A stretch of 62,420 nt of DNA. It comes from Bacteroidales bacterium. GTDB lineage: Bacteria; Bacteroidota; Bacteroidia; Bacteroidales; UBA932. Position 1 is the stretch's first letter; every line of letters starts with the position of its first letter. A program made the position numbers and the translations under genes. Below, piece by piece: positions 1 to 62,420 of the stretch. The notes under the pieces are model-generated. The model was not told the origin of the DNA and did not search any database. It saw only the letters and a list, made by a program, of their open reading frames with translations. The DNA lies in NCBI GenBank assembly GCA_017554335.1, contig JAFZIO010000035.1, forward strand, positions 1 to 62,420, read 5' to 3'.

Positions 1-155
1 ACGTCCTTCTTGTTCTTCTTCACGTGCTCGGTAAGGTGAGCGATACGGTAGGAAAATAAAGCAACCTGACTCTCAGGAGAGCCGGTGTCCTTATTGGACT
101 TCCCGTACTTCGCGAAAATCTCTTGCTTCTTCTCAGGCATTAAATATTCAGCCAT
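1..155 (-). CDS. rpsO: 30S ribosomal protein S15, 5' part
   Basis: This is the N-terminal 51 codons of ribosomal protein S15, a primary 16S rRNA binding protein of the small subunit. The reverse strand starts with ATG at 155 and reads [18 protein letters not shown], followed by the family hallmarks [10 protein letters not shown] and [11 protein letters not shown]. The rest of the gene lies beyond the left edge. A TATATTTG box 60 bases upstream gives a leader of about 50 nt with a GC-rich inverted repeat (GGCCAC/GTGGTC). S15 is autoregulated in several bacteria, so that leader could matter, but nothing here proves it. The family call is secure because of the conserved SPESQ block. Confidence 0.93.
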
Positions 156-214
156 CGTGCAAAAAATTTTTAGTTGGTTATTGTGCCTCATGACCACCGT
201 GGCCAAAAAGCCTG

Positions 215-222
215 CAAATATA
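215..222 (-). promoter_or_regulatory. -7 box of rpsO promoter
   Basis: TATATTTG on the minus strand matches the Bacteroidota -7 consensus TAnnTTTG. It lies 60 bases before the rpsO ATG. A clear -33 TTTG was not found. Confidence 0.5.
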
Positions 223-254
223 CGAATAATAATTAATTCTCCGAATATTTTTTA

Positions 255-262
255 TACCTTTG
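255..262 (+). promoter_or_regulatory. -7 box of S1/P1 nuclease promoter
   Basis: TACCTTTG matches TAnnTTTG and sits 24 bases before the preferred ATG at 286. The predicted transcript start is near 267, which argues against the much longer open frame upstream. Confidence 0.5.
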
Positions 263-285
263 ATAGTTCTAACTACATGAAAGAT

Positions 286-1062
286 ATGAAAAAGCTTATT
301 CTTTCCGCCCTTATGGCAGCAGTTCTCTGCCTTAATCTTCAGGCCTGGGGCGGCCTGGGACACAGAACCGTAATAGCCGTTGCCCAGCGCCATCTTACAG
401 AAAAGACCAAGGCCAACATAGCCCAATACTTCGACTACGACCTTAAGCAGGATGCCGTCTGGATGGACAAACACCGCAAAGACGAGCCCATCGCATACAC
501 CACATCCTGGCATGTTTACAACGTAGACGAGAACCATAACTACGATCCCAATCCCCGCCTGGAAAAGGGCGACGCAATACATGCACTGCATATTGCAGAT
601 TACAACCTGAGCCATTACAAGGAGCTCAGCGACTCAGCCGTGGTGATGAACGTGCGCATGCTCATACACTTCGTGGGCGACATGCACTGCCCCGTCCACT
701 CCTACTTCCCCGGCCCCAGGAACTTCTGGCCCTGCAAGCTTAACGGAAAAGAGTACAACAGCTTCCACGCTTTATACGACGGAATGCCCGAACTTCTCTG
801 GCCCGGAGCCGACCCCGACGAACTTGCTGCACAGCTGGACAACTGCAACGCCTGCCAGCGCAAGAAAATCGCGCGCGGAAACCCCTACGACTGGGCCAAG
901 TCCAGCGGCGACCGCAACGCCTGCATATATGAGATTAACGCACCACTGACCGAGGATCTCGATCCCGACACGGTAGAAAAATCCCGCGAGGTGGTTTCTC
1001 TCCAGCTTCGTGACGCCGGGTACCGCCTCGCGGTTCTTCTGAACAAGTATTTCGGAAAATAG
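286..1062 (+). CDS. S1/P1-type nuclease, secreted
   Basis: A zinc-dependent single-strand nuclease or 3'-nucleotidase of the S1/P1 family (258 aa), presumably periplasmic and used for nucleic acid scavenging. The first 19 or so residues form a signal peptide whose cleavage after LQA would leave Trp as the mature N-terminus (WGGLGH), which is the first zinc ligand in this family. Further ligands are visible in order: the DAVWMD Asp, SWHVYN His, the HFVGDMHCPVH cluster, and FHALYD. The open frame extends upstream to 85, but the promoter box at 255 and the signal peptide favour ATG 286 (ATG 277 is also possible). It ends 3 bp from the convergent dipeptidyl peptidase III gene. All metal ligands appear present, so an active enzyme is likely. 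Confidence 0.9.
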   Translation: MKKLILSALMAAVLCLNLQAWGGLGHRTVIAVAQRHLTEKTKANIAQYFDYDLKQDAVWMDKHRKDEPIAYTTSWHVYNVDENHNYDPNPRLEKGDAIHALHIADYNLSHYKELSDSAVVMNVRMLIHFVGDMHCPVHSYFPGPRNFWPCKLNGKEYNSFHALYDGMPELLWPGADPDELAAQLDNCNACQRKKIARGNPYDWAKSSGDRNACIYEINAPLTEDLDPDTVEKSREVVSLQLRDAGYRLAVLLNKYFGK

Positions 1063-1065
1063 TTA

Positions 1066-3054
1066 CTACAGAATACCGTATTTCTTGCCGTATTCGAGCA
1101 TCTGACCCAGATAATCGTCCGTGTAGCGGATTTCGTAATCGGTAATAACGCCGGACTTCTCCACCGGAACGATTTCAGGATTGATAAAACCACCGTAAGG
1201 TTTAAGGTTAAGGGCTGCGTAGCGGTCCTTAACTTCTTTATGCAGCACGGGGTCTATATTCACGGCGTAAGTCTCCACCAGAGCCTTGCCAGCTGCATAG
1301 TCCCCCTCGGACTTGATGCGCTGCACCTCGGCCAGCAGTTTGCCGAAGAGGCCGCGGAGGGCATCATAATCGTTCACCACAAAGTAAGTCTTGCCGTCGC
1401 GGACCTTCTTCTCTATGACCTTGTTCTCCGCACCCTGCTGCAGGCACCATTCGGCAATAAGCTTGCGGTCCTGCATATGGGCCTCGGTATTCGGGCGGCC
1501 GAGCTCGACACGGTTGAACTGCACCATGAGGCCGTTGCGGATGAAGCTGTCGTACTCCGCCTTGTAGGCCTCGGCATCGGGCATGATGCCAAGTTCCACG
1601 AGTTTCTGGTCGGCAGCATAATAGAGGCCGAACAGGTCGGCGCGGGCCTCCTCCAAAGTTGACGAGAACTCTCCCATGGCGGAGCTGGAAACGCCCTTCA
1701 GCAGCTGTCCGGAGCCATGTCCGAGGCATTCGTGAAGGTCGGTATGAATCTCGCCGGCATAGGAGCCGTACTTCTTGGAACGGGCGATTTCCGCATCGTC
1801 CCAGGCGAACTCGTTCAGCACGCTGGCAGGCTGCTCCTCTGCGGAATAGTCGTAGGCGTGGGAGATATTGGCAATGGTAACGCTCTTGGAGCCATGGTCG
1901 CGGCGTATCCAGTCGGCGTTGGGCAGATTGATGCCGATAGGGGTTGCAGGGTAGGCATCTCCCGCCAGACAGACGGCGTTGATGACCTTAGCGCTCACTC
2001 CCTTGACCTTTGCCTTCTTGAAACGGGGATCAACCGGGGAGTTGTCCTCGAACCACTGGGCGTTGGCGCTCAGGATGGCCGAACGCTCGGAGGCCTTGAG
2101 GTCCTTGATATTGACATGACCTTCCCATGAGCCCTTGCGGCCAAGAGGGTCGTTGTAATCCTCGACGAAGCCGTTTACGAAGTCAACGGTGCCTATGGTA
2201 TCCTTTACCCATTCCACATTGAATTCATCCCACTTGCGGAGGTCGCCGCTGCGGTAGTACTCTATCAGCAGGGCAAGGGCCCGCTTCTGGATGTCGTTCT
2301 CCGCCACCCTGCGGGCAAGCTCCAGCTCGCCGCATATCTTCTCGATGGCAGGACCGTAGATGCCGCCCACTTTCCAGGGTTTCTCCACCACCACGCCGTC
2401 TTCCTTGACCACTTTGGTATTGAGGCCGTATGAAATAGGCTTGCGATCCTTGGGGTCGGCAATTGAAGCGTAGTATGCCTCGACCTCGTCGCGTGTCACC
2501 CCTTCGTAGAAATTGACGGAAGAGCTCTCCACAATATCGCCGTCTGCGGCGGTACTGCGGCGCTGGGGGCAAACGGTTGGATCATAGGCATACTTGACCA
2601 GGAAACCCGCCTCTTCCGAACGTCCTACGGCATCAAGCAGCTTTTCGAAATAAGCCGGCTCACAGCCCGGGAAGAATTTGTCTTCTGCATAATGATGATG
2701 TATACCGTTGCTGAAGAACAGCCTCTTGGCGTATTCGGTAAACGCTTCGAATTCACTGCATTTGCGGTCTCCGGCATAATTCTCCAGAATATCCTCAACG
2801 GCATGGCGCAGCTGGAGGTTCCAACGGCAGTTCTGGTCCCAGAGAATGTCCCGTCCCCATTTTGCCGCCTCGGCAAGGTGGTAAGCATATTCCTTCTGCT
2901 GAAGGCTCAGCTCTTCCCAGCCGGGCACCTGGTAACGGATCACCTTTACATCGGCGAACTGGTCTACGGTATACTTGAATTCAGCATTCTTATTGCCGCA
3001 TCCTGCAGCGAGCATAGCGGCAGAGACAAACATTGTCATTCTTAAAAGCCTCAT
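1066..3054 (-). CDS. Dipeptidyl peptidase III (M49), lipoprotein
   Basis: A zinc metallopeptidase of family M49 (662 aa) that removes dipeptides from the N-terminus of short peptides. It carries HECLGH at residues 441-446 and EEARAD at 468-473, the two-part zinc site; the Cys-containing HECLGH form is the one known in Bacteroides DPP III. The N-terminus (MFVSAAMLAAGC) is a lipoprotein signal, so the enzyme probably sits in the periplasm or at a membrane surface. It is the last gene of a minus-strand run and begins 2 nt after the glutamate racemase stop. In that context it could trim peptides released from muropeptides, but general peptide catabolism is equally plausible. Length and motifs are normal for the family. 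Confidence 0.92.
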   Translation of the reverse strand: MRLLRMTMFVSAAMLAAGCGNKNAEFKYTVDQFADVKVIRYQVPGWEELSLQQKEYAYHLAEAAKWGRDILWDQNCRWNLQLRHAVEDILENYAGDRKCSEFEAFTEYAKRLFFSNGIHHHYAEDKFFPGCEPAYFEKLLDAVGRSEEAGFLVKYAYDPTVCPQRRSTAADGDIVESSSVNFYEGVTRDEVEAYYASIADPKDRKPISYGLNTKVVKEDGVVVEKPWKVGGIYGPAIEKICGELELARRVAENDIQKRALALLIEYYRSGDLRKWDEFNVEWVKDTIGTVDFVNGFVEDYNDPLGRKGSWEGHVNIKDLKASERSAILSANAQWFEDNSPVDPRFKKAKVKGVSAKVINAVCLAGDAYPATPIGINLPNADWIRRDHGSKSVTIANISHAYDYSAEEQPASVLNEFAWDDAEIARSKKYGSYAGEIHTDLHECLGHGSGQLLKGVSSSAMGEFSSTLEEARADLFGLYYAADQKLVELGIMPDAEAYKAEYDSFIRNGLMVQFNRVELGRPNTEAHMQDRKLIAEWCLQQGAENKVIEKKVRDGKTYFVVNDYDALRGLFGKLLAEVQRIKSEGDYAAGKALVETYAVNIDPVLHKEVKDRYAALNLKPYGGFINPEIVPVEKSGVITDYEIRYTDDYLGQMLEYGKKYGIL

Positions 3055-3056
3055 TT

Positions 3057-3803
3057 CTATATGATTGTGAATAGTTTTCTCAAAGTTGCATCAGGGCCCG
3101 AGGCAAGCAGTTCTACGCCCGGAGCCGGGTCTCCCAAAGGCACGCCTGCCGTTTTCAGAACGTCTGCCAGCCTCCTTGCCACGGCGGGTGCCGGATCGAT
3201 GAAGCGGACGTCCGCAGGTGCTATGCGACGCATCAGCGGCAGAAGGAAGGGATAATGGGTGCAGCCCAGGACTATAGTGTCCGCTCCCGCTTCCAGCAGC
3301 GGCTCCAGGCTGGCGCGCACCACAGACTCGGCGTGCGGGCTGTCCAGGTCCAGGCTTTCCACAAGCTCCACGAATCCCTGCCCGACGCGCTCGACTATAC
3401 GTACCGCATCTGCATACTGGCCCTTGGTATTGAGGTATTTGGCCGCCCTGAGGGTGCCGGCCGTAGCAAGCACTCCGACGACTCCGCTGCGTGTGCCGCT
3501 GGCCGCCGGCTTCACCGCCGGTTCCATCCCCACGAAGGGCACGGAGTATTCCGCCCTGAGGCTGGCTATGGCAGCTGCCGTTGCGGTATTGCAAGCAACC
3601 ACCACTGCGGCAGCCCCCTTTGAAAGCAGCAAATCCGTGACGGCCCTGCTGCGGGCGGTCACGAATTCCGCTGTCTTTTCTCCGTACGGACAATAAGCGT
3701 TGTCCGAGAAGTATATATAACGTTCATCAGGGAGAATCTTCCGAATCTCCCTGAGAACTGAAAGGCCGCCTGAGCCGGAATCGAATACCCCGATTACCGC
3801 CAT
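3057..3803 (-). CDS. murI: Glutamate racemase
   Basis: Converts L-glutamate to D-glutamate for peptidoglycan stem peptides; a cytosolic cofactor-independent enzyme of 248 aa. The family landmarks are all present: GVFDSGSGG near the N-terminus, the first catalytic Cys in VACNTATA, and the second in LGCTHYPFL. The open frame runs back to 3824, but the start at 3803 (MAVIGVFDSG) matches the family and lies 1 nt after the stop of the upstream gene, so translation is probably coupled. Its place after NamZ and an AmpG-like permease ties D-Glu supply to cell-wall turnover. Confidence 0.95.
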   Translation of the reverse strand: MAVIGVFDSGSGGLSVLREIRKILPDERYIYFSDNAYCPYGEKTAEFVTARSRAVTDLLLSKGAAAVVVACNTATAAAIASLRAEYSVPFVGMEPAVKPAASGTRSGVVGVLATAGTLRAAKYLNTKGQYADAVRIVERVGQGFVELVESLDLDSPHAESVVRASLEPLLEAGADTIVLGCTHYPFLLPLMRRIAPADVRFIDPAPAVARRLADVLKTAGVPLGDPAPGVELLASGPDATLRKLFTII

Positions 3804-3804
3804 A

Positions 3805-4998
3805 TTATTCAGCCAGTTGTCCAAGAACTTCGAAGCAGGCTTTGCCGTCTTCGGTAACTGTCATCTGGTAAACGGTGTCGTCTACCTTGTAATAGGTGTT
3901 GCCTTCGAATTCGAATATCTCGTAATCATCGGGCAGGGTATCCACCAGGGCGCCTGCAGGAGGCACGATTACCACATACTGTCCGTCTTCACCCTTGATG
4001 TAGAAAACTCCGTCGTTATAGAAGTACTCGGTGCCTTCAGCAGCATAACTGCGTATCAGGTTGAGTGACTTTGCCACGGGGGCCGAGGTCTCTTCGGTCA
4101 GTGCATTCAGGGCGATAGCCGTAAGGACGGCATCTGCCAGAGGAGTGAACACGTAGCCGAAAGGAGGACGGCAGACCCAGTAACGGCCGGCGTAGTAGCG
4201 GTACCAGATATCATCCCAGAAATAATAGTCTATGCCGTGATAGACCCTATGGATGTAGTGGGGAGGCGGAGCAAGCAGGTAGTGGCCGTAGCAGTGGTGG
4301 CCATGATGGCTGAACCTTATCGGGCTGCCATGGAGTTCGCGATGGCGAGCAGGACGGGGTGCGTGATAACCGGGATGATGGTTTACATGCACGCGGCCCA
4401 TGTGTGCAGGTGCCGGTCTGTGACCTTCGGCATAAGGACGGGCGCCGGGTGCCGGCCTGGGTGCCACATGTCCGGAAGGACGGTGACCTCCGTTGGGGTG
4501 ACCGCCGTTGGAAGGACGTACGGCAACGTGGCCTGAGGAATGGTGGTTACTGCCCGAGTGGCCCGAAGGACGCTGAACGTCGCCGCTGTGGCTGCTGCCG
4601 GCAGACGGATGGTGCGCCGTTGCTCCGTCGTGCGAAGGACGATGGTCGGAAGCGCTGCTGCCGCTGTGCTTGTTGCCGCCGGAATGACTGCTGCCGACGC
4701 TGCCGCTGTGACTGCTGCCGGAGGAGCGGCCGATGCTGCTTCCGCCTGCAGGACGGTCGAGGCTGCGGCTGGCCGGGGAGCTGTGATGGCTGTGGCTGCT
4801 GCCGATGGATGCGGAACTGCTGGAGCGGCTTGGGCTGCTGCTGGAGTGGCTGGGACCGCTATTGCTGTATGAGTGGGAGGCGCTGGAGTGGGAAGCACTG
4901 CCATGCCCGGAAGAGTGGCCACGAGACTGGGCACCGAGAGGGAGAGCGAAGATGGCGGCTGCCGTCATCAATGCTGCGAGTCTGATCAAGTGTTTCAT
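3805..4998 (-). CDS. Secreted Ser/His-rich DUF6515-like protein
   Basis: A 397-residue exported protein. After a signal peptide (cleavage near LGAQ) residues about 24-235 are low-complexity Ser/His/Gly repeats (SHSGS, GHSSG, HHSS) shading into Pro/His/Arg. The C-terminal half is ordered, with a Tyr/Trp-rich block (DYYFWDDIWYRYYAGRYWVC), a hydrophobic stretch PLADAVLTAIALNAL, and paired YFYNDGVFY and TYYKVDDTVY motifs that recall DUF6515. Function is unknown. The His density suggests metal binding or interaction with an anionic surface polymer. It sits between namZ (11 nt) and murI (1 nt), so it is co-transcribed with wall-recycling genes and could be a periplasmic or envelope-associated factor. 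The DUF assignment is from motif resemblance only. Confidence 0.7.
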   Translation of the reverse strand: MKHLIRLAALMTAAAIFALPLGAQSRGHSSGHGSASHSSASHSYSNSGPSHSSSSPSRSSSSASIGSSHSHHSSPASRSLDRPAGGSSIGRSSGSSHSGSVGSSHSGGNKHSGSSASDHRPSHDGATAHHPSAGSSHSGDVQRPSGHSGSNHHSSGHVAVRPSNGGHPNGGHRPSGHVAPRPAPGARPYAEGHRPAPAHMGRVHVNHHPGYHAPRPARHRELHGSPIRFSHHGHHCYGHYLLAPPPHYIHRVYHGIDYYFWDDIWYRYYAGRYWVCRPPFGYVFTPLADAVLTAIALNALTEETSAPVAKSLNLIRSYAAEGTEYFYNDGVFYIKGEDGQYVVIVPPAGALVDTLPDDYEIFEFEGNTYYKVDDTVYQMTVTEDGKACFEVLGQLAE

Positions 4999-5009
4999 AA
5001 GTCAGTGGT

Positions 5010-6263
5010 TTAACGATAAATGTAGTACTTTTCCGACAAGCTCCGGAAATCGTCGACATCTGCTGTCCAGTAGCCAAGAATATCGGAGACCCGGAAACGC
5101 TTGCTGAACTCCTTACTGACAAAATCCGTTCCACAAACCTTATTAAACATGGAAATTCTGTCCGGAGACAGTTCAAAAGGGTTCTTTTTGTATAAATCAT
5201 ACACCGCCTGCATTACGTAGAACTGTATCAACGTAAGCGGTGCAGCCTCGTAATCCGTGAAGTAATACTGCACTCCGTGAATGAGCTTGCGGGCGCTTCC
5301 GCCGTAGAAAGGTGTGTAATGTACCGCCCTCCATGCCACTCCGGGCACCTTGTAGCTGTCCAGTTTCGCCTTCAGCGAATCGGCATCTATCCACTCTGCG
5401 GCAAAGGCGTCGAAGGGGATGGTGTAGCCTATGCCTATGTTCAGGTATCCGCTGAACTCTCCTACAAGACCGGAGCATGGATAGCAGATGGCGCTGCGGG
5501 GATAAGGGATGTTGGGAGAGGGCATCACCCAGGGGAGGCCGGTCTTGTCGTAAGTCATGCTGCGTTCCCAGCCCTCCATGGGCACGACGGTCAATTCGCA
5601 CTTCAGCGGCTCCTCGTTGCCCTTCTGCCCGCGGTTAAGGCCTTCCTCGTTGATCAGGGTCGCGACCTCCCCCACCGTGAGGCCGTAGATATAAGGGATA
5701 CGGTACTGGCTCACGTAGGAATAGTATCCGTCACGCACCACGCTGCCTTCGACTTTCAGGCCACCGAGCGGGTTGGGGCGGTCGAGCACCATAACCGGTA
5801 TGCCCATCGCCGCGCAGGTGCGCATGGCAAGGCCCAGGCAGCTGATGAAGGTATAGGAACGGGTGCCGACGTCCTGGATGTCGTACACCAGAATGTCGAT
5901 GCCCTTAAGCATCTCCTGCGTGGGCTGACGGGTGGCTCCGTAGAGGGAATGGACGGGCAGTCCGGTGGCCTCGTCTTTGCCCGACTCCACCTTGCCGCCG
6001 GCCCAGATGTCGCCGCGCACCCCATGCTCAGGGGCGTACAAGGCCACCAGGTTCACATTTTCGTTAAGTATGTCGATGGTGGTGCGGAGCTGCCTGTCGA
6101 CGCCGCTGGGGTTGGTCAGCAGACCGACGCGCTTGCCTTGCAGACCTTCGAAACCACGGTCCCGCAGGACTTCTATGCCCGGTTTGACCTGGGCGGCGAG
6201 GTTTATTCCGACGGTAAGCGCCGCCGCACAAAGAAGGTGACGAAGAAGGTTGCGATACAACAT
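5010..6263 (-). CDS. namZ: NamZ-type exo-beta-N-acetylmuramidase (DUF1343, GH171)
   Basis: A 417-aa exported protein of the DUF1343 family; the characterised member NamZ releases terminal MurNAc from the non-reducing end of peptidoglycan fragments. Visible family blocks are RVGLLTNPSGVD, YAPEHGVRG, DIQDVGTRSYT and LDRPNPLGG. The N-terminus (LLCAAALTVGINLAAQ) is a signal peptide, so it acts in the periplasm. The open frame extends to 6485, but ATG 6263 is the one that places the signal peptide correctly. That start lies 61 nt inside the end of the upstream permease gene, in another frame. A second homologue is at 17343-18617. Confidence 0.88.
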   Translation of the reverse strand: MLYRNLLRHLLCAAALTVGINLAAQVKPGIEVLRDRGFEGLQGKRVGLLTNPSGVDRQLRTTIDILNENVNLVALYAPEHGVRGDIWAGGKVESGKDEATGLPVHSLYGATRQPTQEMLKGIDILVYDIQDVGTRSYTFISCLGLAMRTCAAMGIPVMVLDRPNPLGGLKVEGSVVRDGYYSYVSQYRIPYIYGLTVGEVATLINEEGLNRGQKGNEEPLKCELTVVPMEGWERSMTYDKTGLPWVMPSPNIPYPRSAICYPCSGLVGEFSGYLNIGIGYTIPFDAFAAEWIDADSLKAKLDSYKVPGVAWRAVHYTPFYGGSARKLIHGVQYYFTDYEAAPLTLIQFYVMQAVYDLYKKNPFELSPDRISMFNKVCGTDFVSKEFSKRFRVSDILGYWTADVDDFRSLSEKYYIYR

Positions 6264-7468
6264 ATCATTACGAGAATAAAGAATCCGACATAACCGAGGG
6301 CTTCCTGCAAGTATCCGGCCACAAGCCCAGGAAGCATCATGGAAAGGGCCATGAAGGCGGTGCAGATGGCATAGTGGGAGGTCTTGAGAGGCCCCTGGGA
6401 GAAGTGCATCATGTAGAGCATGTAGGCCGAGAATCCGAAGCCGTAGCCGAACTGGTCCAGCACGACGCAGCCGCCGACTATCCATATGTTCTCAGGCTGG
6501 GCTATACTCATGAAGAGGTAAACGGAACAAGGTAAAGCCAGGGCCAAGGCCATGGGCCACAGGCATTTGCGCAAGCCGAGACGGGCCGCTGCAAGGCCTC
6601 CGAGTATACCTCCGGCAAGCAGGGCAACCACTCCGAAGGTGCCGTAAACAATGCCGTACATGTCTGTACTGAAACCGAGTCCTCCGGCCTCTGCGGGATC
6701 CTTGAAGAAGGGGAAAAGCATTTTTACGGAGAATGCCTCGGGCAGGCGGTACAGCAGCATGAAAGCTATGGCCAGCCAAACGCCCTTCTTCTTGAAGAAG
6801 GAAGCGAAAGCTCCTCCGAATTCCTTCATAACGTCCGAAGCGCTCTTAACTTCCCCGGCGCTCCTGTCGTCGGAAGGCTTGGGGAGGGCAAACAGATGAT
6901 AGATATTGAAGACGCCCAGGATGACGGCGGAAATAATCATGGTAAGCGACCATGCCCTGGGAATATCGCCCATACGCCTCTCAAGTATGCCTGCGAGCAC
7001 TACCAGCACTCCCTGGCCGAAAACGGAGGCTATGCGGTAAAAGGTACTTCTGATACCCACAAAGGCAGACTGCTGCTTCTTGTTGAGCGCTATCATGTAG
7101 AAGCCGTCCGCCGCTATGTCGTGGGTGGCGGAAGCGAATGCGGCTATTATAAACAATATGAGCGTTATGCTGAAGGTACTCAGCTGCACGCTCGCGGCCG
7201 TAAGGGCTATTGTGGCCATCATAACCAGCTGCATGGAGAGTATCCACCAGCGCTTGCTGCGGAAGATGTCTACGAAGGGGCTCCAGAGGGGTTTTACCAC
7301 CCATGGAATACTGATGAGGCTGGTAAGCAGGGCCAGGGTGCCGTTGTCCATGCCCATATCCTTGAACATTATCAGGGATATGGTGTTGACTATGAAATAT
7401 GGCAGGCCCTCCACGAAATACAGCGTGGGGATCCAGAGCCAGGGTGTCTTGCTATTGAATGTCCGCAT
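6203..7468 (-). CDS. AmpG-like MFS permease (muropeptide importer candidate)
   Basis: A 421-aa inner membrane protein of the major facilitator superfamily with about 12 hydrophobic segments. Its opening (PWLWIPTLYFVEGLPYFIVN) and the following block with PWVVKPLWSPFVD resemble AmpG, the importer of anhydro-muropeptides. The start at ATG 7468 follows family length; the open frame upstream to 7531 overlaps the previous gene. It overlaps the DUF4922-SpoIID gene by 17 nt and namZ by 61 nt, so the three are translated as a block. Substrate is inferred from neighbours: NamZ would supply MurNAc or MurNAc-peptides for uptake. Specificity cannot be read from the sequence. Confidence 0.82.
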   Translation of the reverse strand: MRTFNSKTPWLWIPTLYFVEGLPYFIVNTISLIMFKDMGMDNGTLALLTSLISIPWVVKPLWSPFVDIFRSKRWWILSMQLVMMATIALTAASVQLSTFSITLILFIIAAFASATHDIAADGFYMIALNKKQQSAFVGIRSTFYRIASVFGQGVLVVLAGILERRMGDIPRAWSLTMIISAVILGVFNIYHLFALPKPSDDRSAGEVKSASDVMKEFGGAFASFFKKKGVWLAIAFMLLYRLPEAFSVKMLFPFFKDPAEAGGLGFSTDMYGIVYGTFGVVALLAGGILGGLAAARLGLRKCLWPMALALALPCSVYLFMSIAQPENIWIVGGCVVLDQFGYGFGFSAYMLYMMHFSQGPLKTSHYAICTAFMALSMMLPGLVAGYLQEALGYVGFFILVMICCIATFFVTFFVRRRLPSE

Positions 7469-9548
7469 CTGTGTAGTAATGCTTAAGAATCTCTTTGTAG
7501 CCGAAGCCCTTTGCGGCCATGACGGCGGCACCTATCTGGCAAAGGCCTACCCCGTGGCCCCAGCCGTGGCCTTTGAGCGTTATATTGTCGCCTTCGATTA
7601 TGACTTCGAAGTTGGAGCTCTTGAGGTGTGAGGTACTCAGGGCACGGCGTATCGCCAACTCCTTGCCAATTACTTCGGTATGTTTGGAACCCACTATACG
7701 CAAGTATTTGATACGGCCGGACGCACCCCTCTCCAGCGCCTCCAGCGCCTCTATTTCGCCGAAATCTTTGCCGGTGCGGCTGCGTACCAGTTCTGAGAGT
7801 TCCTGCCTTGTGTAGCGCTGCTCCCAGTCATGGAAGTCGGAGGTCTCAAGGTCGTAGTCGTTCAGCACCTGGGAGAGGATTGCGGAGTCGTGGCAGTCGC
7901 ACCATGGGTCTTCGACACTTTGAAGATACGGGTAATCTTTATCTTCCCAACAGGTACTGAAGATCTCTGTCCTGCCGCCGCAGCACTTAGAGAATCTGGT
8001 GTCGCAGACCTGACCATCGTAGGTCAGGATTTGCCCCCAGGTCTGGTCTATGGCCTTACGGACATTCTCTCCCACGGCGGGCGTCAGGCCCTGATAGCGC
8101 TGGCAGTGGTCGTCCGCACAAACGTCGTAGCGTTCGTGTGGGATGGCGGATCCGGCGGTCTCCGGATGCCTCCGGTCCTCAATTCGGGCGAGCAGCCAGC
8201 TGCGGGAGATTACGGCGTGCGCCTTCAGGAACTCCAGGGAGGCGTCGGCACGCATCTCGGAGGATATAACGCTGATGAGGTAGTCCTCGATGCCCACCTT
8301 GTTGATGGCGGTGATGCGCCCTCCCTCGACTATGAATTTGAGGGAGCCGGCGAATTTCTGGGTCTGAGTGCGCTGCCAGTGGAAGTCGATGCCTATGGGC
8401 ACGTTACGCAATATGAACGACGGCTCGGCAAACAGGGTCGACGGGGTTACGGAGTCGAAGTAGAGCTCGTCGTAGAGGGCTCCGTTGTAATTAATCCGGC
8501 CGTCTTTGACACTCACCCTCTGCGGGCCGGCGCCGTCCGAGATAATCTCGAACTCTATTTCTCCGGCGGACATTATTCCCACCTCGATATCCTGCTGGCT
8601 GCGGGTCAGGCGGGAGTCAATCATGGCCTCGTCTTCCCCGCTTACGCTCACTTCCGAGAGCATCTCTTCCAGCTGGGAGGGTGTGGCCTTGTCGAAATCC
8701 TCCTCCCGCGGGGCCACGAACACTCCGGCCATTTCGGCAGCGCCGGGGCCTATAGTGAGGTGGTCGGGCCCGTCCGTATAAAAATGGTGGGACCTGAGTT
8801 CAGTGCGCAGGACCACCATCACACGGTACTCGTTGCACTCGGGCTTGAACCAGGCGTAAAGGTTGAAGCGGGGCTCGAGGCCGGGGTCGGCAACGGGACA
8901 GCAGTCCAGGAACTGGTAGAACAGCTTGGCCAGCGATTTGGTGGTCGATGCCTTGATGCACCAGACGCCGCGGGTAAACTTGCGATAGTGGTACATACGG
9001 GCGTCCTTCACCTGCGACAGGGGGTCACCGGGAGCGTCCAGGAACGCGTCTACAGCCGCTTCCAGCGGCAGGGACCAGCGGGGCACGGCCTGGAAATGCA
9101 GGTGGTCGGGAGCCGATGCTCCGGCCCTGGGTCCATTATAGTAGACGGTATAGTTCTGGTAGTTCCAGGCAAAGTCCAGCATGTCGGGGAGATGGTGCCA
9201 GATGGCCTGCGGGAGATGCTCGGAACGGGCAATCACCAGGTGGTTGTTGAAGATGGGGTAAGGGTTTACCTGGATGTTGTACATGCGCCCCTTGCGGCCC
9301 TCGAAAGGCAGGTGGAACTGCTCCGGGGGACGGTTCTTCTCGCACAGGAAACAGGGGCGCGCGGCCAGCGTGGCCTCGTCGATCTTTGCCGTACTGGAAA
9401 TGATGCGGCTGGGGTTGAACTGAATCTTCGCCTCCAGTCCGCCCACTTCGACTGTACGGACGCGCATGGACTTGAGGGCACGGAAATTGGCTGCGGCCAG
9501 GGGCCATATGGACAGCTGGTCTTTTATGAACTTGCTGATCTGGTCCAT
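7452..9548 (-). CDS. DUF4922 (GalT/HIT-like) and SpoIID fusion protein
   Basis: A 698-aa two-part protein. Residues 1 to about 310 match DUF4922 and show nucleotidyl-transferase or phosphorylase signs: Cys66-x-x-Cys69 and an HLHFQ motif (149-153) like the HxHxQ of GalT and APA1 enzymes. From about residue 320 a SpoIID/LytB domain follows, with the catalytic Glu (E431 in ISSEM), KAHAVISRSW, and the end signature HGWGHGVGLCQIGA. SpoIID enzymes cleave denuded glycan strands. No signal peptide or membrane segment is visible at the N-terminus, which is odd for a wall-cleaving domain. The ATG at 9548 overlaps the Nudix stop as TAATG. The longer frame to 9656 is rejected because it runs through the Nudix gene. 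Confidence 0.85.
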   Translation of the reverse strand: MDQISKFIKDQLSIWPLAAANFRALKSMRVRTVEVGGLEAKIQFNPSRIISSTAKIDEATLAARPCFLCEKNRPPEQFHLPFEGRKGRMYNIQVNPYPIFNNHLVIARSEHLPQAIWHHLPDMLDFAWNYQNYTVYYNGPRAGASAPDHLHFQAVPRWSLPLEAAVDAFLDAPGDPLSQVKDARMYHYRKFTRGVWCIKASTTKSLAKLFYQFLDCCPVADPGLEPRFNLYAWFKPECNEYRVMVVLRTELRSHHFYTDGPDHLTIGPGAAEMAGVFVAPREEDFDKATPSQLEEMLSEVSVSGEDEAMIDSRLTRSQQDIEVGIMSAGEIEFEIISDGAGPQRVSVKDGRINYNGALYDELYFDSVTPSTLFAEPSFILRNVPIGIDFHWQRTQTQKFAGSLKFIVEGGRITAINKVGIEDYLISVISSEMRADASLEFLKAHAVISRSWLLARIEDRRHPETAGSAIPHERYDVCADDHCQRYQGLTPAVGENVRKAIDQTWGQILTYDGQVCDTRFSKCCGGRTEIFSTCWEDKDYPYLQSVEDPWCDCHDSAILSQVLNDYDLETSDFHDWEQRYTRQELSELVRSRTGKDFGEIEALEALERGASGRIKYLRIVGSKHTEVIGKELAIRRALSTSHLKSSNFEVIIEGDNITLKGHGWGHGVGLCQIGAAVMAAKGFGYKEILKHYYTDADIQ

Positions 9549-10045
9549 TACAAAAGCGACAGGAGGCTCTCCTTTATCATAGGGAACTCCTGCTCGAAGT
9601 TGGGGGTTATTATGTTCTTCCCGAAGGATGCCTCCAAGGTGGGGATGTCCCACCATTTGCCTTCAGCCACCTCATCCCCGTCGGGCTTGAGTTCGAAGTT
9701 GCCTACTGCGGCAAAGACGTTTACCAGTTCCCTCTCGGTATTCGATTCGAATACATATGAGCGTATGGGCAGCGGATTGAAGTCGTAGAAGCCAAGCTCC
9801 TCCCCCGCCTCGCGGAACAGCGCCTCGCGGAGGTACTCGCCGTAATTGACGTGGCCGCCTACCGCCGTATCCCAATATAGCGGGAGAAGGGATTTACTGG
9901 CGCTTCTGCGCTGGAGATATATCCTTGAGTATCTGTCTATTATGTGAAGGTGGACCACAGGGTGCAGCAACTTGCTGCCGTGGTGCACCCAAGAGCGCGA
10001 GGCACGGGCAATAACGGTCCCCGTGGGTTCGACTATGGGGAGCAT
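9548..10045 (-). CDS. Nudix hydrolase
   Basis: A 165-aa cytosolic pyrophosphohydrolase of the Nudix superfamily, with a complete Nudix box (G-x5-E-x7-REAGEELGF) inside AVGGHVNYGE and beyond. The N-terminal part (LLHPVVHLHI) resembles the isopentenyl-diphosphate isomerase-like Nudix group common in Bacteroidales. The start at 10045 (MLPIVEPTG) fits that group. A longer start at 10108 would add 21 residues and overlap the upstream gene by 23 nt; either is possible. Its stop overlaps the start of the DUF4922-SpoIID gene by one base. A role in cleaving nucleotide sugars (for example UDP-linked wall precursors) is suggested only by context. Confidence 0.87.
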   Translation of the reverse strand: MLPIVEPTGTVIARASRSWVHHGSKLLHPVVHLHIIDRYSRIYLQRRSASKSLLPLYWDTAVGGHVNYGEYLREALFREAGEELGFYDFNPLPIRSYVFESNTERELVNVFAAVGNFELKPDGDEVAEGKWWDIPTLEASFGKNIITPNFEQEFPMIKESLLSLL

Positions 10046-10085
10046 CTCCCTGCCGGCCTTGCTGCCGGAGGCAAGTGGGGCGACG

Positions 10086-10898
10086 CTAACCGGGTAAACC
10101 AAGTCCATCTTCGGGATAATTGAGGATTTCGAGTTCTTCCGGGGTGTAGAGGATCTTGTCCGTGAAGTCCGGGGCTATGCGGGACAAGGCGAAGAAGCCG
10201 GCGAGGAACAGCACGGCCGCCGCCACAATGCCGAGGGCCCATATGACCGGTTTGCTGAGTTTGCGAGGCTTTGCCGCCGGAGCTTTTGCATCGCGGGCGG
10301 GAGCCCCGGTGGCGGGCCGCCGGACAGACGTTTCTGCGGATTCTGACACATTTTCGGCCGTTTTGCGTCCGTTTGCCTGTTTTTCCTCCCGTTCTGACAC
10401 ATTATCGGCGGTTTTGTTCCCGGCGGTACCGGCACTGGCGAGGGCGGCAATACCCGTAAGGGTCGCCAGGGCGGCATTATGGGTCTTCAGGGAAACCGGC
10501 GAGAGACCGCAGGCTTCCGGGGAAATGTCGAGCGACTCATCGGCCACGAAGAAGAAATGGTTCTCCCTGGTGGCACGGAGGCGGCCCAGGCCGGGCAGGT
10601 CTACGCTTTTCTGACGGAGCAGCTCGTCCTTGAGATCCTGAAGGAACTGGTTCAGGACGGCCACGGCCTCTTCCGGGGCCTGAGGATTGGATCCCGCATA
10701 GAGATCCTGCAAAAGGCTGTCGTCAGAGAGCTTTCCGGTGAAGGAGAGACGCCTGTATGGAGGGTTGATGGTGTATCCGCGGTCTGAAAAACTGGCAGGC
10801 ATGTCCTCGGCCACGAAAGTACCCAGGCCGGGCAGGCTCAGGCTGTCGTGGTCGAGCATCAGCTCGCCAATCATACCGGACAAAAATTCCACATCCAT
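10086..10898 (-). CDS. HU/CCDC81-like membrane protein without SPOR domain
   Basis: A 270-aa protein that begins with an HU-fold, CCDC81-like module: two copies of an LPGLG motif (SLPGLGTF near 21-28, DLPGLGRL near 100-107), as in the paired HU-CCDC81 domains of Bacteroidota. Residues 140-215 are a Lys/Ala/Glu-rich linker with an imperfect repeat (NKTADNVSE, RKTAENVSE). One membrane helix follows at about 217-238 (VIWALGIVAAAVLFLAGFF), then only some 30 residues. Relatives usually end in a peptidoglycan-binding SPOR domain, which is missing here although the reading frame ends cleanly. It is first in the wall-recycling run. ATG 10898 is chosen because a promoter box lies just upstream. Confidence 0.72.
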   Translation of the reverse strand: MDVEFLSGMIGELMLDHDSLSLPGLGTFVAEDMPASFSDRGYTINPPYRRLSFTGKLSDDSLLQDLYAGSNPQAPEEAVAVLNQFLQDLKDELLRQKSVDLPGLGRLRATRENHFFFVADESLDISPEACGLSPVSLKTHNAALATLTGIAALASAGTAGNKTADNVSEREEKQANGRKTAENVSESAETSVRRPATGAPARDAKAPAAKPRKLSKPVIWALGIVAAAVLFLAGFFALSRIAPDFTDKILYTPEELEILNYPEDGLGLPG

Positions 10899-10905
10899 AA
10901 CAAGG

Positions 10906-10913
10906 CAAAAATA
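10906..10913 (-). promoter_or_regulatory. -7 box of the peptidoglycan-recycling operon
   Basis: TATTTTTG on the minus strand matches TAnnTTTG and ends 7 bases before the ATG at 10898. The transcript would have almost no 5' leader. No other good box is visible down to 1066, so the eight genes may share this promoter. Confidence 0.45.
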
Positions 10914-10932
10914 CAAAAAAATCGGGAAAAAA

Positions 10933-10963
10933 TTTGCAATTCTAAAAATTCAGCGTAACTTTG
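10933..10963 (+). promoter_or_regulatory. tRNA-Asn promoter
   Basis: TTTG at 10933-10936, 19 bases, then TAACTTTG at 10956-10963. This is a full match to the Bacteroidota -33/-7 arrangement, about 30 bases before the tRNA. Confidence 0.7.
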
Positions 10964-10994
10964 CAGTCCCATCAGAAATGAAGGGAAAACATAT

Positions 10995-11068
10995 TCCTCC
11001 TTAGCTCAGTTGGTTAGAGCACCTGACTGTTAATCAGGGGGTCCTGGGTTCAAGTCCCCGAGGGGGAG
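10995..11068 (+). tRNA. tRNA-Asn (GTT)
   Basis: A complete cloverleaf: acceptor TCCTCCT pairs with AGGGGGA (one G-U), the anticodon arm is CCTGA/TCAGG around CTGTTAA giving anticodon GTT, and the T arm carries TTCAAGT. CCA is encoded at 11069-11071. Its 3' end and terminator are repeated 1352 bp downstream. Confidence 0.95.
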
Positions 11069-11083
11069 CCAAAGCGGACAAAT
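11063..11083 (+). repeat. Direct repeat, left copy (attL candidate)
   Basis: 21 bases identical to 12415-12435. The copy covers the last six bases of the tRNA-Asn body, CCA and the 5' arm of the terminator. Confidence 0.75.
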
Positions 11084-11116
11084 CATCGGAAACGACGGTT
11101 TGTCCGCTTTCTTTTT
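11071..11116 (+). terminator. Terminator of tRNA-Asn
   Basis: Perfect 12-bp arms AAAGCGGACAAA (11071-11082) and TTTGTCCGCTTT (11099-11110), with further pairing around a GAAA loop, followed by CTTTTT. Confidence 0.85.
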
Positions 11117-11169
11117 GCTCGTAAGCAGGAGTTTCTTCAACAAAGTCTTGGAGGAGAAGAAAAAATGCT

Positions 11170-11177
11170 TACCTTTG
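11170..11177 (+). promoter_or_regulatory. -7 box inside the tRNA-Asn insert
   Basis: TACCTTTG, an exact TAnnTTTG match, with TTGG about 18 bases upstream. A transcript starting near 11183 would begin just before the palindrome at 11190. Confidence 0.5.
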
Positions 11178-11185
11178 CATCAACT

Positions 11186-11331
11186 ATATATGATGTGACA
11201 TCATTAGTGGGATAAATTAAACGGACTCCTATCCTCTATGTGGACGTCCGTTTTTTTAGACCCGTAAACTGAGGGGAGGTACTGAAGCAAGGAGGTCCGG
11301 CGTTCTTACACCCACTAATTACATCATATAT
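11186..11331 (+). promoter_or_regulatory. Leader with long inverted repeat covering a start codon
   Basis: ATATATGATGT (11186-11196) and ATTAGTGGG (11203-11211) can pair with CCCACTAAT (11311-11319) and ACATCATATAT (11321-11331). The 3' arm covers the ATG at 11330. The 5' arm also holds a self-complementary block, ATGATGT-G-ACATCAT (11190-11204), which could instead fold alone or bind a dimeric protein. The two folds exclude each other, as in a regulatory switch. No known riboswitch class is recognised. Confidence 0.45.
11219..11257 (+). terminator. Intrinsic terminator in the leader
   Basis: AAACGGAC (11219-11226) and GTCCGTTT (11246-11253) flank an 19-base loop and run into seven T's. A transcript from the box at 11170 would stop here after about 75 nt unless it reads through. 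Confidence 0.6.
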
Positions 11332-11531
11332 GAAAAGAAGAACGCGACCAGCATTTGTTCGCATCTCCATTGGGGTGGAGTTAGCGAAGCTTGTCAAGGT
11401 AAAGGCGCATAAGCGCCATTATAATGGCAAAACCGTGAAGGTTCGTGGTCACTACCGTAGGTATTAGAGGTGCCTGATGTAGTTCAGACTTGAACTGTAC
11501 CGCAAGGTACTCTACTCTATCCCCTCAGTTT
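11266..11531 (+). ncRNA. Putative structured RNA closed by a 12-bp helix
   Basis: AAACTGAGGGGA (11266-11277) is perfectly complementary to TCCCCTCAGTTT (11520-11531), and the 3' arm runs into a T tract, as for a terminated RNA. Inside lie a small ORF and two adjacent hairpins: AGTTCA-GACT-TGAACT (11481-11496) and GTACC-GCAA-GGTAC (11497-11510), the latter with a GNRA loop. This much exact pairing in 270 nt is more than expected by chance. I do not recognise an RNA family. Confidence 0.4.
11330..11467 (+). CDS. Small basic protein, 45 aa, unknown
   Basis: ATG 11330 to TAG 11467 encodes 45 residues, very rich in Lys, Arg and His. The C-terminal half holds an internal repeat, VKVKAHKR and VKVRGHYR, separated by HYNGKT. 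Similar short V-K-V-x-x-H-x-R repeats occur in small proteins or protein tails of phages and mobile elements, which fits the insert. The start codon is embedded in the long inverted repeat described above. Nucleic acid binding is plausible from charge alone. It is uncertain whether it is translated. Confidence 0.45.
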   Translation: MKRRTRPAFVRISIGVELAKLVKVKAHKRHYNGKTVKVRGHYRRY

Positions 11532-11536
11532 TTTCT

Positions 11537-11544
11537 TATATTTG
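11537..11544 (+). promoter_or_regulatory. -7 box 5 bases before an ATG
   Basis: TATATTTG ends 5 bases before ATG 11550, so the mRNA would be leaderless or nearly so. Confidence 0.45.
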
Positions 11545-11549
11545 TGAGC

Positions 11550-12335
11550 ATGAAACGATTCTTCAAGATATTCTTGCCATTGACGGCAATAGTTCTGGGG
11601 ATTCAATTGATTGCCGGACTGCTATTCCTGTTGCTCGAAGAGCATAATATCGGGTGGCCGTTTATTCCGGTTATTCTATTTATGCCTCCCGTAACAGGAT
11701 GCTTATATTTATATAATGCTTTGGGGGTTGATGAAGAGAAAAATGGAGGAGTTGCTTTTTTCCCTTTCTTTTGCGGTTCAGTTTACTTTGTTTTCTCTAT
11801 TGTAAATCTCTCTAAAGCTTACATTATCACATTATTCCCAGTTGAACTGACTCTGATAGCGTTTGGAGAGATTATCGCAATCATTGAAAGAGAGCATGCT
11901 CTAACAAAAACGGCAAAAGAATCTGCAGCTTTCATAAAGAAGGCCCAGAAGAGCTTGGATGGATTCAAGGCATCACAAGCCAAACAGTATATCATTGTTT
12001 CCAATGTGAATAGCAAGGATATTATGGATGAGATGGATGATGACTGTCTGTTGTTCCAGCTTTCAGACGGCAGGTTTTTCGTTATCATGAACAAGGCTCA
12101 TAAGGTAGGCTCGCTTCTGAGGTTGATGAATGATATCAGGAATGAGGCTGAGGAAGATTTTGATGTAATAGCCTATGTGGATGAAAACGGCGGCAAAATA
12201 AGCCGTATGTTCACTGCCGACATCACTGGTAAAGAGCATTGCTATGTGAAGGGCAAACCATCATATATAGGGTTTGATTATTCGCTATTAGACGGCGCAA
12301 AGCCTATTGTGCCGCCAGACTCAGTACAGATATGA
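11550..12335 (+). CDS. Membrane protein of unknown family, AT-rich
   Basis: A 261-aa protein with four hydrophobic segments (about 5-27, 33-55, 67-88, 90-112) followed by a soluble domain of about 145 residues with alternating charged and beta-like stretches (CLLFQLSDGRFFVIMN, DFDVIAYVDENGG). I do not recognise the family. ATG 11550 (MKRFFKIFLPL) is preferred over the upstream codons because the first helix starts there and a -7 box lies just upstream. The gene is clearly richer in A and T than its neighbours and lies inside the putative tRNA-Asn insert, so horizontal origin is likely. A defence, immunity or sensor role would be guesswork. Confidence 0.65.
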   Translation: MKRFFKIFLPLTAIVLGIQLIAGLLFLLLEEHNIGWPFIPVILFMPPVTGCLYLYNALGVDEEKNGGVAFFPFFCGSVYFVFSIVNLSKAYIITLFPVELTLIAFGEIIAIIEREHALTKTAKESAAFIKKAQKSLDGFKASQAKQYIIVSNVNSKDIMDEMDDDCLLFQLSDGRFFVIMNKAHKVGSLLRLMNDIRNEAEEDFDVIAYVDENGGKISRMFTADITGKEHCYVKGKPSYIGFDYSLLDGAKPIVPPDSVQI

Positions 12336-12414
12336 GAAAGCCAGGAACGGTTTTCGTCAATAAAAGCCACCACCTTCCGGAAGTCATTCCATAGGTTCAA
12401 CATTTTGACAGTCT

Positions 12415-12435
12415 GGGGAGCCAAAGCGGACAAAT
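12415..12435 (+). repeat. Direct repeat, right copy (attR candidate)
   Basis: Identical to 11063-11083. It is preceded by GGTTCAA, which might be a decayed T-loop of the tRNA, though the match is too short to insist on. Confidence 0.7.
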
Positions 12436-12468
12436 TGGTTGAAAAATCGGTTTGTCCGTTTTCTTTTT
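12423..12468 (+). terminator. Second copy of the tRNA-Asn terminator
   Basis: AAAGCGGACAAA (12423-12434) and TTTGTCCGTTTT (12451-12462, one G-U), then CTTTTT. The stem is kept while the loop differs from the first copy, so the hairpin appears selected. Confidence 0.75.
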
Positions 12469-12470
12469 AG

Positions 12471-12478
12471 TATATTAG
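12471..12478 (+). promoter_or_regulatory. Variant -7 box before the M13 peptidase
   Basis: TATATTAG followed by C; a one-base variant of TAnnTTTG that recurs before the genes at 34031 and 61922. It lies 31 bases before ATG 12510. Confidence 0.3.
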
Positions 12479-12509
12479 CCGTCCGGATTATACGGCGTGT
12501 AACACATTT

Positions 12510-14534
12510 ATGAGAAAAGTTATGCATTTCCTGGTTGCCGCAGCCTCGCTTCTGGCCGCGTGCAGTCCGAGGCCGGTCAAGACCGCCGGTATCAATTATG
12601 CCTTTATGGACACGACCGCGCGGGCCGGCGACGATTTCGCCCGCTACGCTACTGGCCACTGGGGAGACTTCAATCCTCAGTCGCCGGAGTATCCGATATG
12701 GGGTACGGTCTATAAGGTTATGGATGACAATTCCAAAGCCCTCGCCACCCTGATCCGGGAGATTGCCGGGCGCGACAATAAGGAAGGATCCATCGCCCGG
12801 AAGATCGGCGACCTATACAATATGAAGATGGACTCCACCCGCCTCAATGCCGAGGGCGCTGCGCCGCTCAAGGCCCTGATAGGCAAGGTGGACGCACTGC
12901 AGACCCGCGAAGAACTCCTGAACTATTTAGCCATAGAGCATAACGACCTTTTCTTCTCGATATATCTGGTGGCCGACGAAAAGGATGCGGACAACAATAT
13001 CGTATGCATTGAGCAGGACGGCCTGAGCCTCGGCAACCGGGATTATTATCTGTCCGACGATCCGCAGAAAGTCCACGCCCGGGAGCTGATGAAAGAGCAC
13101 ATGAAGAATCTCTTCATCTTGACGGGCTATCCTGAGGCGGATGCAGCCAGAAAGGTCTCCCGACTCTGGACGATCGAGGAAACCATCGCAGTGCCCTACT
13201 ATTCAAAGGAGCGCAAGCGTATCCCCGAGGATAACTACCATAAAATCAGCGTTGATTCGCTGACCGTCCTCTGCGGAGGCTTCCCATGGAAACAGTACTT
13301 CACCGACTACCGGTTCGACAAGACCGACATCGTGGACCTCTGCCAGGTCGAACCCGTCGCCAAGGGATGTGAACTGCTGATGAACCTGCCGCTGGAGGAT
13401 CTCAAGACTACCTGCGAATGGAGATTGATTAACGATTACGCCGGCTTCCTGTCCGATGATTTCACGGACGAGATTTTCGACTACGAAAGCAAGATGTACG
13501 GCACCCAGGACAAAACACCACGTTGGAAGACGGCCGAGAGTATGGTGGAGGATCTTATGCCCGACGCCATCGGCCAGCTTTATGTCGAGAAGTATTTCCC
13601 GAAAGAGGCCAAGGCCGAGATGCTCGATCTGATTGAGAATCTGCGCGCCGCCCTTGGCGAACGGATCAAGGCCCAGGAGTGGATGAGCCCCGAGACCAAG
13701 GAGACCGCGCTCGACAAACTAGCTGCCTGCAGGGTGAAGGTGGGCTATCCCGACAAGTGGGACGACCTGGGCGCTCTGGTGGTGGATCCGTTCAAATCTT
13801 TACTGGAGAACGTCCGCGAGGCCGAGAAGTTCTGTTGGGACCTCAATTATGAGAAAAAATACAACAAACCCGTGGACAAGAGCGCGTGGGATATTCCGGC
13901 CCAGATGGTCAATGCCATCTACATTCGGACGGGCAACGAGATTGTCTTCCCGGCCGGATTCCTTCAGCCGCCGCTCTTCGACCTGAATGCCGATGCGGCC
14001 GCCAACTATGGCTCCATCGGCGTGGTAATCGGCCATGAGATGACCCACGGATTCGACGATAAGGGTCGACTGTATGACAAGGCGGGCAACCTGAGCGACT
14101 GGTGGACCGAGGCCGATGCCGAGGCTTTCAGGAAGCCTTGCGATGCGATGGTCGATTATTTCAACGGTCTCTGGGTGATTCCCGGCGAGATCAAGGCCAA
14201 CGGAACCGTCTGCCTGGGAGAGAACATCGCCGACCACGGCGGGCTCAACGTCGCCTTTACCGCCTTCCAGATGTGGCAGAAGAAGCACGGCCGTCTGGAT
14301 GACGACAACGGTTTCACGCCCGAGCAGCGTTTCTTCCTGTCATATGCCAATCTCTGGGCAGGTACCATCTCGGACGAGATGCTCCGCTATATGACGATGA
14401 TAGACGACCACGCCCCAGCTCATCTTCGCGTCAACGGAGCCCTCGCCCAATGCGACTACTGGTACGACGCCTTCGGCATCCAGCCCGGAGATTCCCTGTA
14501 CGTCGCTCCCGAGGCACGTGTCAAGGTCTGGTAG
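12510..14534 (+). CDS. M13 family zinc endopeptidase, lipoprotein
   Basis: A neprilysin/PepO-type metalloendopeptidase of 674 aa that cuts oligopeptides. The zinc site is HEMTH near residue 509 (GHEMTHGFDDKG), with ENIADHGG near 570 supplying the third ligand. The upstream NAxY-like NAIYI block and the C-terminal Trp (ARVKVW) are typical. The N-terminus is a lipoprotein signal with lipobox LAAC at residues 16-19, so the enzyme is probably periplasmic or surface exposed. It stands alone, just beyond the tRNA-Asn insert, and converges with the esterase gene. Length is normal for the family. An alternative start at 12522 is possible. Confidence 0.94.
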   Translation: MRKVMHFLVAAASLLAACSPRPVKTAGINYAFMDTTARAGDDFARYATGHWGDFNPQSPEYPIWGTVYKVMDDNSKALATLIREIAGRDNKEGSIARKIGDLYNMKMDSTRLNAEGAAPLKALIGKVDALQTREELLNYLAIEHNDLFFSIYLVADEKDADNNIVCIEQDGLSLGNRDYYLSDDPQKVHARELMKEHMKNLFILTGYPEADAARKVSRLWTIEETIAVPYYSKERKRIPEDNYHKISVDSLTVLCGGFPWKQYFTDYRFDKTDIVDLCQVEPVAKGCELLMNLPLEDLKTTCEWRLINDYAGFLSDDFTDEIFDYESKMYGTQDKTPRWKTAESMVEDLMPDAIGQLYVEKYFPKEAKAEMLDLIENLRAALGERIKAQEWMSPETKETALDKLAACRVKVGYPDKWDDLGALVVDPFKSLLENVREAEKFCWDLNYEKKYNKPVDKSAWDIPAQMVNAIYIRTGNEIVFPAGFLQPPLFDLNADAAANYGSIGVVIGHEMTHGFDDKGRLYDKAGNLSDWWTEADAEAFRKPCDAMVDYFNGLWVIPGEIKANGTVCLGENIADHGGLNVAFTAFQMWQKKHGRLDDDNGFTPEQRFFLSYANLWAGTISDEMLRYMTMIDDHAPAHLRVNGALAQCDYWYDAFGIQPGDSLYVAPEARVKVW

Positions 14535-14584
14535 GAGACCCTGAGGAAGTCCCTCCACACGAAATCAACCAGGGTCGCCGGCGG

Positions 14585-15448
14585 TTACGGCAGGAAGTTG
14601 CGGGAGGCGAAAGGAAGGGCGGTGCGGAGGGCGGTGTGCCAGTATTCCCAGGTGTGGGCGCCGTTGCGGACGCGGAGTTCGCTGTGGATGCCTGCCGCCT
14701 TCATCTTCAGGTGGAGGTTCACGGAAAGGAGCATGAGGCCGTCGTCATCGCCGCAATCGAAGAACCACTGGACGCCCTTCAGCTGCTGGAGCACTTCCGG
14801 AGATGCGTTATCCATGAATTTCAAAGTCGAGTGGTCGCAGACCGACTGGCATACTATTCCGAGTTTGTCTTCAGGGTTTGTGTTCTTGGCTACGGCGTTG
14901 GGCTCATTGTCCAGCCAGGCGCTCATGGCGTAGCAGCTGGAGAACATGTCGGGGTGACGCTGGCAGTAAACGGTACTGCCGCCTCCGCCCATAGAGAGCC
15001 CCATCACAGCGCGATGCCCCTTGTCTGCTATGATTCTGTAACGGCTCTCTACCGCCGGAATGAACTCCTGGAAAAAGAAATCCTCATAACTCCAGCCGGG
15101 CATATTGAAATACCCGTTCCATTCGTTGCGGGCGTCGGCGTGGCCGGCATTCGGCATCACTATCACCATCTCACGGGCTTCGCCGGAAGTAATCAGCTCG
15201 TCCGCGACGGGCTTCATTCCGCCCCGGTTCATCCAGTCCGTATAATTACCATACAGGCCATGCAGCAGGTACACTACCGGATAGCTTTTCCCGGAATCGG
15301 CATACCCCGCCGGCAGATAAACGTTGAACTTGACTTGGGAGTCCAGAACGGCGCTCCTGAGACTATCGGTTACAATCTTTCCGGATGCAGCTCCGGCCGT
15401 GGCGGCTGTGAGCATCAAAGCCGACAATACGAATATAAGCTTCTTCAT
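14585..15448 (-). CDS. Secreted alpha/beta-hydrolase esterase
   Basis: A 287-aa serine esterase of the esterase D / feruloyl esterase-like family. It has a signal peptide (LSALMLTAATAGAA), the N-terminal VYLPAGY and PVVYLLHG blocks, an oxyanion region, the nucleophile elbow GLSMGG, and a likely catalytic His in NGAHTWEYW near the C-terminus; an Asp lies in DCGDDDG. Substrates in Bacteroidales relatives include acylated plant polysaccharides. The start at 15448 is fixed by the signal peptide; the frame upstream runs through the divergent promoter region. A weak -7 box (GAACTTTG on the minus strand) lies near 15464-15471. Confidence 0.86.
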   Translation of the reverse strand: MKKLIFVLSALMLTAATAGAASGKIVTDSLRSAVLDSQVKFNVYLPAGYADSGKSYPVVYLLHGLYGNYTDWMNRGGMKPVADELITSGEAREMVIVMPNAGHADARNEWNGYFNMPGWSYEDFFFQEFIPAVESRYRIIADKGHRAVMGLSMGGGGSTVYCQRHPDMFSSCYAMSAWLDNEPNAVAKNTNPEDKLGIVCQSVCDHSTLKFMDNASPEVLQQLKGVQWFFDCGDDDGLMLLSVNLHLKMKAAGIHSELRVRNGAHTWEYWHTALRTALPFASRNFLP

Positions 15449-15503
15449 AATTATTCGTTTCCTACAAAGTTCGCAAAAAAGAACGTATATCCAATAAAAT
15501 ACG

Positions 15504-15511
15504 TACCTTTG
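15504..15511 (+). promoter_or_regulatory. -7 box of the queuosine operon
   Basis: TACCTTTG. The predicted start of transcription is near 15517, at the first base of the leader hairpin that precedes the riboswitch. Confidence 0.55.
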
Positions 15512-15517
15512 CAGCGC

Positions 15518-15565
15518 GACGGCGAAATGTGCCGTCAAGTGTAACAGGTACCACTTAAAAAACTG
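15518..15565 (+). promoter_or_regulatory. preQ1-I riboswitch with upstream hairpin
   Basis: Positions 15537-15565 fit the preQ1 class I aptamer. Stem P1 is AAGTG (15537-15541) with CACTT (15552-15556) around a 10-nt loop. The tail is six A's then CTG (15563-15565), and this CTG can pair with CAG of the loop (15545-15547) to form the H-type pseudoknot. The loop ends TACC like the ligand-binding AACC of known aptamers. A separate hairpin GACGGC/GCCGTC (15518-15536) sits directly before it. The tail ends 3 nt before the ATG, so ligand binding would block translation initiation. The next genes are a queuosine precursor transporter and queF, which supports the call. Confidence 0.85.
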
Positions 15566-15568
15566 CAA

Positions 15569-16246
15569 ATGAAAAATAAGTATTCAACAGTGTTTCTGCT
15601 TATGGCAGTACTCTTCGTAGTCTGCCTGATAGCCTCCAATCTTTTTGCAACCAAAGTAATCTGCATCCTGGGAATCAACCTTCCCGGAGCTGTTATCATT
15701 TTCCCCATTTCCTATATCCTTAATGACTGCATCTGCGAGGTGTGGGGATTCCGCAAAACCAGACTTATAATCTGGACCGCATTCGCCATGAATCTTTTCG
15801 TGGTTCTTGTGGGCCAGTTGCTGGTGTGGATGCCTGCGGCGTCTTTCTGGGACGGCGCTCCCCATTTCGACTATATGTTCAACATGGCACCCCGCGTGCT
15901 TTTCGCCTCCCTCCTTGCTTTCCTTGTAGGCTCAACCCTCAATTCCATGGTAATGAGCAAGAAGAAGGTGGCCGACAATGGCCGTAACTTCGGGGTGCGC
16001 GCCATCCTTTCGTCGGTCGTTGGTGAGTTCGCAGACTCCATGATTTTCATGCCCATAGCCTTCTGGGGCACTCCGGTGAAGACACTTTTCTGGATGATGG
16101 TGGCTCAGGTCAGCTTCAAAGTTTGCTACGAAATTGTAGTGCTGCCTGTAACCTCCATTGTCGTTCGCAAGGTCAAGGCTTACGAGGAAGTCGACACGTT
16201 CGACAAAGGCATTTCTTACAACCCGTTTAAAATTGCAGACGTTTAA
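15569..16246 (+). CDS. yhhQ: Queuosine precursor transporter (YhhQ/VUT family)
   Basis: A 225-aa inner membrane protein with about six helices, of the DUF165/VUT family whose members import preQ0 or preQ1. Family features are ASNLFATKV in the first helix, the [15 protein letters not shown] block and the polar [11 protein letters not shown] segment near residue 150. The ATG follows the preQ1 aptamer by 3 nt, and queF starts 1 nt after its stop, so regulation and neighbours both point to queuosine precursor salvage. No queC, queD or queE lies nearby, which leaves open whether preQ0 is made or only imported. Confidence 0.92.
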
Positions 16247-16247
16247 T

Positions 16248-16706
16248 ATGAATACACGTAAAGAAGAAGGCCTGAAGGCCCTGGGACGCGAGACACAGTA
16301 CAATAAGGATTATACTCCTGAAGTACTGGAAGCATTCGAGAACAAGCACCCCGACAATGATTACTGGGTGCGTTTCAACTGCCCGGAATTCACCGCCGTG
16401 TGCCCTATTACCGGGCAGCCCGACTTTGCGGAGATAAGAATAAGCTACATTCCCGGTAAGCGCATGGTAGAAAGCAAGAGCCTGAAACTCTACCTGTTCA
16501 GCTTCCGCAACCACGGAGCCTTCCACGAAGATTGCGTAAACATTATAATGAAGGACCTCATCACCCTGATGGAGCCCAAATACATCGAGGTGACAGGCTT
16601 CTTCCTGCCCCGTGGCGGAATAAGCATCCACCCTTACGCAAACTGGGGCCGCCCCGGCACCAAGTATCAGCTACTGGCAGATAAAAGACTGGCAGAACAC
16701 GAATAA
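16248..16706 (+). CDS. queF: NADPH-dependent preQ0 reductase
   Basis: A 152-aa cytosolic enzyme that reduces the nitrile of preQ0 to the amine of preQ1. It has the short unimodular QueF form: [14 protein letters not shown], the catalytic Cys in [16 protein letters not shown], the family ESKSLKLY motif, and FHEDCVN. The start at 16248 is 1 nt after the transporter stop. The longer frame to 16158 lies inside that gene and is rejected. If the transporter brings in preQ0, this is the only step needed before insertion into tRNA by Tgt. Confidence 0.96.
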
Positions 16707-16707
16707 T

Positions 16708-17346
16708 ATGAAAAAGCTCATCATCCCCCTTCTCAAGAGTCTGGGCACCAACGACCTGGACACGGCCCTCGAACTCGAAGGAACCCGTTTTTCCGTTGAC
16801 CAGTGCAACTGGCCGGAAGAGTTCCCCTACTCACCTTTCTGCAACGGACGCATAGCACGTACGGAAGACTACATTGTCGTCGACTTCCGCGTAAGCGGCC
16901 TTGACCTTAAGGTTCAGTATCTGGAAGACGGAGGATGCTCCTGGGAAGACAGCTGCTGCGAGATTTTCCTGCAGGTCCCCGGCAAAGACGAGTACTGCAA
17001 TTTCGAGGTGAACGCCGCCGGTTTCATGACCGCAGCGCGCGGCACGGGCCGTGGCGACCGCGTTTCGCTCAGCCCCGAGGAGTTCTCCACCATAGTCCGT
17101 ATGGCCGACATAAAAGGCCCTCAGGATTATGCCGGAGGCGTATGGTCATGGAGGGTTATCCTGATGATTCCCTTCGCGCTGCTCGGACTTGACCCGGAAA
17201 ACCTTCCGGCGGCTCTCCGCGGCAATATCTACAAGTGCGGCGACAAAACTGCGCATCCGCACTTCCTGAGCTGGAACCCCGTAGGAACCCCCAGCCCCGA
17301 CTTCCACCGTCCCGAATACTTCGGAGAACTCATCATATCTGAATGA
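16708..17346 (+). CDS. CBM9-like carbohydrate-binding protein
   Basis: A 212-aa protein with no evident signal peptide. The pattern of WEDSCCEIFLQVPGKDEYCNFEVNA, followed by a WSWRVILMIPFALLGL block and NIYKCGDKTAHPHFLSWNP, is that of the CBM9-like beta-sandwich domain found alone in many Bacteroidota proteins. It starts 1 nt after the queF stop and overlaps the NamZ homologue as ATGA, so it belongs to the same transcript. Apparent lack of export is odd for a carbohydrate-binding protein, and the function is unknown. A sugar ligand derived from peptidoglycan would fit the next gene but is inference. Confidence 0.72.
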   Translation: MKKLIIPLLKSLGTNDLDTALELEGTRFSVDQCNWPEEFPYSPFCNGRIARTEDYIVVDFRVSGLDLKVQYLEDGGCSWEDSCCEIFLQVPGKDEYCNFEVNAAGFMTAARGTGRGDRVSLSPEEFSTIVRMADIKGPQDYAGGVWSWRVILMIPFALLGLDPENLPAALRGNIYKCGDKTAHPHFLSWNPVGTPSPDFHRPEYFGELIISE

Positions 17347-18617
17347 AACGCCTTGCGTCCCTCCTGCTTCTGGCGTCCGTCTGGATGTCGGCCTCCTGCT
17401 CGTCCCGCGTGATCCTGGGAGACGAGCGCTTCGATGTCTATCTGCCGATGCTGGAAGGTAAACGGGTGGCAATCTACAGCAACCCCAGCGGCATAGTGGG
17501 CGACAAAGTCGAAGGCTGGTGCCTGAAGGGCGGCGAAGAAGTCACCGAGGCCACTGCAGGCATACCTTTCGGCCAGCCGTCAGACCCCTCCAGCCCGGTG
17601 GTCTACGGGCCGCACCTGCTGGACGTACTGCTGGAGAAAGGCGTGAACGTCAGCGCCATCTTCTCTCCGGAGCATGGCTTCAGAGGCACTGCCGACGCCG
17701 GCGAACTGGTGTCGTCGGAGGTGGATGCCAAAACCGGCGTGCCCATCCTGTCGCTCTACAGCAAGCATTCCATGATGCCGGACGAGGCTGACATGGACAA
17801 GTTCGACCTGCTGCTGGTGGACATACAGGACGTGGGACTGCGCTACTACACCTACTACGTCACGCTTCAGCACCTGATGGATGCCTGTGCCGTCTATGGC
17901 AAGCAGGTGGTTATCCTGGACCGTCCCAACCCCAACGGATTCTACGTCGACGGTCCCATCCTGGACATGAAGTACAAGTCCGGAATCGGCTCCCTGCCCA
18001 TCGCTATGGTACACGGCATGACTTTGGGCGAGCTGGCTCTGATGATGAACGGGGAGGGCTGGCTGAAGGACGGGCTAAAGTGCGACCTCAGCGTGGTGCC
18101 TTGCCTGAATTACGACCACAGCATGCACTGCACCCTTATACTGCCCCCGTCCCCGAACCTGAAGGACATGAGGTCTGTTTATCTTTACAGCTCCACCTGC
18201 TTTTTCGAGGGCACGGAGGTGACCGCCGGACGCGGAACCCAGTTCCCGTTTGAGGTTTACGGCCACCCTGCGATGGAAGACCGCGGTTTCTCCTTCACCC
18301 CGCACAGCATCCCGGGAGCGAAGAAGCCCCGCTATATGGACAGGGAGTGCTTCGGAGTCGACCTCCGGAACAAGCCTCTGGCAGAAATCTGGGCGGAGCA
18401 CATCAATCTGGAGTACCTGAAAGACGCCCTGGCACACATGCCTGCCGACAGCGCCTTCTTCATGAAGAACAATCACTTCGAGCTCCAGGTTGGCGTTCCT
18501 TACGTGCGCGAAATGATACTCGCACGCCGCCCCGTGGAAGATATCCGTTCAATGTGGCAGGATGACGTTGCCCGCTTCCGCGAACAGCGACGGCCTTATC
18601 TACTTTACGAAGAGTAA
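17343..18617 (+). CDS. Second NamZ-like exo-N-acetylmuramidase (DUF1343)
   Basis: A 424-aa lipoprotein (SVWMSASCSS gives the lipobox) of the same DUF1343/GH171 family as the protein at 5010-6263. Shared blocks are RVAIYSNPSGI, FSPEHGFRG, DIQDVGLRYYT and LDRPNPNG, but the two are clearly divergent, so this is an old paralogue and not a recent copy. The start overlaps the CBM9-like gene by 4 nt (ATGA). In bacteria with several NamZ proteins the paralogues may differ in substrate length or peptide content. It ends 6 nt from the convergent CDF transporter gene. Placement in a preQ1-controlled operon is unexpected. Confidence 0.85.
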   Translation: MKRLASLLLLASVWMSASCSSRVILGDERFDVYLPMLEGKRVAIYSNPSGIVGDKVEGWCLKGGEEVTEATAGIPFGQPSDPSSPVVYGPHLLDVLLEKGVNVSAIFSPEHGFRGTADAGELVSSEVDAKTGVPILSLYSKHSMMPDEADMDKFDLLLVDIQDVGLRYYTYYVTLQHLMDACAVYGKQVVILDRPNPNGFYVDGPILDMKYKSGIGSLPIAMVHGMTLGELALMMNGEGWLKDGLKCDLSVVPCLNYDHSMHCTLILPPSPNLKDMRSVYLYSSTCFFEGTEVTAGRGTQFPFEVYGHPAMEDRGFSFTPHSIPGAKKPRYMDRECFGVDLRNKPLAEIWAEHINLEYLKDALAHMPADSAFFMKNNHFELQVGVPYVREMILARRPVEDIRSMWQDDVARFREQRRPYLLYEE

Positions 18618-18623
18618 CGATTG

Positions 18624-19526
18624 TCAGGAGTCCTTCTGGGCGTTCTTGATCGGCTCCATGTGGATTGTGACGAAAGTCCCGGGGCCGAAACGTCCCCTCA
18701 ACCGGTCCTCTATAACGCTGACTTTGTCGTGAGCCTCGCTTAATGACATATTTCCGTCCATGCGCACATGGACCTCTATCGCCGTCTCCTTGCCGATGCG
18801 GCGGGTCCTGAGGTTGTGCGGCTCTATCACTCCGGGGCAGGAGCAGATGATAAAGTATATTTCGTCCTCCAGATCGCTTGAGAGAGAGCTGTCGGTCAGC
18901 TCCTGTATGCTGGTCTTAGCGAGGTCTACGGATACTTTAATAAGCATCGCGCCCACGATTATGGAGGCCATGGGGTCCAGAACGGCCCAGCGTTCGCCGA
19001 ACAGGATGGCGCATCCGATGCCTATGGCGGCGGCCACCGACGACAGGGCGTCGCTGCGGTGATGCCAGGCATTGGCCACAAGGGCCTGCGACTCCAGCCT
19101 GCGGCCTGCGCGGGCGGTATACTGATACAGGAGTTCCTTGACAACTATAGAAACAAGGGCGGCCCACAGAGCCAGCATGCCGGGAACATGCAAGGTTTCG
19201 CCGGAAGCCCAATGAACCACCTGGACGACACCGCTTACAATGATGCTCAATGCTGCGGCAGCAAGCGCGAGGCCAATGAACAGGGTAGCAAGCGTCTCGA
19301 ACTTGCCGTGCCCGTAGTCGTGCCCCTCGTCCTGCGGCTTGCCGCTGATTCGGACGAAAACCAGGACTATGATGTCCGTGAGCAGATCCGACAGAGAGTG
19401 CACGGCATCCGCCAGCATCGCGGCACTGCCGGCCACGAATCCGGCCACGAACTTGAACGCCGTAAGCAAAAGGTTGCCGGCGCCGCCCCAGAGGGTCACT
19501 TTGAATATTTCCTTGGTCCTGGGCAT
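18624..19526 (-). CDS. Cation diffusion facilitator transporter
   Basis: A 300-aa inner membrane exporter of divalent metal ions (Zn, Fe, Mn or Co). Six helices are visible. The metal-site motifs are ADAVHSLSDLLTD in helix 2 (HxxxD) and HHRSDALSS in helix 5 (HxxxD), which suggests zinc-type coordination. A cytosolic C-terminal domain of about 90 residues (EVHVRMDGNMSLSEAHDKV) completes the normal architecture. The DYGHGKFE loop is typical. Start at 19526; the longer frame would overlap the thioesterase gene. It is the last of three minus-strand genes. Confidence 0.93.
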   Translation of the reverse strand: MPRTKEIFKVTLWGGAGNLLLTAFKFVAGFVAGSAAMLADAVHSLSDLLTDIIVLVFVRISGKPQDEGHDYGHGKFETLATLFIGLALAAAALSIIVSGVVQVVHWASGETLHVPGMLALWAALVSIVVKELLYQYTARAGRRLESQALVANAWHHRSDALSSVAAAIGIGCAILFGERWAVLDPMASIIVGAMLIKVSVDLAKTSIQELTDSSLSSDLEDEIYFIICSCPGVIEPHNLRTRRIGKETAIEVHVRMDGNMSLSEAHDKVSVIEDRLRGRFGPGTFVTIHMEPIKNAQKDS

Positions 19527-19533
19527 AGGAATA

Positions 19534-19947
19534 TCAGTCTTGAAGCGTCGCCACCATGGCGGCGTGCAGCTCGGGGAAGCGGTCTGCGAATACCACAGGA
19601 CGGCCTCCGTCGAGGAAGCAGTGGGTGCTGGATGCTGTGCAGACAAGTTTGCCGTCCACCTTCATGGTATAGGAGAAGCTGAGCTTCAGTTCCGTCATCT
19701 CAGCTATCTTCACCTCTATCTCTATATGGTCCTTGAAAGTGGTGGTGCGCTTATAATTCAGGCTGATGGCGACCACCGGCGACACTATGCCTTCCGCCTC
19801 CATGCGCTCGTACCCATAGCCCAGCTGGTCCATCCACCAAATGCGCGCCTCTTCCATGAAGCGCACATAATTGGAATGGTGTGTAACGCCCATGCGGTCG
19901 CACTCATAATACTTGACCTCATGGACGTAGGGTTGTACTTTCGCCAT
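19534..19947 (-). CDS. Acyl-CoA thioesterase, YbgC/FadM-like
   Basis: A 137-aa hotdog-fold 4HBT thioesterase that hydrolyses acyl-CoA or acyl-ACP thioesters. The active-site region YYECDRMGVTHHSNYVRF carries the conserved Asp (ECDRMG) and the H-x-x-Y motif of the YbgC group. Its ATG overlaps the stop of the upstream lipoprotein gene by one base (TAATG), and it ends 7 nt before the CDF transporter start, so all three are one operon. Substrate chain length cannot be told. Confidence 0.9.
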   Translation of the reverse strand: MAKVQPYVHEVKYYECDRMGVTHHSNYVRFMEEARIWWMDQLGYGYERMEAEGIVSPVVAISLNYKRTTTFKDHIEIEVKIAEMTELKLSFSYTMKVDGKLVCTASSTHCFLDGGRPVVFADRFPELHAAMVATLQD

Positions 19948-20861
19948 TATTTCTTAAACTTCAGCTGTTCCGAGCAAGCCTTGCCGTTTGCATCCACCAC
20001 CTTCACGGTGAACACGTTGGTGGAAGCGGAAAGGTCGGGAATGAGATTGTAGATAAATGCAAAGTCCAAAGCCAACTCGGTCTTTCCGGAAACCACCTTG
20101 GCGGAAGGGAACTTGAAGGCTTCCTCGGCCTTGGGATCGTTGATGATATCGATGACCATAACGGAACCGGTGGTCCTGTTGGTCACATACTTGGCGAGCT
20201 CGGCGGCAGCACCGTACTCAAGCGTGACGGTAAGCCCCGCAACCTTGCCGGGTGCATTAATACGTACCTTGGACGGGCCTGTCTTTGAAGGTGAATAGTT
20301 GTTAAGATCCACAACAGCAAAGCTGTCGTTGTCTGACCAGCTGATGGTAGGAGGAACGGTATAATGGAACTTGGCCACCTTGGAGACGCTCTTTCCGGCC
20401 TGGTCCGTAAGCTTTATATCTATAGAGAAATTGGTATTGTTCGGCACATTCTGACCTTCCAGAAGGGCGTTCAGTATGGCTTCAAGGTCAATAACGGTCA
20501 TGGTTTTTCCACGCAGGCCGCTTCCGGCCGCGATGGATAGTCCGGAAAGGAATGAGGCCACGCCGGCATCGTCAACGATGTCAAAGACGGGGAGCTTGTT
20601 GCCGGAGCTCTTGTTTGCGCCTATGCTGATTTTAGGATTTGCAAGCAATACAAAATCACCGATGCCCAGGGTAAGGGTTATGGCCTCAATCTTTGCCGGA
20701 GCATTGAGGGAGACGGTCGCATCATTACCTGTACCCATCTCAAACTGGGAGAAACCGGGGTTGGCGGGCCATGTGATAGTGGGTGCTTCCTGATCGGTAT
20801 TCTTTTCGCAGGCTACCAGCAGCACTGCGGCAAGCGCAAAGAAAAACAGACGTTTCATCAT
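19947..20861 (-). CDS. Lipoprotein with two tandem repeats, unknown
   Basis: A 304-aa lipoprotein (LLVACEKN is the lipobox) of unrecognised family. It consists of two similar units of about 135 residues, each opening TI(T/S)W and followed by NAPAK(I/V) or NAPGKV and a VTLxxG stretch (around 32-165 and 170-304), so it likely has two Ig-like or beta-sandwich domains on the cell surface or in the periplasm. It starts an operon with the thioesterase and CDF genes. A second ATG 3 bases later is equally good. A -7 box (TACTTTTG) lies 24 bases upstream. Confidence 0.75.
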   Translation of the reverse strand: MMKRLFFFALAAVLLVACEKNTDQEAPTITWPANPGFSQFEMGTGNDATVSLNAPAKIEAITLTLGIGDFVLLANPKISIGANKSSGNKLPVFDIVDDAGVASFLSGLSIAAGSGLRGKTMTVIDLEAILNALLEGQNVPNNTNFSIDIKLTDQAGKSVSKVAKFHYTVPPTISWSDNDSFAVVDLNNYSPSKTGPSKVRINAPGKVAGLTVTLEYGAAAELAKYVTNRTTGSVMVIDIINDPKAEEAFKFPSAKVVSGKTELALDFAFIYNLIPDLSASTNVFTVKVVDANGKACSEQLKFKK

Positions 20862-20884
20862 TCTAAACTTCTTTAATAAGTTTC

Positions 20885-20892
20885 CAAAAGTA
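20885..20892 (-). promoter_or_regulatory. -7 box of the repeat-lipoprotein operon
   Basis: TACTTTTG on the minus strand, an exact TAnnTTTG match, 24 bases before the ATG at 20861. Confidence 0.5.
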
Positions 20893-20918
20893 ATGCATTT
20901 TTTGCACAAGCGCAAAAA

Positions 20919-21848
20919 TCAGTCCTTCGATTTTTGCCTGCCGCGGCGCTCCTTGTTCCAGAGACCGTATATCTCGCTGACGTTACCGGCAGTAATGAAT
21001 GCCTGAATCTGCTGCTTGCGAATGAATTCCATGAGGTTTGCAAACTCGTCCTGGGTAAGAAGCGCCTGGATTTCGGTGTTCTTCTCGCCGCTGAATCCGC
21101 CACGGACATCATACAAGCTGCATCCGCGATGCAGTTTTTCTATGATGTAAGAGCGTATCTCCTCGTGGTCTTTCGTTATGATACATACACGTTTACGCTT
21201 GTTCAGGCTGGCCGTAAAATAATCCAGTGCAAGACCGTTCAGCCATGTTCCCACGAGACCGGTCACAACCATACGGAAAGGATTGATTGCAAAGGCGGTA
21301 CAGCAAATTATGGCTCCGGCTACGGTGACCGACACGCCGATATCCAGATGCAAATACTTGTTGACTATCTTGGCCAATATGTCGAGGCCTCCTGTAGATG
21401 CGTTGATGCTGAACAGAATGGTCTGGGAGATACTGACCAGAAGCACGAAGCATATGAGATCCAGCAGAGGATCCCCCATCACGGACGTCATTCCCGGCTC
21501 CAGCAGGTTCTGATAAGGGCAAATCTTCTCCCAAAGCTCAAGCAGCGGACCAAGAATAAGGGCAGTGTAAACGGTCTTTGCCCCGAATTCCTTGCCAATC
21601 AGTATCCAGGCCATCAGCAGGAGGATAGCATTTATTACCGTGACCACTACGGAAACCTTGACCGTAATGCCTGCAAGTCCGAAAAGGTTGGAGATAACTA
21701 TCGACAAACCGGTTATGGAACCGAGAACCAGGTTGCTGGGCATCATGAAATAGTAGACCGCGCCGGCCGCAATCATCATTCCAGCGGTCATGAGAAACAA
21801 CTCTTTCCAAAACTTGAAGGTTGTCAGGTACTTAAGTACGTTGTTCAT
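20919..21848 (-). CDS. YitT family membrane protein
   Basis: A 309-aa inner membrane protein with five or six helices in residues 10-220 (DUF161 region, with SNLVLGSITGLSI, FSINASTGGLDILAK) and a C-terminal DUF2179 domain (DYFTASLNKRKRVCIIT, HRGCSLYDVRGGFSG). Members of this family are common but their substrate is not established. The start at 21848 is set by the first helix and by a TAACTTTG box 24 bases upstream; the longer frame overlaps the divergent phosphatase gene. It ends 58 bases before the lipoprotein gene, which has its own promoter. Confidence 0.88.
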   Translation of the reverse strand: MNNVLKYLTTFKFWKELFLMTAGMMIAAGAVYYFMMPSNLVLGSITGLSIVISNLFGLAGITVKVSVVVTVINAILLLMAWILIGKEFGAKTVYTALILGPLLELWEKICPYQNLLEPGMTSVMGDPLLDLICFVLLVSISQTILFSINASTGGLDILAKIVNKYLHLDIGVSVTVAGAIICCTAFAINPFRMVVTGLVGTWLNGLALDYFTASLNKRKRVCIITKDHEEIRSYIIEKLHRGCSLYDVRGGFSGEKNTEIQALLTQDEFANLMEFIRKQQIQAFITAGNVSEIYGLWNKERRGRQKSKD

Positions 21849-21871
21849 TTCAACTATGTAGTTAGCAACTC

Positions 21872-21879
21872 CAAAGTTA
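21872..21879 (-). promoter_or_regulatory. -7 box of the YitT gene
   Basis: TAACTTTG on the minus strand, an exact TAnnTTTG match. Confidence 0.5.
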
Positions 21880-21934
21880 AGATATTTTTGCATTATTTGG
21901 CGAAAATGTTCATCTTTGAATATAGAAAATGACC

Positions 21935-23230
21935 ATGAAAAGGCTTCCGATATTTCTGACATCAGTCCTGCTTGTGCTGTCCTGCAACGACCGCTCGTTT
22001 GAAACGCCTGCCGGTGTCAGTGCAGACAACCCCTACAAGCTGGAACAGGTTATCGTGCTGAGCAGGCACAACATACGCTCTCCCCTTACCCGAAACGGCT
22101 CCGTGCTCGACAGTCTCACGCCACATCATGATATGTGGCACATATGGTCAGCCGATGCAGGCCGCCTCACCCTGAAAGGCGGGATTTCGGAGACCCTAAT
22201 GGGCCAGTATTTCAAACTGTGGCTGGAGAGCGAGGGCCTCATTCCCCAGGACTGGCAGCCGTCCCGCCGGGAGGCATACTTCTACGCCAACTCCCTCCAG
22301 CGCACCGTTGCCACCGCCCGCCACTTCTCCGCCGGCTTCGCTCCTGCTGCCGACATACGCGTCAAGTACCTGCCTGGCAAGCTCAACAAGACCTTCCTAA
22401 CCATTATAACCGCCGACTCCGAAGCTTTCCGGGAGGAAGCGGCCAGGGAAAGGGCTCAATTCATGGAAGAACGCCTCATGGACAGCCTCAGCAAAGCCTA
22501 TCCGGTACTTGAAGAAGTGCTCGATTATTACAAATCGGATTATTATAAAGTACACGGCAAGCCTTTCGACGGAGATACAATCGAGTTCTTCGACATGAAG
22601 GGGGATGAGTCAAAAATGCGCGGCATGCTGAAGACGGCCCTGTCGGCCTGCGATGCCCTGGTGATGCAGTCCTATGAAGAGGACGACCTCTCCAAGGCGG
22701 CTTTCGGGCACGACATAGGAGATGAAGGCTGGTCCCGCCTGGCGGATATAGTCACAATTTACCAGGACATCCTGTTCTCCGCCCCCATAGTCAGCCTCAA
22801 CGTGAGCAAGGAAATGGCCGATGAGCTGAAGCGGGAACTAGGCCGCCGCGGCAGGAAGTTCACCTTCCTGTGCGGGCACGACTCCACCATCCTCAGCCTG
22901 CTTTCGGCAATCGGGACCGAGCCCTACGTACTGGACAACGCCCTTGAAAGGAACACGCCCATCAGCCTTAAACTGGTCATCGAACGCCGTTCCAGAGACG
23001 GAGAGCAGTTTGTGCGCCTGCGTCTGGTATACCCTTCCTGGCAGCAGCTCCGCGAGCTCCCGGCATTCGATCTGCAGAACCCTCCCATGAGCTGCGACAT
23101 CAGGCTTAAAGGCCTGGATGTCAACGAAGACGGCTACTACCGTCTGGCAGATATACGTAATCGTTTAACGGAAGCCGCTGCAGCCGGACGCGCCGCCGAC
23201 AGCGGAAAACTACCCGAATACCTGAAATAA
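21935..23230 (+). CDS. Histidine acid phosphatase, glucose-1-phosphatase-like
   Basis: A 431-aa exported phosphatase of the histidine acid phosphatase family. The phospho-acceptor motif is SRHNIRSPL; Asn after the His is characteristic of Agp-type glucose-1-phosphatases, where other branches have Gly. The proton donor pair lies in CGHDSTI. The N-terminus is a lipoprotein signal (LLVLSCND). LTLKGGISETLMGQYF matches the conserved post-motif helix. A second ATG at 21929 is possible. The GH31 gene follows after 7 nt, so the pair may release glucose from phosphorylated and glycosidic forms, though phytate or inositol phosphates remain possible substrates. Confidence 0.87.
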   Translation: MKRLPIFLTSVLLVLSCNDRSFETPAGVSADNPYKLEQVIVLSRHNIRSPLTRNGSVLDSLTPHHDMWHIWSADAGRLTLKGGISETLMGQYFKLWLESEGLIPQDWQPSRREAYFYANSLQRTVATARHFSAGFAPAADIRVKYLPGKLNKTFLTIITADSEAFREEAARERAQFMEERLMDSLSKAYPVLEEVLDYYKSDYYKVHGKPFDGDTIEFFDMKGDESKMRGMLKTALSACDALVMQSYEEDDLSKAAFGHDIGDEGWSRLADIVTIYQDILFSAPIVSLNVSKEMADELKRELGRRGRKFTFLCGHDSTILSLLSAIGTEPYVLDNALERNTPISLKLVIERRSRDGEQFVRLRLVYPSWQQLRELPAFDLQNPPMSCDIRLKGLDVNEDGYYRLADIRNRLTEAAAAGRAADSGKLPEYLK

Positions 23231-23237
23231 TAACCAT

Positions 23238-25622
23238 ATGTTGCTATCATTCCTCATTTCGGTGCTGGCCATTGTTTCCCAGCCCAACAACCCGGTAGCC
23301 AGACCGGAAGCCACAGTCACCTGCGAGAAGGCCCGTTTCACAGTACTTACCGACCGCCTTATCCGTATGGAATGGGCGGAAGACGGAGTGTTCGAAGACC
23401 GCGCCAGCCTGGCGATAGTCAACCGCGACCTCCCGGTTCCCGCTTTCAAAGTCAAGCGGAGCGGCGCAGGGCTCAGCATTAAAACCGACAAGCTCACCCT
23501 GAGCTACAAAGGCGGCAAGTTTGACCCCGAGAGCCTCAGCGTCAGCTTCAAACTGAACGGAAAAACCATGACCTGGCACCCGGGAGACGCACCTTCCGGC
23601 AACCTTAAGGGCACCACCCGCACGCTGGACGGTTGCAATGGCTTCGACAAGCTGAGCCACAATGAGAAAGAACTGGAAAACGGCATACTCTCCCGCGACG
23701 GCTGGGCGCTTGTAGACGAAAGCTCCCGCCACCTGCTGGAGGCTGACGGTTCAGACTGGGGCGAATGGGTAGCGGAGCGCCCGGAAGGCGAACGCACCGA
23801 CTGGTACATTTTCGCCTACGGGCACGACTATATTGCCGCCCTCCGGGACTTTACCAAGGTGGCAGGAAACATCCCCCTGCCCCCCAAGTACGTCTTCGGA
23901 TACTGGTGGAGCCGCTACTGGATCTACACCGACGAGGAGATTCTGCAGCTGGCGGACGACATGCGTTCCCGGGACATCCCTGCCGACGTCTTCATCATCG
24001 ACATGGACTGGCATGAGACCTGGAAGGACCTGGACAAGCGCAAGGGCCACGACGAATTCAACCAGAGGCGCGGCTGGACCGGGTACACCTGGAACCGCGA
24101 CCTCATCCCCGACCCCGAGGGTCTGCTGGGCGACCTGCACGCCAAGGGCTTCAAGACGGCGCTCAACCTTCATCCGGCTTCCGGAATACGCCCCTACGAG
24201 GACTGCTACGACCGCTTCGTGACCGACTATCTCTCCCGCACCTCCGACTACGACGGACCGAAGGACTACATCTACCCGGAGGGAGGCTACACCTTCGCCG
24301 GCAACAATGAGCCGAGCGGACAGGCCGGCTGGAGGGCTCCCGTCCCCTTCCGCCTGGACCAGCAGGCATGGGCGGACGCCTACTTCAATTCGGTAATACA
24401 TCCGCTGGAGCGCCTGGGGGTCGATTTCTGGTGGCTCGACTGGCAGCAGTGGCGCGAGAGCAAGTATGTAAAGGACCTCTCCAACACCTTCTGGTGCAAC
24501 TTCAGCTTCTGGAACGACAAGCTCCGCCAGACCCGTTCGCAGGGCCTGCAGGCGCCGCGTCCCCTCATCTACCACCGCTGGGGCGGCCTGGGCAGCCACC
24601 GTTACCAGCTGGGCTTCTCCGGCGACACCTATACGGAGTGGTCCGTGCTGAAGTTCCTCCCCTACTTCACTTCCACCGCCTCCAATGTGGGCTACGGATA
24701 CTGGGGGCACGACATAGGCGGGCACATGCAGCACAAGGACCGTCAGGGCCCCCGCAACGCTGAGCTCTACACCCGCTGGATGCAGTTCGGCGTATTCACG
24801 CCCATCTTCAAGACCCACTCCACCCAGAGTGCCAACCTCGACTGCCGTATCTGGATATACCCTGAATACTACGACTACCTGAAGGAGGCCATTCAGCTCC
24901 GCTACGCCCTGAGCCCCTACATCTACGACGCAGCCCGTCAGGCGACCGATACCGGCATCTCAATGTGCCGCCCGCTCTACTATTATTATTCCGAGCTCAA
25001 GGAAGCCTACGACTGGAACGAGGAGTACTTCTTCGGCGACAACATCCTGGCCACCGCCATCTGCGAGCCTGTAGGTGCCGACGGGACCGCCTCACGCAAG
25101 GTATGGCTGCCTGCCGGCGAATGGTACGACATGGCCCACGGCAAGCTGCTGAAGGGCGGCAAGGCGTATGAACTCAGCTACACCTTAGACCAGAATCCCT
25201 GGTTCGTGCGCGGAGGAGCCGTACTGCCGCTGGCCGAAGAGGGCATACGCAACCTCCAGGACGCATCCAACGTGCTGAGGCTGATGGTCGTGCCCGGTTC
25301 CGCCGCCTGCAAGATTGTGCATTACGAGGATGACGGAATCTCCCAGAGCTACGAGAAAGAATTTGCGCAGACGGTTGTTGAGAAGAGCGTTTCCGGACGC
25401 AAGACCGTGCTGAAAATAGGCGCCCGCGAAGGTTCCTACGCCGGAGCTCCCGCCACCCGCCGCATCAGCGTGCTGCTGGAAGGGGTTGACGTGAAGCCTT
25501 CGGCAGTGCTGCTCGACGGCTCTCCCCTGCCGGCCGAAGCGGTATGCCTCGGAGGCGGACGGGTAACGATTGTTTTACCGGAAGCCCCTGCAGACAAGGC
25601 GCAGGTTCTGGAAATCCGCTAG
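23238..25622 (+). CDS. Glycoside hydrolase family 31
   Basis: A 794-aa secreted alpha-glycosidase. A short signal peptide precedes an N-terminal beta-sandwich, then the (beta/alpha)8 catalytic domain begins around FGYWWSRYWIYTDEEI. The nucleophile Asp is in DFWWLDWQQW and the acid/base candidate Asp in GFSGDTYTEW; the GYGYWGHDIGGH block is typical of GH31. C-terminal beta domains follow. Specificity (alpha-glucosidase, alpha-xylosidase or another) cannot be read with confidence. It follows the phosphatase gene by 7 nt. Its TAG overlaps the stop of the convergent DUF456 gene in the palindrome CTAG. Confidence 0.92.
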   Translation: MLLSFLISVLAIVSQPNNPVARPEATVTCEKARFTVLTDRLIRMEWAEDGVFEDRASLAIVNRDLPVPAFKVKRSGAGLSIKTDKLTLSYKGGKFDPESLSVSFKLNGKTMTWHPGDAPSGNLKGTTRTLDGCNGFDKLSHNEKELENGILSRDGWALVDESSRHLLEADGSDWGEWVAERPEGERTDWYIFAYGHDYIAALRDFTKVAGNIPLPPKYVFGYWWSRYWIYTDEEILQLADDMRSRDIPADVFIIDMDWHETWKDLDKRKGHDEFNQRRGWTGYTWNRDLIPDPEGLLGDLHAKGFKTALNLHPASGIRPYEDCYDRFVTDYLSRTSDYDGPKDYIYPEGGYTFAGNNEPSGQAGWRAPVPFRLDQQAWADAYFNSVIHPLERLGVDFWWLDWQQWRESKYVKDLSNTFWCNFSFWNDKLRQTRSQGLQAPRPLIYHRWGGLGSHRYQLGFSGDTYTEWSVLKFLPYFTSTASNVGYGYWGHDIGGHMQHKDRQGPRNAELYTRWMQFGVFTPIFKTHSTQSANLDCRIWIYPEYYDYLKEAIQLRYALSPYIYDAARQATDTGISMCRPLYYYYSELKEAYDWNEEYFFGDNILATAICEPVGADGTASRKVWLPAGEWYDMAHGKLLKGGKAYELSYTLDQNPWFVRGGAVLPLAEEGIRNLQDASNVLRLMVVPGSAACKIVHYEDDGISQSYEKEFAQTVVEKSVSGRKTVLKIGAREGSYAGAPATRRISVLLEGVDVKPSAVLLDGSPLPAEAVCLGGGRVTIVLPEAPADKAQVLEIR

Positions 25623-26110
25623 AAGAAGGCGTACTTAACTATAAGCCAGGCCATCACTCCTGAGCAAACCAGTTTGAGGCCGGTGCCGAGGATAAAGCCA
25701 AGAAAGGCTCCGGCGCCGGCTTTGAACGCTGCCCAGACGCCTTTGTCGTTCACCAAAAGTTCTCCTATGAAGGCACCTAGGAGTGCTCCCATTACAACGC
25801 CTACAGGAGTGAGGAACATTCCGACGAACAGTCCTATCAAGGCTCCGGTGGAAGCAGCCTTATGCCCTCCGGCCATACGGGTCATGCCGGAAGGTATTAT
25901 GTAGTCCAGAATAGATACTATTACCGTAATTCCCAGCCACACAAGCAGTACGGTTGTACTCATCGGATCTTCCACCGCCCCGGCCTTGTTGGCCAGATAC
26001 ACCAGAAGCATTCCGACCCAGCTGAGAGGCGGGCCGGGCAGACCGGGAACTATACTGCCGATAATGCCGACTATTGCCAGCACAATCGCGAATATTATCA
26101 GAACTGTCAT
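25619..26110 (-). CDS. DUF456 membrane protein
   Basis: A 163-aa inner membrane protein with four or five helices and glycine-rich turns (GSIVPGLPGPPLSWVG, GALLGAFIGELL), which match DUF456. No function is known. The family usually stands alone, as here. The stop codon shares bases with the convergent GH31 stop. Divergent from the secreted protein at 26148. Confidence 0.87.
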   Translation of the reverse strand: MTVLIIFAIVLAIVGIIGSIVPGLPGPPLSWVGMLLVYLANKAGAVEDPMSTTVLLVWLGITVIVSILDYIIPSGMTRMAGGHKAASTGALIGLFVGMFLTPVGVVMGALLGAFIGELLVNDKGVWAAFKAGAGAFLGFILGTGLKLVCSGVMAWLIVKYAFF

Positions 26111-26135
26111 GCCGCTAAATTAGCAATTTATTTCT

Positions 26136-26143
26136 ACTTTTGT
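26136..26143 (+). promoter_or_regulatory. -7 box 4 bases before an ATG
   Basis: TACTTTTG ends 4 bases before ATG 26148. Transcription would start at or next to the start codon. Confidence 0.5.
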
Positions 26144-26147
26144 AATT

Positions 26148-27107
26148 ATGAGAACCAAACAACTGTTATTAGCTATTCTCTTTCTGGGATTCTGCGTGCC
26201 TGCTTCGGCCCAGTATTTCGGCGGCCTGCAGATGAATCCGGATTGCTCCGAATTCATTGTGAAGCAGGGTCGCGGGCGTGCCCAGCAGGGCCTGGAGATG
26301 TACAAGCGTTACATCTTCTCCCTGGAAGACGGAGGCCATGTGAATGTGTACGACTTCAAGAAAGCCGACGGCAAGCCAATCGGAGGTTTCGAGCTGGCGT
26401 CGTCCTGCCCGGACAATCATGCCAACAATGCAGAGTTCGGAGTGGAAAAGAAGCGCGGAGCCTCTTTCCCTCTTATGTATATCTCTATTGGCAAGCCGGG
26501 AAGTGATCTGGACTGGACTTGCTTCGTAGAGAGCATCACCCGCCGGGGAAAGCGTTTCAGCAGCGAGCTGGTGCAGACTATAACCTTGGATATAAGCGGC
26601 TTTGCAGATGCCGGGCACGAGCCCATTTTCGGCGCGCCCAGCTGGCTGATAGACCGCGAACGCAAGGCCCTATGGGTGTTTTCCGCCCACCAGAGGACTA
26701 CACCGGCCGTCACCCTCAAGGCGGAAGACAACTTCTACATCGCCTATAAGTTCCGCATTCCTTCCCTTTCCGAAGGAGCCGAGGTCACTTTGACCGTCGC
26801 CGACCTGCAGGCAGAAGTTATTTTCCCTTTCGAAACCTGGTTCACCCAGGCAGGATGCATGTACGACGGCAAGATATTCTACTGCTTCGGCGTGGGCCAG
26901 CTCGACCCCGAAAAACGGCCCTCACGCATTCGTGTATACGATACCGATTCCGGAACCATCGTCGCCAAATACAATCTCGATGAGGAAATCCCATACGAGA
27001 TGGAAGACCTGGTTATTCGCGACGGCTGGATTTATGTGAATACCAACACCAACTCCAAGCGGGGCCAGGGAGATCCGGTTATTTACAAACTTTCCATGCC
27101 GCGCTAA
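26148..27107 (+). CDS. Secreted protein of unknown function
   Basis: A 319-aa exported protein; the signal peptide ends near PASAQ. The rest is rich in beta-strand-like patterns with repeated aromatic/Gly/Asp turns (ALWVFSAHQRTTPAV, GCMYDGKIFYCFGVG, LVIRDGWIYVNTNT), which suggests a beta-propeller, perhaps six-bladed. I do not recognise a named family. It is transcribed alone, downstream of a divergent DUF456 gene and upstream of the tRNA-Glu promoter. A binding or sensor role is possible; nothing points to catalysis. Confidence 0.7.
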   Translation: MRTKQLLLAILFLGFCVPASAQYFGGLQMNPDCSEFIVKQGRGRAQQGLEMYKRYIFSLEDGGHVNVYDFKKADGKPIGGFELASSCPDNHANNAEFGVEKKRGASFPLMYISIGKPGSDLDWTCFVESITRRGKRFSSELVQTITLDISGFADAGHEPIFGAPSWLIDRERKALWVFSAHQRTTPAVTLKAEDNFYIAYKFRIPSLSEGAEVTLTVADLQAEVIFPFETWFTQAGCMYDGKIFYCFGVGQLDPEKRPSRIRVYDTDSGTIVAKYNLDEEIPYEMEDLVIRDGWIYVNTNTNSKRGQGDPVIYKLSMPR

Positions 27108-27113
27108 ATTTTG

Positions 27114-27145
27114 TTTGGCGGTATAAAAATTATTTTTTACCTTTG
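27114..27145 (+). promoter_or_regulatory. Promoter of tRNA-Glu and rpsT
   Basis: TTTG at 27114-27117, 20 bases, then TACCTTTG at 27138-27145, a full match to the Bacteroidota consensus. It lies 38 bases before the tRNA. Confidence 0.7.
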
Positions 27146-27182
27146 CAGTCCCTATTCCGTAAAGTCGGGTGGGAATGAGTTT

Positions 27183-27254
27183 GGTGGGTTCGTATAACGG
27201 CTAGTACTCAAGATTTTCATTCTTGCAATAGGAGTTCGATTCTCCTACCCACTA
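27183..27254 (+). tRNA. tRNA-Glu (TTC)
   Basis: Acceptor GGTGGGT pairs with ACCCACT (G-U at the first pair), the anticodon arm is CAAGA/TCTTG around TTTTCAT giving TTC, and the T arm is AGGAG/CTCCT. CCA is encoded at 27255-27257. The rpsT gene follows in the same transcript. Confidence 0.94.
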
Positions 27255-27281
27255 CCAAAAAATATTAAAAAAAATAATACA

Positions 27282-27536
27282 ATGGCAAATACAGCTTCAG
27301 CTAAGAAAGCCGATCGCCAGAGCGAAAGGCACCGCCTGCATAACAGGTATTATGCACGCACAACACGTAATGCTATCCGCGATATCCGCAACACCACAGA
27401 CAAGGCAGAGGCCGAGAAGAATGCTCCCAAGGTTTATGCAATGATCGACAAGCTTGCAAAGATCGGAGTCATCCACAAGAACAAGGCTTCCAACCTCAAG
27501 AGCGGTATCCAGGTATACATCAACAAGCTTTCTTAA
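27282..27536 (+). CDS. rpsT: 30S ribosomal protein S20
   Basis: Ribosomal protein S20 (84 aa), which binds 16S rRNA in the small subunit. It is rich in Lys, Arg and Ala, and shows the family pattern: MANTASAKKADRQSERHR at the start, then KNAPKVYAMIDKLAKIGVIHKNKASNLKS. It lies 24 nt after tRNA-Glu and shares its promoter; a strong terminator follows. Length is normal. Confidence 0.96.
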   Translation: MANTASAKKADRQSERHRLHNRYYARTTRNAIRDIRNTTDKAEAEKNAPKVYAMIDKLAKIGVIHKNKASNLKSGIQVYINKLS

Positions 27537-27544
27537 GACTTCTG

Positions 27545-27571
27545 AGACGCGTTCCCGACGCGTCTTATTTT
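27545..27571 (+). terminator. Terminator of rpsT
   Basis: AGACGCG (27545-27551) and CGCGTCT (27559-27565) around a 7-base loop, followed by TATTTTT. It lies directly before tRNA-Pro, for which no separate promoter is visible. Confidence 0.8.
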
Positions 27572-27579
27572 TCAAAAAA

Positions 27580-27653
27580 CGGGATGTAGCGCAGTTGGCT
27601 AGCGCACCACGTTCGGGACGTGGGGGTCGTCCGTTCGAGTCGGATCATCCCGA
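27580..27653 (+). tRNA. tRNA-Pro (CGG)
   Basis: Acceptor CGGGATG pairs with CATCCCG, the anticodon arm is CCACG/CGTGG around TTCGGGA giving CGG, and the T arm GTCCG/CGGAT carries TTCGAGT. No CCA is encoded. No promoter is visible between the rpsT terminator and the tRNA, so it may depend on read-through. Confidence 0.94.
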
Positions 27654-27700
27654 CAGAAAAAGCTCCGATAACTCGGAGCTTTTTCTGTCGGGATGATCCG
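27641..27700 (+). terminator. Perfect 28-bp-arm palindrome overlapping tRNA-Pro
   Basis: Bases 27641-27668 are exactly complementary to 27673-27700, with loop TAAC. The central part (AAAAAGCTCCGA and its complement with five T's) would serve as a terminator. The outer 12 bp of the left arm are the 3' strand of the tRNA T stem and acceptor, so the right arm is an inverted copy of the tRNA 3' end. Confidence 0.8.
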
Positions 27701-27729
27701 CACCACTTGGCGAATAGCGGAAGATATTA

Positions 27730-27737
27730 TATCTTTG
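27730..27737 (+). promoter_or_regulatory. -7 box of the WG-repeat gene
   Basis: TATCTTTG, exact TAnnTTTG, 24 bases before ATG 27762. Confidence 0.5.
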
Positions 27738-27761
27738 TCGTTGCTATAATCGAACGAAATT

Positions 27762-29573
27762 ATGAAACTCAGGTTTATTATTGCTGGATTAGCCGCCATT
27801 CTGCTTGCGGCAACGGCTCAAGGTCAGGATTTGAAGCCCGTAAAAGATAAAGGAACGAAGCTTTTCGGATATCAGGACAAGAGCAAAAACTGGGTAATAC
27901 CTCCGGCATATTTCAGCGCAAAGAATTTCAAGGACGGCCTGGCCGAAGTGACCGTCAAGCCGGAAAAGACAAAATTCCATGGTATTATAGACGAGACCGG
28001 GCGCGAAGTAATCCCTCCCGTATGTACCTCTGTGAGTATTGTCAGGAAGGAGGGGCTCATCTATGCGGAGCGTGAGACCGAGCCGGGATCCGGCTGGCTG
28101 TGGGGTGTATACGACTTCGAGGGCAACGAGCTATGGGCGCCCCAGTTTACCACAACCCCTACTTTCCATGACGGTATCGGCATAGCCCGCAGTGCCGAGA
28201 CGGGGCTCAAGGGAGTTATCAATCTGGAAGGCGAAGTATTGCTTCCCTTCGAGAATCTGGCCGTGGAGCACTATTACGGCAATTATACCACTCTCACGGC
28301 GGATTTCGTGCGCAAGGCATACGACAGCCGCCTTAACTTAACCTCCGAGTATGCATATCCCGGATATATCATCCCCTATGACCCGGCAGGAGATCCCGTC
28401 CGTGCTGCCTCCTGGCATGTGGGTCCTATCGGTTACCGCCTGCATCGCAACAATCTCAGGGCCGTGGATCTGATACCTGGAAAATGGAGTGCCAAAGCTA
28501 CCTGCAGCATACTGCAGATAGATTGGGGCAATAACCGCTTCGTTCGCCTCGAGCCTGTCGTTGATATGAAAGAGCACCCTGGTTCCATGACAGATCCTCT
28601 ATCCGGCAAGCTTTACACCGTAAAGGCTGTCCTCTGCGAGGCTGACGGAAGCCTGGTAGGCGAGCTTGCCAGCTGGGGCTGGATTGACGGCGAGTATTCA
28701 GAAGGCGTGGTGTACAACGCAGAGGGCAATGAAACCTGGATGATTATGCGGGACATCAACTGTCCTGCCATGCCTTCGTTCTCCACATCACTGAGCCGCT
28801 CCCGCCAAATCAACCACGAGGATGTTGTCAGCGGTCTCGGCCTTCATTCTTACGACCTTCAGAACATGTACGACCCCGAGCGGTATGCAGACCGTGCCCT
28901 GAAGATTATTACTGAGGAGAACGCCGGTATAACCTACCGCTTCCCTCCAGAGGCGCCGAGTATCAGGCTTTCCAGGACCATCAATGAGATTCATCGCACA
29001 CCCTTGTTCCGGCATCGCTTCCGCATGGGCGACATTGTAAACTGCAAGGTGAGGCCTTCCGGAGACGGCGTCGAACTTGAACTTTCAGACAATTTCCTCT
29101 GCCGCTACGATGACCGTTTCGATGACCCTTCATTCAGCATGAGCGGAGAGGAGGTCCTATTTTGGGGCCCTTCCAACGAGTATACCGCTATCCTTACTGC
29201 CCGCAAGGCACACAGTACGTATGGCGCTACGAAAGACGACGTATATGGCAGCAACGAGTTCTTCGATTTTGCAATTGAGCTGTATGACCGTCACGACAGG
29301 TATCTGCAGACCATCGCAATCGTCCCGAACATAGACTTCTGCTCCGACGGTTGGATAGTGATAGAGAAGGCCGGCATCGCACTCCGCATGAACGGCCCGG
29401 ACTCCCGTCCTTCCGGCCCCGGTGCTCGTCCTGGCAGCCAGGGCGGCCGTCCTGACGACTATGGCAACCGTCCCAGAGGTAATGTCGGTCCTAACAAGGT
29501 CAAGATTTCCGGCGAGCGTATTCCCCCCACCCTCTCGGCTCTCAACGCCGCCACGGATATCAAGAAGAAGTAG
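27762..29573 (+). CDS. Secreted WG-repeat protein
   Basis: A 603-aa exported protein with a signal peptide (LAAILLAATAQGQ). Residues 30-160 contain WG-like repeats: KLFGYQDKSKNWVIPP, KFHGIIDETGREVIPP, WLWGVYDFEGNELWAP, GLKGVINLEGEVLLPF. The middle section is unrecognised and the tail (about 545-580) is a low-complexity Gly/Pro/Arg stretch (RPSGPGARPGSQGGRP). WG repeats form beta-rich domains with no assigned enzyme activity; they often occur in exported proteins of Bacteroidota. It is transcribed alone and converges with miaB with 4 nt between stops. Confidence 0.82.
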   Translation: MKLRFIIAGLAAILLAATAQGQDLKPVKDKGTKLFGYQDKSKNWVIPPAYFSAKNFKDGLAEVTVKPEKTKFHGIIDETGREVIPPVCTSVSIVRKEGLIYAERETEPGSGWLWGVYDFEGNELWAPQFTTTPTFHDGIGIARSAETGLKGVINLEGEVLLPFENLAVEHYYGNYTTLTADFVRKAYDSRLNLTSEYAYPGYIIPYDPAGDPVRAASWHVGPIGYRLHRNNLRAVDLIPGKWSAKATCSILQIDWGNNRFVRLEPVVDMKEHPGSMTDPLSGKLYTVKAVLCEADGSLVGELASWGWIDGEYSEGVVYNAEGNETWMIMRDINCPAMPSFSTSLSRSRQINHEDVVSGLGLHSYDLQNMYDPERYADRALKIITEENAGITYRFPPEAPSIRLSRTINEIHRTPLFRHRFRMGDIVNCKVRPSGDGVELELSDNFLCRYDDRFDDPSFSMSGEEVLFWGPSNEYTAILTARKAHSTYGATKDDVYGSNEFFDFAIELYDRHDRYLQTIAIVPNIDFCSDGWIVIEKAGIALRMNGPDSRPSGPGARPGSQGGRPDDYGNRPRGNVGPNKVKISGERIPPTLSALNAATDIKKK

Positions 29574-29577
29574 TCAG

Positions 29578-30882
29578 CTACGCCAGTTTACATAACAGCG
29601 TAGCCTGGGTGCAGTCGAGGACTTCTACTTCTACGAAGTCGCCGGCGCGGTGCTCGGTATCCGGCCAAACACACATTTTATTGTTACCGGCCCTGCCGCA
29701 CAGTTCGGCGGGGTTGCGTTTTGAAGGGCCTTCCACGAGCACTGTAAAGCGTTTGCCTATATCCCTGCGGTTGCTCTCCAGCGAGAGGCGGTTCTGTACG
29801 GCGATGATCTCTTCCAGGCGGCGTGTCTTCACATCCTGGGGCACGTCATCGGGGTATTTGCGCGCCGCAAGTGTACCCGGCCGCTCGGAATAATAGAACA
29901 TGAAAGCGGCGTCGAAGCCCACTTCTTCAAAGAGCGAAAGGGTGTCCTTATGGTCCTCCTCGGTCTCGCTGCAGAAGCCTGCAATCACGTCGGTGGATAT
30001 GGCGCAGTCGGGCATATAGCAGCGGATTGCGGCCACCCTGTCCAGATACCACGCCCTGGTGTAGCGGCGGCGCATCTTCTCCAGCATACGGTCCGAGCCG
30101 GACTGGACGGGAAGATGGATGTGGTGGCAGATATTGTCGTGCGATGCCATAACCTGCAGCACCTCGTCGGAGATATCCTGGGGGTTGGAGGTGGAGAAGC
30201 GGACACGCAGGCCCGGGCAGGCCTCGGCCACCATCTTAAGCAGGCCGGCAAAGTTGCAATCTTCGTACTTATAGGAATCGACGTTCTGCCCCAGCAGCGT
30301 CACCTCCTTGTAGCCATCTTCGAAGCATTTGCAGGCCTCCCGCACTATGGAATGCCAGTCGCGGCTGCGTTCGGCGCCCCGGGTATAAGGCACTACGCAA
30401 TAGGAACATACGTTGTTGCATCCGCGCATGATGGAGATAAAAGCAGAGACCCCGTTCTTGTCCAGCCTCACCGGTACTATCTCTGCGTAAGTCTCGTCGC
30501 GGGACAGCTGGACGTTAATCTGAGGCTGGCCGGGAGCGGCGTTCTGAAGCAGCACGGGCAGAGAACGGTAGGAGTCGGGACCGGCAACTATATCCACCTT
30601 GCCGCTCTCCAGCAGCTCCTCCTTCATGCGCTCGGCCATGCATCCGAGTATGCCTACCAGCACCTCGGGACGGGCTCGTTTCTGCAGGTTGAACTGCTCG
30701 ATGCGGCCGTGGATGCGCTGCTCGGCATTATCCCGCACGGAGCAGGTATTAGCCATAATGACGTCGGCCTCGGACATGTCTTCCGTGCGGACGTAGCCGT
30801 GAGGTGCCAAAAGGGCGAACACCACTTCGGTGTCCGCCACATTCATCTGGCATCCGTATGTTTCTATATACAGTTTTTTCAC
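29578..30882 (-). CDS. miaB: tRNA-2-methylthio-N6-dimethylallyladenosine synthase
   Basis: A radical-SAM methylthiotransferase (434 aa) that adds the methylthio group to i6A37 of tRNAs. The N-terminal cluster domain opens with YIETYGCQMN; the radical-SAM Cys motif is CNNVCSYC; VPYTRGAERSR and the C-terminal TRAM region (RFTVLVEG, GDFVEVEV) follow. The start codon is GTG at 30882, overlapping the M23 gene stop as GTGA. It ends an operon of phosphohexomutase, M23-LysM peptidase and miaB. All expected cluster Cys are present. Confidence 0.95.
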   Translation of the reverse strand: MKKLYIETYGCQMNVADTEVVFALLAPHGYVRTEDMSEADVIMANTCSVRDNAEQRIHGRIEQFNLQKRARPEVLVGILGCMAERMKEELLESGKVDIVAGPDSYRSLPVLLQNAAPGQPQINVQLSRDETYAEIVPVRLDKNGVSAFISIMRGCNNVCSYCVVPYTRGAERSRDWHSIVREACKCFEDGYKEVTLLGQNVDSYKYEDCNFAGLLKMVAEACPGLRVRFSTSNPQDISDEVLQVMASHDNICHHIHLPVQSGSDRMLEKMRRRYTRAWYLDRVAAIRCYMPDCAISTDVIAGFCSETEEDHKDTLSLFEEVGFDAAFMFYYSERPGTLAARKYPDDVPQDVKTRRLEEIIAVQNRLSLESNRRDIGKRFTVLVEGPSKRNPAELCGRAGNNKMCVWPDTEHRAGDFVEVEVLDCTQATLLCKLA

Positions 30883-31910
30883 TTCACTCTTATCTTACGT
30901 CCTACACTCAGCGTCGTTGTGGGTTTGAGGCCGCTGTTCAGGCTGCAGATGTGCGAGACAGTCGTCCCGTATTTCTTTGCAATGCCGGACAGCGTGTCGC
31001 CGGAGCGTATGGTATGGTATTTCATGGCTGCACGCTCCTTGGCTATGCGTTCCTCCTCGGCCTTTATCTGCTCCTCCGTCATATAGATTTCCTCCTCCTC
31101 GTCGATGGACTGGGGCACGTATTTGCTGTGCGCGGACAGATAGCTGCGCCGCAGCACGAAGACGTTTTTGCGGAGGGTTCCGCTTTCGAAATCGACTATC
31201 CACTCGGGGTCGAAGGCATGCCCGCGGTAGCGCGTCTCGAAGTGCAGGTGCGGACCGCTGGAGCGCCCCGTGGAGCCGCCCAGGCCGATGAGGTCGCCGG
31301 CATGGACCCACTGGCCAGGCTTCACGTCGATGCGCGAAAGGTGGCCGTAGACGGTCTCCAGGCCGTTCTCGTGACGCACGATGATGAGGTTGCCGTAGCC
31401 ACGGTGGCGTTCAGCAAGACGCACGCGTCCGTCAAAGGCACAATAGACCGGCGTACCGGTGGGATACGGAACGTCGCAGCCGGTATGCGGCCGGCCGTGC
31501 CTTATTCCATATTTGGAGAACACCTTGCCCTTATGGGGACATACGAAACTGCTGACAGAGTCTACCAGGCAAATGGTGGTGCGGTAGTGTATGCTGTCGA
31601 AGGGCTCCTTGGTGTACGGGTTGACTACGTGTTCGCTCCAGTATGTGGTGAACAGTTCGTCATTTTCCAGCGCCTCAACGTTCTTGATGAGGTACCAGGT
31701 GTTGTCGTCCCGCAGCACTATGCGTATGCGGCGGTCTCCGACGTCCAGGGTGTCGACCGGCGCCCCGTTCCCCCTGGCGAACATCGTGAAGCCGATGTCT
31801 GAGCCCGAGGGAAGGGCAAGGGTGTCGGCAACTACGCTCAGGCTGTCCACCTGAGCGTAAGCGTTATAGATGCCTAAGAGGCTGAATACCAGTATGCAGA
31901 ATCTCCTCAT
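30879..31910 (-). CDS. M23 peptidase with LysM domain
   Basis: A 343-aa exported protein with a signal peptide (VFSLLGIYNAYAQ). The M23 domain near residues 135-240 has its zinc ligands in HTGCDVP (HxxxD) and PHLHFE, plus a YGHLSRID block, so it should be an active peptidoglycan endopeptidase or DD-peptidase. A LysM domain closes the protein (HTIRSGDTLSGIAKKYG to GRKIRV). The ATG at 31910 overlaps the mutase stop as TGATG; an earlier TTG was not used. A role in wall remodelling during growth is likely. Confidence 0.93.
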   Translation of the reverse strand: MRRFCILVFSLLGIYNAYAQVDSLSVVADTLALPSGSDIGFTMFARGNGAPVDTLDVGDRRIRIVLRDDNTWYLIKNVEALENDELFTTYWSEHVVNPYTKEPFDSIHYRTTICLVDSVSSFVCPHKGKVFSKYGIRHGRPHTGCDVPYPTGTPVYCAFDGRVRLAERHRGYGNLIIVRHENGLETVYGHLSRIDVKPGQWVHAGDLIGLGGSTGRSSGPHLHFETRYRGHAFDPEWIVDFESGTLRKNVFVLRRSYLSAHSKYVPQSIDEEEEIYMTEEQIKAEEERIAKERAAMKYHTIRSGDTLSGIAKKYGTTVSHICSLNSGLKPTTTLSVGRKIRVK

Positions 31911-33277
31911 CAAGCGCGAACTCCTCCAAACTGCTTCTCTATTATCTCCTGCGCTTTTGCAATCTTGTCTTTCAGCACCTCGTCGGTCGTCGCCTCACAG
32001 ATGAAGCGGAGGTAAGGCTCGGTGTTGGAAGGACGGATGTTGAACCACCAGTCGGGGAATTCGGCACGATAGCCGTCGAAATCCATGAATGCGTCTGCTT
32101 TCTCGGCGCCGAGGAAGTAGTCGCGGACGGCGTCCATTGCGCCCTTCTTGTCCTCAACGCGGAAGTTGATTTCGCCGGAGTTGCGGTAGCGGGTCAACTT
32201 GTCGATTTCGCCGCTGAGCGTACGTCCCTGCTTCTTGAGGGCGGAGACGATGCGGAGCACGATGATGGAGGCCAGCATGCCGCTGTCGGAATAGAAGAAG
32301 TCCTTGAAATAATAGTGGCCGGCAAGCTCACCACCCCAGAGACCGTCTATTTCACGGAGCTTGGGGGCGGCAAAGGCACGGCCGACACGCCAGGTATGTA
32401 CTTCCGCATTGTAGTCTGCGAGGAACTCGCCGACTGCCTTGGAACTGCGGATCTCCTGCAGCACGCGGGGATTCCTGGCCCCCCTCTCGTCGCAGAAATA
32501 GTATGCCATAAGAGCTATCATGAGGTCGGGAGGGCAGAAACGGGCCTTGTCGTCCACGAACATAACGCGGTCTGCGTCGCCGTCGTAAATGACGCCCACG
32601 TCAGCACCGGTCTTGCGGACCAGCTCCCTCAGGGGCTCTACGTTCTTGGGAATGAGCGGGTTGGGCTCATGGTTGGGGAAGCGTCCGTCCATCTCGTCAA
32701 AGAGATACTCGGCGTTCTCTCCCTTATAGATTTCCTTGGCGAAGAGGGTACTCATGCCGTTGGAAAGGTCGAAGGCTATCTTGAGGTTGGAATAGTCGCC
32801 CTTGTACTGCTTCAGGAATTTGATGTAGTCGGGCTTGATGTCGATTTCCTTCACTACGCCTTTCTTTGCGGCGGGAGGGGTGGGACGGCCCTCGTCAATC
32901 CACTGCTTGATCTGGCCGAGGCCGGTGTCCAGGCCCACGGGGAGAGCCTTCTCGCGGCTGACCTTCATGCCGTTGTACTCCGGCGGATTGTGGCTGGCGG
33001 TAATCTGCACGGAAGCCTTGTAGCCATAGTTTGCGGTTCCGAAGTATACCAGAGGGGTGCTGCTGTAGCCGATGTCATCCACATCTGCGCCGGCATCGGT
33101 GATTCCCTTGATTAGGTAGTCGTGGATCTCCTGGCCGGAAAGGCGGCAGTCGCGGCCCACCAGGACCTTGTCCGTCTTGAGAAGTTCAGGCAGGAAGTAA
33201 CCCACCTTGTAGGCCACATCCTTGTCGAAATCTACATTATAGATTCCTCGTATGTCATAAGCGTGAAATGCTCCCAT
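31910..33277 (-). CDS. Phosphomannomutase/phosphoglucomutase
   Basis: An alpha-D-phosphohexomutase (455 aa) interconverting hexose 1- and 6-phosphates in the cytosol, feeding nucleotide-sugar and envelope synthesis. The four family loops are present: the phosphoserine loop TASHNPP, the metal loop DGDADR, the sugar loop GGELAGHYYF and the phosphate loop RPSNTEPYLR. The N-terminus (AYDIRGIYN) is typical of ManB/AlgC-type enzymes. It is first in the operon with the M23-LysM peptidase and miaB. Preference for mannose or glucose cannot be told. Confidence 0.94.
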   Translation of the reverse strand: MGAFHAYDIRGIYNVDFDKDVAYKVGYFLPELLKTDKVLVGRDCRLSGQEIHDYLIKGITDAGADVDDIGYSSTPLVYFGTANYGYKASVQITASHNPPEYNGMKVSREKALPVGLDTGLGQIKQWIDEGRPTPPAAKKGVVKEIDIKPDYIKFLKQYKGDYSNLKIAFDLSNGMSTLFAKEIYKGENAEYLFDEMDGRFPNHEPNPLIPKNVEPLRELVRKTGADVGVIYDGDADRVMFVDDKARFCPPDLMIALMAYYFCDERGARNPRVLQEIRSSKAVGEFLADYNAEVHTWRVGRAFAAPKLREIDGLWGGELAGHYYFKDFFYSDSGMLASIIVLRIVSALKKQGRTLSGEIDKLTRYRNSGEINFRVEDKKGAMDAVRDYFLGAEKADAFMDFDGYRAEFPDWWFNIRPSNTEPYLRFICEATTDEVLKDKIAKAQEIIEKQFGGVRA

Positions 33278-33313
33278 AATGGTTTTTGGTTATTAATTGT
33301 GTCAGATAACTTA

Positions 33314-33321
33314 CAAATATA
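33314..33321 (-). promoter_or_regulatory. -7 box of the phosphohexomutase operon
   Basis: TATATTTG on the minus strand, 36 bases before the ATG at 33277. Confidence 0.5.
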
Positions 33322-33343
33322 ACAAAACTTTGCTAAAACCAGA

Positions 33344-33964
33344 CTACCACTGGTTCCAGTGTATGTACTCCGGTTTCCACTTGTCCTTGGGTGCGGGATT
33401 CTCTGCCGGCACGCCTACGGGAATAACGCAGAGGGGAATCACTTTTTCCGGAATGCCCAGGGCTTCCGCTATGGGCTTCACACGCTCCATGCCGGGATAT
33501 CCGGCAGTCCATACGGCACCAAGGCCGAGGGCGTGGGCTGCAAGAAGTATGTTCTCGGCAGCGGCGGAGCAGTCTTCATACCAGAACATGTTGGGCTGTT
33601 CAGTTGCGGGGGCGTCGGGCTGGCGGAAAGGCTTGCGCATGGAAGTGGATTCGCCGCAGACAACGATTACTGCGCCTGCGGTTTTGAACATTCCGCTGCG
33701 CGGACCTACAGCAAAAACACTGGCAATCTTTTCCTTGTCCGTTACAACCACGAAGCGCCAGGGCTGGCCGTTCATGGCAGTAGGGGCGGCCATACCCGCT
33801 TTGAGAATTGTTTCCAGCTGCTCCTGAGACACGGGGTCTCCGGTAAAATTGCGTATGCTGGTTCGTGTCATAATTACATCCAGGGCCGCCTGGGCCTTAT
33901 CCTGTGCATTGCAGACTGTGCTGAGCACTGCTGCAAGGGCGATGACTAAAGCAATTCTTTTCAT
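33344..33964 (-). CDS. Exported nitroreductase-family protein
   Basis: A 206-aa flavoprotein of the nitroreductase fold. FMN-binding blocks are seen: RTSIRNFTGDPVS, APTAMNGQPWRFVVV, and CSAAAENILLAAHALGLGAVWTAG. Unusually for the family it begins with a signal peptide (LVIALAAVLSTVCNAQ) with a Cys near the cleavage site, so it may be periplasmic or a lipoprotein. Physiological substrate is unknown. It is a single gene with its own -7 box, divergent from the xylose operon. Confidence 0.88.
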   Translation of the reverse strand: MKRIALVIALAAVLSTVCNAQDKAQAALDVIMTRTSIRNFTGDPVSQEQLETILKAGMAAPTAMNGQPWRFVVVTDKEKIASVFAVGPRSGMFKTAGAVIVVCGESTSMRKPFRQPDAPATEQPNMFWYEDCSAAAENILLAAHALGLGAVWTAGYPGMERVKPIAEALGIPEKVIPLCVIPVGVPAENPAPKDKWKPEYIHWNQW

Positions 33965-33984
33965 ATTAAAGCTTATTGTTTTTG

Positions 33985-33992
33985 CAAATATA
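33985..33992 (-). promoter_or_regulatory. -7 box of the nitroreductase gene
   Basis: TATATTTG on the minus strand, 20 bases before the ATG at 33964. Confidence 0.5.
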
Positions 33993-34012
33993 CTAAATAA
34001 GCGAGTTTTTAT

Positions 34013-34020
34013 TATCTTAG
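34013..34020 (+). promoter_or_regulatory. Variant -7 box of the xylose operon
   Basis: TATCTTAG followed by C, 10 bases before ATG 34031. It differs by one base from TAnnTTTG, perhaps because the operon needs an activator. No operator was recognised. Confidence 0.35.
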
Positions 34021-34030
34021 CAAAAGAATT

Positions 34031-36157
34031 ATGAAACGTATAATATACATCATTTGTGCCATATCCGCATTGGCTGCCTGCACCTCCGGAAAAGAGGTTT
34101 CATGGCAAGATAAAAGCCTGCCCGCAGAAGTCCGCGCGGCCGATTTGCTTTCAAAACTGAGCTTTGAAGAAAAAGCGTCTCTCGTGAGATATGACTCCCC
34201 GGGAGTAGAACGCCTGGGCATCCCGCCCTACAATTGGTGGAACGAAGCCCTGCACGGCGTTGCACGCAACGGCAGCGCCACAGTGTTTCCCCAGCCTATA
34301 GGCATCGCTGCAAGTTTCGACGTCCCCCTTACAGAGCAGGTCTTTACGGTCGTCTCCGACGAGGGGCGCGTGAAGAACCGCCTCGCCCGCGAGACAGGAG
34401 TAGCCGGCTGGTATCAGGGCCTCACGTTCTGGACCCCCAACATCAACATTTTCCGTGACCCCCGGTGGGGCCGCGGCATGGAAACCTACGGCGAAGACCC
34501 TTATCTTACAGGACAGATGGGAATGGCGGTAGTCCGTGGCCTGCAGGGCGATCCGGACGCCCCGGTGCTCAAGGCGCACGCGTGTGCCAAGCATCTGGCG
34601 GTACACTCAGGGCTGGAGGCCAACCGGCACCGTTTCAACGCCGAAGTCAGCGAGCGCGACCTTCGAGAGACATATCTGCCGGCCTTCAAGGACCTTGTTA
34701 CCAAAGCCGGCGTGAATGAGGTAATGACGGCATACAACCGCTTCAGGGGCGTTCCCTGCACGGCGTCGAAGTACCTGGTGCAGGAGATTCTCCGCGGAGA
34801 ATGGGGATACAAGGGTCTGGTAGTATCCGACTGCTGGGCGATTTCCGACTTCTATGAGCCCGGGCGCCACGACTATTCAGCCACCGCCGCGGCAGCTGCA
34901 GCAGCCGCCGTAGCCAATGGGGTGGATGTGGAATGCGGATCGTCGTTCCACGCCATTCCCGAAGCATACGAACAAGGTCTGCTGAAGGAAGAAGATCTCG
35001 ACAGGAACCTGCTGCGTGCCCTCACCGCCCGTTTCCGCCTCGGCGAGATCGACGGCGAGTCTCCCTGGGACTCCCTGGACGAATCTATCATAGAGAGCCC
35101 CGAACACTTGCAGCTCTCCCTGGAGATGGCACGGGAGTCCATCGTCCTGCTGAAAAATGACGGAGTACTCCCCCTCGAGCCCGGAACGTGCTTCGCCCTT
35201 CTCGGGCCCAACGCCGACGATGCCGAGATGCAGTGGGGAAACTACAACCCCGTACCCAAATCTACCGTAACGCTGCTTCAGGCCCTCAAGGCAATAAATC
35301 CGGAGCTGCTTTACGACCCCGCCTGCGCCCTGGCCGAAGGTCTGCCCGGACAGCCGGAACTTAACGAAAAAGCCCTTCTGGCAAAGCTGGAAGGCATAGA
35401 AACCATAGTATTCGCCGGCGGCATTTCGCCCCGTATCGAAGGTGAAGAAATGCCGGTAACCATTCCCGGCTTCTCCGGCGGCGACCGCACCGACATCGAG
35501 CTCCCTGCCGTGCAGCGCAGGCTCCTCCAGTCGCTCAAAGAGGCCGGCAAGAAGGTAATACTCGTGAACTTTTCCGGCGGAGCCATTGGCCTTGAGCCCG
35601 AGCAGGAAAGCTGCAGCGCCATACTCCAGGCCTGGTATCCCGGGCAGGAGGGCGGCACCGCGATCACCGACGTGCTGTTCGGCAAAGTGAACCCTTCCGG
35701 CAAGCTCCCCGTCACCTTCTATAAGAATGTCGGCCAGCTTCCCGACGTTGAAGACTACAACGTTGAAGGCCACACCTACCGGTACTTCCGTGGCGAGCCC
35801 CTCTACCCCTTCGGCTACGGTCTCAGCTACACCGCATTCGAGTACGGCGAGCCAAAAATCAAGGGGAAGAAGCTCGAAGTGCCGCTCACCAATAACGGCA
35901 AAATAGACGGAGACGAGGTTGTCCAGCTTTACGTCCGCCGTACCGACGACCCCGAAGGCCCGGTCAAGACCCTCCGAGGCTTCCAACGCGTCAGTGTTCC
36001 GGCAGGCGGGACCGTCAAAGTCAGCTTCCGGCTCACTCCGGAGACCTTCCTTTGGTGGGACGGCGCCGACATGACCCCTCTCAGCGGCGAATATGAGCTG
36101 ATGGTCGGCTCTTCTTCCGCCGACTCCAGACTCCAGACCCTCAGATACAAATTCTAA
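34031..36157 (+). CDS. GH3 glycosidase, probable beta-xylosidase
   Basis: A 708-aa exported lipoprotein (SALAACTSG) of glycoside hydrolase family 3. Domains in order: the (beta/alpha)8 domain with FWTPNINIFRDPRWGRGMETYGEDPYL split across residues 137-165, the nucleophile Asp in LVVSDCWAI near 266, the alpha/beta sandwich domain from about 375, and a fibronectin-type III-like C-terminal domain (PFGYGLSYTAFEYG onward). Beta-xylosidase is inferred from the xylose genes that follow within the same run. The first residues look like those of xylan-acting GH3 enzymes, but arabinosidase or glucosidase activity cannot be excluded. Confidence 0.9.
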   Translation: MKRIIYIICAISALAACTSGKEVSWQDKSLPAEVRAADLLSKLSFEEKASLVRYDSPGVERLGIPPYNWWNEALHGVARNGSATVFPQPIGIAASFDVPLTEQVFTVVSDEGRVKNRLARETGVAGWYQGLTFWTPNINIFRDPRWGRGMETYGEDPYLTGQMGMAVVRGLQGDPDAPVLKAHACAKHLAVHSGLEANRHRFNAEVSERDLRETYLPAFKDLVTKAGVNEVMTAYNRFRGVPCTASKYLVQEILRGEWGYKGLVVSDCWAISDFYEPGRHDYSATAAAAAAAAVANGVDVECGSSFHAIPEAYEQGLLKEEDLDRNLLRALTARFRLGEIDGESPWDSLDESIIESPEHLQLSLEMARESIVLLKNDGVLPLEPGTCFALLGPNADDAEMQWGNYNPVPKSTVTLLQALKAINPELLYDPACALAEGLPGQPELNEKALLAKLEGIETIVFAGGISPRIEGEEMPVTIPGFSGGDRTDIELPAVQRRLLQSLKEAGKKVILVNFSGGAIGLEPEQESCSAILQAWYPGQEGGTAITDVLFGKVNPSGKLPVTFYKNVGQLPDVEDYNVEGHTYRYFRGEPLYPFGYGLSYTAFEYGEPKIKGKKLEVPLTNNGKIDGDEVVQLYVRRTDDPEGPVKTLRGFQRVSVPAGGTVKVSFRLTPETFLWWDGADMTPLSGEYELMVGSSSADSRLQTLRYKF

Positions 36158-36161
36158 GCTT

Positions 36162-37637
36162 ATGTTTCTTCTTGGATACGACATAGGCAGCTCGTCCGTC
36201 AAGGCTTCTGTTGTAGATGCAGAAAGCGGACGCGTTCTGGCATCCGCGTTTTATCCCGAAACGGAGGCGCCTATTATCTCCAGAAAGGCCGGCTGGGCGG
36301 AGCAGGAGCCCGAAAAATGGATGGAATACATGAAGGCCGCTACAGCGTAGGTGCTGAATCTTGCCGGCCGGGAAAAAGCAGCCGGCCGGATAGCTGCAAT
36401 AGGAATCTCCTACCAGATGCACGGGCTGGTATGCGTCGGCCGTGACATGAAAGCACTGCGTCCCGCCATTATCTGGTGCGACTCAAGGGCTGTCCCCTAC
36501 GGCGAACGGGCGTTCGAGGCGCTGGGGAGCGAATGGTGCCTGTCGCACCTGCTCAATTCTCCAGGCAACTTCACCGCCGCCAAACTGGCATGGGTAAAGG
36601 AAAACGAGCCCGAAATATATGAGCGTATCTGGAAGATAATGCTCCCCGGAGACTACATCGCCATGCGTCTCACCGGCAGTGCCTGCACCACCGTCAGCGG
36701 CCTTTCGGAAGGCATCTTCTGGGACTTTAAGGAAAACGCCCCTTCCCGTACGCTGATGGAGCACTTCGGATTCGATCCGTCAATGCTGCCGGACCTGGCA
36801 CCCACCTTCGGAGTCCAGGGTACACTTACCCGTCAGGCCGCAGAGGAACTGGGCCTCAAAGAGGGCACCCCGGTAACCTACCGCGCCGGCGACCAGCCCA
36901 ACAACGCCCTGAGCCTGGGCGTACTGGAGCCGGGCGAGATTGCTTCGACCGCCGGCACCAGCGGCGTGGTATACGGAGTTATCGGTCAAGTCAATTATGA
37001 CCCCCAATCCCGTGTGAATACCTTCGCCCACGTCAACCATACTGCAACCGACCCGCGCCTCGGCGTGCTGCTCTGCATCAATGGTACCGGTGTCCTGAAT
37101 GCCTGGGCACGCCGCAACATCGCCCCGGAGGGCATGAGCTACGGGCAGATGAACGAACTCGCATCGAAGGCTCCTATCGGCAGCGACGGAGTCTGCATAC
37201 TTCCCTTCGGCAACGGAGCGGAACGTATGCTCGGCAACCGCAACTCCGGATGCAGCGTACACGGCGTCAATTTCAACCGCCACGACAGGGCCCATCTGCT
37301 GCGCGCCACCCAGGAAGGCATAGTCTTCTCCTTCCGCTACGGCATCGGAATTATGGAACAAATGGGTCTGAAGATCAACACCATACATGCCGGAAACGCC
37401 AACATGTTCCTGTCTCCCGTATTCCGCGACACCCTCGCGGGCATCACTGAAGCCACCATCGAACTGTACGATACCGACGGCGCAGCTGGAGCTGCCCGCG
37501 GTGCCGGAATAGGAGCAGGCATTTACAGCAGCGCCGCCGAGGCCTTCTCCGGCCTTGAGTGCATTGCAGTCATTGAACCCGCGAACTGCGAGCGCTACCA
37601 GGAAGCTTATAACAATTGGAAAAAACACATTGAATAA
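36162..37637 (+). pseudogene. xylB: Xylulokinase interrupted by in-frame TAG
   Basis: FGGY-family sugar kinase that would phosphorylate D-xylulose. The frame opens at ATG 36162 (FLLGYDIGSSSVKASVVD is the N-terminal ATP-binding loop), reaches TAG at 36348-36350 after 62 codons, and continues in the same frame for 428 codons to 37637. Joined, it gives 491 codons, a normal XylB length, with no other defect: ISYQMHGLV, CDSRAVPYG, STAGTSGVVYG and INGTGVLNAW are intact. One base change would restore a sense codon. Restart at GTG 36351 would lack the phosphate-binding loop, so activity is unlikely. The intact remainder suggests a very recent mutation or a sequence error. Position between GH3 and xylA supports the name. 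Confidence 0.88.
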
Positions 37638-37640
37638 CAC

Positions 37641-38954
37641 ATGAAAGAGTATTTCCCTAACATTGGCAAAATCCCCTTCGAGGGTCCTCAGAGCAAAAAT
37701 CCCCTTGCATTCCATTACTATGATGCAGACCGGCTGGTCATGGGTAAGCCCATGCGCGACTGGTTCAAATTCACCCTCGCCTGGTGGCACAGCCTGGGCC
37801 AGGCTTCCGGCGACCCCTTCGGCGGCCAGACCCGCAGCTACGAATGGGATAAGGGTGACTGCCCCTACGAGCGCGCCCGCCAGAAAGCCGACGCCGGCTT
37901 CGAAATCATGCAGAAACTCGGCATCGGTTACTTCTGTTTCCACGACGTGGACCTCATTGAAGACTGCGACGACATAGCCGAATACGAGGCACGCCTGAAG
38001 GATATCACCGACTACCTCCTCGGAAAGATGAAGGAGACCGGCATCAGGAACCTCTGGGGCACCGCCAACGTCTTTGGACACAAGCGCTATATGAACGGCG
38101 CCGCCACCAACCCTCAGTTCGACATCGTAGCCCGTGCCGCCGTCCAGATAAAGAACGCCCTGGACGCCACAATCAAGCTCGGAGGCAGCTCCTATGTGTT
38201 CTGGGGCGGCCGCGAAGGCTACTACACCCTGCTGAACACCCAGATGCAGAGGGAGAAAGACCACCTCGCAAAGATGCTCACCGCCGCCCGCGACTACGCC
38301 CGCGCCAAGGGATTCAAGGGCACCTTCCTCATCGAGCCCAAACCCATGGAGCCCACCAAACACCAGTATGACGTGGATACGGAGACCGTCATAGGATTCC
38401 TGCGCGCAAACGGCCTGGACAAGGACTTCAAGGTGAATATCGAGGTCAACCACGCCACCCTGGCAGGCCACACCTTCGAACACGAGCTTGCCGTAGCGGT
38501 GGACAACGGGCTGCTGGGCAGCATCGACGCCAACCGCGGTGACGCGCAAAACGGCTGGGACACCGACCAGTTCCCCGTCGACGCATACGACCTCACCCTG
38601 GCGATGATGCAGATTATCCGTAACGGCGGCTTCAAGGACGGAGGCACCAACTTCGACGCCAAGCTCCGCCGCAGTTCCACCGACCCCGAGGACATCTTCA
38701 TCGCCCACATCAGCGCCATGGATGCAATGGCACACGCACTCCTGAATGCCGCCGCGGTGCTTGAGGAGAGCCCGCTGCCGAAGATGGTTGCCGAGCGCTA
38801 CGAAAGCTTCGACTCCGGCCTCGGCAAGAAGTTCGAGGATGGCAAGGCCTCACTGGAGGAGCTGTACGACTATGCCCGTGCCAACGGAGAGCCCATAGCC
38901 GCCTCAGGCAAGCAGGAACTATACGAGACACTTCTGAACCTTTATGCAAAGTAG
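37641..38954 (+). CDS. xylA: Xylose isomerase
   Basis: Interconverts D-xylose and D-xylulose in the cytosol (437 aa, class II length). The catalytic His is in [12 protein letters not shown], metal ligands appear in [16 protein letters not shown], in [15 protein letters not shown], and in DANRGD. It begins 3 nt after xylB and overlaps xylE by 11 nt, in a GH3, xylB, xylA, xylE operon. All metal and substrate residues seem present. With xylB broken, its product would have to be phosphorylated by another kinase. Confidence 0.96.
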
Positions 38955-40365
38955 TTACAGACAAAAAGGCAGCGCAGCCTATCTCTTCGGGATAGTGCTG
39001 GTAGCGGTATTAGGAGGCCTGCTGTTCGGATACGATACTGCCGTCATTTCAGGCGCCGAGCGGGGCCTGCAGGCGTTCTTCCAGGGCGCGGAAGATTTTG
39101 ATTACACGAGCGGCTGGCATGGATTCACGACCTCCAGCGCCCTCATAGGATGCATAATCGGAGCCTTCATCAGCGGAGTCCTGGCGGCCAGGCTGGGACG
39201 CAAGAAAACGCTTTTCGTTGCCGGTATCCTGTTCTTCCTAAGCGCCCTGGGCTCCTGGAATCCCGAGTTCCTGTTCTTCCCCAAAGGCGTCGCGTCCCGC
39301 GGCCTGCTGGTGGCTTTCAACTGCTACCGCGTACTGGGTGGAATAGGTGTGGGACTGGCATCCGCGCTCTGCCCTATGTACATTGCGGAGATTGCACCGG
39401 CCTCCAAGAGAGGCAAACTGGTCTCCTGGAACCAGTTCGCCATCATTTTCGGCCAGCTGGTGGTGTACTTCGTCAACTACCTGATAATACGCAGCCACGC
39501 CAACGATCCGGAGGTGGTGGCATGGACCAACGCCATAGGCTGGAGGGTGATGTTCGTTTCTGAGGCCGTTCCCGCCGGACTCTTTGCGCTGCTGATTCTT
39601 TTGGTGCCCGAGACACCGCGCTTCCTGGCCCTCAACGGCAAGGATGACAAGGCCCTCACCGTGCTTTCCAACGTCAACGGAGAAGCCAGGGCCCGCGAAA
39701 TCCTGGCGGAGATAAAGGCGACGACAGTGGAGAAAACGGAGAAACTCTTCGCTTACGGCTTCCTTGTGGTGTTCATCGGATGCATGCTGAGCGTGTTCCA
39801 GCAGATAATCGGCATCAACGCCGTGCTGTACTTTGCGCCCCGCATTTTTGAATCCATGGGTGTGAGCAACAACATGCTGTTTACCGTAATCATGGGCGTA
39901 ATAAACATTTCGTTCACCCTGGTGGCGGTTTTCACGGTGGAGAAGCTGGGCCGCAAGCCGCTGCTCATTACAGGCTCCCTGGGCATGGCTGTCGGCGCAA
40001 TAGGCGTCGCCATGTCCAATGTTGTAACCCTGCCCGCCCTGGTTCCTGTTATAAGCATAATGCTCTACAGCGCATGCTTCATGTTCAGCTGGGGCCCCAT
40101 TTGCTGGGTTTACATCTCGGAGATATTCCCCAATACCATACGCAGCCAGGCCACGGCATGGGCTGTCGCCTTCCAGTGGATTTTCAACTTCATCGTGAGT
40201 TCCACCTTCGTGCCCATGTACACCTGGAGCCCGTTCTTCGCCTACGCCCTGTACGGCATTATCTGCATAATCGCCGCAGTGTTCGTATGGAAGCTGGTCC
40301 CGGAAACCAAAGGCAAGACCCTGGAAGACATGACCGCCCTGTGGAAGGGTAAGAAACGGCTATAA
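38944..40365 (+). CDS. xylE: MFS D-xylose/proton symporter
   Basis: A 473-aa inner membrane sugar porter with 12 helices. Sugar-porter signatures are present: [14 protein letters not shown] in helix 1, [10 protein letters not shown] in the first cytosolic loop, PMYIAEIAP and [25 protein letters not shown], the [14 protein letters not shown] block in helix 7, and [10 protein letters not shown] at the end. The ATG lies 11 nt inside the end of xylA. Xylose is inferred from the operon and the overall similarity to XylE. Its end overlaps the convergent GDPD gene by 6 bp. Confidence 0.92.
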
Positions 40366-43300
40366 GTTCGCAGTTTTGCTGAGGAGCCAGGAAGGATAGT
40401 TGGTTGTTATGCAACGCAGGTAGTCATACTCGTCCAGGAACATCTTCACCTCCGCCTCAGAGTAAACAGCACTGCTGTTTCCTGACTTCTTGTCAACATG
40501 GAAGACACTGAGTTTAAGGCCCGCATTCTTGAACTCGGCTATCGTACGGTTGTAATAAGAGCCTTCTATTCCTTTAAAGTGCTCCCGGGCGTTCAGATTA
40601 GCCCAATCGGTATAGCCTTTATTCTTGAACGTGGCGGCCGTGACGGACCCGCACATCCATCCGCATGGGATACCGGCTGCTTTCATTGATGGAGCCACTT
40701 TCTGCATCACCTGTTCATAGCTGGTGCAAATGAATTCCACGTAATTCTGAGCCCGCTTTTCCTGAATGATCTCCAGAGCCCTTAACGCAGCCTTGGCAGG
40801 ATGATCGTAGTCATTGGAAGGGGTGTCTATCATTTTGATATCAAGTAACAGCTTGGTCTTGCTGCCGCTCTCCATTACTATATCCAGGAACTCTTCCAGG
40901 GTAGGAATAGTTTCCGAATTGGAAAGGCGTCCTGCGGCGATAATCTCCGAAGCAGTAGCCTCCCATGGATGCAAACCGTTGATCTTGTCCTCGGAATTGG
41001 CGTGCGCGACTATCACCTTGTTATCCTGGGTCCAGTAAATATCACACTCGGAGGCATAGCAACCGAGTGCCATAGCGTAGCGGAGCCCCCGCCTGGAATT
41101 GTCCGGATACCCGCTTTCTGTAGAACCACCCCTGTGAGCAACCACCTTGTTGCCCGGATCCAGAGGGGCCGGAAGATCTCCGGTGCTGCCCGTCTCGTCG
41201 TCGGAATGATGACGCACGTCCAGAGTAATGGTACCTGACGACTGAGGCGACGCCCAGGCCTGCTTGTCCGCGGCTCCTGCATAAGCAGTTCCGTTCACAG
41301 CGAGAGCATCACATACAGTCACACTGAAAGAAAGCGTGTTGACACCAGCAGCCGCTCCTGCCACCGTCCCTGAAACATCGCCGAAATTGCAGTTGCCGCT
41401 GATCTGGGAAGCGTTTGCTATATTGCCAAAGAGCCCTCCGGCGCCGCAATAGCCGCTCTTACCGGAGATCAACTGCACGGAGCCGTAATTGATGTTCTCC
41501 GTGATATAAGATGCCGACTTGGCTCCGCTGTCTTGACCGACAATGCCGCCTGCATAAGCATAGGGGGCGCTTGAATGCAGGTTCTTCATAGATACCGCGG
41601 CCTTGTTGATATTACGCGACAAGGTCATCGAAGTAAAAGGCATGCCTATAATTCCACCTGCCGCACATCGCTGGTAATCACTTCTGCCATTTGTATTTAC
41701 AACCGCCGAAACAACGCCGCCAGGCTCGTTGGTACAACCAGTTACCGCACGGTTTCCGGTATCGCCCTCGGAGAAACCGACTATTCCTCCTATCCCCTCC
41801 CAATTGTCTATCTCACGGGCGGAGAGGGACAGGGTCACCGTGCCGGAATTAACGCAGTCGCTAATCGAACTGGCGTTCAGATTGCCCACGACTCCGCCTA
41901 CACGGTTTACTTGCGGCTTATCAGAACTCACCGCGCCTTCGTTGCGGCAGCCCTGAACGACGCAACCGTGATACGTGTGGGAGACGACGCCGCCTATCGC
42001 AATATATCCGGAAGTAGCGGAAGTATTGGAAAAGCGCACCTTGCCGCGATTGGTACAGGATTCAACTGTGTAATAGTCGGTATATCCGGTGATTCCTGCA
42101 ATACGCATTACCTTGCCGTTTCCTTTAGCCGAAACTGCTGCTTCGTTGATGCAGCCGGAGATGTAGCCATAGGTCCCGGATGCACCCAGAGCGTATCCCA
42201 GAACGCCGGCCACCGAGCAGTCGGTGCTTATCGAAGAGGCCTCCTGAATCACGCTGCCACCGTTATAACAGGCGCTTATTCTGGAACCTCTTCCGTCGTA
42301 TCCAATCACTCCGCCTATTGCAGACACTGCCGGATTGGAACTTCTTACCTGTCCGTAATTGGAACAATCGGAGATAGATGAACGCAGGTCCAGGAAGCCT
42401 ATCACGCCACCAACTATACTTGGCTCCACAGTAGTATCGGATCCGGACTTCTGCCCCGTCACGGAGGCGAGATTGCGGACGACACCGTAGTTGGAGCAAT
42501 ACTGAATGGTACCGGTGCTGTTCCAGTTACCTACTATTCCGCCTATTCTGGTTTTTGCTGTGGAGTTGGCGGCTACTTCAACGGTCGCAAAACTGGTGAC
42601 GCCGGTTATTGAGCTGCTGCCTGAAGCCTTGGCCACCACCCCGGCATAGTACCATGTATAGTTGTCGGATGACGAGCTGTGGCGTATTACGCTCTTTCCG
42701 TCAGGATTTACTCCGTCGGAAGACCCCAAAACAAGATTCTTGAGGGCAGCGTCATTCTTCATTTCGCGCAGGAAACCGGTGTATCCGGAAGACTCGGTCT
42801 TGAAGTTCCATATCTTATGGCCCTGTCCGTCGAAGCTGCCGGCAAAATCGCGGGCTGTCCACGCAACACCGTCCATGTCGATATCAGCACCAAGGCTCAC
42901 TTTATCGGAAGCGTCCGCATCATCGCGCATAGCATTCCAGGCGATAAGCTGCTCGCGGGTAAGTATCACTTTGCTCCAGGAAGCCGAAGAATCCAGAGTC
43001 CCTGCGTCAATTACCACACTGCGTGGGAAAATGTTTTCGGAATGGGATGTGCGCGTGTATGAGAGCACATCGTTTCTGATCAGAGATATAGAAAAAGAGT
43101 CCGCTGCAACCTTGCCCGGAAGCACGGCTGCGTAATATGTTCCGGGAGCGAAAGTGTCTCCTGAAGGCAGCAATTTAACATAATCGCATGTTGCGACATA
43201 TCCGGAAACGTTTCCGTCAGAATCTGCCTGTACTTTTCCGGAAAGATATTGTCCTCTTAAAAGAATGCAACTTATACCGGATGACTGAAGATTGATGCGC

Positions 43301-43791
43301 AAAAGTGAAGGCACATTGTGGAATTGGAGTTTTCCCGCTTGCGCACGGGCCACGGCGACCAGTGCGTCCGGATCGGCTGACCGGCCTTTGGGAACATGTT
43401 GCACTGATGGTACAACAATAGTCAACAAGCCGTTCGAGCATGCTTCGGCAGCAGATTCCGGGTATGCAGCGTACAGATCGGCGGCACCTGAAGACGCGTC
43501 TCCCACGAAAGTGGCCGAGCTGCCGTGGTTGCCTCCTTCCGGGATAGTGAACACCTGCCGGGCAGTGCCGTCAAAAACGGCTATGCAGTCATTGTCCTCC
43601 CAAAGGACATGGGGTAAATCAAGGATGGCCTTGCCGGCAGGCGCCTCCATAAAAGCACTCAGTTCCAAATGAGAGCAGGCGTCACCTTCGTTAGCAGCCG
43701 GCACCACGTCGACGCTGACCGTGCTGCAAGCGGAGGCAAAAAGCGCGAAGGCAAATAATAAAACAGAAAAAAGACTATTTGATCTTAGCAT
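40360..43791 (-). CDS. GLUG-repeat lipoprotein fused to a GDPD domain
   Basis: A 1143-aa exported lipoprotein (LFASACSTV). Residues 20-280 look like a fimbrillin-type beta domain (CIAVFDGTARQVFTI, SSATFVGDA). About 11 GLUG-like repeats follow (IGGIVGNWNSTGTIQYCSN, VGGVIGFLD, AGGIVGQDS and so on, roughly 380-840). From about residue 880 comes a glycerophosphodiester phosphodiesterase domain: VVAHRGGSTESGYPDNS, ECDIYWTQDNKVIVAH, TKLLLDIKM, and a Trp/Gly-rich end. The usual HD after the barrel strand reads HA here. It may bind a surface polymer and attack phosphodiester groups of lipids or teichoic-like polymers. Start 43791 lies 17 nt inside the def gene. An alternative start at 43815 exists. 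Confidence 0.82.
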   Translation of the reverse strand: MLRSNSLFSVLLFAFALFASACSTVSVDVVPAANEGDACSHLELSAFMEAPAGKAILDLPHVLWEDNDCIAVFDGTARQVFTIPEGGNHGSSATFVGDASSGAADLYAAYPESAAEACSNGLLTIVVPSVQHVPKGRSADPDALVAVARAQAGKLQFHNVPSLLRINLQSSGISCILLRGQYLSGKVQADSDGNVSGYVATCDYVKLLPSGDTFAPGTYYAAVLPGKVAADSFSISLIRNDVLSYTRTSHSENIFPRSVVIDAGTLDSSASWSKVILTREQLIAWNAMRDDADASDKVSLGADIDMDGVAWTARDFAGSFDGQGHKIWNFKTESSGYTGFLREMKNDAALKNLVLGSSDGVNPDGKSVIRHSSSSDNYTWYYAGVVAKASGSSSITGVTSFATVEVAANSTAKTRIGGIVGNWNSTGTIQYCSNYGVVRNLASVTGQKSGSDTTVEPSIVGGVIGFLDLRSSISDCSNYGQVRSSNPAVSAIGGVIGYDGRGSRISACYNGGSVIQEASSISTDCSVAGVLGYALGASGTYGYISGCINEAAVSAKGNGKVMRIAGITGYTDYYTVESCTNRGKVRFSNTSATSGYIAIGGVVSHTYHGCVVQGCRNEGAVSSDKPQVNRVGGVVGNLNASSISDCVNSGTVTLSLSAREIDNWEGIGGIVGFSEGDTGNRAVTGCTNEPGGVVSAVVNTNGRSDYQRCAAGGIIGMPFTSMTLSRNINKAAVSMKNLHSSAPYAYAGGIVGQDSGAKSASYITENINYGSVQLISGKSGYCGAGGLFGNIANASQISGNCNFGDVSGTVAGAAAGVNTLSFSVTVCDALAVNGTAYAGAADKQAWASPQSSGTITLDVRHHSDDETGSTGDLPAPLDPGNKVVAHRGGSTESGYPDNSRRGLRYAMALGCYASECDIYWTQDNKVIVAHANSEDKINGLHPWEATASEIIAAGRLSNSETIPTLEEFLDIVMESGSKTKLLLDIKMIDTPSNDYDHPAKAALRALEIIQEKRAQNYVEFICTSYEQVMQKVAPSMKAAGIPCGWMCGSVTAATFKNKGYTDWANLNAREHFKGIEGSYYNRTIAEFKNAGLKLSVFHVDKKSGNSSAVYSEAEVKMFLDEYDYLRCITTNYPSWLLSKTANL

Positions 43792-44329
43792 TATACCTGG
43801 TGGCAACTTTGCCATGAGAAATATTCACCAGCTTCTTGGCAATCATCTTGCGGCGGATGGGAGCCACGAGGTCTGTGAAGAGGACGCCGTCCAGGTGGGA
43901 CAGTTCGTGCTGGACCATGCGGGCGCCGAATTTGTCGAATTCTTCAACCTGCTCCTTCAGATCTTCGTCGTAGTAGCGGACCTTGATGCGGACGGGGCGG
44001 CGGACGTTGCAGTACACTCCGGGGACGCTGAGGCAGCCTTCTTCGTATTCGCACTGCTCGGCGCTTTCTTCCAGCACCACGGGGTTGATGAGGGTGCGCT
44101 TGAAGCCTTTCAGGTAAGGGTATACCTCGGTCATTTCGTCTCCGTCGACTATGATTACGCGCTGGCTTACGCCAATCTGGGGCGCAGCAAGCCCGCAACC
44201 CTCGGAGCGCTTCAGGGTATCCTTCAGGTCTGCAACCAGTTGTGCGAGTTCTTCCTTCTTGCTCAGGTCGGCTTCGGCTGCCCGTTCGCGGAGCACCTCG
44301 GAACCGTACAGGTAAATCGGCTGTATCAT
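43775..44329 (-). CDS. def: Peptide deformylase
   Basis: Removes the formyl group from the N-terminal Met of new proteins (184 aa, cytosolic). The three motifs are GCGLAAPQIG, EGCLSVPG and QHELSHLDG; the last has Ser where HELDH is most common, but both His and the Glu are kept. The start at 44329 overlaps ruvX by 4 nt (ATGA). Its last codons overlap the start of the GLUG/GDPD gene, which could couple their translation. Confidence 0.96.
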   Translation of the reverse strand: MIQPIYLYGSEVLRERAAEADLSKKEELAQLVADLKDTLKRSEGCGLAAPQIGVSQRVIIVDGDEMTEVYPYLKGFKRTLINPVVLEESAEQCEYEEGCLSVPGVYCNVRRPVRIKVRYYDEDLKEQVEEFDKFGARMVQHELSHLDGVLFTDLVAPIRRKMIAKKLVNISHGKVATRYNAKIK

Positions 44330-44739
44330 TTCTTCTTGTCCATATATGCCTGCAAAATAATTGCGGCGCTGATTTTGTCGACGGAATTCTTGTCCCGCCG
44401 CTGGCTTTTCTTCATACCCCCGTCTATCATGGCTTTATGGGCCAGAACGGAAGTGAAACGCTCGTCTTCCAGGGCTACCGGTGTTACCGGGAACGCTTTC
44501 TGCAATTGCTTGAGAAAAACGTCCACATCCGCCGCCGCCTCGGCGTGGCTGCCGTCCAGGTTCAGCGGGTAGCCAACGACGAACTTTACAATCGTCTCCG
44601 TGAGGGCGTAATTTTGAAGATAATCTATTATCTTTGTAGCAGGTACAGTCTCGAGAGGAGATGCGAAAATACCGAGCGGGTCGCTCTGTGCCACACCGAC
44701 GCGCGCCTTTCCGTAATCTATCCCGATGATTCTGTCCAT
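44326..44739 (-). CDS. ruvX: YqgF/RuvX RNase H-fold nuclease
   Basis: A 137-aa cytosolic protein of the RNase H fold, described as a putative Holliday junction resolvase and as a factor in 16S rRNA 5' processing. Family landmarks are IGIDYGKARVGVAQSD at the start, VVGYPLNLDG, LEDERFTSVLA and DKISAAIILQAYM with the catalytic Asp. It is first of the ruvX-def pair. The promoter box ends 4 bases before its ATG. Confidence 0.94.
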   Translation of the reverse strand: MDRIIGIDYGKARVGVAQSDPLGIFASPLETVPATKIIDYLQNYALTETIVKFVVGYPLNLDGSHAEAAADVDVFLKQLQKAFPVTPVALEDERFTSVLAHKAMIDGGMKKSQRRDKNSVDKISAAIILQAYMDKKK

Positions 44740-44743
44740 ATTG

Positions 44744-44751
44744 CAAAAGTA
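44744..44751 (-). promoter_or_regulatory. -7 box of ruvX, 4 bases before the ATG
   Basis: TACTTTTG on the minus strand, exact TAnnTTTG. Spacing predicts a leaderless ruvX mRNA. Confidence 0.5.
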
Positions 44752-44759
44752 GCAATTTT

Positions 44760-45137
44760 ATGGGGAAAAACAATTGGAGCAAAGTATACAGGCTTAGTTT
44801 ACTGGAAGATGAGACCCATCGTAGCGTACGCAGCTTCCGCTTTACCCGCCTGGGATTCATAGTGACCTTGATCACGGTTTTTATGGTGATACTCGGCGGT
44901 TTGTACTGCCTGATAGCCCTGACACCGCTGCGTACCACAATTCCCGGTTACCCTGACGCCCATTTCCGCAGGGAGGCGGTCAACAACGCCATCAAGATAG
45001 ACTCCCTGGAAAGCGCCATAACCAGATGGAAGCTCTATTCGGAGAACCTCTCACGCGTGCTCTCCGGCGACAACACCATTAATCTGGACAGCCTGCTGCA
45101 GGCAAAAGAAGCCGCCGATTCCCTGGAAAAAAGATGA
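44760..45137 (+). CDS. Membrane anchor resembling an M23 peptidase N-terminus
   Basis: A 125-aa protein with a short cytosolic head (YRLSLLEDETHRSVRSF), one membrane helix at about 32-53 (LGFIVTLITVFMVILGGLYC), and a periplasmic coiled-coil-like stretch (FRREAVNNAIKIDSLESAI). This is the layout of the first third of the M23 peptidase that usually precedes dxr in Bacteroidales (TPLRTTIPGY matches that protein), but the catalytic domain is absent and the frame ends cleanly at TGA, overlapping dxr as ATGA. It may be a degenerate remnant or an anchor or adaptor that kept a scaffolding role. Confidence 0.7.
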   Translation: MGKNNWSKVYRLSLLEDETHRSVRSFRFTRLGFIVTLITVFMVILGGLYCLIALTPLRTTIPGYPDAHFRREAVNNAIKIDSLESAITRWKLYSENLSRVLSGDNTINLDSLLQAKEAADSLEKR

Positions 45138-46285
45138 AAAGAAGGATAGCGATACTCGGATCCACCGGATCCATCGGCACACAGACCCTGGACGTTGTAA
45201 GGCAGCACAGGGACCTCTTCGAGGTGGAAATGATTTCCGCCAACAACAATACCAAACTGCTGGCTGAACAAGCGAGGGAGTTCGACGTAAACAACGTGGT
45301 GGTGTGCAACGAAGCACGCTACGACGAGCTGGACGCGGAACTCCGTGACAGCAACTCTAAAGTGTGGGCCGGCGTAGACAGCCTCTGCTCGCTGGTGCGT
45401 TCGAACGGCGTAGACATTGTCGTCGGCGCCATGGTGGGCTTCAGCGGGCTTCGTCCCACGCTTGCTGCACTTGAGGCCGGGAAAATAGTCGCCCTGGCCA
45501 ACAAGGAGACGCTGGTAGCCGCCGGCAGCATAGTAACCCGGACGATGAGGGAGCACAACGCCGTCATACTTCCCGTAGATTCGGAGCACTCCGCCATCTT
45601 CCAGTGCCTGCTGGGTGCCAGCGGCAACGCAGTTGAAAAGATACACCTGACCGCTTCCGGAGGCCCTTTCCGTACCTGGGACAAGCAGCGGATTGCAGGC
45701 GCCACTGCCGGCGACGCCCTCAAACATCCCAACTGGGACATGGGCGCCAAGGTCACCATAGACTCCGCCACCATGATGAACAAGGGCTTCGAGGTCATCG
45801 AAGCAAAGTGGCTTTTCGACGTTGCTCCATCGGACATCAACGTGGTAGTACACCCCGAATCCATAATCCACTCTATGGTGGAGTTCGAGGACGGGGCCGT
45901 AATCGCCCAGCTGGGCTGCCCCGACATGCGTGAGCCCATAGGCTTCGCGCTGGCCTTCCCCGGACGTATCTCCGTAGGCAACAAGAAGCTCGATTTTGCC
46001 GAACTGGCAGCCCTCCACTTCGAGGCTCCGGACCTGTCTCGTTTCCCCAACCTGCGACTGGCATACGAGGCTATAGAACGCGGCGGGAACGCCCCCTGTG
46101 CGCTTAACGCCGCCAACGAGGTAACGGTTGCCGCCTACCTCAAGGGACTCATCGGATTCTACGACATCTCCCGCATCAACGAAAAATGCCTTGCAGGCCT
46201 GAATTTTGTAGCAAATCCCTCGCTCGACGACATTTTCGAGACCAACGCGGAAGTTGCCCGTATCGCAAATGGTTGCATTAATTAA
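45134..46285 (+). CDS. dxr: 1-deoxy-D-xylulose 5-phosphate reductoisomerase
   Basis: Second step of the MEP isoprenoid pathway (383 aa, cytosolic, NADPH-dependent). The N-terminal nucleotide loop GSTGSIGTQTLDVV is intact, followed by ALANKETLVAAG, PVDSEHSAIFQCL, the catalytic loop SGGPFRTW and MGAKVTIDSATMMNKG. It overlaps the membrane anchor gene by 4 nt and rseP by 17 nt, in the conserved Bacteroidales order dxr-rseP. Confidence 0.97.
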   Translation: MKRRIAILGSTGSIGTQTLDVVRQHRDLFEVEMISANNNTKLLAEQAREFDVNNVVVCNEARYDELDAELRDSNSKVWAGVDSLCSLVRSNGVDIVVGAMVGFSGLRPTLAALEAGKIVALANKETLVAAGSIVTRTMREHNAVILPVDSEHSAIFQCLLGASGNAVEKIHLTASGGPFRTWDKQRIAGATAGDALKHPNWDMGAKVTIDSATMMNKGFEVIEAKWLFDVAPSDINVVVHPESIIHSMVEFEDGAVIAQLGCPDMREPIGFALAFPGRISVGNKKLDFAELAALHFEAPDLSRFPNLRLAYEAIERGGNAPCALNAANEVTVAAYLKGLIGFYDISRINEKCLAGLNFVANPSLDDIFETNAEVARIANGCIN

Positions 46286-47561
46286 GACATTGCAGGTAAT
46301 CCTGGCCCTCTCGCTGCTCATCATAGTGCACGAGTTCGGCCATTTCATGTGGGCCCGGATATTCGGTATCCGGGTAGAGAAGTTTTATCTCTTCTTCGGT
46401 AAGGCACTGGTAAAGTGGAAGTGGGGAGAAACGGAGTTCGGCATCGGCTGGATACCCTTCGGAGGCTACTGCAAGATAGCCGGAATGATAGACGAATCCA
46501 TGGATCTGGAGCAGCTGAAGAAGGATCCGGAGCCATGGGAATTCCGTTCCAAACCGGCCTGGCAGCGGCTGCTGGTAATGGCCGGAGGTGTGCTGAACAA
46601 CTTCCTGTTCGCCATAATTATCTACTGCATAATCGCCGGCATATGGGGGGAGGCGTTCATCAGCAACAGGGACGCTAGGATTGCCCCGAACGAGCTGGCG
46701 CAGGAGATGGGCTTCCGCCTCGGAGACCACATCATCGCTTTCGATGACTATGAACCGGAGAATTTCAGTATGCTGCAGGCCGACCTGGCACGGCGTGACG
46801 TCCGCAACGCACGCCTCCTCCGTGACGCAGATACGCTGGACCTCTATATAGACCACTCCTACATCCCCGAAGTGCTGAACAGCCCGACCATGTTCGACCT
46901 GGCGGTGCCGTTCGTGGTCGATTCCATGCGTGCCGACGGGCCCAACGGCGCCAGCGGGCTGCTGAGGGGCGACCGGGTGCTGGCGTTCGACGGTCAGCCG
47001 GTGTCGTTCATCCAGGACGCCCGAACGGTGCTTGCCGGATGCCGCGGCAGGGAGGTAGATGCGACCGTGCTCCGCGGATGCGACACGCTGTCGCTGCCGG
47101 TCATGGTCGACAGCCTCGGGCAGGTGGGCGTATTCCTCGTGATGCCGGAAATCGAAAGGCGGCAGTATACGGCCCTCGAGGCCATTCCCGCAGGCTTCAG
47201 GCTCACCTGGGAGACAATAAGCGGCTACGTCAAGGACCTCAAGATGCTGGTGCGCCCGTCGACCGGAGCCTACAAGTCGGTCGGCAGCTTCATCGCCATC
47301 GGACAGGTGTTCCCGGAGGTGTGGGACTGGTACCGCTTCCTCAGCATCCTGGCGCTCCTGTCGGTGATGCTGGGCATAATGAACCTGCTGCCAATACCCG
47401 CCCTGGACGGCGGCCACATACTGTTTACGCTGTTCGAGATGATTACCGGCCGCAAGCCCAGCGACCGCTTCCTGGCGGTTATGCAGGTAATAGGCATGAT
47501 ACTGCTGCTGGCGCTGATGGTGCTGGCCTTCGGAAATGACATTGCACGAATAATACGTTGA
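46269..47561 (+). CDS. rseP: Site-2 protease family zinc peptidase
   Basis: An intramembrane metalloprotease of family M50 (430 aa), which cleaves membrane-bound regulators or signal remnants. HEFGH lies at residues 21-25 in the first helix, and the second motif NLLPIPALDGGH is near the C-terminus. Two periplasmic PDZ-like stretches sit between (GFRLGDHIIAFDDYEPENF and GLLRGDRVLAFDGQPVSF). The start at 46269 fits the first helix; a TTG at 46254 was rejected. It overlaps dxr, and the DUF4837 gene starts 2 nt after its stop. Confidence 0.95.
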   Translation: MVALIKTLQVILALSLLIIVHEFGHFMWARIFGIRVEKFYLFFGKALVKWKWGETEFGIGWIPFGGYCKIAGMIDESMDLEQLKKDPEPWEFRSKPAWQRLLVMAGGVLNNFLFAIIIYCIIAGIWGEAFISNRDARIAPNELAQEMGFRLGDHIIAFDDYEPENFSMLQADLARRDVRNARLLRDADTLDLYIDHSYIPEVLNSPTMFDLAVPFVVDSMRADGPNGASGLLRGDRVLAFDGQPVSFIQDARTVLAGCRGREVDATVLRGCDTLSLPVMVDSLGQVGVFLVMPEIERRQYTALEAIPAGFRLTWETISGYVKDLKMLVRPSTGAYKSVGSFIAIGQVFPEVWDWYRFLSILALLSVMLGIMNLLPIPALDGGHILFTLFEMITGRKPSDRFLAVMQVIGMILLLALMVLAFGNDIARIIR

Positions 47562-47563
47562 AT

Positions 47564-48544
47564 ATGAAAAAGATACTCCTGGCGCTAGCGGTCATTCTGG
47601 CCCTCGCCTCCTGTAAGAACACCAAGGCGCTCCTGCCCAGCGTAAGCGGCAAGGCGGGAGAAATAATCGTAGTGATAGAAAAGGCCGACTGGGAAGGCAA
47701 CCTGGGCACCAAGGTCCGCGACCTGCTTGCCTGCGACTGCCCCTGGCTGGCCCAGAAAGAGCCTCTCTACTCCCTTGTGAACGTTGCTCCGGGCGGATTC
47801 GGGGACCTCTTCAAGGTGCACAGGAACATAGTGTATTTTGCCCTCAGCCCCCAGCTGGACAGCGCCGGCGTGGCTTACAGGCACGACGTATGGGCAGCCC
47901 CGCAATGCCTGGTGCAGATCAGCGCCCACAATGCCGACGAGGCAGCCTCGCTGCTTACGGACAACGGCAAGACCATCATCAGCTTCATCGAGCAGGCGGA
48001 GCGTGACCGCGTGATCCGCAACTCCATACGTTACGAGGAGCGCGAAATCGCCCCCAAGGTTGCCGAGGTATTCGGCGGCTCGCCCCACTTCCCCATGGGG
48101 TACAAGCTCAAGAAGCTTACCGATGACTTCGGCTGGATAGCCGACGAAAAGCAATATTCCATCCAGGGTATACTCATTTACAAGTATCCCGCTACGGGCG
48201 CCGCCGACGAACTGGGTCTTGACAGTATCATTGCCAAACGCAACGAGGTACTCAAAGACAATGTCCCCGGCATGTTCGACAACACCTGGATGACCACCGG
48301 AGAGTACATGCCGCCGACCATAGAGTTCTTCCGTTACCGCGGACGCGAATTCGCCCAGGTACGCGGCCTCTGGGAGGTGGAGAACGACTATATGGGAGGA
48401 CCTTTCGTGTCCCACTCCTTCTACTCTCCCGACGGCAGCAATGTAATTGTAGCCGAGGCCTTTGTATATGCCCCCAAATACGACAAGCGCCAGTATCTGC
48501 GTCAGGTTGAATCTATTCTGTTCTCATGGGAATGGGCAAAATAG
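47564..48544 (+). CDS. DUF4837 family lipoprotein
   Basis: A 326-aa lipoprotein (LALASCKNT) of the DUF4837 family, whose members are found in Bacteroidota near rseP. Typical blocks are SGKAGEIIVVIEKADWEG, PLYSLVNVAPGGFGDLFKVHRNI and YMGGPFVSHSFY near the end. No function is established. It begins 2 nt after rseP and its last 19 nt overlap the DUF4421 gene. Co-transcription with an intramembrane protease suggests an envelope role. Confidence 0.88.
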   Translation: MKKILLALAVILALASCKNTKALLPSVSGKAGEIIVVIEKADWEGNLGTKVRDLLACDCPWLAQKEPLYSLVNVAPGGFGDLFKVHRNIVYFALSPQLDSAGVAYRHDVWAAPQCLVQISAHNADEAASLLTDNGKTIISFIEQAERDRVIRNSIRYEEREIAPKVAEVFGGSPHFPMGYKLKKLTDDFGWIADEKQYSIQGILIYKYPATGAADELGLDSIIAKRNEVLKDNVPGMFDNTWMTTGEYMPPTIEFFRYRGREFAQVRGLWEVENDYMGGPFVSHSFYSPDGSNVIVAEAFVYAPKYDKRQYLRQVESILFSWEWAK

Positions 48545-49494
48545 TTAAGTTACTCTCTGTAATAGCAGTATTGCTTGCGTTGGGCTTTGCGGCGCAGGCT
48601 AATAATGTAAAGAACGACACAACTTATTATGCCAAACCCGAGGGTAACTGGCATCTCCGCCTGCGCTCGGACCTGTTCGGCTCCAACCTGGTATTTACAA
48701 TCCCGTACCAAGGCGACGTAAAAGGTATTGACGCCTCAACTGGCGCGCGTTTCAAGCAATGCGTAGGAGCCGGATGGAAAAACCTGTTCCTGAATATAGG
48801 CTTTAATCCTTTCGCCAAGAATAAAGACCTGGAACTGAACGTCACTACATATGGGAACAAGTTTGGCTTCGAAGCGAATCTTGGTCTCTCTGACACGATG
48901 TCGGGAACGTATGACACCGGCATAGCTTCCAGTGACCCTGTGACTGAAGCCCTGAATCCCGGAGACCTGGCTTTTATTCATGGAAAAGCCAGGGCGTATT
49001 ACGCTTTTAACTGGAAGCGCTTCTCCTATTCTGCAGCTATGAACCAGAACAGGATTCAGAAGCGAAGTGCCGGAAGTCCGCTTGTAACTGTCGAAGCACG
49101 CTGGCTTTATATGTCCCATATGGAGGACATTGATAAAAATGACATCTCCAAAGGTCTTATGACCAATATAGTAGCCCTGGGTGGCGGGTATGCATACAAC
49201 TGGGTCCCGGTCAATAACCTGCTTGTCCACGCCTCACTTCTTGCCAACTTCGGATTGCTGAACAAAACTACCATCTACAATGGATGGACCGACCGGAACG
49301 TAGTGCGTTCAAATACTGTCCTGTCGCTCACCGGCACTGCTTCCATAGTATATCATTTCAAGCATGTGTATGTAGGAGCCTTCGCCACTGCGGACGAACT
49401 CCTGTCACTCGCCCTGGCCAATAGCTTGGAAAACAGCTACTTCATAGATTACCAGCGCAGAGACGCCCACCTTGCGATAGGGGTGAGGTTCTAG
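48526..49494 (+). CDS. DUF4421 outer-membrane barrel protein
   Basis: A 322-aa exported protein with a signal peptide (AVLLALGFAAQA). The body shows amphipathic beta-strand patterns and ends in Phe (LAIGVRF), as outer-membrane barrels do. NWHLRLRSDLFGSN, YYAFNWKRFSYSAAMNQ and RIQKRSAGS match DUF4421. No function is known. A second ATG at 48532 is possible. It ends 3 nt from the convergent M16 peptidase gene and closes the run that starts at 44760. Confidence 0.83.
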   Translation: MGMGKIVKLLSVIAVLLALGFAAQANNVKNDTTYYAKPEGNWHLRLRSDLFGSNLVFTIPYQGDVKGIDASTGARFKQCVGAGWKNLFLNIGFNPFAKNKDLELNVTTYGNKFGFEANLGLSDTMSGTYDTGIASSDPVTEALNPGDLAFIHGKARAYYAFNWKRFSYSAAMNQNRIQKRSAGSPLVTVEARWLYMSHMEDIDKNDISKGLMTNIVALGGGYAYNWVPVNNLLVHASLLANFGLLNKTTIYNGWTDRNVVRSNTVLSLTGTASIVYHFKHVYVGAFATADELLSLALANSLENSYFIDYQRRDAHLAIGVRF

Positions 49495-49497
49495 AGC

Positions 49498-52317
49498 TTA
49501 CTCCTCCGTATAAACCATCACGATTTTGGTAGCCTGCTGGAATTTGCGGGCGAGATTGCGCACGTCGGAGGCTTTGATGCTGTTCAGCAGGGCGTCGTAG
49601 TCGCAGTCGAAATCGCGGTTCCAAAGAACTGTGTAAAGCAGACGCTCTTCCTGCAACGACACGGACATGGCAGTACGGTTCTCAATTTCGCCGTGACGCT
49701 TCTTTATGTACTTTCGGGCCAGATCCATCTCTTCCGGAGAAGGTCCGTTCTTGGCCATGTCGTCCATAACCGCCTTCACATCCCCTACGAGCATATCCGT
49801 CATCACGGGACGGGTCTGGAAGTTAACGATACCCTTCCAGGGGAGAGTCGGATTATCCGGGATTTCTGTTGAGAAACCTACGTGATATGTGCCTCCCCTT
49901 TCCTCACGGATAAGAGCCACGTATCGGGCTGATACTATGTAGTCCAGGAAGTCGGAGACCACGATGCTCCGGGTATTTGTCTTGATTCCGGATACGAAAG
50001 TATAGTTTACGTTAGAAACAGGCTCCGACTCCGGAGCATTTGTCTCCGTAATCAAGTTGTACCCTTTCAAAACCGGCCTGGGGTAGGCTGTTTTGGTCTT
50101 CTTATACTGGTAATCACCCTTGAGAGAGGCCACATACTTGCATACATAGTCCTCAACGGCTGCACGGTCCACGTCACTGCAGATAAAGACCTTGAGGCCC
50201 TTGAAATCACCGAACGCCCTTTTCCAGACGTCCTGGAGCATGGCCATATCCACGGCTTCCACGGAAGCGGAGTCCCTGGGCTCAAGCCAGGGGTGATTGC
50301 CATATACCTGGCGGTCATATTTCTCCGAAAACAGTTCACGGGGGCTCTTCTTACGGGAGAGACGTTTCAGATTGTCCTCCTTGGTTTTCTCCAGACGGCT
50401 TTCCTTGCCGAAGTAAGGTTCCATGAGCATAAGCCATGCTGTCTTGAACGCAGCTTCTTCTTTGCCACGGGGAGCGAGGAGATCAATGGTGGACGCCTGC
50501 TGAAGGGCATGGACCATTATTCCAACGCCCGACAACTCAGGACAGTTCTTAAGATCCGTGCGGTCCAGGCCGCGGAATCCGAGGGTAGGGTTATTATATG
50601 CCGCAGCAAAACGATAAGCACCTATCTGGCTCTCGTCATAACTGCGATAGCCGGTATCGAAACGCCAGGTAGCTACCAGATGATAATTCGTCTTAACGGG
50701 TGCGGATTGCTTATAATACACTCTTACGCCGTTTGAGAGCTGCCACTCCTCAATACCGCCCAGACGCTTGTCTTTACGTATCTTCACTATGCTTCCCGGC
50801 TCGGTGTTCACAGCAAAATCCAGTTTGGACTGCTCGGAAAATTCGGGTTTCAAAGACTCTCCGTTCACCCTGGCCAGTATTTCATGTACTTGCTCCGGAG
50901 ATACGGCAATGCCCGGCTCCTCAACATTATTGTAGCATGTGGAATAGATGACCTCACTTTCAGCGAACATCATAGACGGATAGTCCTTCAGGCTCTCCAG
51001 GGTAATCTCTGAAAGGATACGGCTCCTGACATCATTGAGCTCTGCCGGAGAAATAAGAGGATGATTGCGAAGGAAGTGCTCGATGGCCGCCTTCACCAGC
51101 TCCTCGCTTTTTATTTCCTCCCGATTCAATTCGCGGTCCAGGTGGTAACGCTGGATTGTTGCAAGTTTGGCCAGCTCGAACTCTTCCGGACTGATTCCGA
51201 ACTCGAGCAGGCGGCGGATTTCCCGGTGCGTCATCTCCAGGCATTCGGCTACCCGTTCCTTGCTCTTCGGCGTGACGGTGAAGAGTGTAATGAAGAAGTC
51301 GGGCTCATACTCGCTTGTAACCGCAACGGCTGAGCGTGCAGGGCAGGACTTCTGCTGAGTCAGCCGGCGCAGGCGCTCCGCAATTACGGAATTCACCAGC
51401 TGGCGGCGTATCGCATCGCGAAAGTATTCTTCAGTTATGCGGGTATCTTTGTCCGGATAAGGCTGCTTGTATATTATCTTGAGCGCATTGAACTTAATGC
51501 GGCTGTCCGTCATATCCTGAATAAGGGGTTCAGTAAGCTTAGGAGGAATATATCGAACCTTCTGCTCCGGATTCACCGCCGCGGGGATGTCCGAGAATCT
51601 GGCGCGCACCCTGGCCTCCATTTCGTCCACATCGAAATCGCCTACAACTATTATCGCCTGAAGGTCCGGGCGGTACCACTTGTGATAGAAATCAAGTATT
51701 TCCTGACGCTTGAAGCCGTTAATCACTTCCAAAGTGCCTATAACAGAGCGCTCCTGCTGCTTGGAGCCCTTGTAGATGAGGGCATTCTGCTGCATCATCA
51801 TGGCGTAGCGGGTATCCGTATCCCGCAGGCGCCACTCCTCGCTGATGACTCCCCTTTCGTCGTCCAGAGCCTGCTGCTCACAGGAGATGTCACATGACCA
51901 GTCGTGCAAAATAAGCAGCACGGAGTCTATGAAAGACTCGCGCACCAGGGGCACGGAGGAGATATTGTAAACCGTTTCCCCTCTGGATGTGTAGGCATTC
52001 ACGTTATATCCGAAACGCACTCCGTCCTTTGCCAGGAAATCCAGCAAAGCTTTGCCGGGATAGTGCCTGGTGCCGTTGAAGGCCATGTGCTCCAGGAAAT
52101 GGGCCAGACCGTTCTGGTTGTCCTCTTCCTGCAGCGCGCCCACGTTATGGGCGATGTAGAAGTCGGCACAGCCCGCCGGGAGTTCATTGTGACAGAGGTA
52201 ATAGGTCATGCCATTATCCAAACGGCCAACGCGGAAAGCGGGATCTGCGGGTATAACTTGAGCAAACGCGCACTGGAAGAGCAGCAGCGAGACACAAATG
52301 GAGATAAATCTTCTCAT
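49498..52317 (-). CDS. M16 family zinc peptidase
   Basis: A 939-aa exported insulinase-type peptidase. After a signal peptide (LLLFQCAFAQ) the catalytic M16 domain carries the inverted zinc motif HFLEH near residue 70 (NGLAHFLEHMAFNG), with a downstream Glu in the DDERGVISEEW block. Later M16-fold domains, including PPKLTEPLIQDM, follow, giving the usual two-halves architecture in one chain. The start at 52317 overlaps the DUF6850 stop as TGATG. As the last gene of the TonB receptor cluster it may degrade peptides that the receptor brings into the periplasm. Confidence 0.93.
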   Translation of the reverse strand: MRRFISICVSLLLFQCAFAQVIPADPAFRVGRLDNGMTYYLCHNELPAGCADFYIAHNVGALQEEDNQNGLAHFLEHMAFNGTRHYPGKALLDFLAKDGVRFGYNVNAYTSRGETVYNISSVPLVRESFIDSVLLILHDWSCDISCEQQALDDERGVISEEWRLRDTDTRYAMMMQQNALIYKGSKQQERSVIGTLEVINGFKRQEILDFYHKWYRPDLQAIIVVGDFDVDEMEARVRARFSDIPAAVNPEQKVRYIPPKLTEPLIQDMTDSRIKFNALKIIYKQPYPDKDTRITEEYFRDAIRRQLVNSVIAERLRRLTQQKSCPARSAVAVTSEYEPDFFITLFTVTPKSKERVAECLEMTHREIRRLLEFGISPEEFELAKLATIQRYHLDRELNREEIKSEELVKAAIEHFLRNHPLISPAELNDVRSRILSEITLESLKDYPSMMFAESEVIYSTCYNNVEEPGIAVSPEQVHEILARVNGESLKPEFSEQSKLDFAVNTEPGSIVKIRKDKRLGGIEEWQLSNGVRVYYKQSAPVKTNYHLVATWRFDTGYRSYDESQIGAYRFAAAYNNPTLGFRGLDRTDLKNCPELSGVGIMVHALQQASTIDLLAPRGKEEAAFKTAWLMLMEPYFGKESRLEKTKEDNLKRLSRKKSPRELFSEKYDRQVYGNHPWLEPRDSASVEAVDMAMLQDVWKRAFGDFKGLKVFICSDVDRAAVEDYVCKYVASLKGDYQYKKTKTAYPRPVLKGYNLITETNAPESEPVSNVNYTFVSGIKTNTRSIVVSDFLDYIVSARYVALIREERGGTYHVGFSTEIPDNPTLPWKGIVNFQTRPVMTDMLVGDVKAVMDDMAKNGPSPEEMDLARKYIKKRHGEIENRTAMSVSLQEERLLYTVLWNRDFDCDYDALLNSIKASDVRNLARKFQQATKIVMVYTEE

Positions 52318-53900
52318 CAGAAATTGCAACCGATAGTTATGCAGGCGAGGTTACGCACGCGCCCCGCCAAAAATTGAGGCTCGGAAAGCAGGTATTCAAA
52401 ACGGTCCGAGACAGTTATGTAAGGTTCGAAGCCGCCCTGGAAAAGACGGGCCACGGTAAAGCAGAGCCCTGCACCTGCGCGAGGCTTTGTCTTGTATTCG
52501 AAATAGCGCCCGAGGTAATTGTCAAAGCTCTTAAGGTTGGAACTGGCCCCGGAGACATATACCCCGTCCTGCTTGTCGAGGCCGAAACCGGTAGCCGCAT
52601 ACAAATCGGCGTCCACGACATAAGACATCACTCCGCCAGTGAATACTTTCTGGCCGAACAGGGTGGCATTGATCGAGGTATAGTTATGCTTGCGCCACAC
52701 CGGATAAAGGCTGGTAAGCTGATTGCGTGAAACATATCCGGCCTTCGCCCCTACAGTGGCTCCGGGACGGCGCCCGGCGGCATTGATATACCAGCGGTAA
52801 TCCAGGCTGGCGCTGATGTCCTGTCTGTTCAGGATGTTGTTGGAACTGATATAATCCACTATGGTAGAACCGCCTTCCGGTGTTACATAGCGGAAAGTGT
52901 TTTCTGTGTTGTCGAGCCTCTCGTATCCCAGCTCTACTGCCACCCGGTGAAGGTCGTTCCCGGCAGGAAGCTGCAACAAGCCCTTATATCCTGCCAGCGT
53001 TCCGGAATAATTGAAGAACAGGGGCGAAGATTCAGCCTTCTTGCCATAATAGCCCTTGCGTATACTGTACGAGAACTCGTTGCTGAAACACTTCCACAAC
53101 AAAGCCTGGAGAGAGGCACCGTAGTAGCTGTTGTCCATGGGTCTCAGATTCTGGGCGGACACATAGTTATTGTCGCCCTCGAGAGCCGCAGAGGTGCCGA
53201 TAAAACCGCCCTTGTCCGTCAAGACATAATATTGCTTGTCGGTGGTTCCGTAGATTCCTCCGCGCATCTGCTCGATGGCGTCCCTGTAAAGCAGGGAAAG
53301 GCCCAGGAACACATCCTCGGATGGTTTGAAAGCCACGCCGGCAGTGAGACGGAGGTCCATAAGGACATTGGTGAAGCGGGGATCCTTTATCTTGTTCTGG
53401 TCGCCGCATTCGTACTCCAGGCCGAAGCCCAGAGCCCACTTGGACCCCAGATTCAAGGCTACAGAACCGGCCAGTCCGTAATTCTCGCGTTTCTTGACGC
53501 CCGTCGTAGTGTCTACGCTTTCGTAGAAATTCACAGGGTGCATGTCCGGATTCATAAGCACCGGACCGCCCATATCCTTTCCCTGGAAATTACGCCAGAA
53601 AAGCTTGCCCTTGAAAGCAATCTTATCGCTCATCCTGTAGAAGGACTCCGTGCCGGCTTTAATACTGAAGTCATCCGGAGAGCCTTCCAGAGGCACCAGC
53701 GGGCCGTTGCCCTTGGTCCCTTCGAGTTCTACTGAAGAAATCTTCCCGGCCCACAAAGACAACGCTGCAGGATTGGACAACTGCAGGGCTGGGGCAGTGT
53801 CCACCACGTAGCGGAAATCGCGGACGATCTTGTCCCCGGCTTCCGCAGAAGGTGCGGAAGCCAGGAGCAAAGACGTCAGAGCCAGGAAAAGAAGGCGCAT
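52317..53900 (-). CDS. DUF6850 outer-membrane barrel protein
   Basis: A 527-aa exported protein (signal peptide LLLASAPSAEAG) with a strand-rich body ending in Phe (GCNF), consistent with an outer-membrane barrel. The DFRYVVDTAPALQLSNPAA opening and the GLSLLYRDAIEQM region are those of DUF6850 proteins, which accompany DUF4876 proteins and TonB receptors in Bacteroidota. Function is unknown; export or surface display of a partner is a guess. It lies 6 nt after the DUF4876 gene and overlaps the M16 gene by one base. Confidence 0.8.
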   Translation of the reverse strand: MRLLFLALTSLLLASAPSAEAGDKIVRDFRYVVDTAPALQLSNPAALSLWAGKISSVELEGTKGNGPLVPLEGSPDDFSIKAGTESFYRMSDKIAFKGKLFWRNFQGKDMGGPVLMNPDMHPVNFYESVDTTTGVKKRENYGLAGSVALNLGSKWALGFGLEYECGDQNKIKDPRFTNVLMDLRLTAGVAFKPSEDVFLGLSLLYRDAIEQMRGGIYGTTDKQYYVLTDKGGFIGTSAALEGDNNYVSAQNLRPMDNSYYGASLQALLWKCFSNEFSYSIRKGYYGKKAESSPLFFNYSGTLAGYKGLLQLPAGNDLHRVAVELGYERLDNTENTFRYVTPEGGSTIVDYISSNNILNRQDISASLDYRWYINAAGRRPGATVGAKAGYVSRNQLTSLYPVWRKHNYTSINATLFGQKVFTGGVMSYVVDADLYAATGFGLDKQDGVYVSGASSNLKSFDNYLGRYFEYKTKPRAGAGLCFTVARLFQGGFEPYITVSDRFEYLLSEPQFLAGRVRNLACITIGCNF

Positions 53901-53906
53901 AATAAA

Positions 53907-55319
53907 CTATTTCTTGAGAGAAGCGACCTTCCTCTGATGGAAGTCCTTACCGGAATCGTTAGTCTCCGAGTAGATGATGTGGGCACCGGCTGCAATTGAA
54001 GCTTCCGCATCGATTCCTGAAGTATCGGTAGAGCCACCCTCGATATCCTCGGTACCGCCGGCATAATTGTAAACCAGCTTGTCCTTATTCTCGGCAAGGG
54101 CCTCGGTAGCCTCCTTGTCCACATTACGGTAAGCGCTGTAACCGTTATTGTTGGTAATCACCAGATAGCCGGTGTTAATGTCGGCGGAGAAGCGGGGCTT
54201 GCTCTTTGCCACCTGGGCGGAATTCCAGACATCGATGGCGTCGATTACGTTAGCCTTGGGGAACTTGGCAATTGCCTGGGCGCCGCTTGATCCCTGGGTG
54301 GTATCGTATGCATCCTTGTTCTCCGCAAGGGCTATCGCCTCGGACGAAGGCATCTGTGCGATATAGATACCGGGGCTGTTGTTGGCCACAACCCATGCAG
54401 TACCCAGATTGATCTGAATACCGTTGAGGTAATGGTCTGCGGGTATGTTCTCGGAGACGGAATACTTGGCGTGAGTGAATGCGGATACGGAGCTGTTGTT
54501 CATCCAATAATAGGAAGGATCGCTCAGGTTAACGGATTCAGCAACCGTCTGGGTATGGTCTATGGCTCCGAACAGGACAACTACGATCTGGGAGTATGCG
54601 GGTATCTTCACCTCAGATGAGAACCACCAGAAGGCGCTGTATCCGGGAATCCAGTTGTCGTTTTCATAGACAAGAACGCCGTCCGTATTGTAGAACTTGT
54701 TCGTTGCATTTGCAGTGGAAGGGGCAATAGCGCCGAAGACTATGTTGGAGGCGTCGGCTTCCATCTCGGAGTTGTTGTAAAGGATTACATAGGCGTCGTT
54801 GCTGTAAGACTTGCCTGCACCGGCGGCGGAATTCTGGCATCCGGTAGTATAGACCTCCTTGATAATGATCTGCTTGCTTTCTACTTTCTGGAGTTCTATA
54901 GGGAACTGCTTATCGCCTTCTGCAGTAACCACGATGTTGGGGTTGGAGCCGTTGTACACTATACGCACACCCTCTGCCGCGGTCTTGAATGTAGCGGAAG
55001 CAGAATAAGCTCCTGCCAGCAGCTGGAAGGCAGCGGCACCGTTATCATTGGTTTCTGCATGATAACTTGCAGTTCCGGCAGCATCTACCAGTTCCACGTC
55101 TATTCCGGCCTGGGCAAAAGCCGCTCCGTTGAACTGAAGCTGCACGGCTATATCGAATACCGACGGAGTCTCGGGACCTGGGGTATCGGGGCCGTCCGGA
55201 TTGTCGGGATTCTCCGGGGTGTTCGGGTCGTCAGGGTTTACCGGATCGGGGATCGGGTCGCATGAAAACAGGGACAGTGCAAAGACCGTTGCCGTGAAAA
55301 ATGCAAATAACTTTCTCAT
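53907..55319 (-). CDS. DUF4876 surface lipoprotein
   Basis: A 470-aa lipoprotein (LSLFSCDPI) with an Asp/Pro/Asn-rich linker at about 24-50 (PVNPDDPNTPENPDNP), a carboxypeptidase-regulatory-like beta domain (VQLQFNGAAFAQAGIDVEL), and the DUF4876 body, which has IIIKEVYTTGCQNSAAG and VIDAIDVWNS. Such proteins are encoded next to TonB receptors and probably sit on the outer surface as substrate-binding or lid subunits, by analogy to SusD-type partners; that role is not proven. It starts 15 nt after the receptor stop. Confidence 0.86.
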   Translation of the reverse strand: MRKLFAFFTATVFALSLFSCDPIPDPVNPDDPNTPENPDNPDGPDTPGPETPSVFDIAVQLQFNGAAFAQAGIDVELVDAAGTASYHAETNDNGAAAFQLLAGAYSASATFKTAAEGVRIVYNGSNPNIVVTAEGDKQFPIELQKVESKQIIIKEVYTTGCQNSAAGAGKSYSNDAYVILYNNSEMEADASNIVFGAIAPSTANATNKFYNTDGVLVYENDNWIPGYSAFWWFSSEVKIPAYSQIVVVLFGAIDHTQTVAESVNLSDPSYYWMNNSSVSAFTHAKYSVSENIPADHYLNGIQINLGTAWVVANNSPGIYIAQMPSSEAIALAENKDAYDTTQGSSGAQAIAKFPKANVIDAIDVWNSAQVAKSKPRFSADINTGYLVITNNNGYSAYRNVDKEATEALAENKDKLVYNYAGGTEDIEGGSTDTSGIDAEASIAAGAHIIYSETNDSGKDFHQRKVASLKK

Positions 55320-55334
55320 AACTAAAGGTATTAA

Positions 55335-58300
55335 CTAAAACTTAAGTCTTAACGTAAGCCCGTAATGAAAGCGGGGAATATAAGAGGACACAGAGCTCCA
55401 GTTCCCTGTCTTGGTAGAATAGACCTGGCCGGAGTTGTTGAAGAAATTGTTGGCGTAGAACGATATGGACGCCAGGTCGCCTATTTCCTTTGTCACGCTG
55501 AAATTGGCGCTGAAATAGGGCGAGATATAATCTTTAAGGAAAGTATACGAATACGTGGTACCCATCACGGCCAGTTTCGTAAGGTCCGCATACAGCGCCG
55601 GATCACTCTCTTTGGCCTTCCTAAGGGTTTCCAGATAAGGTCTCGGGGTAGGGTCATCGTACGAGCAGAAGGTATCCGGGAAGAATACGGTATAGCAACC
55701 TTCTTCGTTAGAATAGACCGACTCGTCGGTTATGGACAGAATGTCCGTGCGGTCTGCCAGCACATAGCTGCGGGCGCTGCCGTCAAGACGCTCGCTGAGG
55801 CTCCTGGAATAAGACAACAGGCTGCTTTCCAGCTTCAGGGAAATTATCATACGCGCCTTGGGAATGTTGGTGGAGAAAGTAAGGTTGGTGCGTATGGAGC
55901 GTGACTCCTTGCCGTTGGTGTTGGAATCGTCCCCGTAATAGAAACCTACATACCTGTACGGACTGCCGTCGGCAGACGTTTGCGACGTAGGACAATATGC
56001 CAGCATATCCGTATAGACGGAGCGGTAGGCATAGAAGGTTCCATCCAGCCTTATCGTAGTGTTTATAGGCTTGATACGGGGGAAGTCCACCACCCACTCC
56101 AGACCGTAACGGGAAACGGGAGAGTCGTCGTTATCCTCGAAATAACTGGAAATAAACTGCTTGCGCAACTGGCCCTGCACTTCCACCGAAGGCCTGGCGC
56201 CGGTACGGTCAGAGGCAGTAATGGCTCCGGTTGCCGGATTGACGGAATAAAGCCTGTCGGTGGCAGGAATGGGAAGCCCCTGGACGGCGCTTACCGGTGT
56301 ATAGATATATTGGAAGCGTTCGTAGTTCTGAACAATGTCGTAAGCATAGAGAGTCTTGTTATAGAAGGCTGCAAGTGATATCTTAGCCCCTCCGAGTGTG
56401 GCTTCCAGGCCTATTTCGCTCTGCTGGTTCCGCTGCCATACGAGGTCTGCGTTATATTCTATAGTACGCGGCATTACGAAATATGCCTTGTTGATTACGT
56501 TGTTGGCGTCAGCCGTAGACGTGAAAACGTTGATGTCGAAATAGCTGGGCGTAGGATATAGTACGGAGAAAGACGGCTGTTTTACCGCGACGCCCCAGCT
56601 CGCACGTGCCGAAAGCTCGCTCAAGAAGGCCTTCCCGCGGGTCCTGGAGGTAAAGAAAGTGTATTTGGCGTTAAAACGGGGCGACAGGCTGGAAGTGGTT
56701 CCGTACGCGGATGACGGGATTATGGTATTATCCCAGCGCAAACCGGCAATAAGGTTGAGCCGGCCGTCCTTTCCTATGTGCAGCATGAGGTTTTCCTCCG
56801 CAAAAGCGGCCAGGTTGGTCATCATGGGCACGTCGCAGAAACGCCATTCGCGGAAGGTGGGGGCGCCTGCAAGGTCCTCGGAATACTCTCCGACACCGAA
56901 ATTCTTGTCCGTAGTCCAGTCGACGCCTACCTTCACCTTGCTGTTCATTATACCCACATTCTTGGCCCAGTTGGCCTTGAGCGTCACCTTGGAGTTCAGC
57001 GGCCTGTCGTCCAGGGCCATAACATTGTAGCGGTTACCCTTGTCTATAAGCACCGCAGGATTCTCACCTCCCTCGACATACGGGGTAGACATATAGTAAC
57101 CCATCTGGGTGGCATGGAGGGAAGTGGTCGTCGCCGCGGAGTGATAGATGCTGTTCTGCCTCTGCAACTTGTCGCTGTACATTATGGAGGCATTCAGTTC
57201 CACGTTGGTTATCCAGCTCTTGCTCAGCAGCCAGTTGGCGCTGATGTTGGCCCTGATGCTGTTGTCCCTGTGGGTGGTGAATTCATCCGTCAGCTTGTCC
57301 GGATCGGCCCTGTTGTCCAGGCCTCCCAGGTTGCCCGTAACGCCCACGGAAAGGCGCAGCGGCTTGTCGCTCAACGCCCCCTGGTTGTACAAGTTGCTGT
57401 AAATCAGGGAAAGCTGCTTGCGGTCGTAGGATGTATATGGCGACATGGGATCCGATACGGAACGGGTATACTCCGCGCTGGCGTTCAGCACGCCCATGGC
57501 CGCACCTTCCTCGCTCACACCAAGGCCGAAGCCCTTGCTCACGGAGACCTGCTTGTTCCTGGGGCCGGTGGACATAGTGACGCTCCAGGGAGTCTTGCCC
57601 TTGCGGGTATTGATCTTGACGACGCCGGAGCCCATGTCTCCGTACTCCACGCTGGGCACGCCGGTAATGACTTCTACCGACTCCACGTTGGACGAGGCTA
57701 TGCTGTTGGTAGACACTCCCTTGAAGTTGCCGCCGGTGCTGCTGGAGCCGTTGTTGGTGAACGAGGCGTTGTTGGACAGACGCACACCGTCCACTTCGAC
57801 AGCCGTGCCGAAGGAGGCGTTTCCGCTCTCTGCCGTGCCTGCACGTATGCTGAACTGCTGCTCGGACGTAAGCGCCGGCTCCTTGGTCGCGCCGCCGGGA
57901 AGCAGGCTGGAGATATCCGAGACATTCATCAGCTGCACATGCTCCAGGGCTGTCTTGTCTATGGTTCGGGAGGTGGTTGCCGAGTTGGCGTCTTCCTGGG
58001 CGGTCACTACGGCGCTGTCGAGCGACAGGTTGTCGGCGCTGAGCTGGATTTTCAGATTGGTGATATCCTTACTGAGGCTGAGTTCTTTGGTCCATGTGAC
58101 GTAACCCAGGCACTCCACCTTCACCACAGACTTGGATACGGTGATATTCTTTATCAGGAAGCGGCCTTTGGCATCGGCAACGGCCCACTGCTCACTGGAT
58201 TCCAGCACCACGGTGGCGAATTCTACCGGCTCGCCGGTGTCTTTGTCGGTCACCGTTCCGCTCACGGAAATCCCTTGTGCGCGTGCGCCCAGAGGCAGCA

Positions 58301-58343
58301 ACACACAACAAAGCATAACCAATATGATCTTGATACGGAACAT
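55335..58343 (-). CDS. TonB-dependent receptor
   Basis: A 1002-aa outer-membrane active transporter. After the signal peptide (LLPLGARAQG) there is a carboxypeptidase D regulatory-like domain (GTVTDKDTGEPVEFATVV, 27-105), a plug domain with ISSLLPGG, VEVDGVRL and VESVEVITGVPSVEYGDMGSGVV, and a large barrel that ends LRLKF. It heads the receptor, DUF4876, DUF6850 and M16 peptidase cluster. There is no SusD gene. Companion peptidases on both sides point to a peptide or protein-derived ligand, but metal or heme uptake is also possible. Confidence 0.95.
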   Translation of the reverse strand: MFRIKIILVMLCCVLLPLGARAQGISVSGTVTDKDTGEPVEFATVVLESSEQWAVADAKGRFLIKNITVSKSVVKVECLGYVTWTKELSLSKDITNLKIQLSADNLSLDSAVVTAQEDANSATTSRTIDKTALEHVQLMNVSDISSLLPGGATKEPALTSEQQFSIRAGTAESGNASFGTAVEVDGVRLSNNASFTNNGSSSTGGNFKGVSTNSIASSNVESVEVITGVPSVEYGDMGSGVVKINTRKGKTPWSVTMSTGPRNKQVSVSKGFGLGVSEEGAAMGVLNASAEYTRSVSDPMSPYTSYDRKQLSLIYSNLYNQGALSDKPLRLSVGVTGNLGGLDNRADPDKLTDEFTTHRDNSIRANISANWLLSKSWITNVELNASIMYSDKLQRQNSIYHSAATTTSLHATQMGYYMSTPYVEGGENPAVLIDKGNRYNVMALDDRPLNSKVTLKANWAKNVGIMNSKVKVGVDWTTDKNFGVGEYSEDLAGAPTFREWRFCDVPMMTNLAAFAEENLMLHIGKDGRLNLIAGLRWDNTIIPSSAYGTTSSLSPRFNAKYTFFTSRTRGKAFLSELSARASWGVAVKQPSFSVLYPTPSYFDINVFTSTADANNVINKAYFVMPRTIEYNADLVWQRNQQSEIGLEATLGGAKISLAAFYNKTLYAYDIVQNYERFQYIYTPVSAVQGLPIPATDRLYSVNPATGAITASDRTGARPSVEVQGQLRKQFISSYFEDNDDSPVSRYGLEWVVDFPRIKPINTTIRLDGTFYAYRSVYTDMLAYCPTSQTSADGSPYRYVGFYYGDDSNTNGKESRSIRTNLTFSTNIPKARMIISLKLESSLLSYSRSLSERLDGSARSYVLADRTDILSITDESVYSNEEGCYTVFFPDTFCSYDDPTPRPYLETLRKAKESDPALYADLTKLAVMGTTYSYTFLKDYISPYFSANFSVTKEIGDLASISFYANNFFNNSGQVYSTKTGNWSSVSSYIPRFHYGLTLRLKF

Positions 58344-58385
58344 AAGGATGCAACACTTGTCCGCAAGATACGTAAAAATCCAAAA

Positions 58386-58401
58386 AAGTGTACTACCTTT
58401 A
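58386..58401. promoter_or_regulatory. Weak divergent promoter region
   Basis: Plus strand: TACCTTTA (58394-58401), one base off TAnnTTTG, 5 bases before the S46 ATG. Minus strand: TTTTTTGG (58380s) and TATCTTGC near 58358-58365, a weaker match for the receptor operon. Both are imperfect. Confidence 0.25.
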
Positions 58402-58406
58402 CAAGT

Positions 58407-60458
58407 ATGAAGCGCATTATTTCATTATTTATTATGATAGCCGCCTTCTCCACGGCGGTGTTCGCAGACGAGGGAATGTGGATGGTTCCCTCCGTAAACA
58501 AAAAGACCCAGGAGCTCTGTAAGTACGTGGTAGCCATAGACTTTATGGGTACCGGCAGCCTTGTTTCCGGCAACGGCCTGGTAATAACCAACCATCATGT
58601 TGCTTACGGTGACGTATTTGCCCTGGGAGACAAGGAGCACAATTACCTTGAAGACGGCTTCTGGGCCCGCAGCCTGGAAGAGGAAATCCCCATCCCGGGA
58701 CGCAGCATACAGTTCCTGCGCGAAACAATAGATGTGACCGACGAGGTTAACGAGCTCATAAACAGCGGCACCGTGAAGCCGGGAGTGATGATGATGCGCA
58801 AGCTCGGCGGCATCATGGAACAGCGCTACCAGGACAAAACCGGCCTCACCGCCATCCTGAGCGCGGCATGGCGGAACGAGAAGTTCTATATCTCCCTGTA
58901 TCAGGAATATAACGACATACGACTCGTAGGCGCTCCGCCGGCACAGGTGGGAGCATTCGGAGGCGACGTGGACAACTGGGAGTGGCCGCAGCACAAGGGG
59001 GATTTCGCCCTCCTGCGCATATACACGGCCCCCGACGGTTCGCCCGCCAAGTACGCCCCGGAGAACGTGCCCCTCAAGTCCGACAAATACCTGAAGATAT
59101 CGCTTAAGGGCTACCGGGAAGGCAGCAAGACCACCATTATCGGCTTCCCCGGAAGCACCGACCGCTATGCATCGTCGGCCAAGACGGACTACATGACCAG
59201 CGTGCAGCTGCCCATAACCACCGGCATACGCGGCAGCCAGATGGACATAATCAAGAAATGGATGGACCGCGACCCTGAGGTGCGCCGCAAATACTCCAAC
59301 TACTTCTTCGGCCTCTCCAACGCGCAGGAGCTCTACCTCGGCGAGCTTCAGTGCTACAAGCGCTTCAAGGTGGCCGACGAAAAGCGGAAGCAGGAGGAGG
59401 AGCTCGACGCCTGGCTGGACGCCGACCCGGCCCGCCGCGAAAAGTGGGGCGACCCCGTGGGCCTTCTGAGAGACCGCTACGCAAAGATTGCCGGCCCGCA
59501 GAAGAATGCCAACTACTTCCGCGAGTGCATCATACGCGGCACCCAGCTGGAGCCGGTAGCCACCCGTACGCTCATGCTTGCAAACCGCTATGGCGACGAC
59601 AAGGTGGAGGGCGTACGCCGATCCTCCGCCCGCAACTTCGAGCAGACGGACCTGCGCGTGGAACGGGAGCTCTTCCGCAGCTGCCTGGAGACCTTCTACG
59701 AGAATGTGGACGAAGGCCTCCTGGGCCCCTTCCAGAAGGAGCTGAAGGAGCGCTACGGGCAGAATTATGACGCAATGTGCGCACATTTGTGGGACGGCAG
59801 CTGGATAAGCGACCCGGCCCAGATAGCGGAGTACCTCGATCCAGCCACCGACATGCGCATCTTCCTGGTATCGCAGGACGACGACCCGCTCGTCCGTTTC
59901 TTCGGGGACGCCAGGATAGTGGCCTACAACGAAGCCATACAGAAGGCCCAGGGCAAGCCGGACATTGCGGAGCTGACCCGCAACTACACGCACGCCATGT
60001 ACGCCATGCAGCTGGACAAGAAGCGCAACCCCTACCCCGACGCCAACTCCACCATGCGTATCAACTATGGACGCGTGACGGGCCTCAACCCCCGCGACGC
60101 AGTGCATTGCGACTACAGCAGCACGGTGGCGGGCCTGCTGGACAAGCACGACCCGGACAACTACGACTTCTGCATCCCCGCCGGAATGCTTGAGGAGCTG
60201 AAGAAAGCTCCGGCAAGCATGAAGCTGAATTTCATCACCAACAACGATAGCACCGGCGGCAATTCCGGCTCCCCCGTTCTGAACTCCAGGGGCGAGATTA
60301 TCGGCCTGCTGTTCGACGGCAACAAGGAGTCGCTGGCCTCCGAAATGCTCTTCACGCCCGACTACAACCGCAGCGTGAACGTGGATATAAGATACGTCGT
60401 CTGGATACTCCGGGAGTACGCCAAGTTCGACAGGATACTAAAAGAAATGGGGCTCTGA
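58407..60458 (+). CDS. S46 dipeptidyl peptidase, DPP7 type
   Basis: A 683-aa exported serine peptidase of family S46 that removes dipeptides from the N-terminus. The catalytic His is in TNHHVA (63-64), Asp in DNWEWPQHKGDF, and Ser at residue 620 in GGNSGSP. Eighteen residues after the Ser is Gly638 (LLFDGN); in this family Gly at that place marks DPP7, with hydrophobic P1 preference, while DPP11 has Arg. The signal peptide ends at VFADEGMW. The frame extends far upstream to 56778, but this lies inside the receptor gene on the other strand and is rejected. Divergent from the receptor cluster, which supports peptide use. Confidence 0.93.
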   Translation: MKRIISLFIMIAAFSTAVFADEGMWMVPSVNKKTQELCKYVVAIDFMGTGSLVSGNGLVITNHHVAYGDVFALGDKEHNYLEDGFWARSLEEEIPIPGRSIQFLRETIDVTDEVNELINSGTVKPGVMMMRKLGGIMEQRYQDKTGLTAILSAAWRNEKFYISLYQEYNDIRLVGAPPAQVGAFGGDVDNWEWPQHKGDFALLRIYTAPDGSPAKYAPENVPLKSDKYLKISLKGYREGSKTTIIGFPGSTDRYASSAKTDYMTSVQLPITTGIRGSQMDIIKKWMDRDPEVRRKYSNYFFGLSNAQELYLGELQCYKRFKVADEKRKQEEELDAWLDADPARREKWGDPVGLLRDRYAKIAGPQKNANYFRECIIRGTQLEPVATRTLMLANRYGDDKVEGVRRSSARNFEQTDLRVERELFRSCLETFYENVDEGLLGPFQKELKERYGQNYDAMCAHLWDGSWISDPAQIAEYLDPATDMRIFLVSQDDDPLVRFFGDARIVAYNEAIQKAQGKPDIAELTRNYTHAMYAMQLDKKRNPYPDANSTMRINYGRVTGLNPRDAVHCDYSSTVAGLLDKHDPDNYDFCIPAGMLEELKKAPASMKLNFITNNDSTGGNSGSPVLNSRGEIIGLLFDGNKESLASEMLFTPDYNRSVNVDIRYVVWILREYAKFDRILKEMGL

Positions 60459-60475
60459 AAAGCCCCATTCTTTTT
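60447..60475 (+). terminator. Terminator overlapping the S46 stop codon
   Basis: ATGGGGCT (60447-60454) and AGCCCCAT (60461-60468) around a 6-base loop, followed by TCTTTTT. The TGA stop at 60456-60458 is in the loop, so the hairpin includes the last coding bases. Confidence 0.8.
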
Positions 60476-61922
60476 ATAGAGAGTCTCCGAAGTCTTCGCG
60501 GAACTTCTTGACCAGGTCTTCCTGCCAGTAGCCGATTTCTTCCATACGGCCGAAGAAGAAACGGAGCACCTTGGGCTCATAGGTCCAACGGAGGCCTCCG
60601 ATAAGTTTGCGGTTATCCCACAGCCACTTGACGCGGTCGGCGCAGTACTTGACCTGGGACAGCGTGAACACGCGGCGGGGCATGGCGAGACGCTGGAGCT
60701 CGAGCTCGGCATAACGCTCGCTGCCGTCCGGGTTGCGCTGTTCGCTCACGGTACCACGCTCCATGCCGCGGATGCCGCCTGCGATATACAGGGCTGCACC
60801 GACTGCCGCTGCCGGATACTGATTGTGGGGGATGTCGGGCACTATCTCCGAGCAGTTGAGGTGGGCGCCGAGTCCGCCGGCGGGCTTGATGACGGGCACG
60901 CCGTAATCGTCCAGTTCCTTAACCAGATAGGCGATGAATTCCGGTCCCTGGCTGATGTACTCCATGTCCAGTGACTCGTAGAGGCCGACTGCCATGGCTT
61001 CCATGGAGCGTACTTCCATGCCTCCGTAAGTAAGGAATCCTTCGTACAGGGGCACGAATTCCATCATCTCGTCGGTGAACTTCTTATCGTGTGCGGTTAT
61101 GATGCCGCCGCGGGAGAAACCGAGCTTGCGGGCGCTGAAGTAGATTATATCGAATCGGTCTGCCAGCACGTGGTAGATTTCCTTGGTGGTCATGAACTTG
61201 CAGCGGGGCTCACGGATCTTCATGAAGTATACGTTGTCTTGCAGCAGGGAGGCGTCGAGCACGCTCCTCACGCCGAATTCGTGGCAGATGTCGGTGACCG
61301 CCAGCATGTTCTCCAGACTCACCGGCTGGCCGCCGATGAGGTTGGTGCCGGCTTCTACGCGCACGAATGCCACTTTCTCAGGGCCGAGGTCCTTGATGGT
61401 CTTGCGCAAGAGCTTAAGGTCGAAGTTGCCCTTGAAAGGATCGTCGGTCTGAGGGATGAGGCCTTTCTTGTCTACGAGCTCTATGACTTCGCCGCCCAGG
61501 CGGGTGATGTGGGCCTTGGTGGTGGTGAAGTGGAAGTTCATGAGGGTGTACATTCCCGGCTTTACGTATGCCTCTGCGAGGATGTTTTCAGCTGCGCGGC
61601 CCTGGTGGGCGGGAAGCACGTTGTCCGTGCCGAAGACGTCCTTGACGGCTTTCTTTACGCGGTTGAAGGTTTCGGAGCCTGCGTATGAGTCATCGGCGAT
61701 GCTCATGGAGGCTACCTGCTGGTCCGACATTCCGTTTACGCCGGAGTCGGTGATCATATCCAGGTAGATGTCCCTGTTTTGGAGGAGGAAGGTGTTGTTG
61801 CCCGCTTCCTGTATGCATTTGAGACGCTCTTCCACGGGAAGGAGAGAGAGTTTTTGTACTACGCGTACCTTATGCATTTCCAGAGGGACTTGGTTTTCGG
61901 GTTGATAGAATTTGACTGGCAT
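60474..61922 (-). CDS. Tyrosine phenol-lyase/tryptophanase family enzyme
   Basis: A PLP-dependent beta-eliminating lyase (482 aa) that would split an aromatic amino acid into pyruvate, ammonia and phenol or indole. The PLP Lys is K266 in SARKLG, with Tyr80 (DSYAGSETF) and D223 also in place. Several positions match tyrosine phenol-lyase and not tryptophanase: FTTTKAH at 132-138, MERG at 387-390 (the phenol-binding Arg), and Phe where tryptophanase has the His of LRHF. However the Arg three residues after D223, which contacts PLP in both enzymes, is Leu226. So activity may be altered. The gene stands alone. Automated tools will probably call it tryptophanase. Confidence 0.82.
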   Translation of the reverse strand: MPVKFYQPENQVPLEMHKVRVVQKLSLLPVEERLKCIQEAGNNTFLLQNRDIYLDMITDSGVNGMSDQQVASMSIADDSYAGSETFNRVKKAVKDVFGTDNVLPAHQGRAAENILAEAYVKPGMYTLMNFHFTTTKAHITRLGGEVIELVDKKGLIPQTDDPFKGNFDLKLLRKTIKDLGPEKVAFVRVEAGTNLIGGQPVSLENMLAVTDICHEFGVRSVLDASLLQDNVYFMKIREPRCKFMTTKEIYHVLADRFDIIYFSARKLGFSRGGIITAHDKKFTDEMMEFVPLYEGFLTYGGMEVRSMEAMAVGLYESLDMEYISQGPEFIAYLVKELDDYGVPVIKPAGGLGAHLNCSEIVPDIPHNQYPAAAVGAALYIAGGIRGMERGTVSEQRNPDGSERYAELELQRLAMPRRVFTLSQVKYCADRVKWLWDNRKLIGGLRWTYEPKVLRFFFGRMEEIGYWQEDLVKKFREDFGDSL

Positions 61923-61950
61923 ATTGTGTTAGCTAATTGGTTGCAGAGTG

Positions 61951-61958
61951 CTAATATA
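61951..61958 (-). promoter_or_regulatory. Variant -7 box of the lyase gene
   Basis: TATATTAG followed by C on the minus strand, identical to the box before the M13 peptidase; 28 bases before the ATG at 61922. Confidence 0.3.
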
Positions 61959-61970
61959 AGCTTTTTTTGG

Positions 61971-61978
61971 TACATTTG
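61971..61978 (+). promoter_or_regulatory. -7 box of the DUF554 gene
   Basis: TACATTTG, exact TAnnTTTG, 8 bases before ATG 61987. Confidence 0.5.
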
Positions 61979-61986
61979 CATTCCAG

Positions 61987-62420
61987 ATGTTAGGAACAAT
62001 TGTTAATACGGGATGCATTATTTTGGGCTCCGTGGTGGGCAGTCTTCTTAAGAGGGGGCTGGGTGAAAAGTACCAGAATGTGCTTTACAATGCCATGGGT
62101 CTGGCTTCGCTTGCCCTGGGTGCCAGCACGTTTACCCAGAACATGCCCAAGAGCGAGTTTCCGGTGCTGTTTATCTTGAGCCTCGCTATCGGCGGGGTGG
62201 TTGGAACGGCACTGGACCTGGACGGGCGCACAAAGGCTCTGATTGCCAAGCGTGGCGGCGAGGGGCTGGCAAACGGCCTCATTTCTGCTTGCCTGCTGTT
62301 CTGTGTGGGGACGTTTTCTATTGTAGGCCCCATCCTGAGTGCCACTACCGGTGACAATACCTTCCTGTTCACAAATGCGACTCTGGACCTGGTGACGTCC
62401 ATGGTGTTCGCGGCTACTTA
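61987..62420 (+). CDS. DUF554 membrane protein, 5' part
   Basis: ATG 61987 opens a frame that runs off the right edge after 144 codons. It reads MLGTIVNTGCIILGSVVG, with GLASLALGAST, an FILSLAIGGVVGTALDLDGR block and a LISACLLFCVGTFSIVGPIL helix; these are the features of DUF554, a small inner-membrane protein of about 230 aa and unknown function. The N-terminal half shows three or four helices. Divergent from the lyase gene. Confidence 0.88.
   Translation, partial: MLGTIVNTGCIILGSVVGSLLKRGLGEKYQNVLYNAMGLASLALGASTFTQNMPKSEFPVLFILSLAIGGVVGTALDLDGRTKALIAKRGGEGLANGLISACLLFCVGTFSIVGPILSATTGDNTFLFTNATLDLVTSMVFAAT

Follow-up and report, generated by a model that had tools for sequence, protein, structure and literature searches.

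In the window, the whole stretch of 62,420 nucleotides of Bacteroidales DNA that we analysed, we identified a run of eight genes. We slightly favour the view that it derives from the AmpG operon for muropeptide salvage known in Bacteroidales and that a cytosolic SpoIID protein would process the disaccharides imported by AmpG. This lineage has DUF4922 and SpoIID in one protein and keeps the GT2 gene and the kinase and etherase genes at other sites; the run has also gained five genes that are unrelated or loosely related. The proposal builds on gene order, the fusion, the fold, intact active-site motifs, the lack of a visible export signal and the co-loss of SpoIID with AmpG, all of which were computed; from these we infer location, reaction and flux.

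Organization of the eight-gene run

ORF calling placed eight consecutive minus-strand genes at 1066..10898, the position originally predicted, and a Pfam search agreed with the domains named at that time. The DUF4922 half of the gene then called SpoIID had been overlooked. The features are, in the direction of transcription:

10906..10913, minus strand: Bacteroidetes -7-like motif TATTTTTG, seven bases 5' of the HU start codon
10086..10898, minus strand: HU-CCDC81 protein (PF18174/PF18175) with one C-terminal hydrophobic stretch (Pfam, hydropathy)
9548..10108, minus strand: Nudix hydrolase (PF00293, profile search)
7452..9548, minus strand: DUF4922+SpoIID fusion protein, 698 aa, predicted cytosolic (Pfam)
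9090..9104, minus strand: HIT-type motif HLHFQ, residues 149-153, in the phosphorylase-like half of the fusion
8256..8258, minus strand: predicted catalytic Glu431, SSEM motif of the SpoIID half, aligned with the SpoIID Glu of 4rwr/5i1t
8103..8138, minus strand: predicted Zn site HERYDVCADDHC, residues 471-482, ligands H471-C477-H481-C482
6203..7468, minus strand: AmpG-like MFS muropeptide permease (TIGR00901, E 1.5e-53)
5010..6263, minus strand: NamZ exo-beta-N-acetylmuramidase (NamZ_N and NamZ_C over cut-off)
3805..4998, minus strand: DUF6515 protein, Ser/His-rich, with a hydrophobic N-terminus (Pfam, hydropathy)
3057..3803, minus strand: MurI glutamate racemase (TIGR00067, 195.9 bits, passing the cut-off of 146.65)
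1066..3054, minus strand: M49 dipeptidyl peptidase III (DPP III; Pfam), by eye an apparent lipoprotein

The run is packed like an operon. From gene 1 to gene 8 the junctions measure -23, -1, -17, -61, +11, +1 and +2 nt, so four junctions overlap and the other three leave 1 to 11 nt; the overlaps had been described before, and the gaps are tighter than the 1 to 40 nt then given. A convergent S1/P1 nuclease gene follows, its stop 3 nt from the end of the DPP III gene. The motif TANNTTTG, which we take to be the Bacteroidetes -7 consensus, has a single copy on the minus strand within 900..11100; it lies before gene 1, with none inside the run on that strand, and ATTG sits 23 nt upstream of the motif TATTTTTG. 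A scan for E. coli-type promoters found 10, the mean being 8.1 (sd 2.8), and hence no excess. On the spacing and the one promoter-like motif a single transcript is possible; separate internal promoters had been named beforehand as evidence against it.

A conserved core and its lineage-specific neighbours

We tallied genes around SpoIID with a simple ORF caller and BLAST at E 1e-5. Loci with too short a flank were excluded: 16 of 49 genus loci with complete SpoIID, 16 of 80 named loci and 11 of the 25 that were truncated or contig-cut. From other families of the order, 20 loci were drawn, of which 9 were usable. All eight genes occurred together in 3/33 usable same-genus loci and in 0/64 usable named Bacteroidales loci, several of the tallies being lower bounds because overlapping ORFs mask some AmpG, NamZ and MurI genes (for example in L065 and L068). 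By eye, all eight are probably present in L065 too, which would make it a fourth such locus. These counts rule out the eight-gene pathway as a conserved unit: the adjacency of all eight families, which the original prediction had named as a check, is not conserved outside close relatives, and its reading of the eight genes as one salvage pathway is not supported.

What is conserved is the part DUF4922–SpoIID–AmpG–NamZ. AmpG was present in the SpoIID run in 61 of the 64 usable named loci and missing from it in three; this named set is biased towards SpoIID loci, since it comprises the best 80 of 588 loci by similarity to the SpoIID of B. ihuae. The remaining five genes, HU-CCDC81, Nudix, DUF6515, MurI and DPP III, are lineage-specific neighbours and not part of the conserved core. 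No usable named locus had any of them in the run (0/64 for each; BLAST with the window proteins at E 1e-5), and among the 33 usable genus loci they occurred in the run in 29, 31, 24, 10 and 3 cases, respectively, DPP III being a neighbour in the nearest relatives only. Besides position, we found nothing to connect Nudix, HU-CCDC81, DUF6515 or DPP III with the wall. A dedicated D-Glu supply by MurI is not supported either: the gene is in the run in 10/33 loci, and in others it faces the other way or was not detected. At L068 the genes after MurI are prfB and fumarase, identified by eye.

NamZ enzymes trim MurNAc from glycan ends, and the hydrophobic N-terminus of the window NamZ is a probable signal peptide. 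The window AmpG falls under the curated cut-off of TIGR00901 (182 vs 350 bits) and is 48% identical to the AmpG of T. forsythia (L193). Both ampG genes directly follow SpoIID, and this position, with the identity, points to orthology.

In T. forsythia, the ampG operon Tanf_08345-08385 is co-transcribed, according to PMC5388701, and its order is GT2–DUF4922–SpoIID/LytB–AmpG–NamZ–MurT–MurK–MurQ; by gene order, its 'gtf' (Tanf_08355) would be the DUF4922 gene. The two loci have SpoIID(lytB), AmpG and NamZ(ybbC) in common, in order and on one strand, with DUF4922 first. They differ in that DUF4922 and SpoIID form one protein in the window, HU-Nudix replaces GT2 directly upstream, DUF6515, MurI and DPP III stand in place of murT, murK and murQ at the 3' end, so that five genes are added in all, and the xanthan-lyase-like gene lies outside the window run. 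The salvage core is therefore not a new pathway, as the same core is published for T. forsythia. The suggested link of NamZ and AmpG to Tannerella muropeptide salvage was borne out (PMC5388701), and the suggestion of an undescribed pathway does not hold for the SpoIID–AmpG–NamZ core.

The DUF4922–SpoIID fusion protein

Residues 1 to about 315 of the fusion are DUF4922, resembling Ap4A phosphorylase, with the HIT fold and an HxHxQ motif, which we take to be that of Ap4A phosphorylase and GalT-like HIT enzymes. This half is about 16% identical to Apa2 and GalT-like HIT proteins (4i5t, 1z84) and, unlike them, is linked to GT2 and wall salvage. We predict a nucleotide (sugar) phosphorylase, one that can outlast the loss of SpoIID. 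The superfamily also includes the plant GDP-L-galactose phosphorylase (PMC9871823).

Residues from about 316 to 698 are SpoIID by both fold and profile. The fold, the catalytic Glu and the GHG motif are shared with the SpoIID lytic transglycosylases of B. subtilis, B. anthracis (4rwr), C. difficile (5i1t) and Waddlia, and the Zn ligands are of the C. difficile type. The catalytic Glu, whose role is described for E88 of B. subtilis and E101 of C. difficile (PMC6635528 and PMC6221140), and all the Zn ligands, whose C. difficile counterparts are H134/C140/H145/C146 (PMC6221140), are kept. The window SpoIID half may have lytic transglycosylase or muramidase activity. It departs from the studied proteins in three ways: neither a membrane anchor nor a signal peptide is visible, a phosphorylase-like domain is fused to it, and its link is to AmpG, where theirs is to sporulation or septation.

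Where SpoIID would act

Inspection and hydropathy revealed neither a signal peptide nor a membrane helix in the fusion protein, at its N-terminus or internally, whereas some neighbours in the same run, such as NamZ, have a hydrophobic N-terminus. Most stand-alone ampG-linked SpoIIDs, across many genera, have their start right where the first strand of the domain begins, with an M shortly before VG[IV] in 77 of 88, a class that includes L099 through a short local match and although L099 is read as exported. A missed upstream start is therefore unlikely. A separate SpoIID class does bear signal peptides, unlike the ampG-linked forms. The absence of an export signal or helix and the fusion to a HIT-type phosphorylase fold make it more likely that SpoIID acts after import, so the proposed order of cleavage, release and import, which put SpoIID outside the cell, probably misplaced it.

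Could SpoIID nevertheless be an exported lytic transglycosylase producing the muropeptides that AmpG takes up, with the eight genes forming one pathway? The Clostridium and Chlamydiales homologues act outside the membrane (PMC6221140 and PMC6635528), and lytic transglycosylase activity on sacculi is reported for T. forsythia cell extracts in PMC7670621. We nonetheless consider this quite improbable: no signal peptide is seen in fused or stand-alone forms, unlike in the exported class and the operon neighbours, the domain lies C-terminal to a cytosolic-type phosphorylase fold, and the eight genes co-occur as rarely as tallied above. We give still less credence to ordinary packing, that is, a known three-gene core with chance housekeeping neighbours, no novelty of mechanism and a signal peptide missing through annotation or unusual export. 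The absence of the five added genes from the named loci suits it, but the direct start at the domain in most stand-alone SpoIIDs, across many genera, and the repeated fusion to cytosolic-type enzymes do not.

Searches of the open-access literature turned up no paper recognisable as dealing with a SpoIID in the cytosol, a protein that joins DUF4922 to SpoIID, or what DUF4922 does in bacteria; the one match to 'cytoplasmic lytic transglycosylase' was MltD of Cardinium (PMC12039267).

Joint loss of SpoIID and AmpG

Within the genus, complete SpoIID and AmpG go together. SpoIID was complete in each of the 49 AmpG-positive genomes whose locus was fetched and C-terminally truncated in each of the 20 AmpG-lacking genomes whose locus was readable; counts were taken from per-genome rows and fetched loci, 13 AmpG-negative genomes being assigned by subtraction. 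On the tree, independent pairs gave three changes in the same direction, none opposite and one without difference (sign test p 0.25), and the co-loss rests on few independent events. It would fit an exported SpoIID as well, a periplasmic one making the AmpG substrate.

The truncated forms (21 loci in 20 genomes) all miss the GHG region, and 10 keep all four Zn ligands. At the position aligned with Glu431, 18 of the 21 have another residue, L141 has Asp, and L108 and L143 keep Glu; loss of the catalytic Glu from every truncated SpoIID is thus rejected. Among the 24 rows labelled 'truncated', L152 is the one contig-edge gene with Glu and Zn motifs. One genome (G398) has a complete SpoIID copy with AmpG plus a truncated copy.

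DUF4922 follows a different course, persisting in the genus where the SpoIID C-terminal part and AmpG are both lost, with its HxHFQ motif kept in 24/25 truncated or contig-cut proteins. This retention would suit a reading in which the SpoIID half takes part, as an enzyme or by binding, in a GT2-DUF4922 nucleotide-sugar pathway for some glycan, connected to the wall only through the adjacent AmpG and NamZ. So would the adjacency of GT2 and DUF4922 in three of six other-class loci (L118, L120 and L121), two of them without SpoIID; in L120, AmpG, GT2 and DUF4922 are present and SpoIID is absent beside them. GT2 and DUF4922 are also fused in L101, L227, L230, L244 and others. We regard this reading as unlikely, since the C-terminal part of SpoIID in the genus tracks AmpG and not DUF4922: DUF4922 outlasts the double loss, and one genome (G296) retains SpoIID and AmpG without DUF4922 beside them.

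Other recycling genes of the genome

As the window's own genome is 87.6% complete, gene absences from it are weak evidence. AnmK was not found there, nor was an Amidase_2 match for AmpD, and none of its eight GH3 matches (longest ORF per locus; that of L271 on the other strand) carried the pattern that we take to be the NagZ signature. In the genus, AnmK was matched in 11/20 genomes with truncated SpoIID vs 2/118 AmpG-positive genomes, the other 116 being without a match. Replacement of SpoIID and AmpG by AnmK was rejected, as the pattern comes essentially from one clade, the AnmK genes viewed stand in varied contexts, and AnmK accompanies AmpG and SpoIID in 6 of 17 named genomes (none was found in the other 11).

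The best GT2 homologue of the genome lies outside the run, at G000:C27:71549-72805. MurQ (NF003915, 355.6 bits, over the cut-off) is encoded at C18, beside a BadF-type kinase. At C38, AmgK-like and MurU-like genes are adjacent, similar to the pair of Pseudomonas-type AmgK-MurU recycling. They differ from that system in scoring below the NCBIfam cut-offs (61.4 bits vs 550 and 125.4 bits vs 250, respectively, the latter being the best NCBIfam match), in the RapZ C-terminal domain of the AmgK-like protein and in that AnmK was not found. Five usable genus loci have the AmgK/MurU-like pair inside the SpoIID-AmpG run.

A proposed post-import step in wall recycling

In the salvage operon that we propose, NamZ would trim MurNAc from glycan ends in the periplasm, and AmpG would bring in GlcNAc-anhMurNAc and GlcNAc-MurNAc. 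The cytosolic SpoIID would then most likely open the 1,6-anhydro ring, or else split the imported fragment, a reaction that we infer. From there the MurNAc product may pass to either of two pairs of the same genome, AmgK/MurU-like or BadF-kinase/MurQ. We put forward only tentatively, as a possibility, that this post-import step, by opening the ring or splitting GlcNAc-anhMurNAc, allows MurNAc reuse without AnmK. We know of no SpoIID that opens an anhydro ring.

T. forsythia offers a setting for such a step. According to PMC7670621, its AmpG imports GlcNAc-anhMurNAc and GlcNAc-MurNAc and is required for growth on wall fragments; no AnmK is predicted, yet GlcNAc-anhMurNAc is used. Growth is poor on free anhMurNAc and weaker on anhydro- than on MurNAc-disaccharide digests, and the processing of imported fragments is described there as an important question.

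With AmpG in its run in nearly all usable named loci, SpoIID is a candidate for this processing. If the proposal is true, SpoIID would supply the fragment-processing step missing for T. forsythia. A wall-cutting fold, that of lytic transglycosylases, would then have been recruited to the cytosol and work inside the cell, here within a protein that also contains a HIT-type phosphorylase; wall recycling in Bacteroidales would depart in part from the E. coli and Pseudomonas schemes.

Organization of the eight-gene run

The window is contig C30 of our source genome (G000:C30; 2.35 Mb, 75 contigs, 87.6% complete). The original prediction placed eight adjacent minus-strand genes at 1066..10898, and the ORFs, junctions and Pfam domains bear this out.

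10898 to 1066, minus strand: eight-gene run (ORF positions)

In gene order, the domains are HU-CCDC81, NUDIX, DUF4922 plus SpoIID, MFS/BT1, NamZ, DUF6515, Asp/Glu racemase and M49, and the junctions measure -23, -1, -17, -61, +11, +1 and +2 nt. One TANNTTTG, which we take to match the Bacteroidetes -7 promoter consensus, lies upstream of gene 1 on the run's strand; none was found within the run on that strand. The close packing supports a probable single transcript for the eight genes. The DPP III gene meets an S1/P1 nuclease gene tail to tail, their stop codons 3 nt apart (window 1062-1066), a neighbour retained in two further loci (L067 and L175), and a plus-strand tRNA-Asn gene (10995-11071) sits just upstream of the run. 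A second NamZ (PF07075/PF20732; 16708-18617, plus) directly follows a CBM9_2 protein, and contig C54 has a third NamZ-like match (G000:C54:6802-7116).

Conservation of the gene set

The comparison set comprised 74 neighbourhoods of the window's genus, 20 belonging to other families in the order and 6 to other classes, together with 80 named loci (the best 80 of 588 matches) from Bacteroidales, among them Bacteroides, Phocaeicola, Tannerella and Dysgonomonas. Same-strand runs around a complete SpoIID were tallied wherever the flanks sufficed (33 genus, 64 named and 9 other-family loci).

Genus runs contained Nudix (31 of 33), HU (29), AmpG (29), DUF6515 (24), NamZ (23), MurI (10), TesA-like (10), GT2 (9), AspT-like (7), AmgK-like (5), MurU-like (5) and DPP III (3) genes. 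Among the 64 usable named runs, from the best 80 of 588, the counts were GT2 62, AmpG 61, DUF4922 59, NamZ 49, BadF kinase 45, XanLy 34, SSS 28 and MPPase 24, with HU, Nudix, DUF6515, MurI and DPP III in none. The nine runs from other families held AmpG (8), DUF4922 (5), GT2 (5), NamZ (4) and BadF (2), and GT2 adjoined DUF4922 in three of the six loci from other classes (L118, L120, L121). These tallies therefore identify GT2-DUF4922-SpoIID-AmpG-NamZ-BadF as the old conserved unit, of which the window carries a derived version. All eight genes were counted together in 3 of 33 usable genus loci (L064, L067, L175), so the predicted conserved adjacency fails for the full set; the salvage-pathway reading stands for the SpoIID-AmpG-NamZ core, not for the eight genes as a unit.

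Tannerella forsythia ATCC 43037 shows the order XanLy-GT2-DUF4922-SpoIID-AmpG-NamZ..BadF (L193) on the contig named by PMC5388701, where Tanf_08345-08385 (xanthan lyase, gtf, gtf, lytB, ampG, ybbC, murT, murK, murQ) is reported as one transcript by RT-PCR and as regulated by GppX. Judging by gene order, the second 'gtf' corresponds to DUF4922. Since it matches this published operon, the core is an already known system and not new. Whereas GT2 and murQ lie inside the T. forsythia operon, in our genome GT2 is at C27:71549 and MurQ adjoins a BadF-type kinase at C18 (NF003915, 355.6 bits, above the 168-bit cut-off; TIGR00274 scores below its threshold). Also outside the run, at C38:77000, an AmgK-like gene with a RapZ C-terminal domain (61 bits against an NCBIfam cut-off of 550) precedes a MurU-like gene (125 against 250). 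The same arrangement recurs in L077 (3110-4525), L078, L111 and L133, and the pair sits inside the operon in some genus loci. In E. coli, the RapZ C-terminal domain is involved in amino-sugar sensing.

SpoIID integrity and AmpG

AmpG (match at E <= 1e-20) was present in 118 of the 151 genus genomes, ours included, and absent from 33, ten of which also had no DUF4922-SpoIID match. Every locus was fetched from the other 23: in 20, SpoIID stops about half way and the GHG region is missing, and in three (G320, G379, G431) a contig end cuts the locus. These 20 genomes contribute 21 truncated loci, of which 18 carry another residue at the catalytic Glu position, two carry Glu and one Asp; ten of the 21 retain all four Zn ligands. 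Among the 118 AmpG-positive genomes, the 49 whose locus was fetched all have a complete SpoIID, fused to DUF4922 in 48 and unfused in G296; the window's copy is also complete. G398 has an additional, truncated second copy with no AmpG adjoining. On the DUF4922 tree, with three contig-edge rows omitted, SpoIID state changes four times and AmpG five times, and independent pairs give three in the same direction, none opposite and one without difference (p 0.25). SpoIID thus goes with AmpG in a clean pattern, but one of few events.

The DUF4922 HxHFQ motif is kept in 24 of 25 truncated or contig-cut proteins. Truncated SpoIIDs (L107-L110, L115, L154 and more), in at least three tree positions, often end near the same place shortly past a TWG motif, as if DUF4922 still needed the retained N-terminal part.

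Other variants include a 1101-aa ORF joining GT2, DUF4922 and SpoIID, with several ORFs between it and AmpG (L074 6851-10156, G330), and the unfused 397-aa SpoIID of G296, flanked by Nudix and AmpG (L104 8480-9673), with no DUF4922 match in that 74% complete genome. A second, exported SpoIID class (L095-L100, L103) has GHG without the SSEM or H-x5-C-x3/4-HC motifs, with similar-sized genes around several members. AmpG reaches 597-671 aa in several families (L086, L088, L089, L090, L181, L185, L194 and others); in L089, about 200 extra residues, soluble-looking by eye, lie between membrane helices.

A candidate for processing imported fragments

AnmK had no match in our 87.6% complete genome, in 116 of the 118 AmpG-positive genus genomes, or in 11 of the 17 named genomes with AmpG and SpoIID, T. 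forsythia among the 11. Across the 151 genus genomes it is present in 13, mostly of one clade; 11 of the 13 have a truncated SpoIID and no AmpG. Our genome also gave no Amidase_2 match, and the GH3 proteins read in it showed no NagZ signature.

T. forsythia is reported to depend on AmpG for growth on wall fragments, to import GlcNAc-anhMurNAc and GlcNAc-MurNAc through it, and to have no predicted AnmK (PMC7670621). It is also reported to grow restrictedly on free anhMurNAc, and more weakly on anhydro-disaccharide digests than on MurNAc-disaccharide digests (PMC7670621), so a processing step exists but is inefficient. The AmpG-adjoining, predicted cytosolic SpoIID is the obvious candidate for this processing of AmpG-imported fragments. 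From sacculi, Waddlia SpoIID reportedly releases anhydro products, whereas those from denuded glycan are mainly non-anhydro (PMC6635528), so water can resolve the reaction in this fold; by analogy with that product pattern, SpoIID could open the anhMurNAc ring. SpoIIDs are known to cleave MurNAc-GlcNAc and not GlcNAc-MurNAc bonds, so imported GlcNAc-MurNAc would require a separate cytosolic glucosaminidase; none was identified. What is new here is an AmpG-associated SpoIID that is predicted to be cytosolic, together with its fusion; both bear on the published open question of how T. forsythia processes AmpG-imported fragments.
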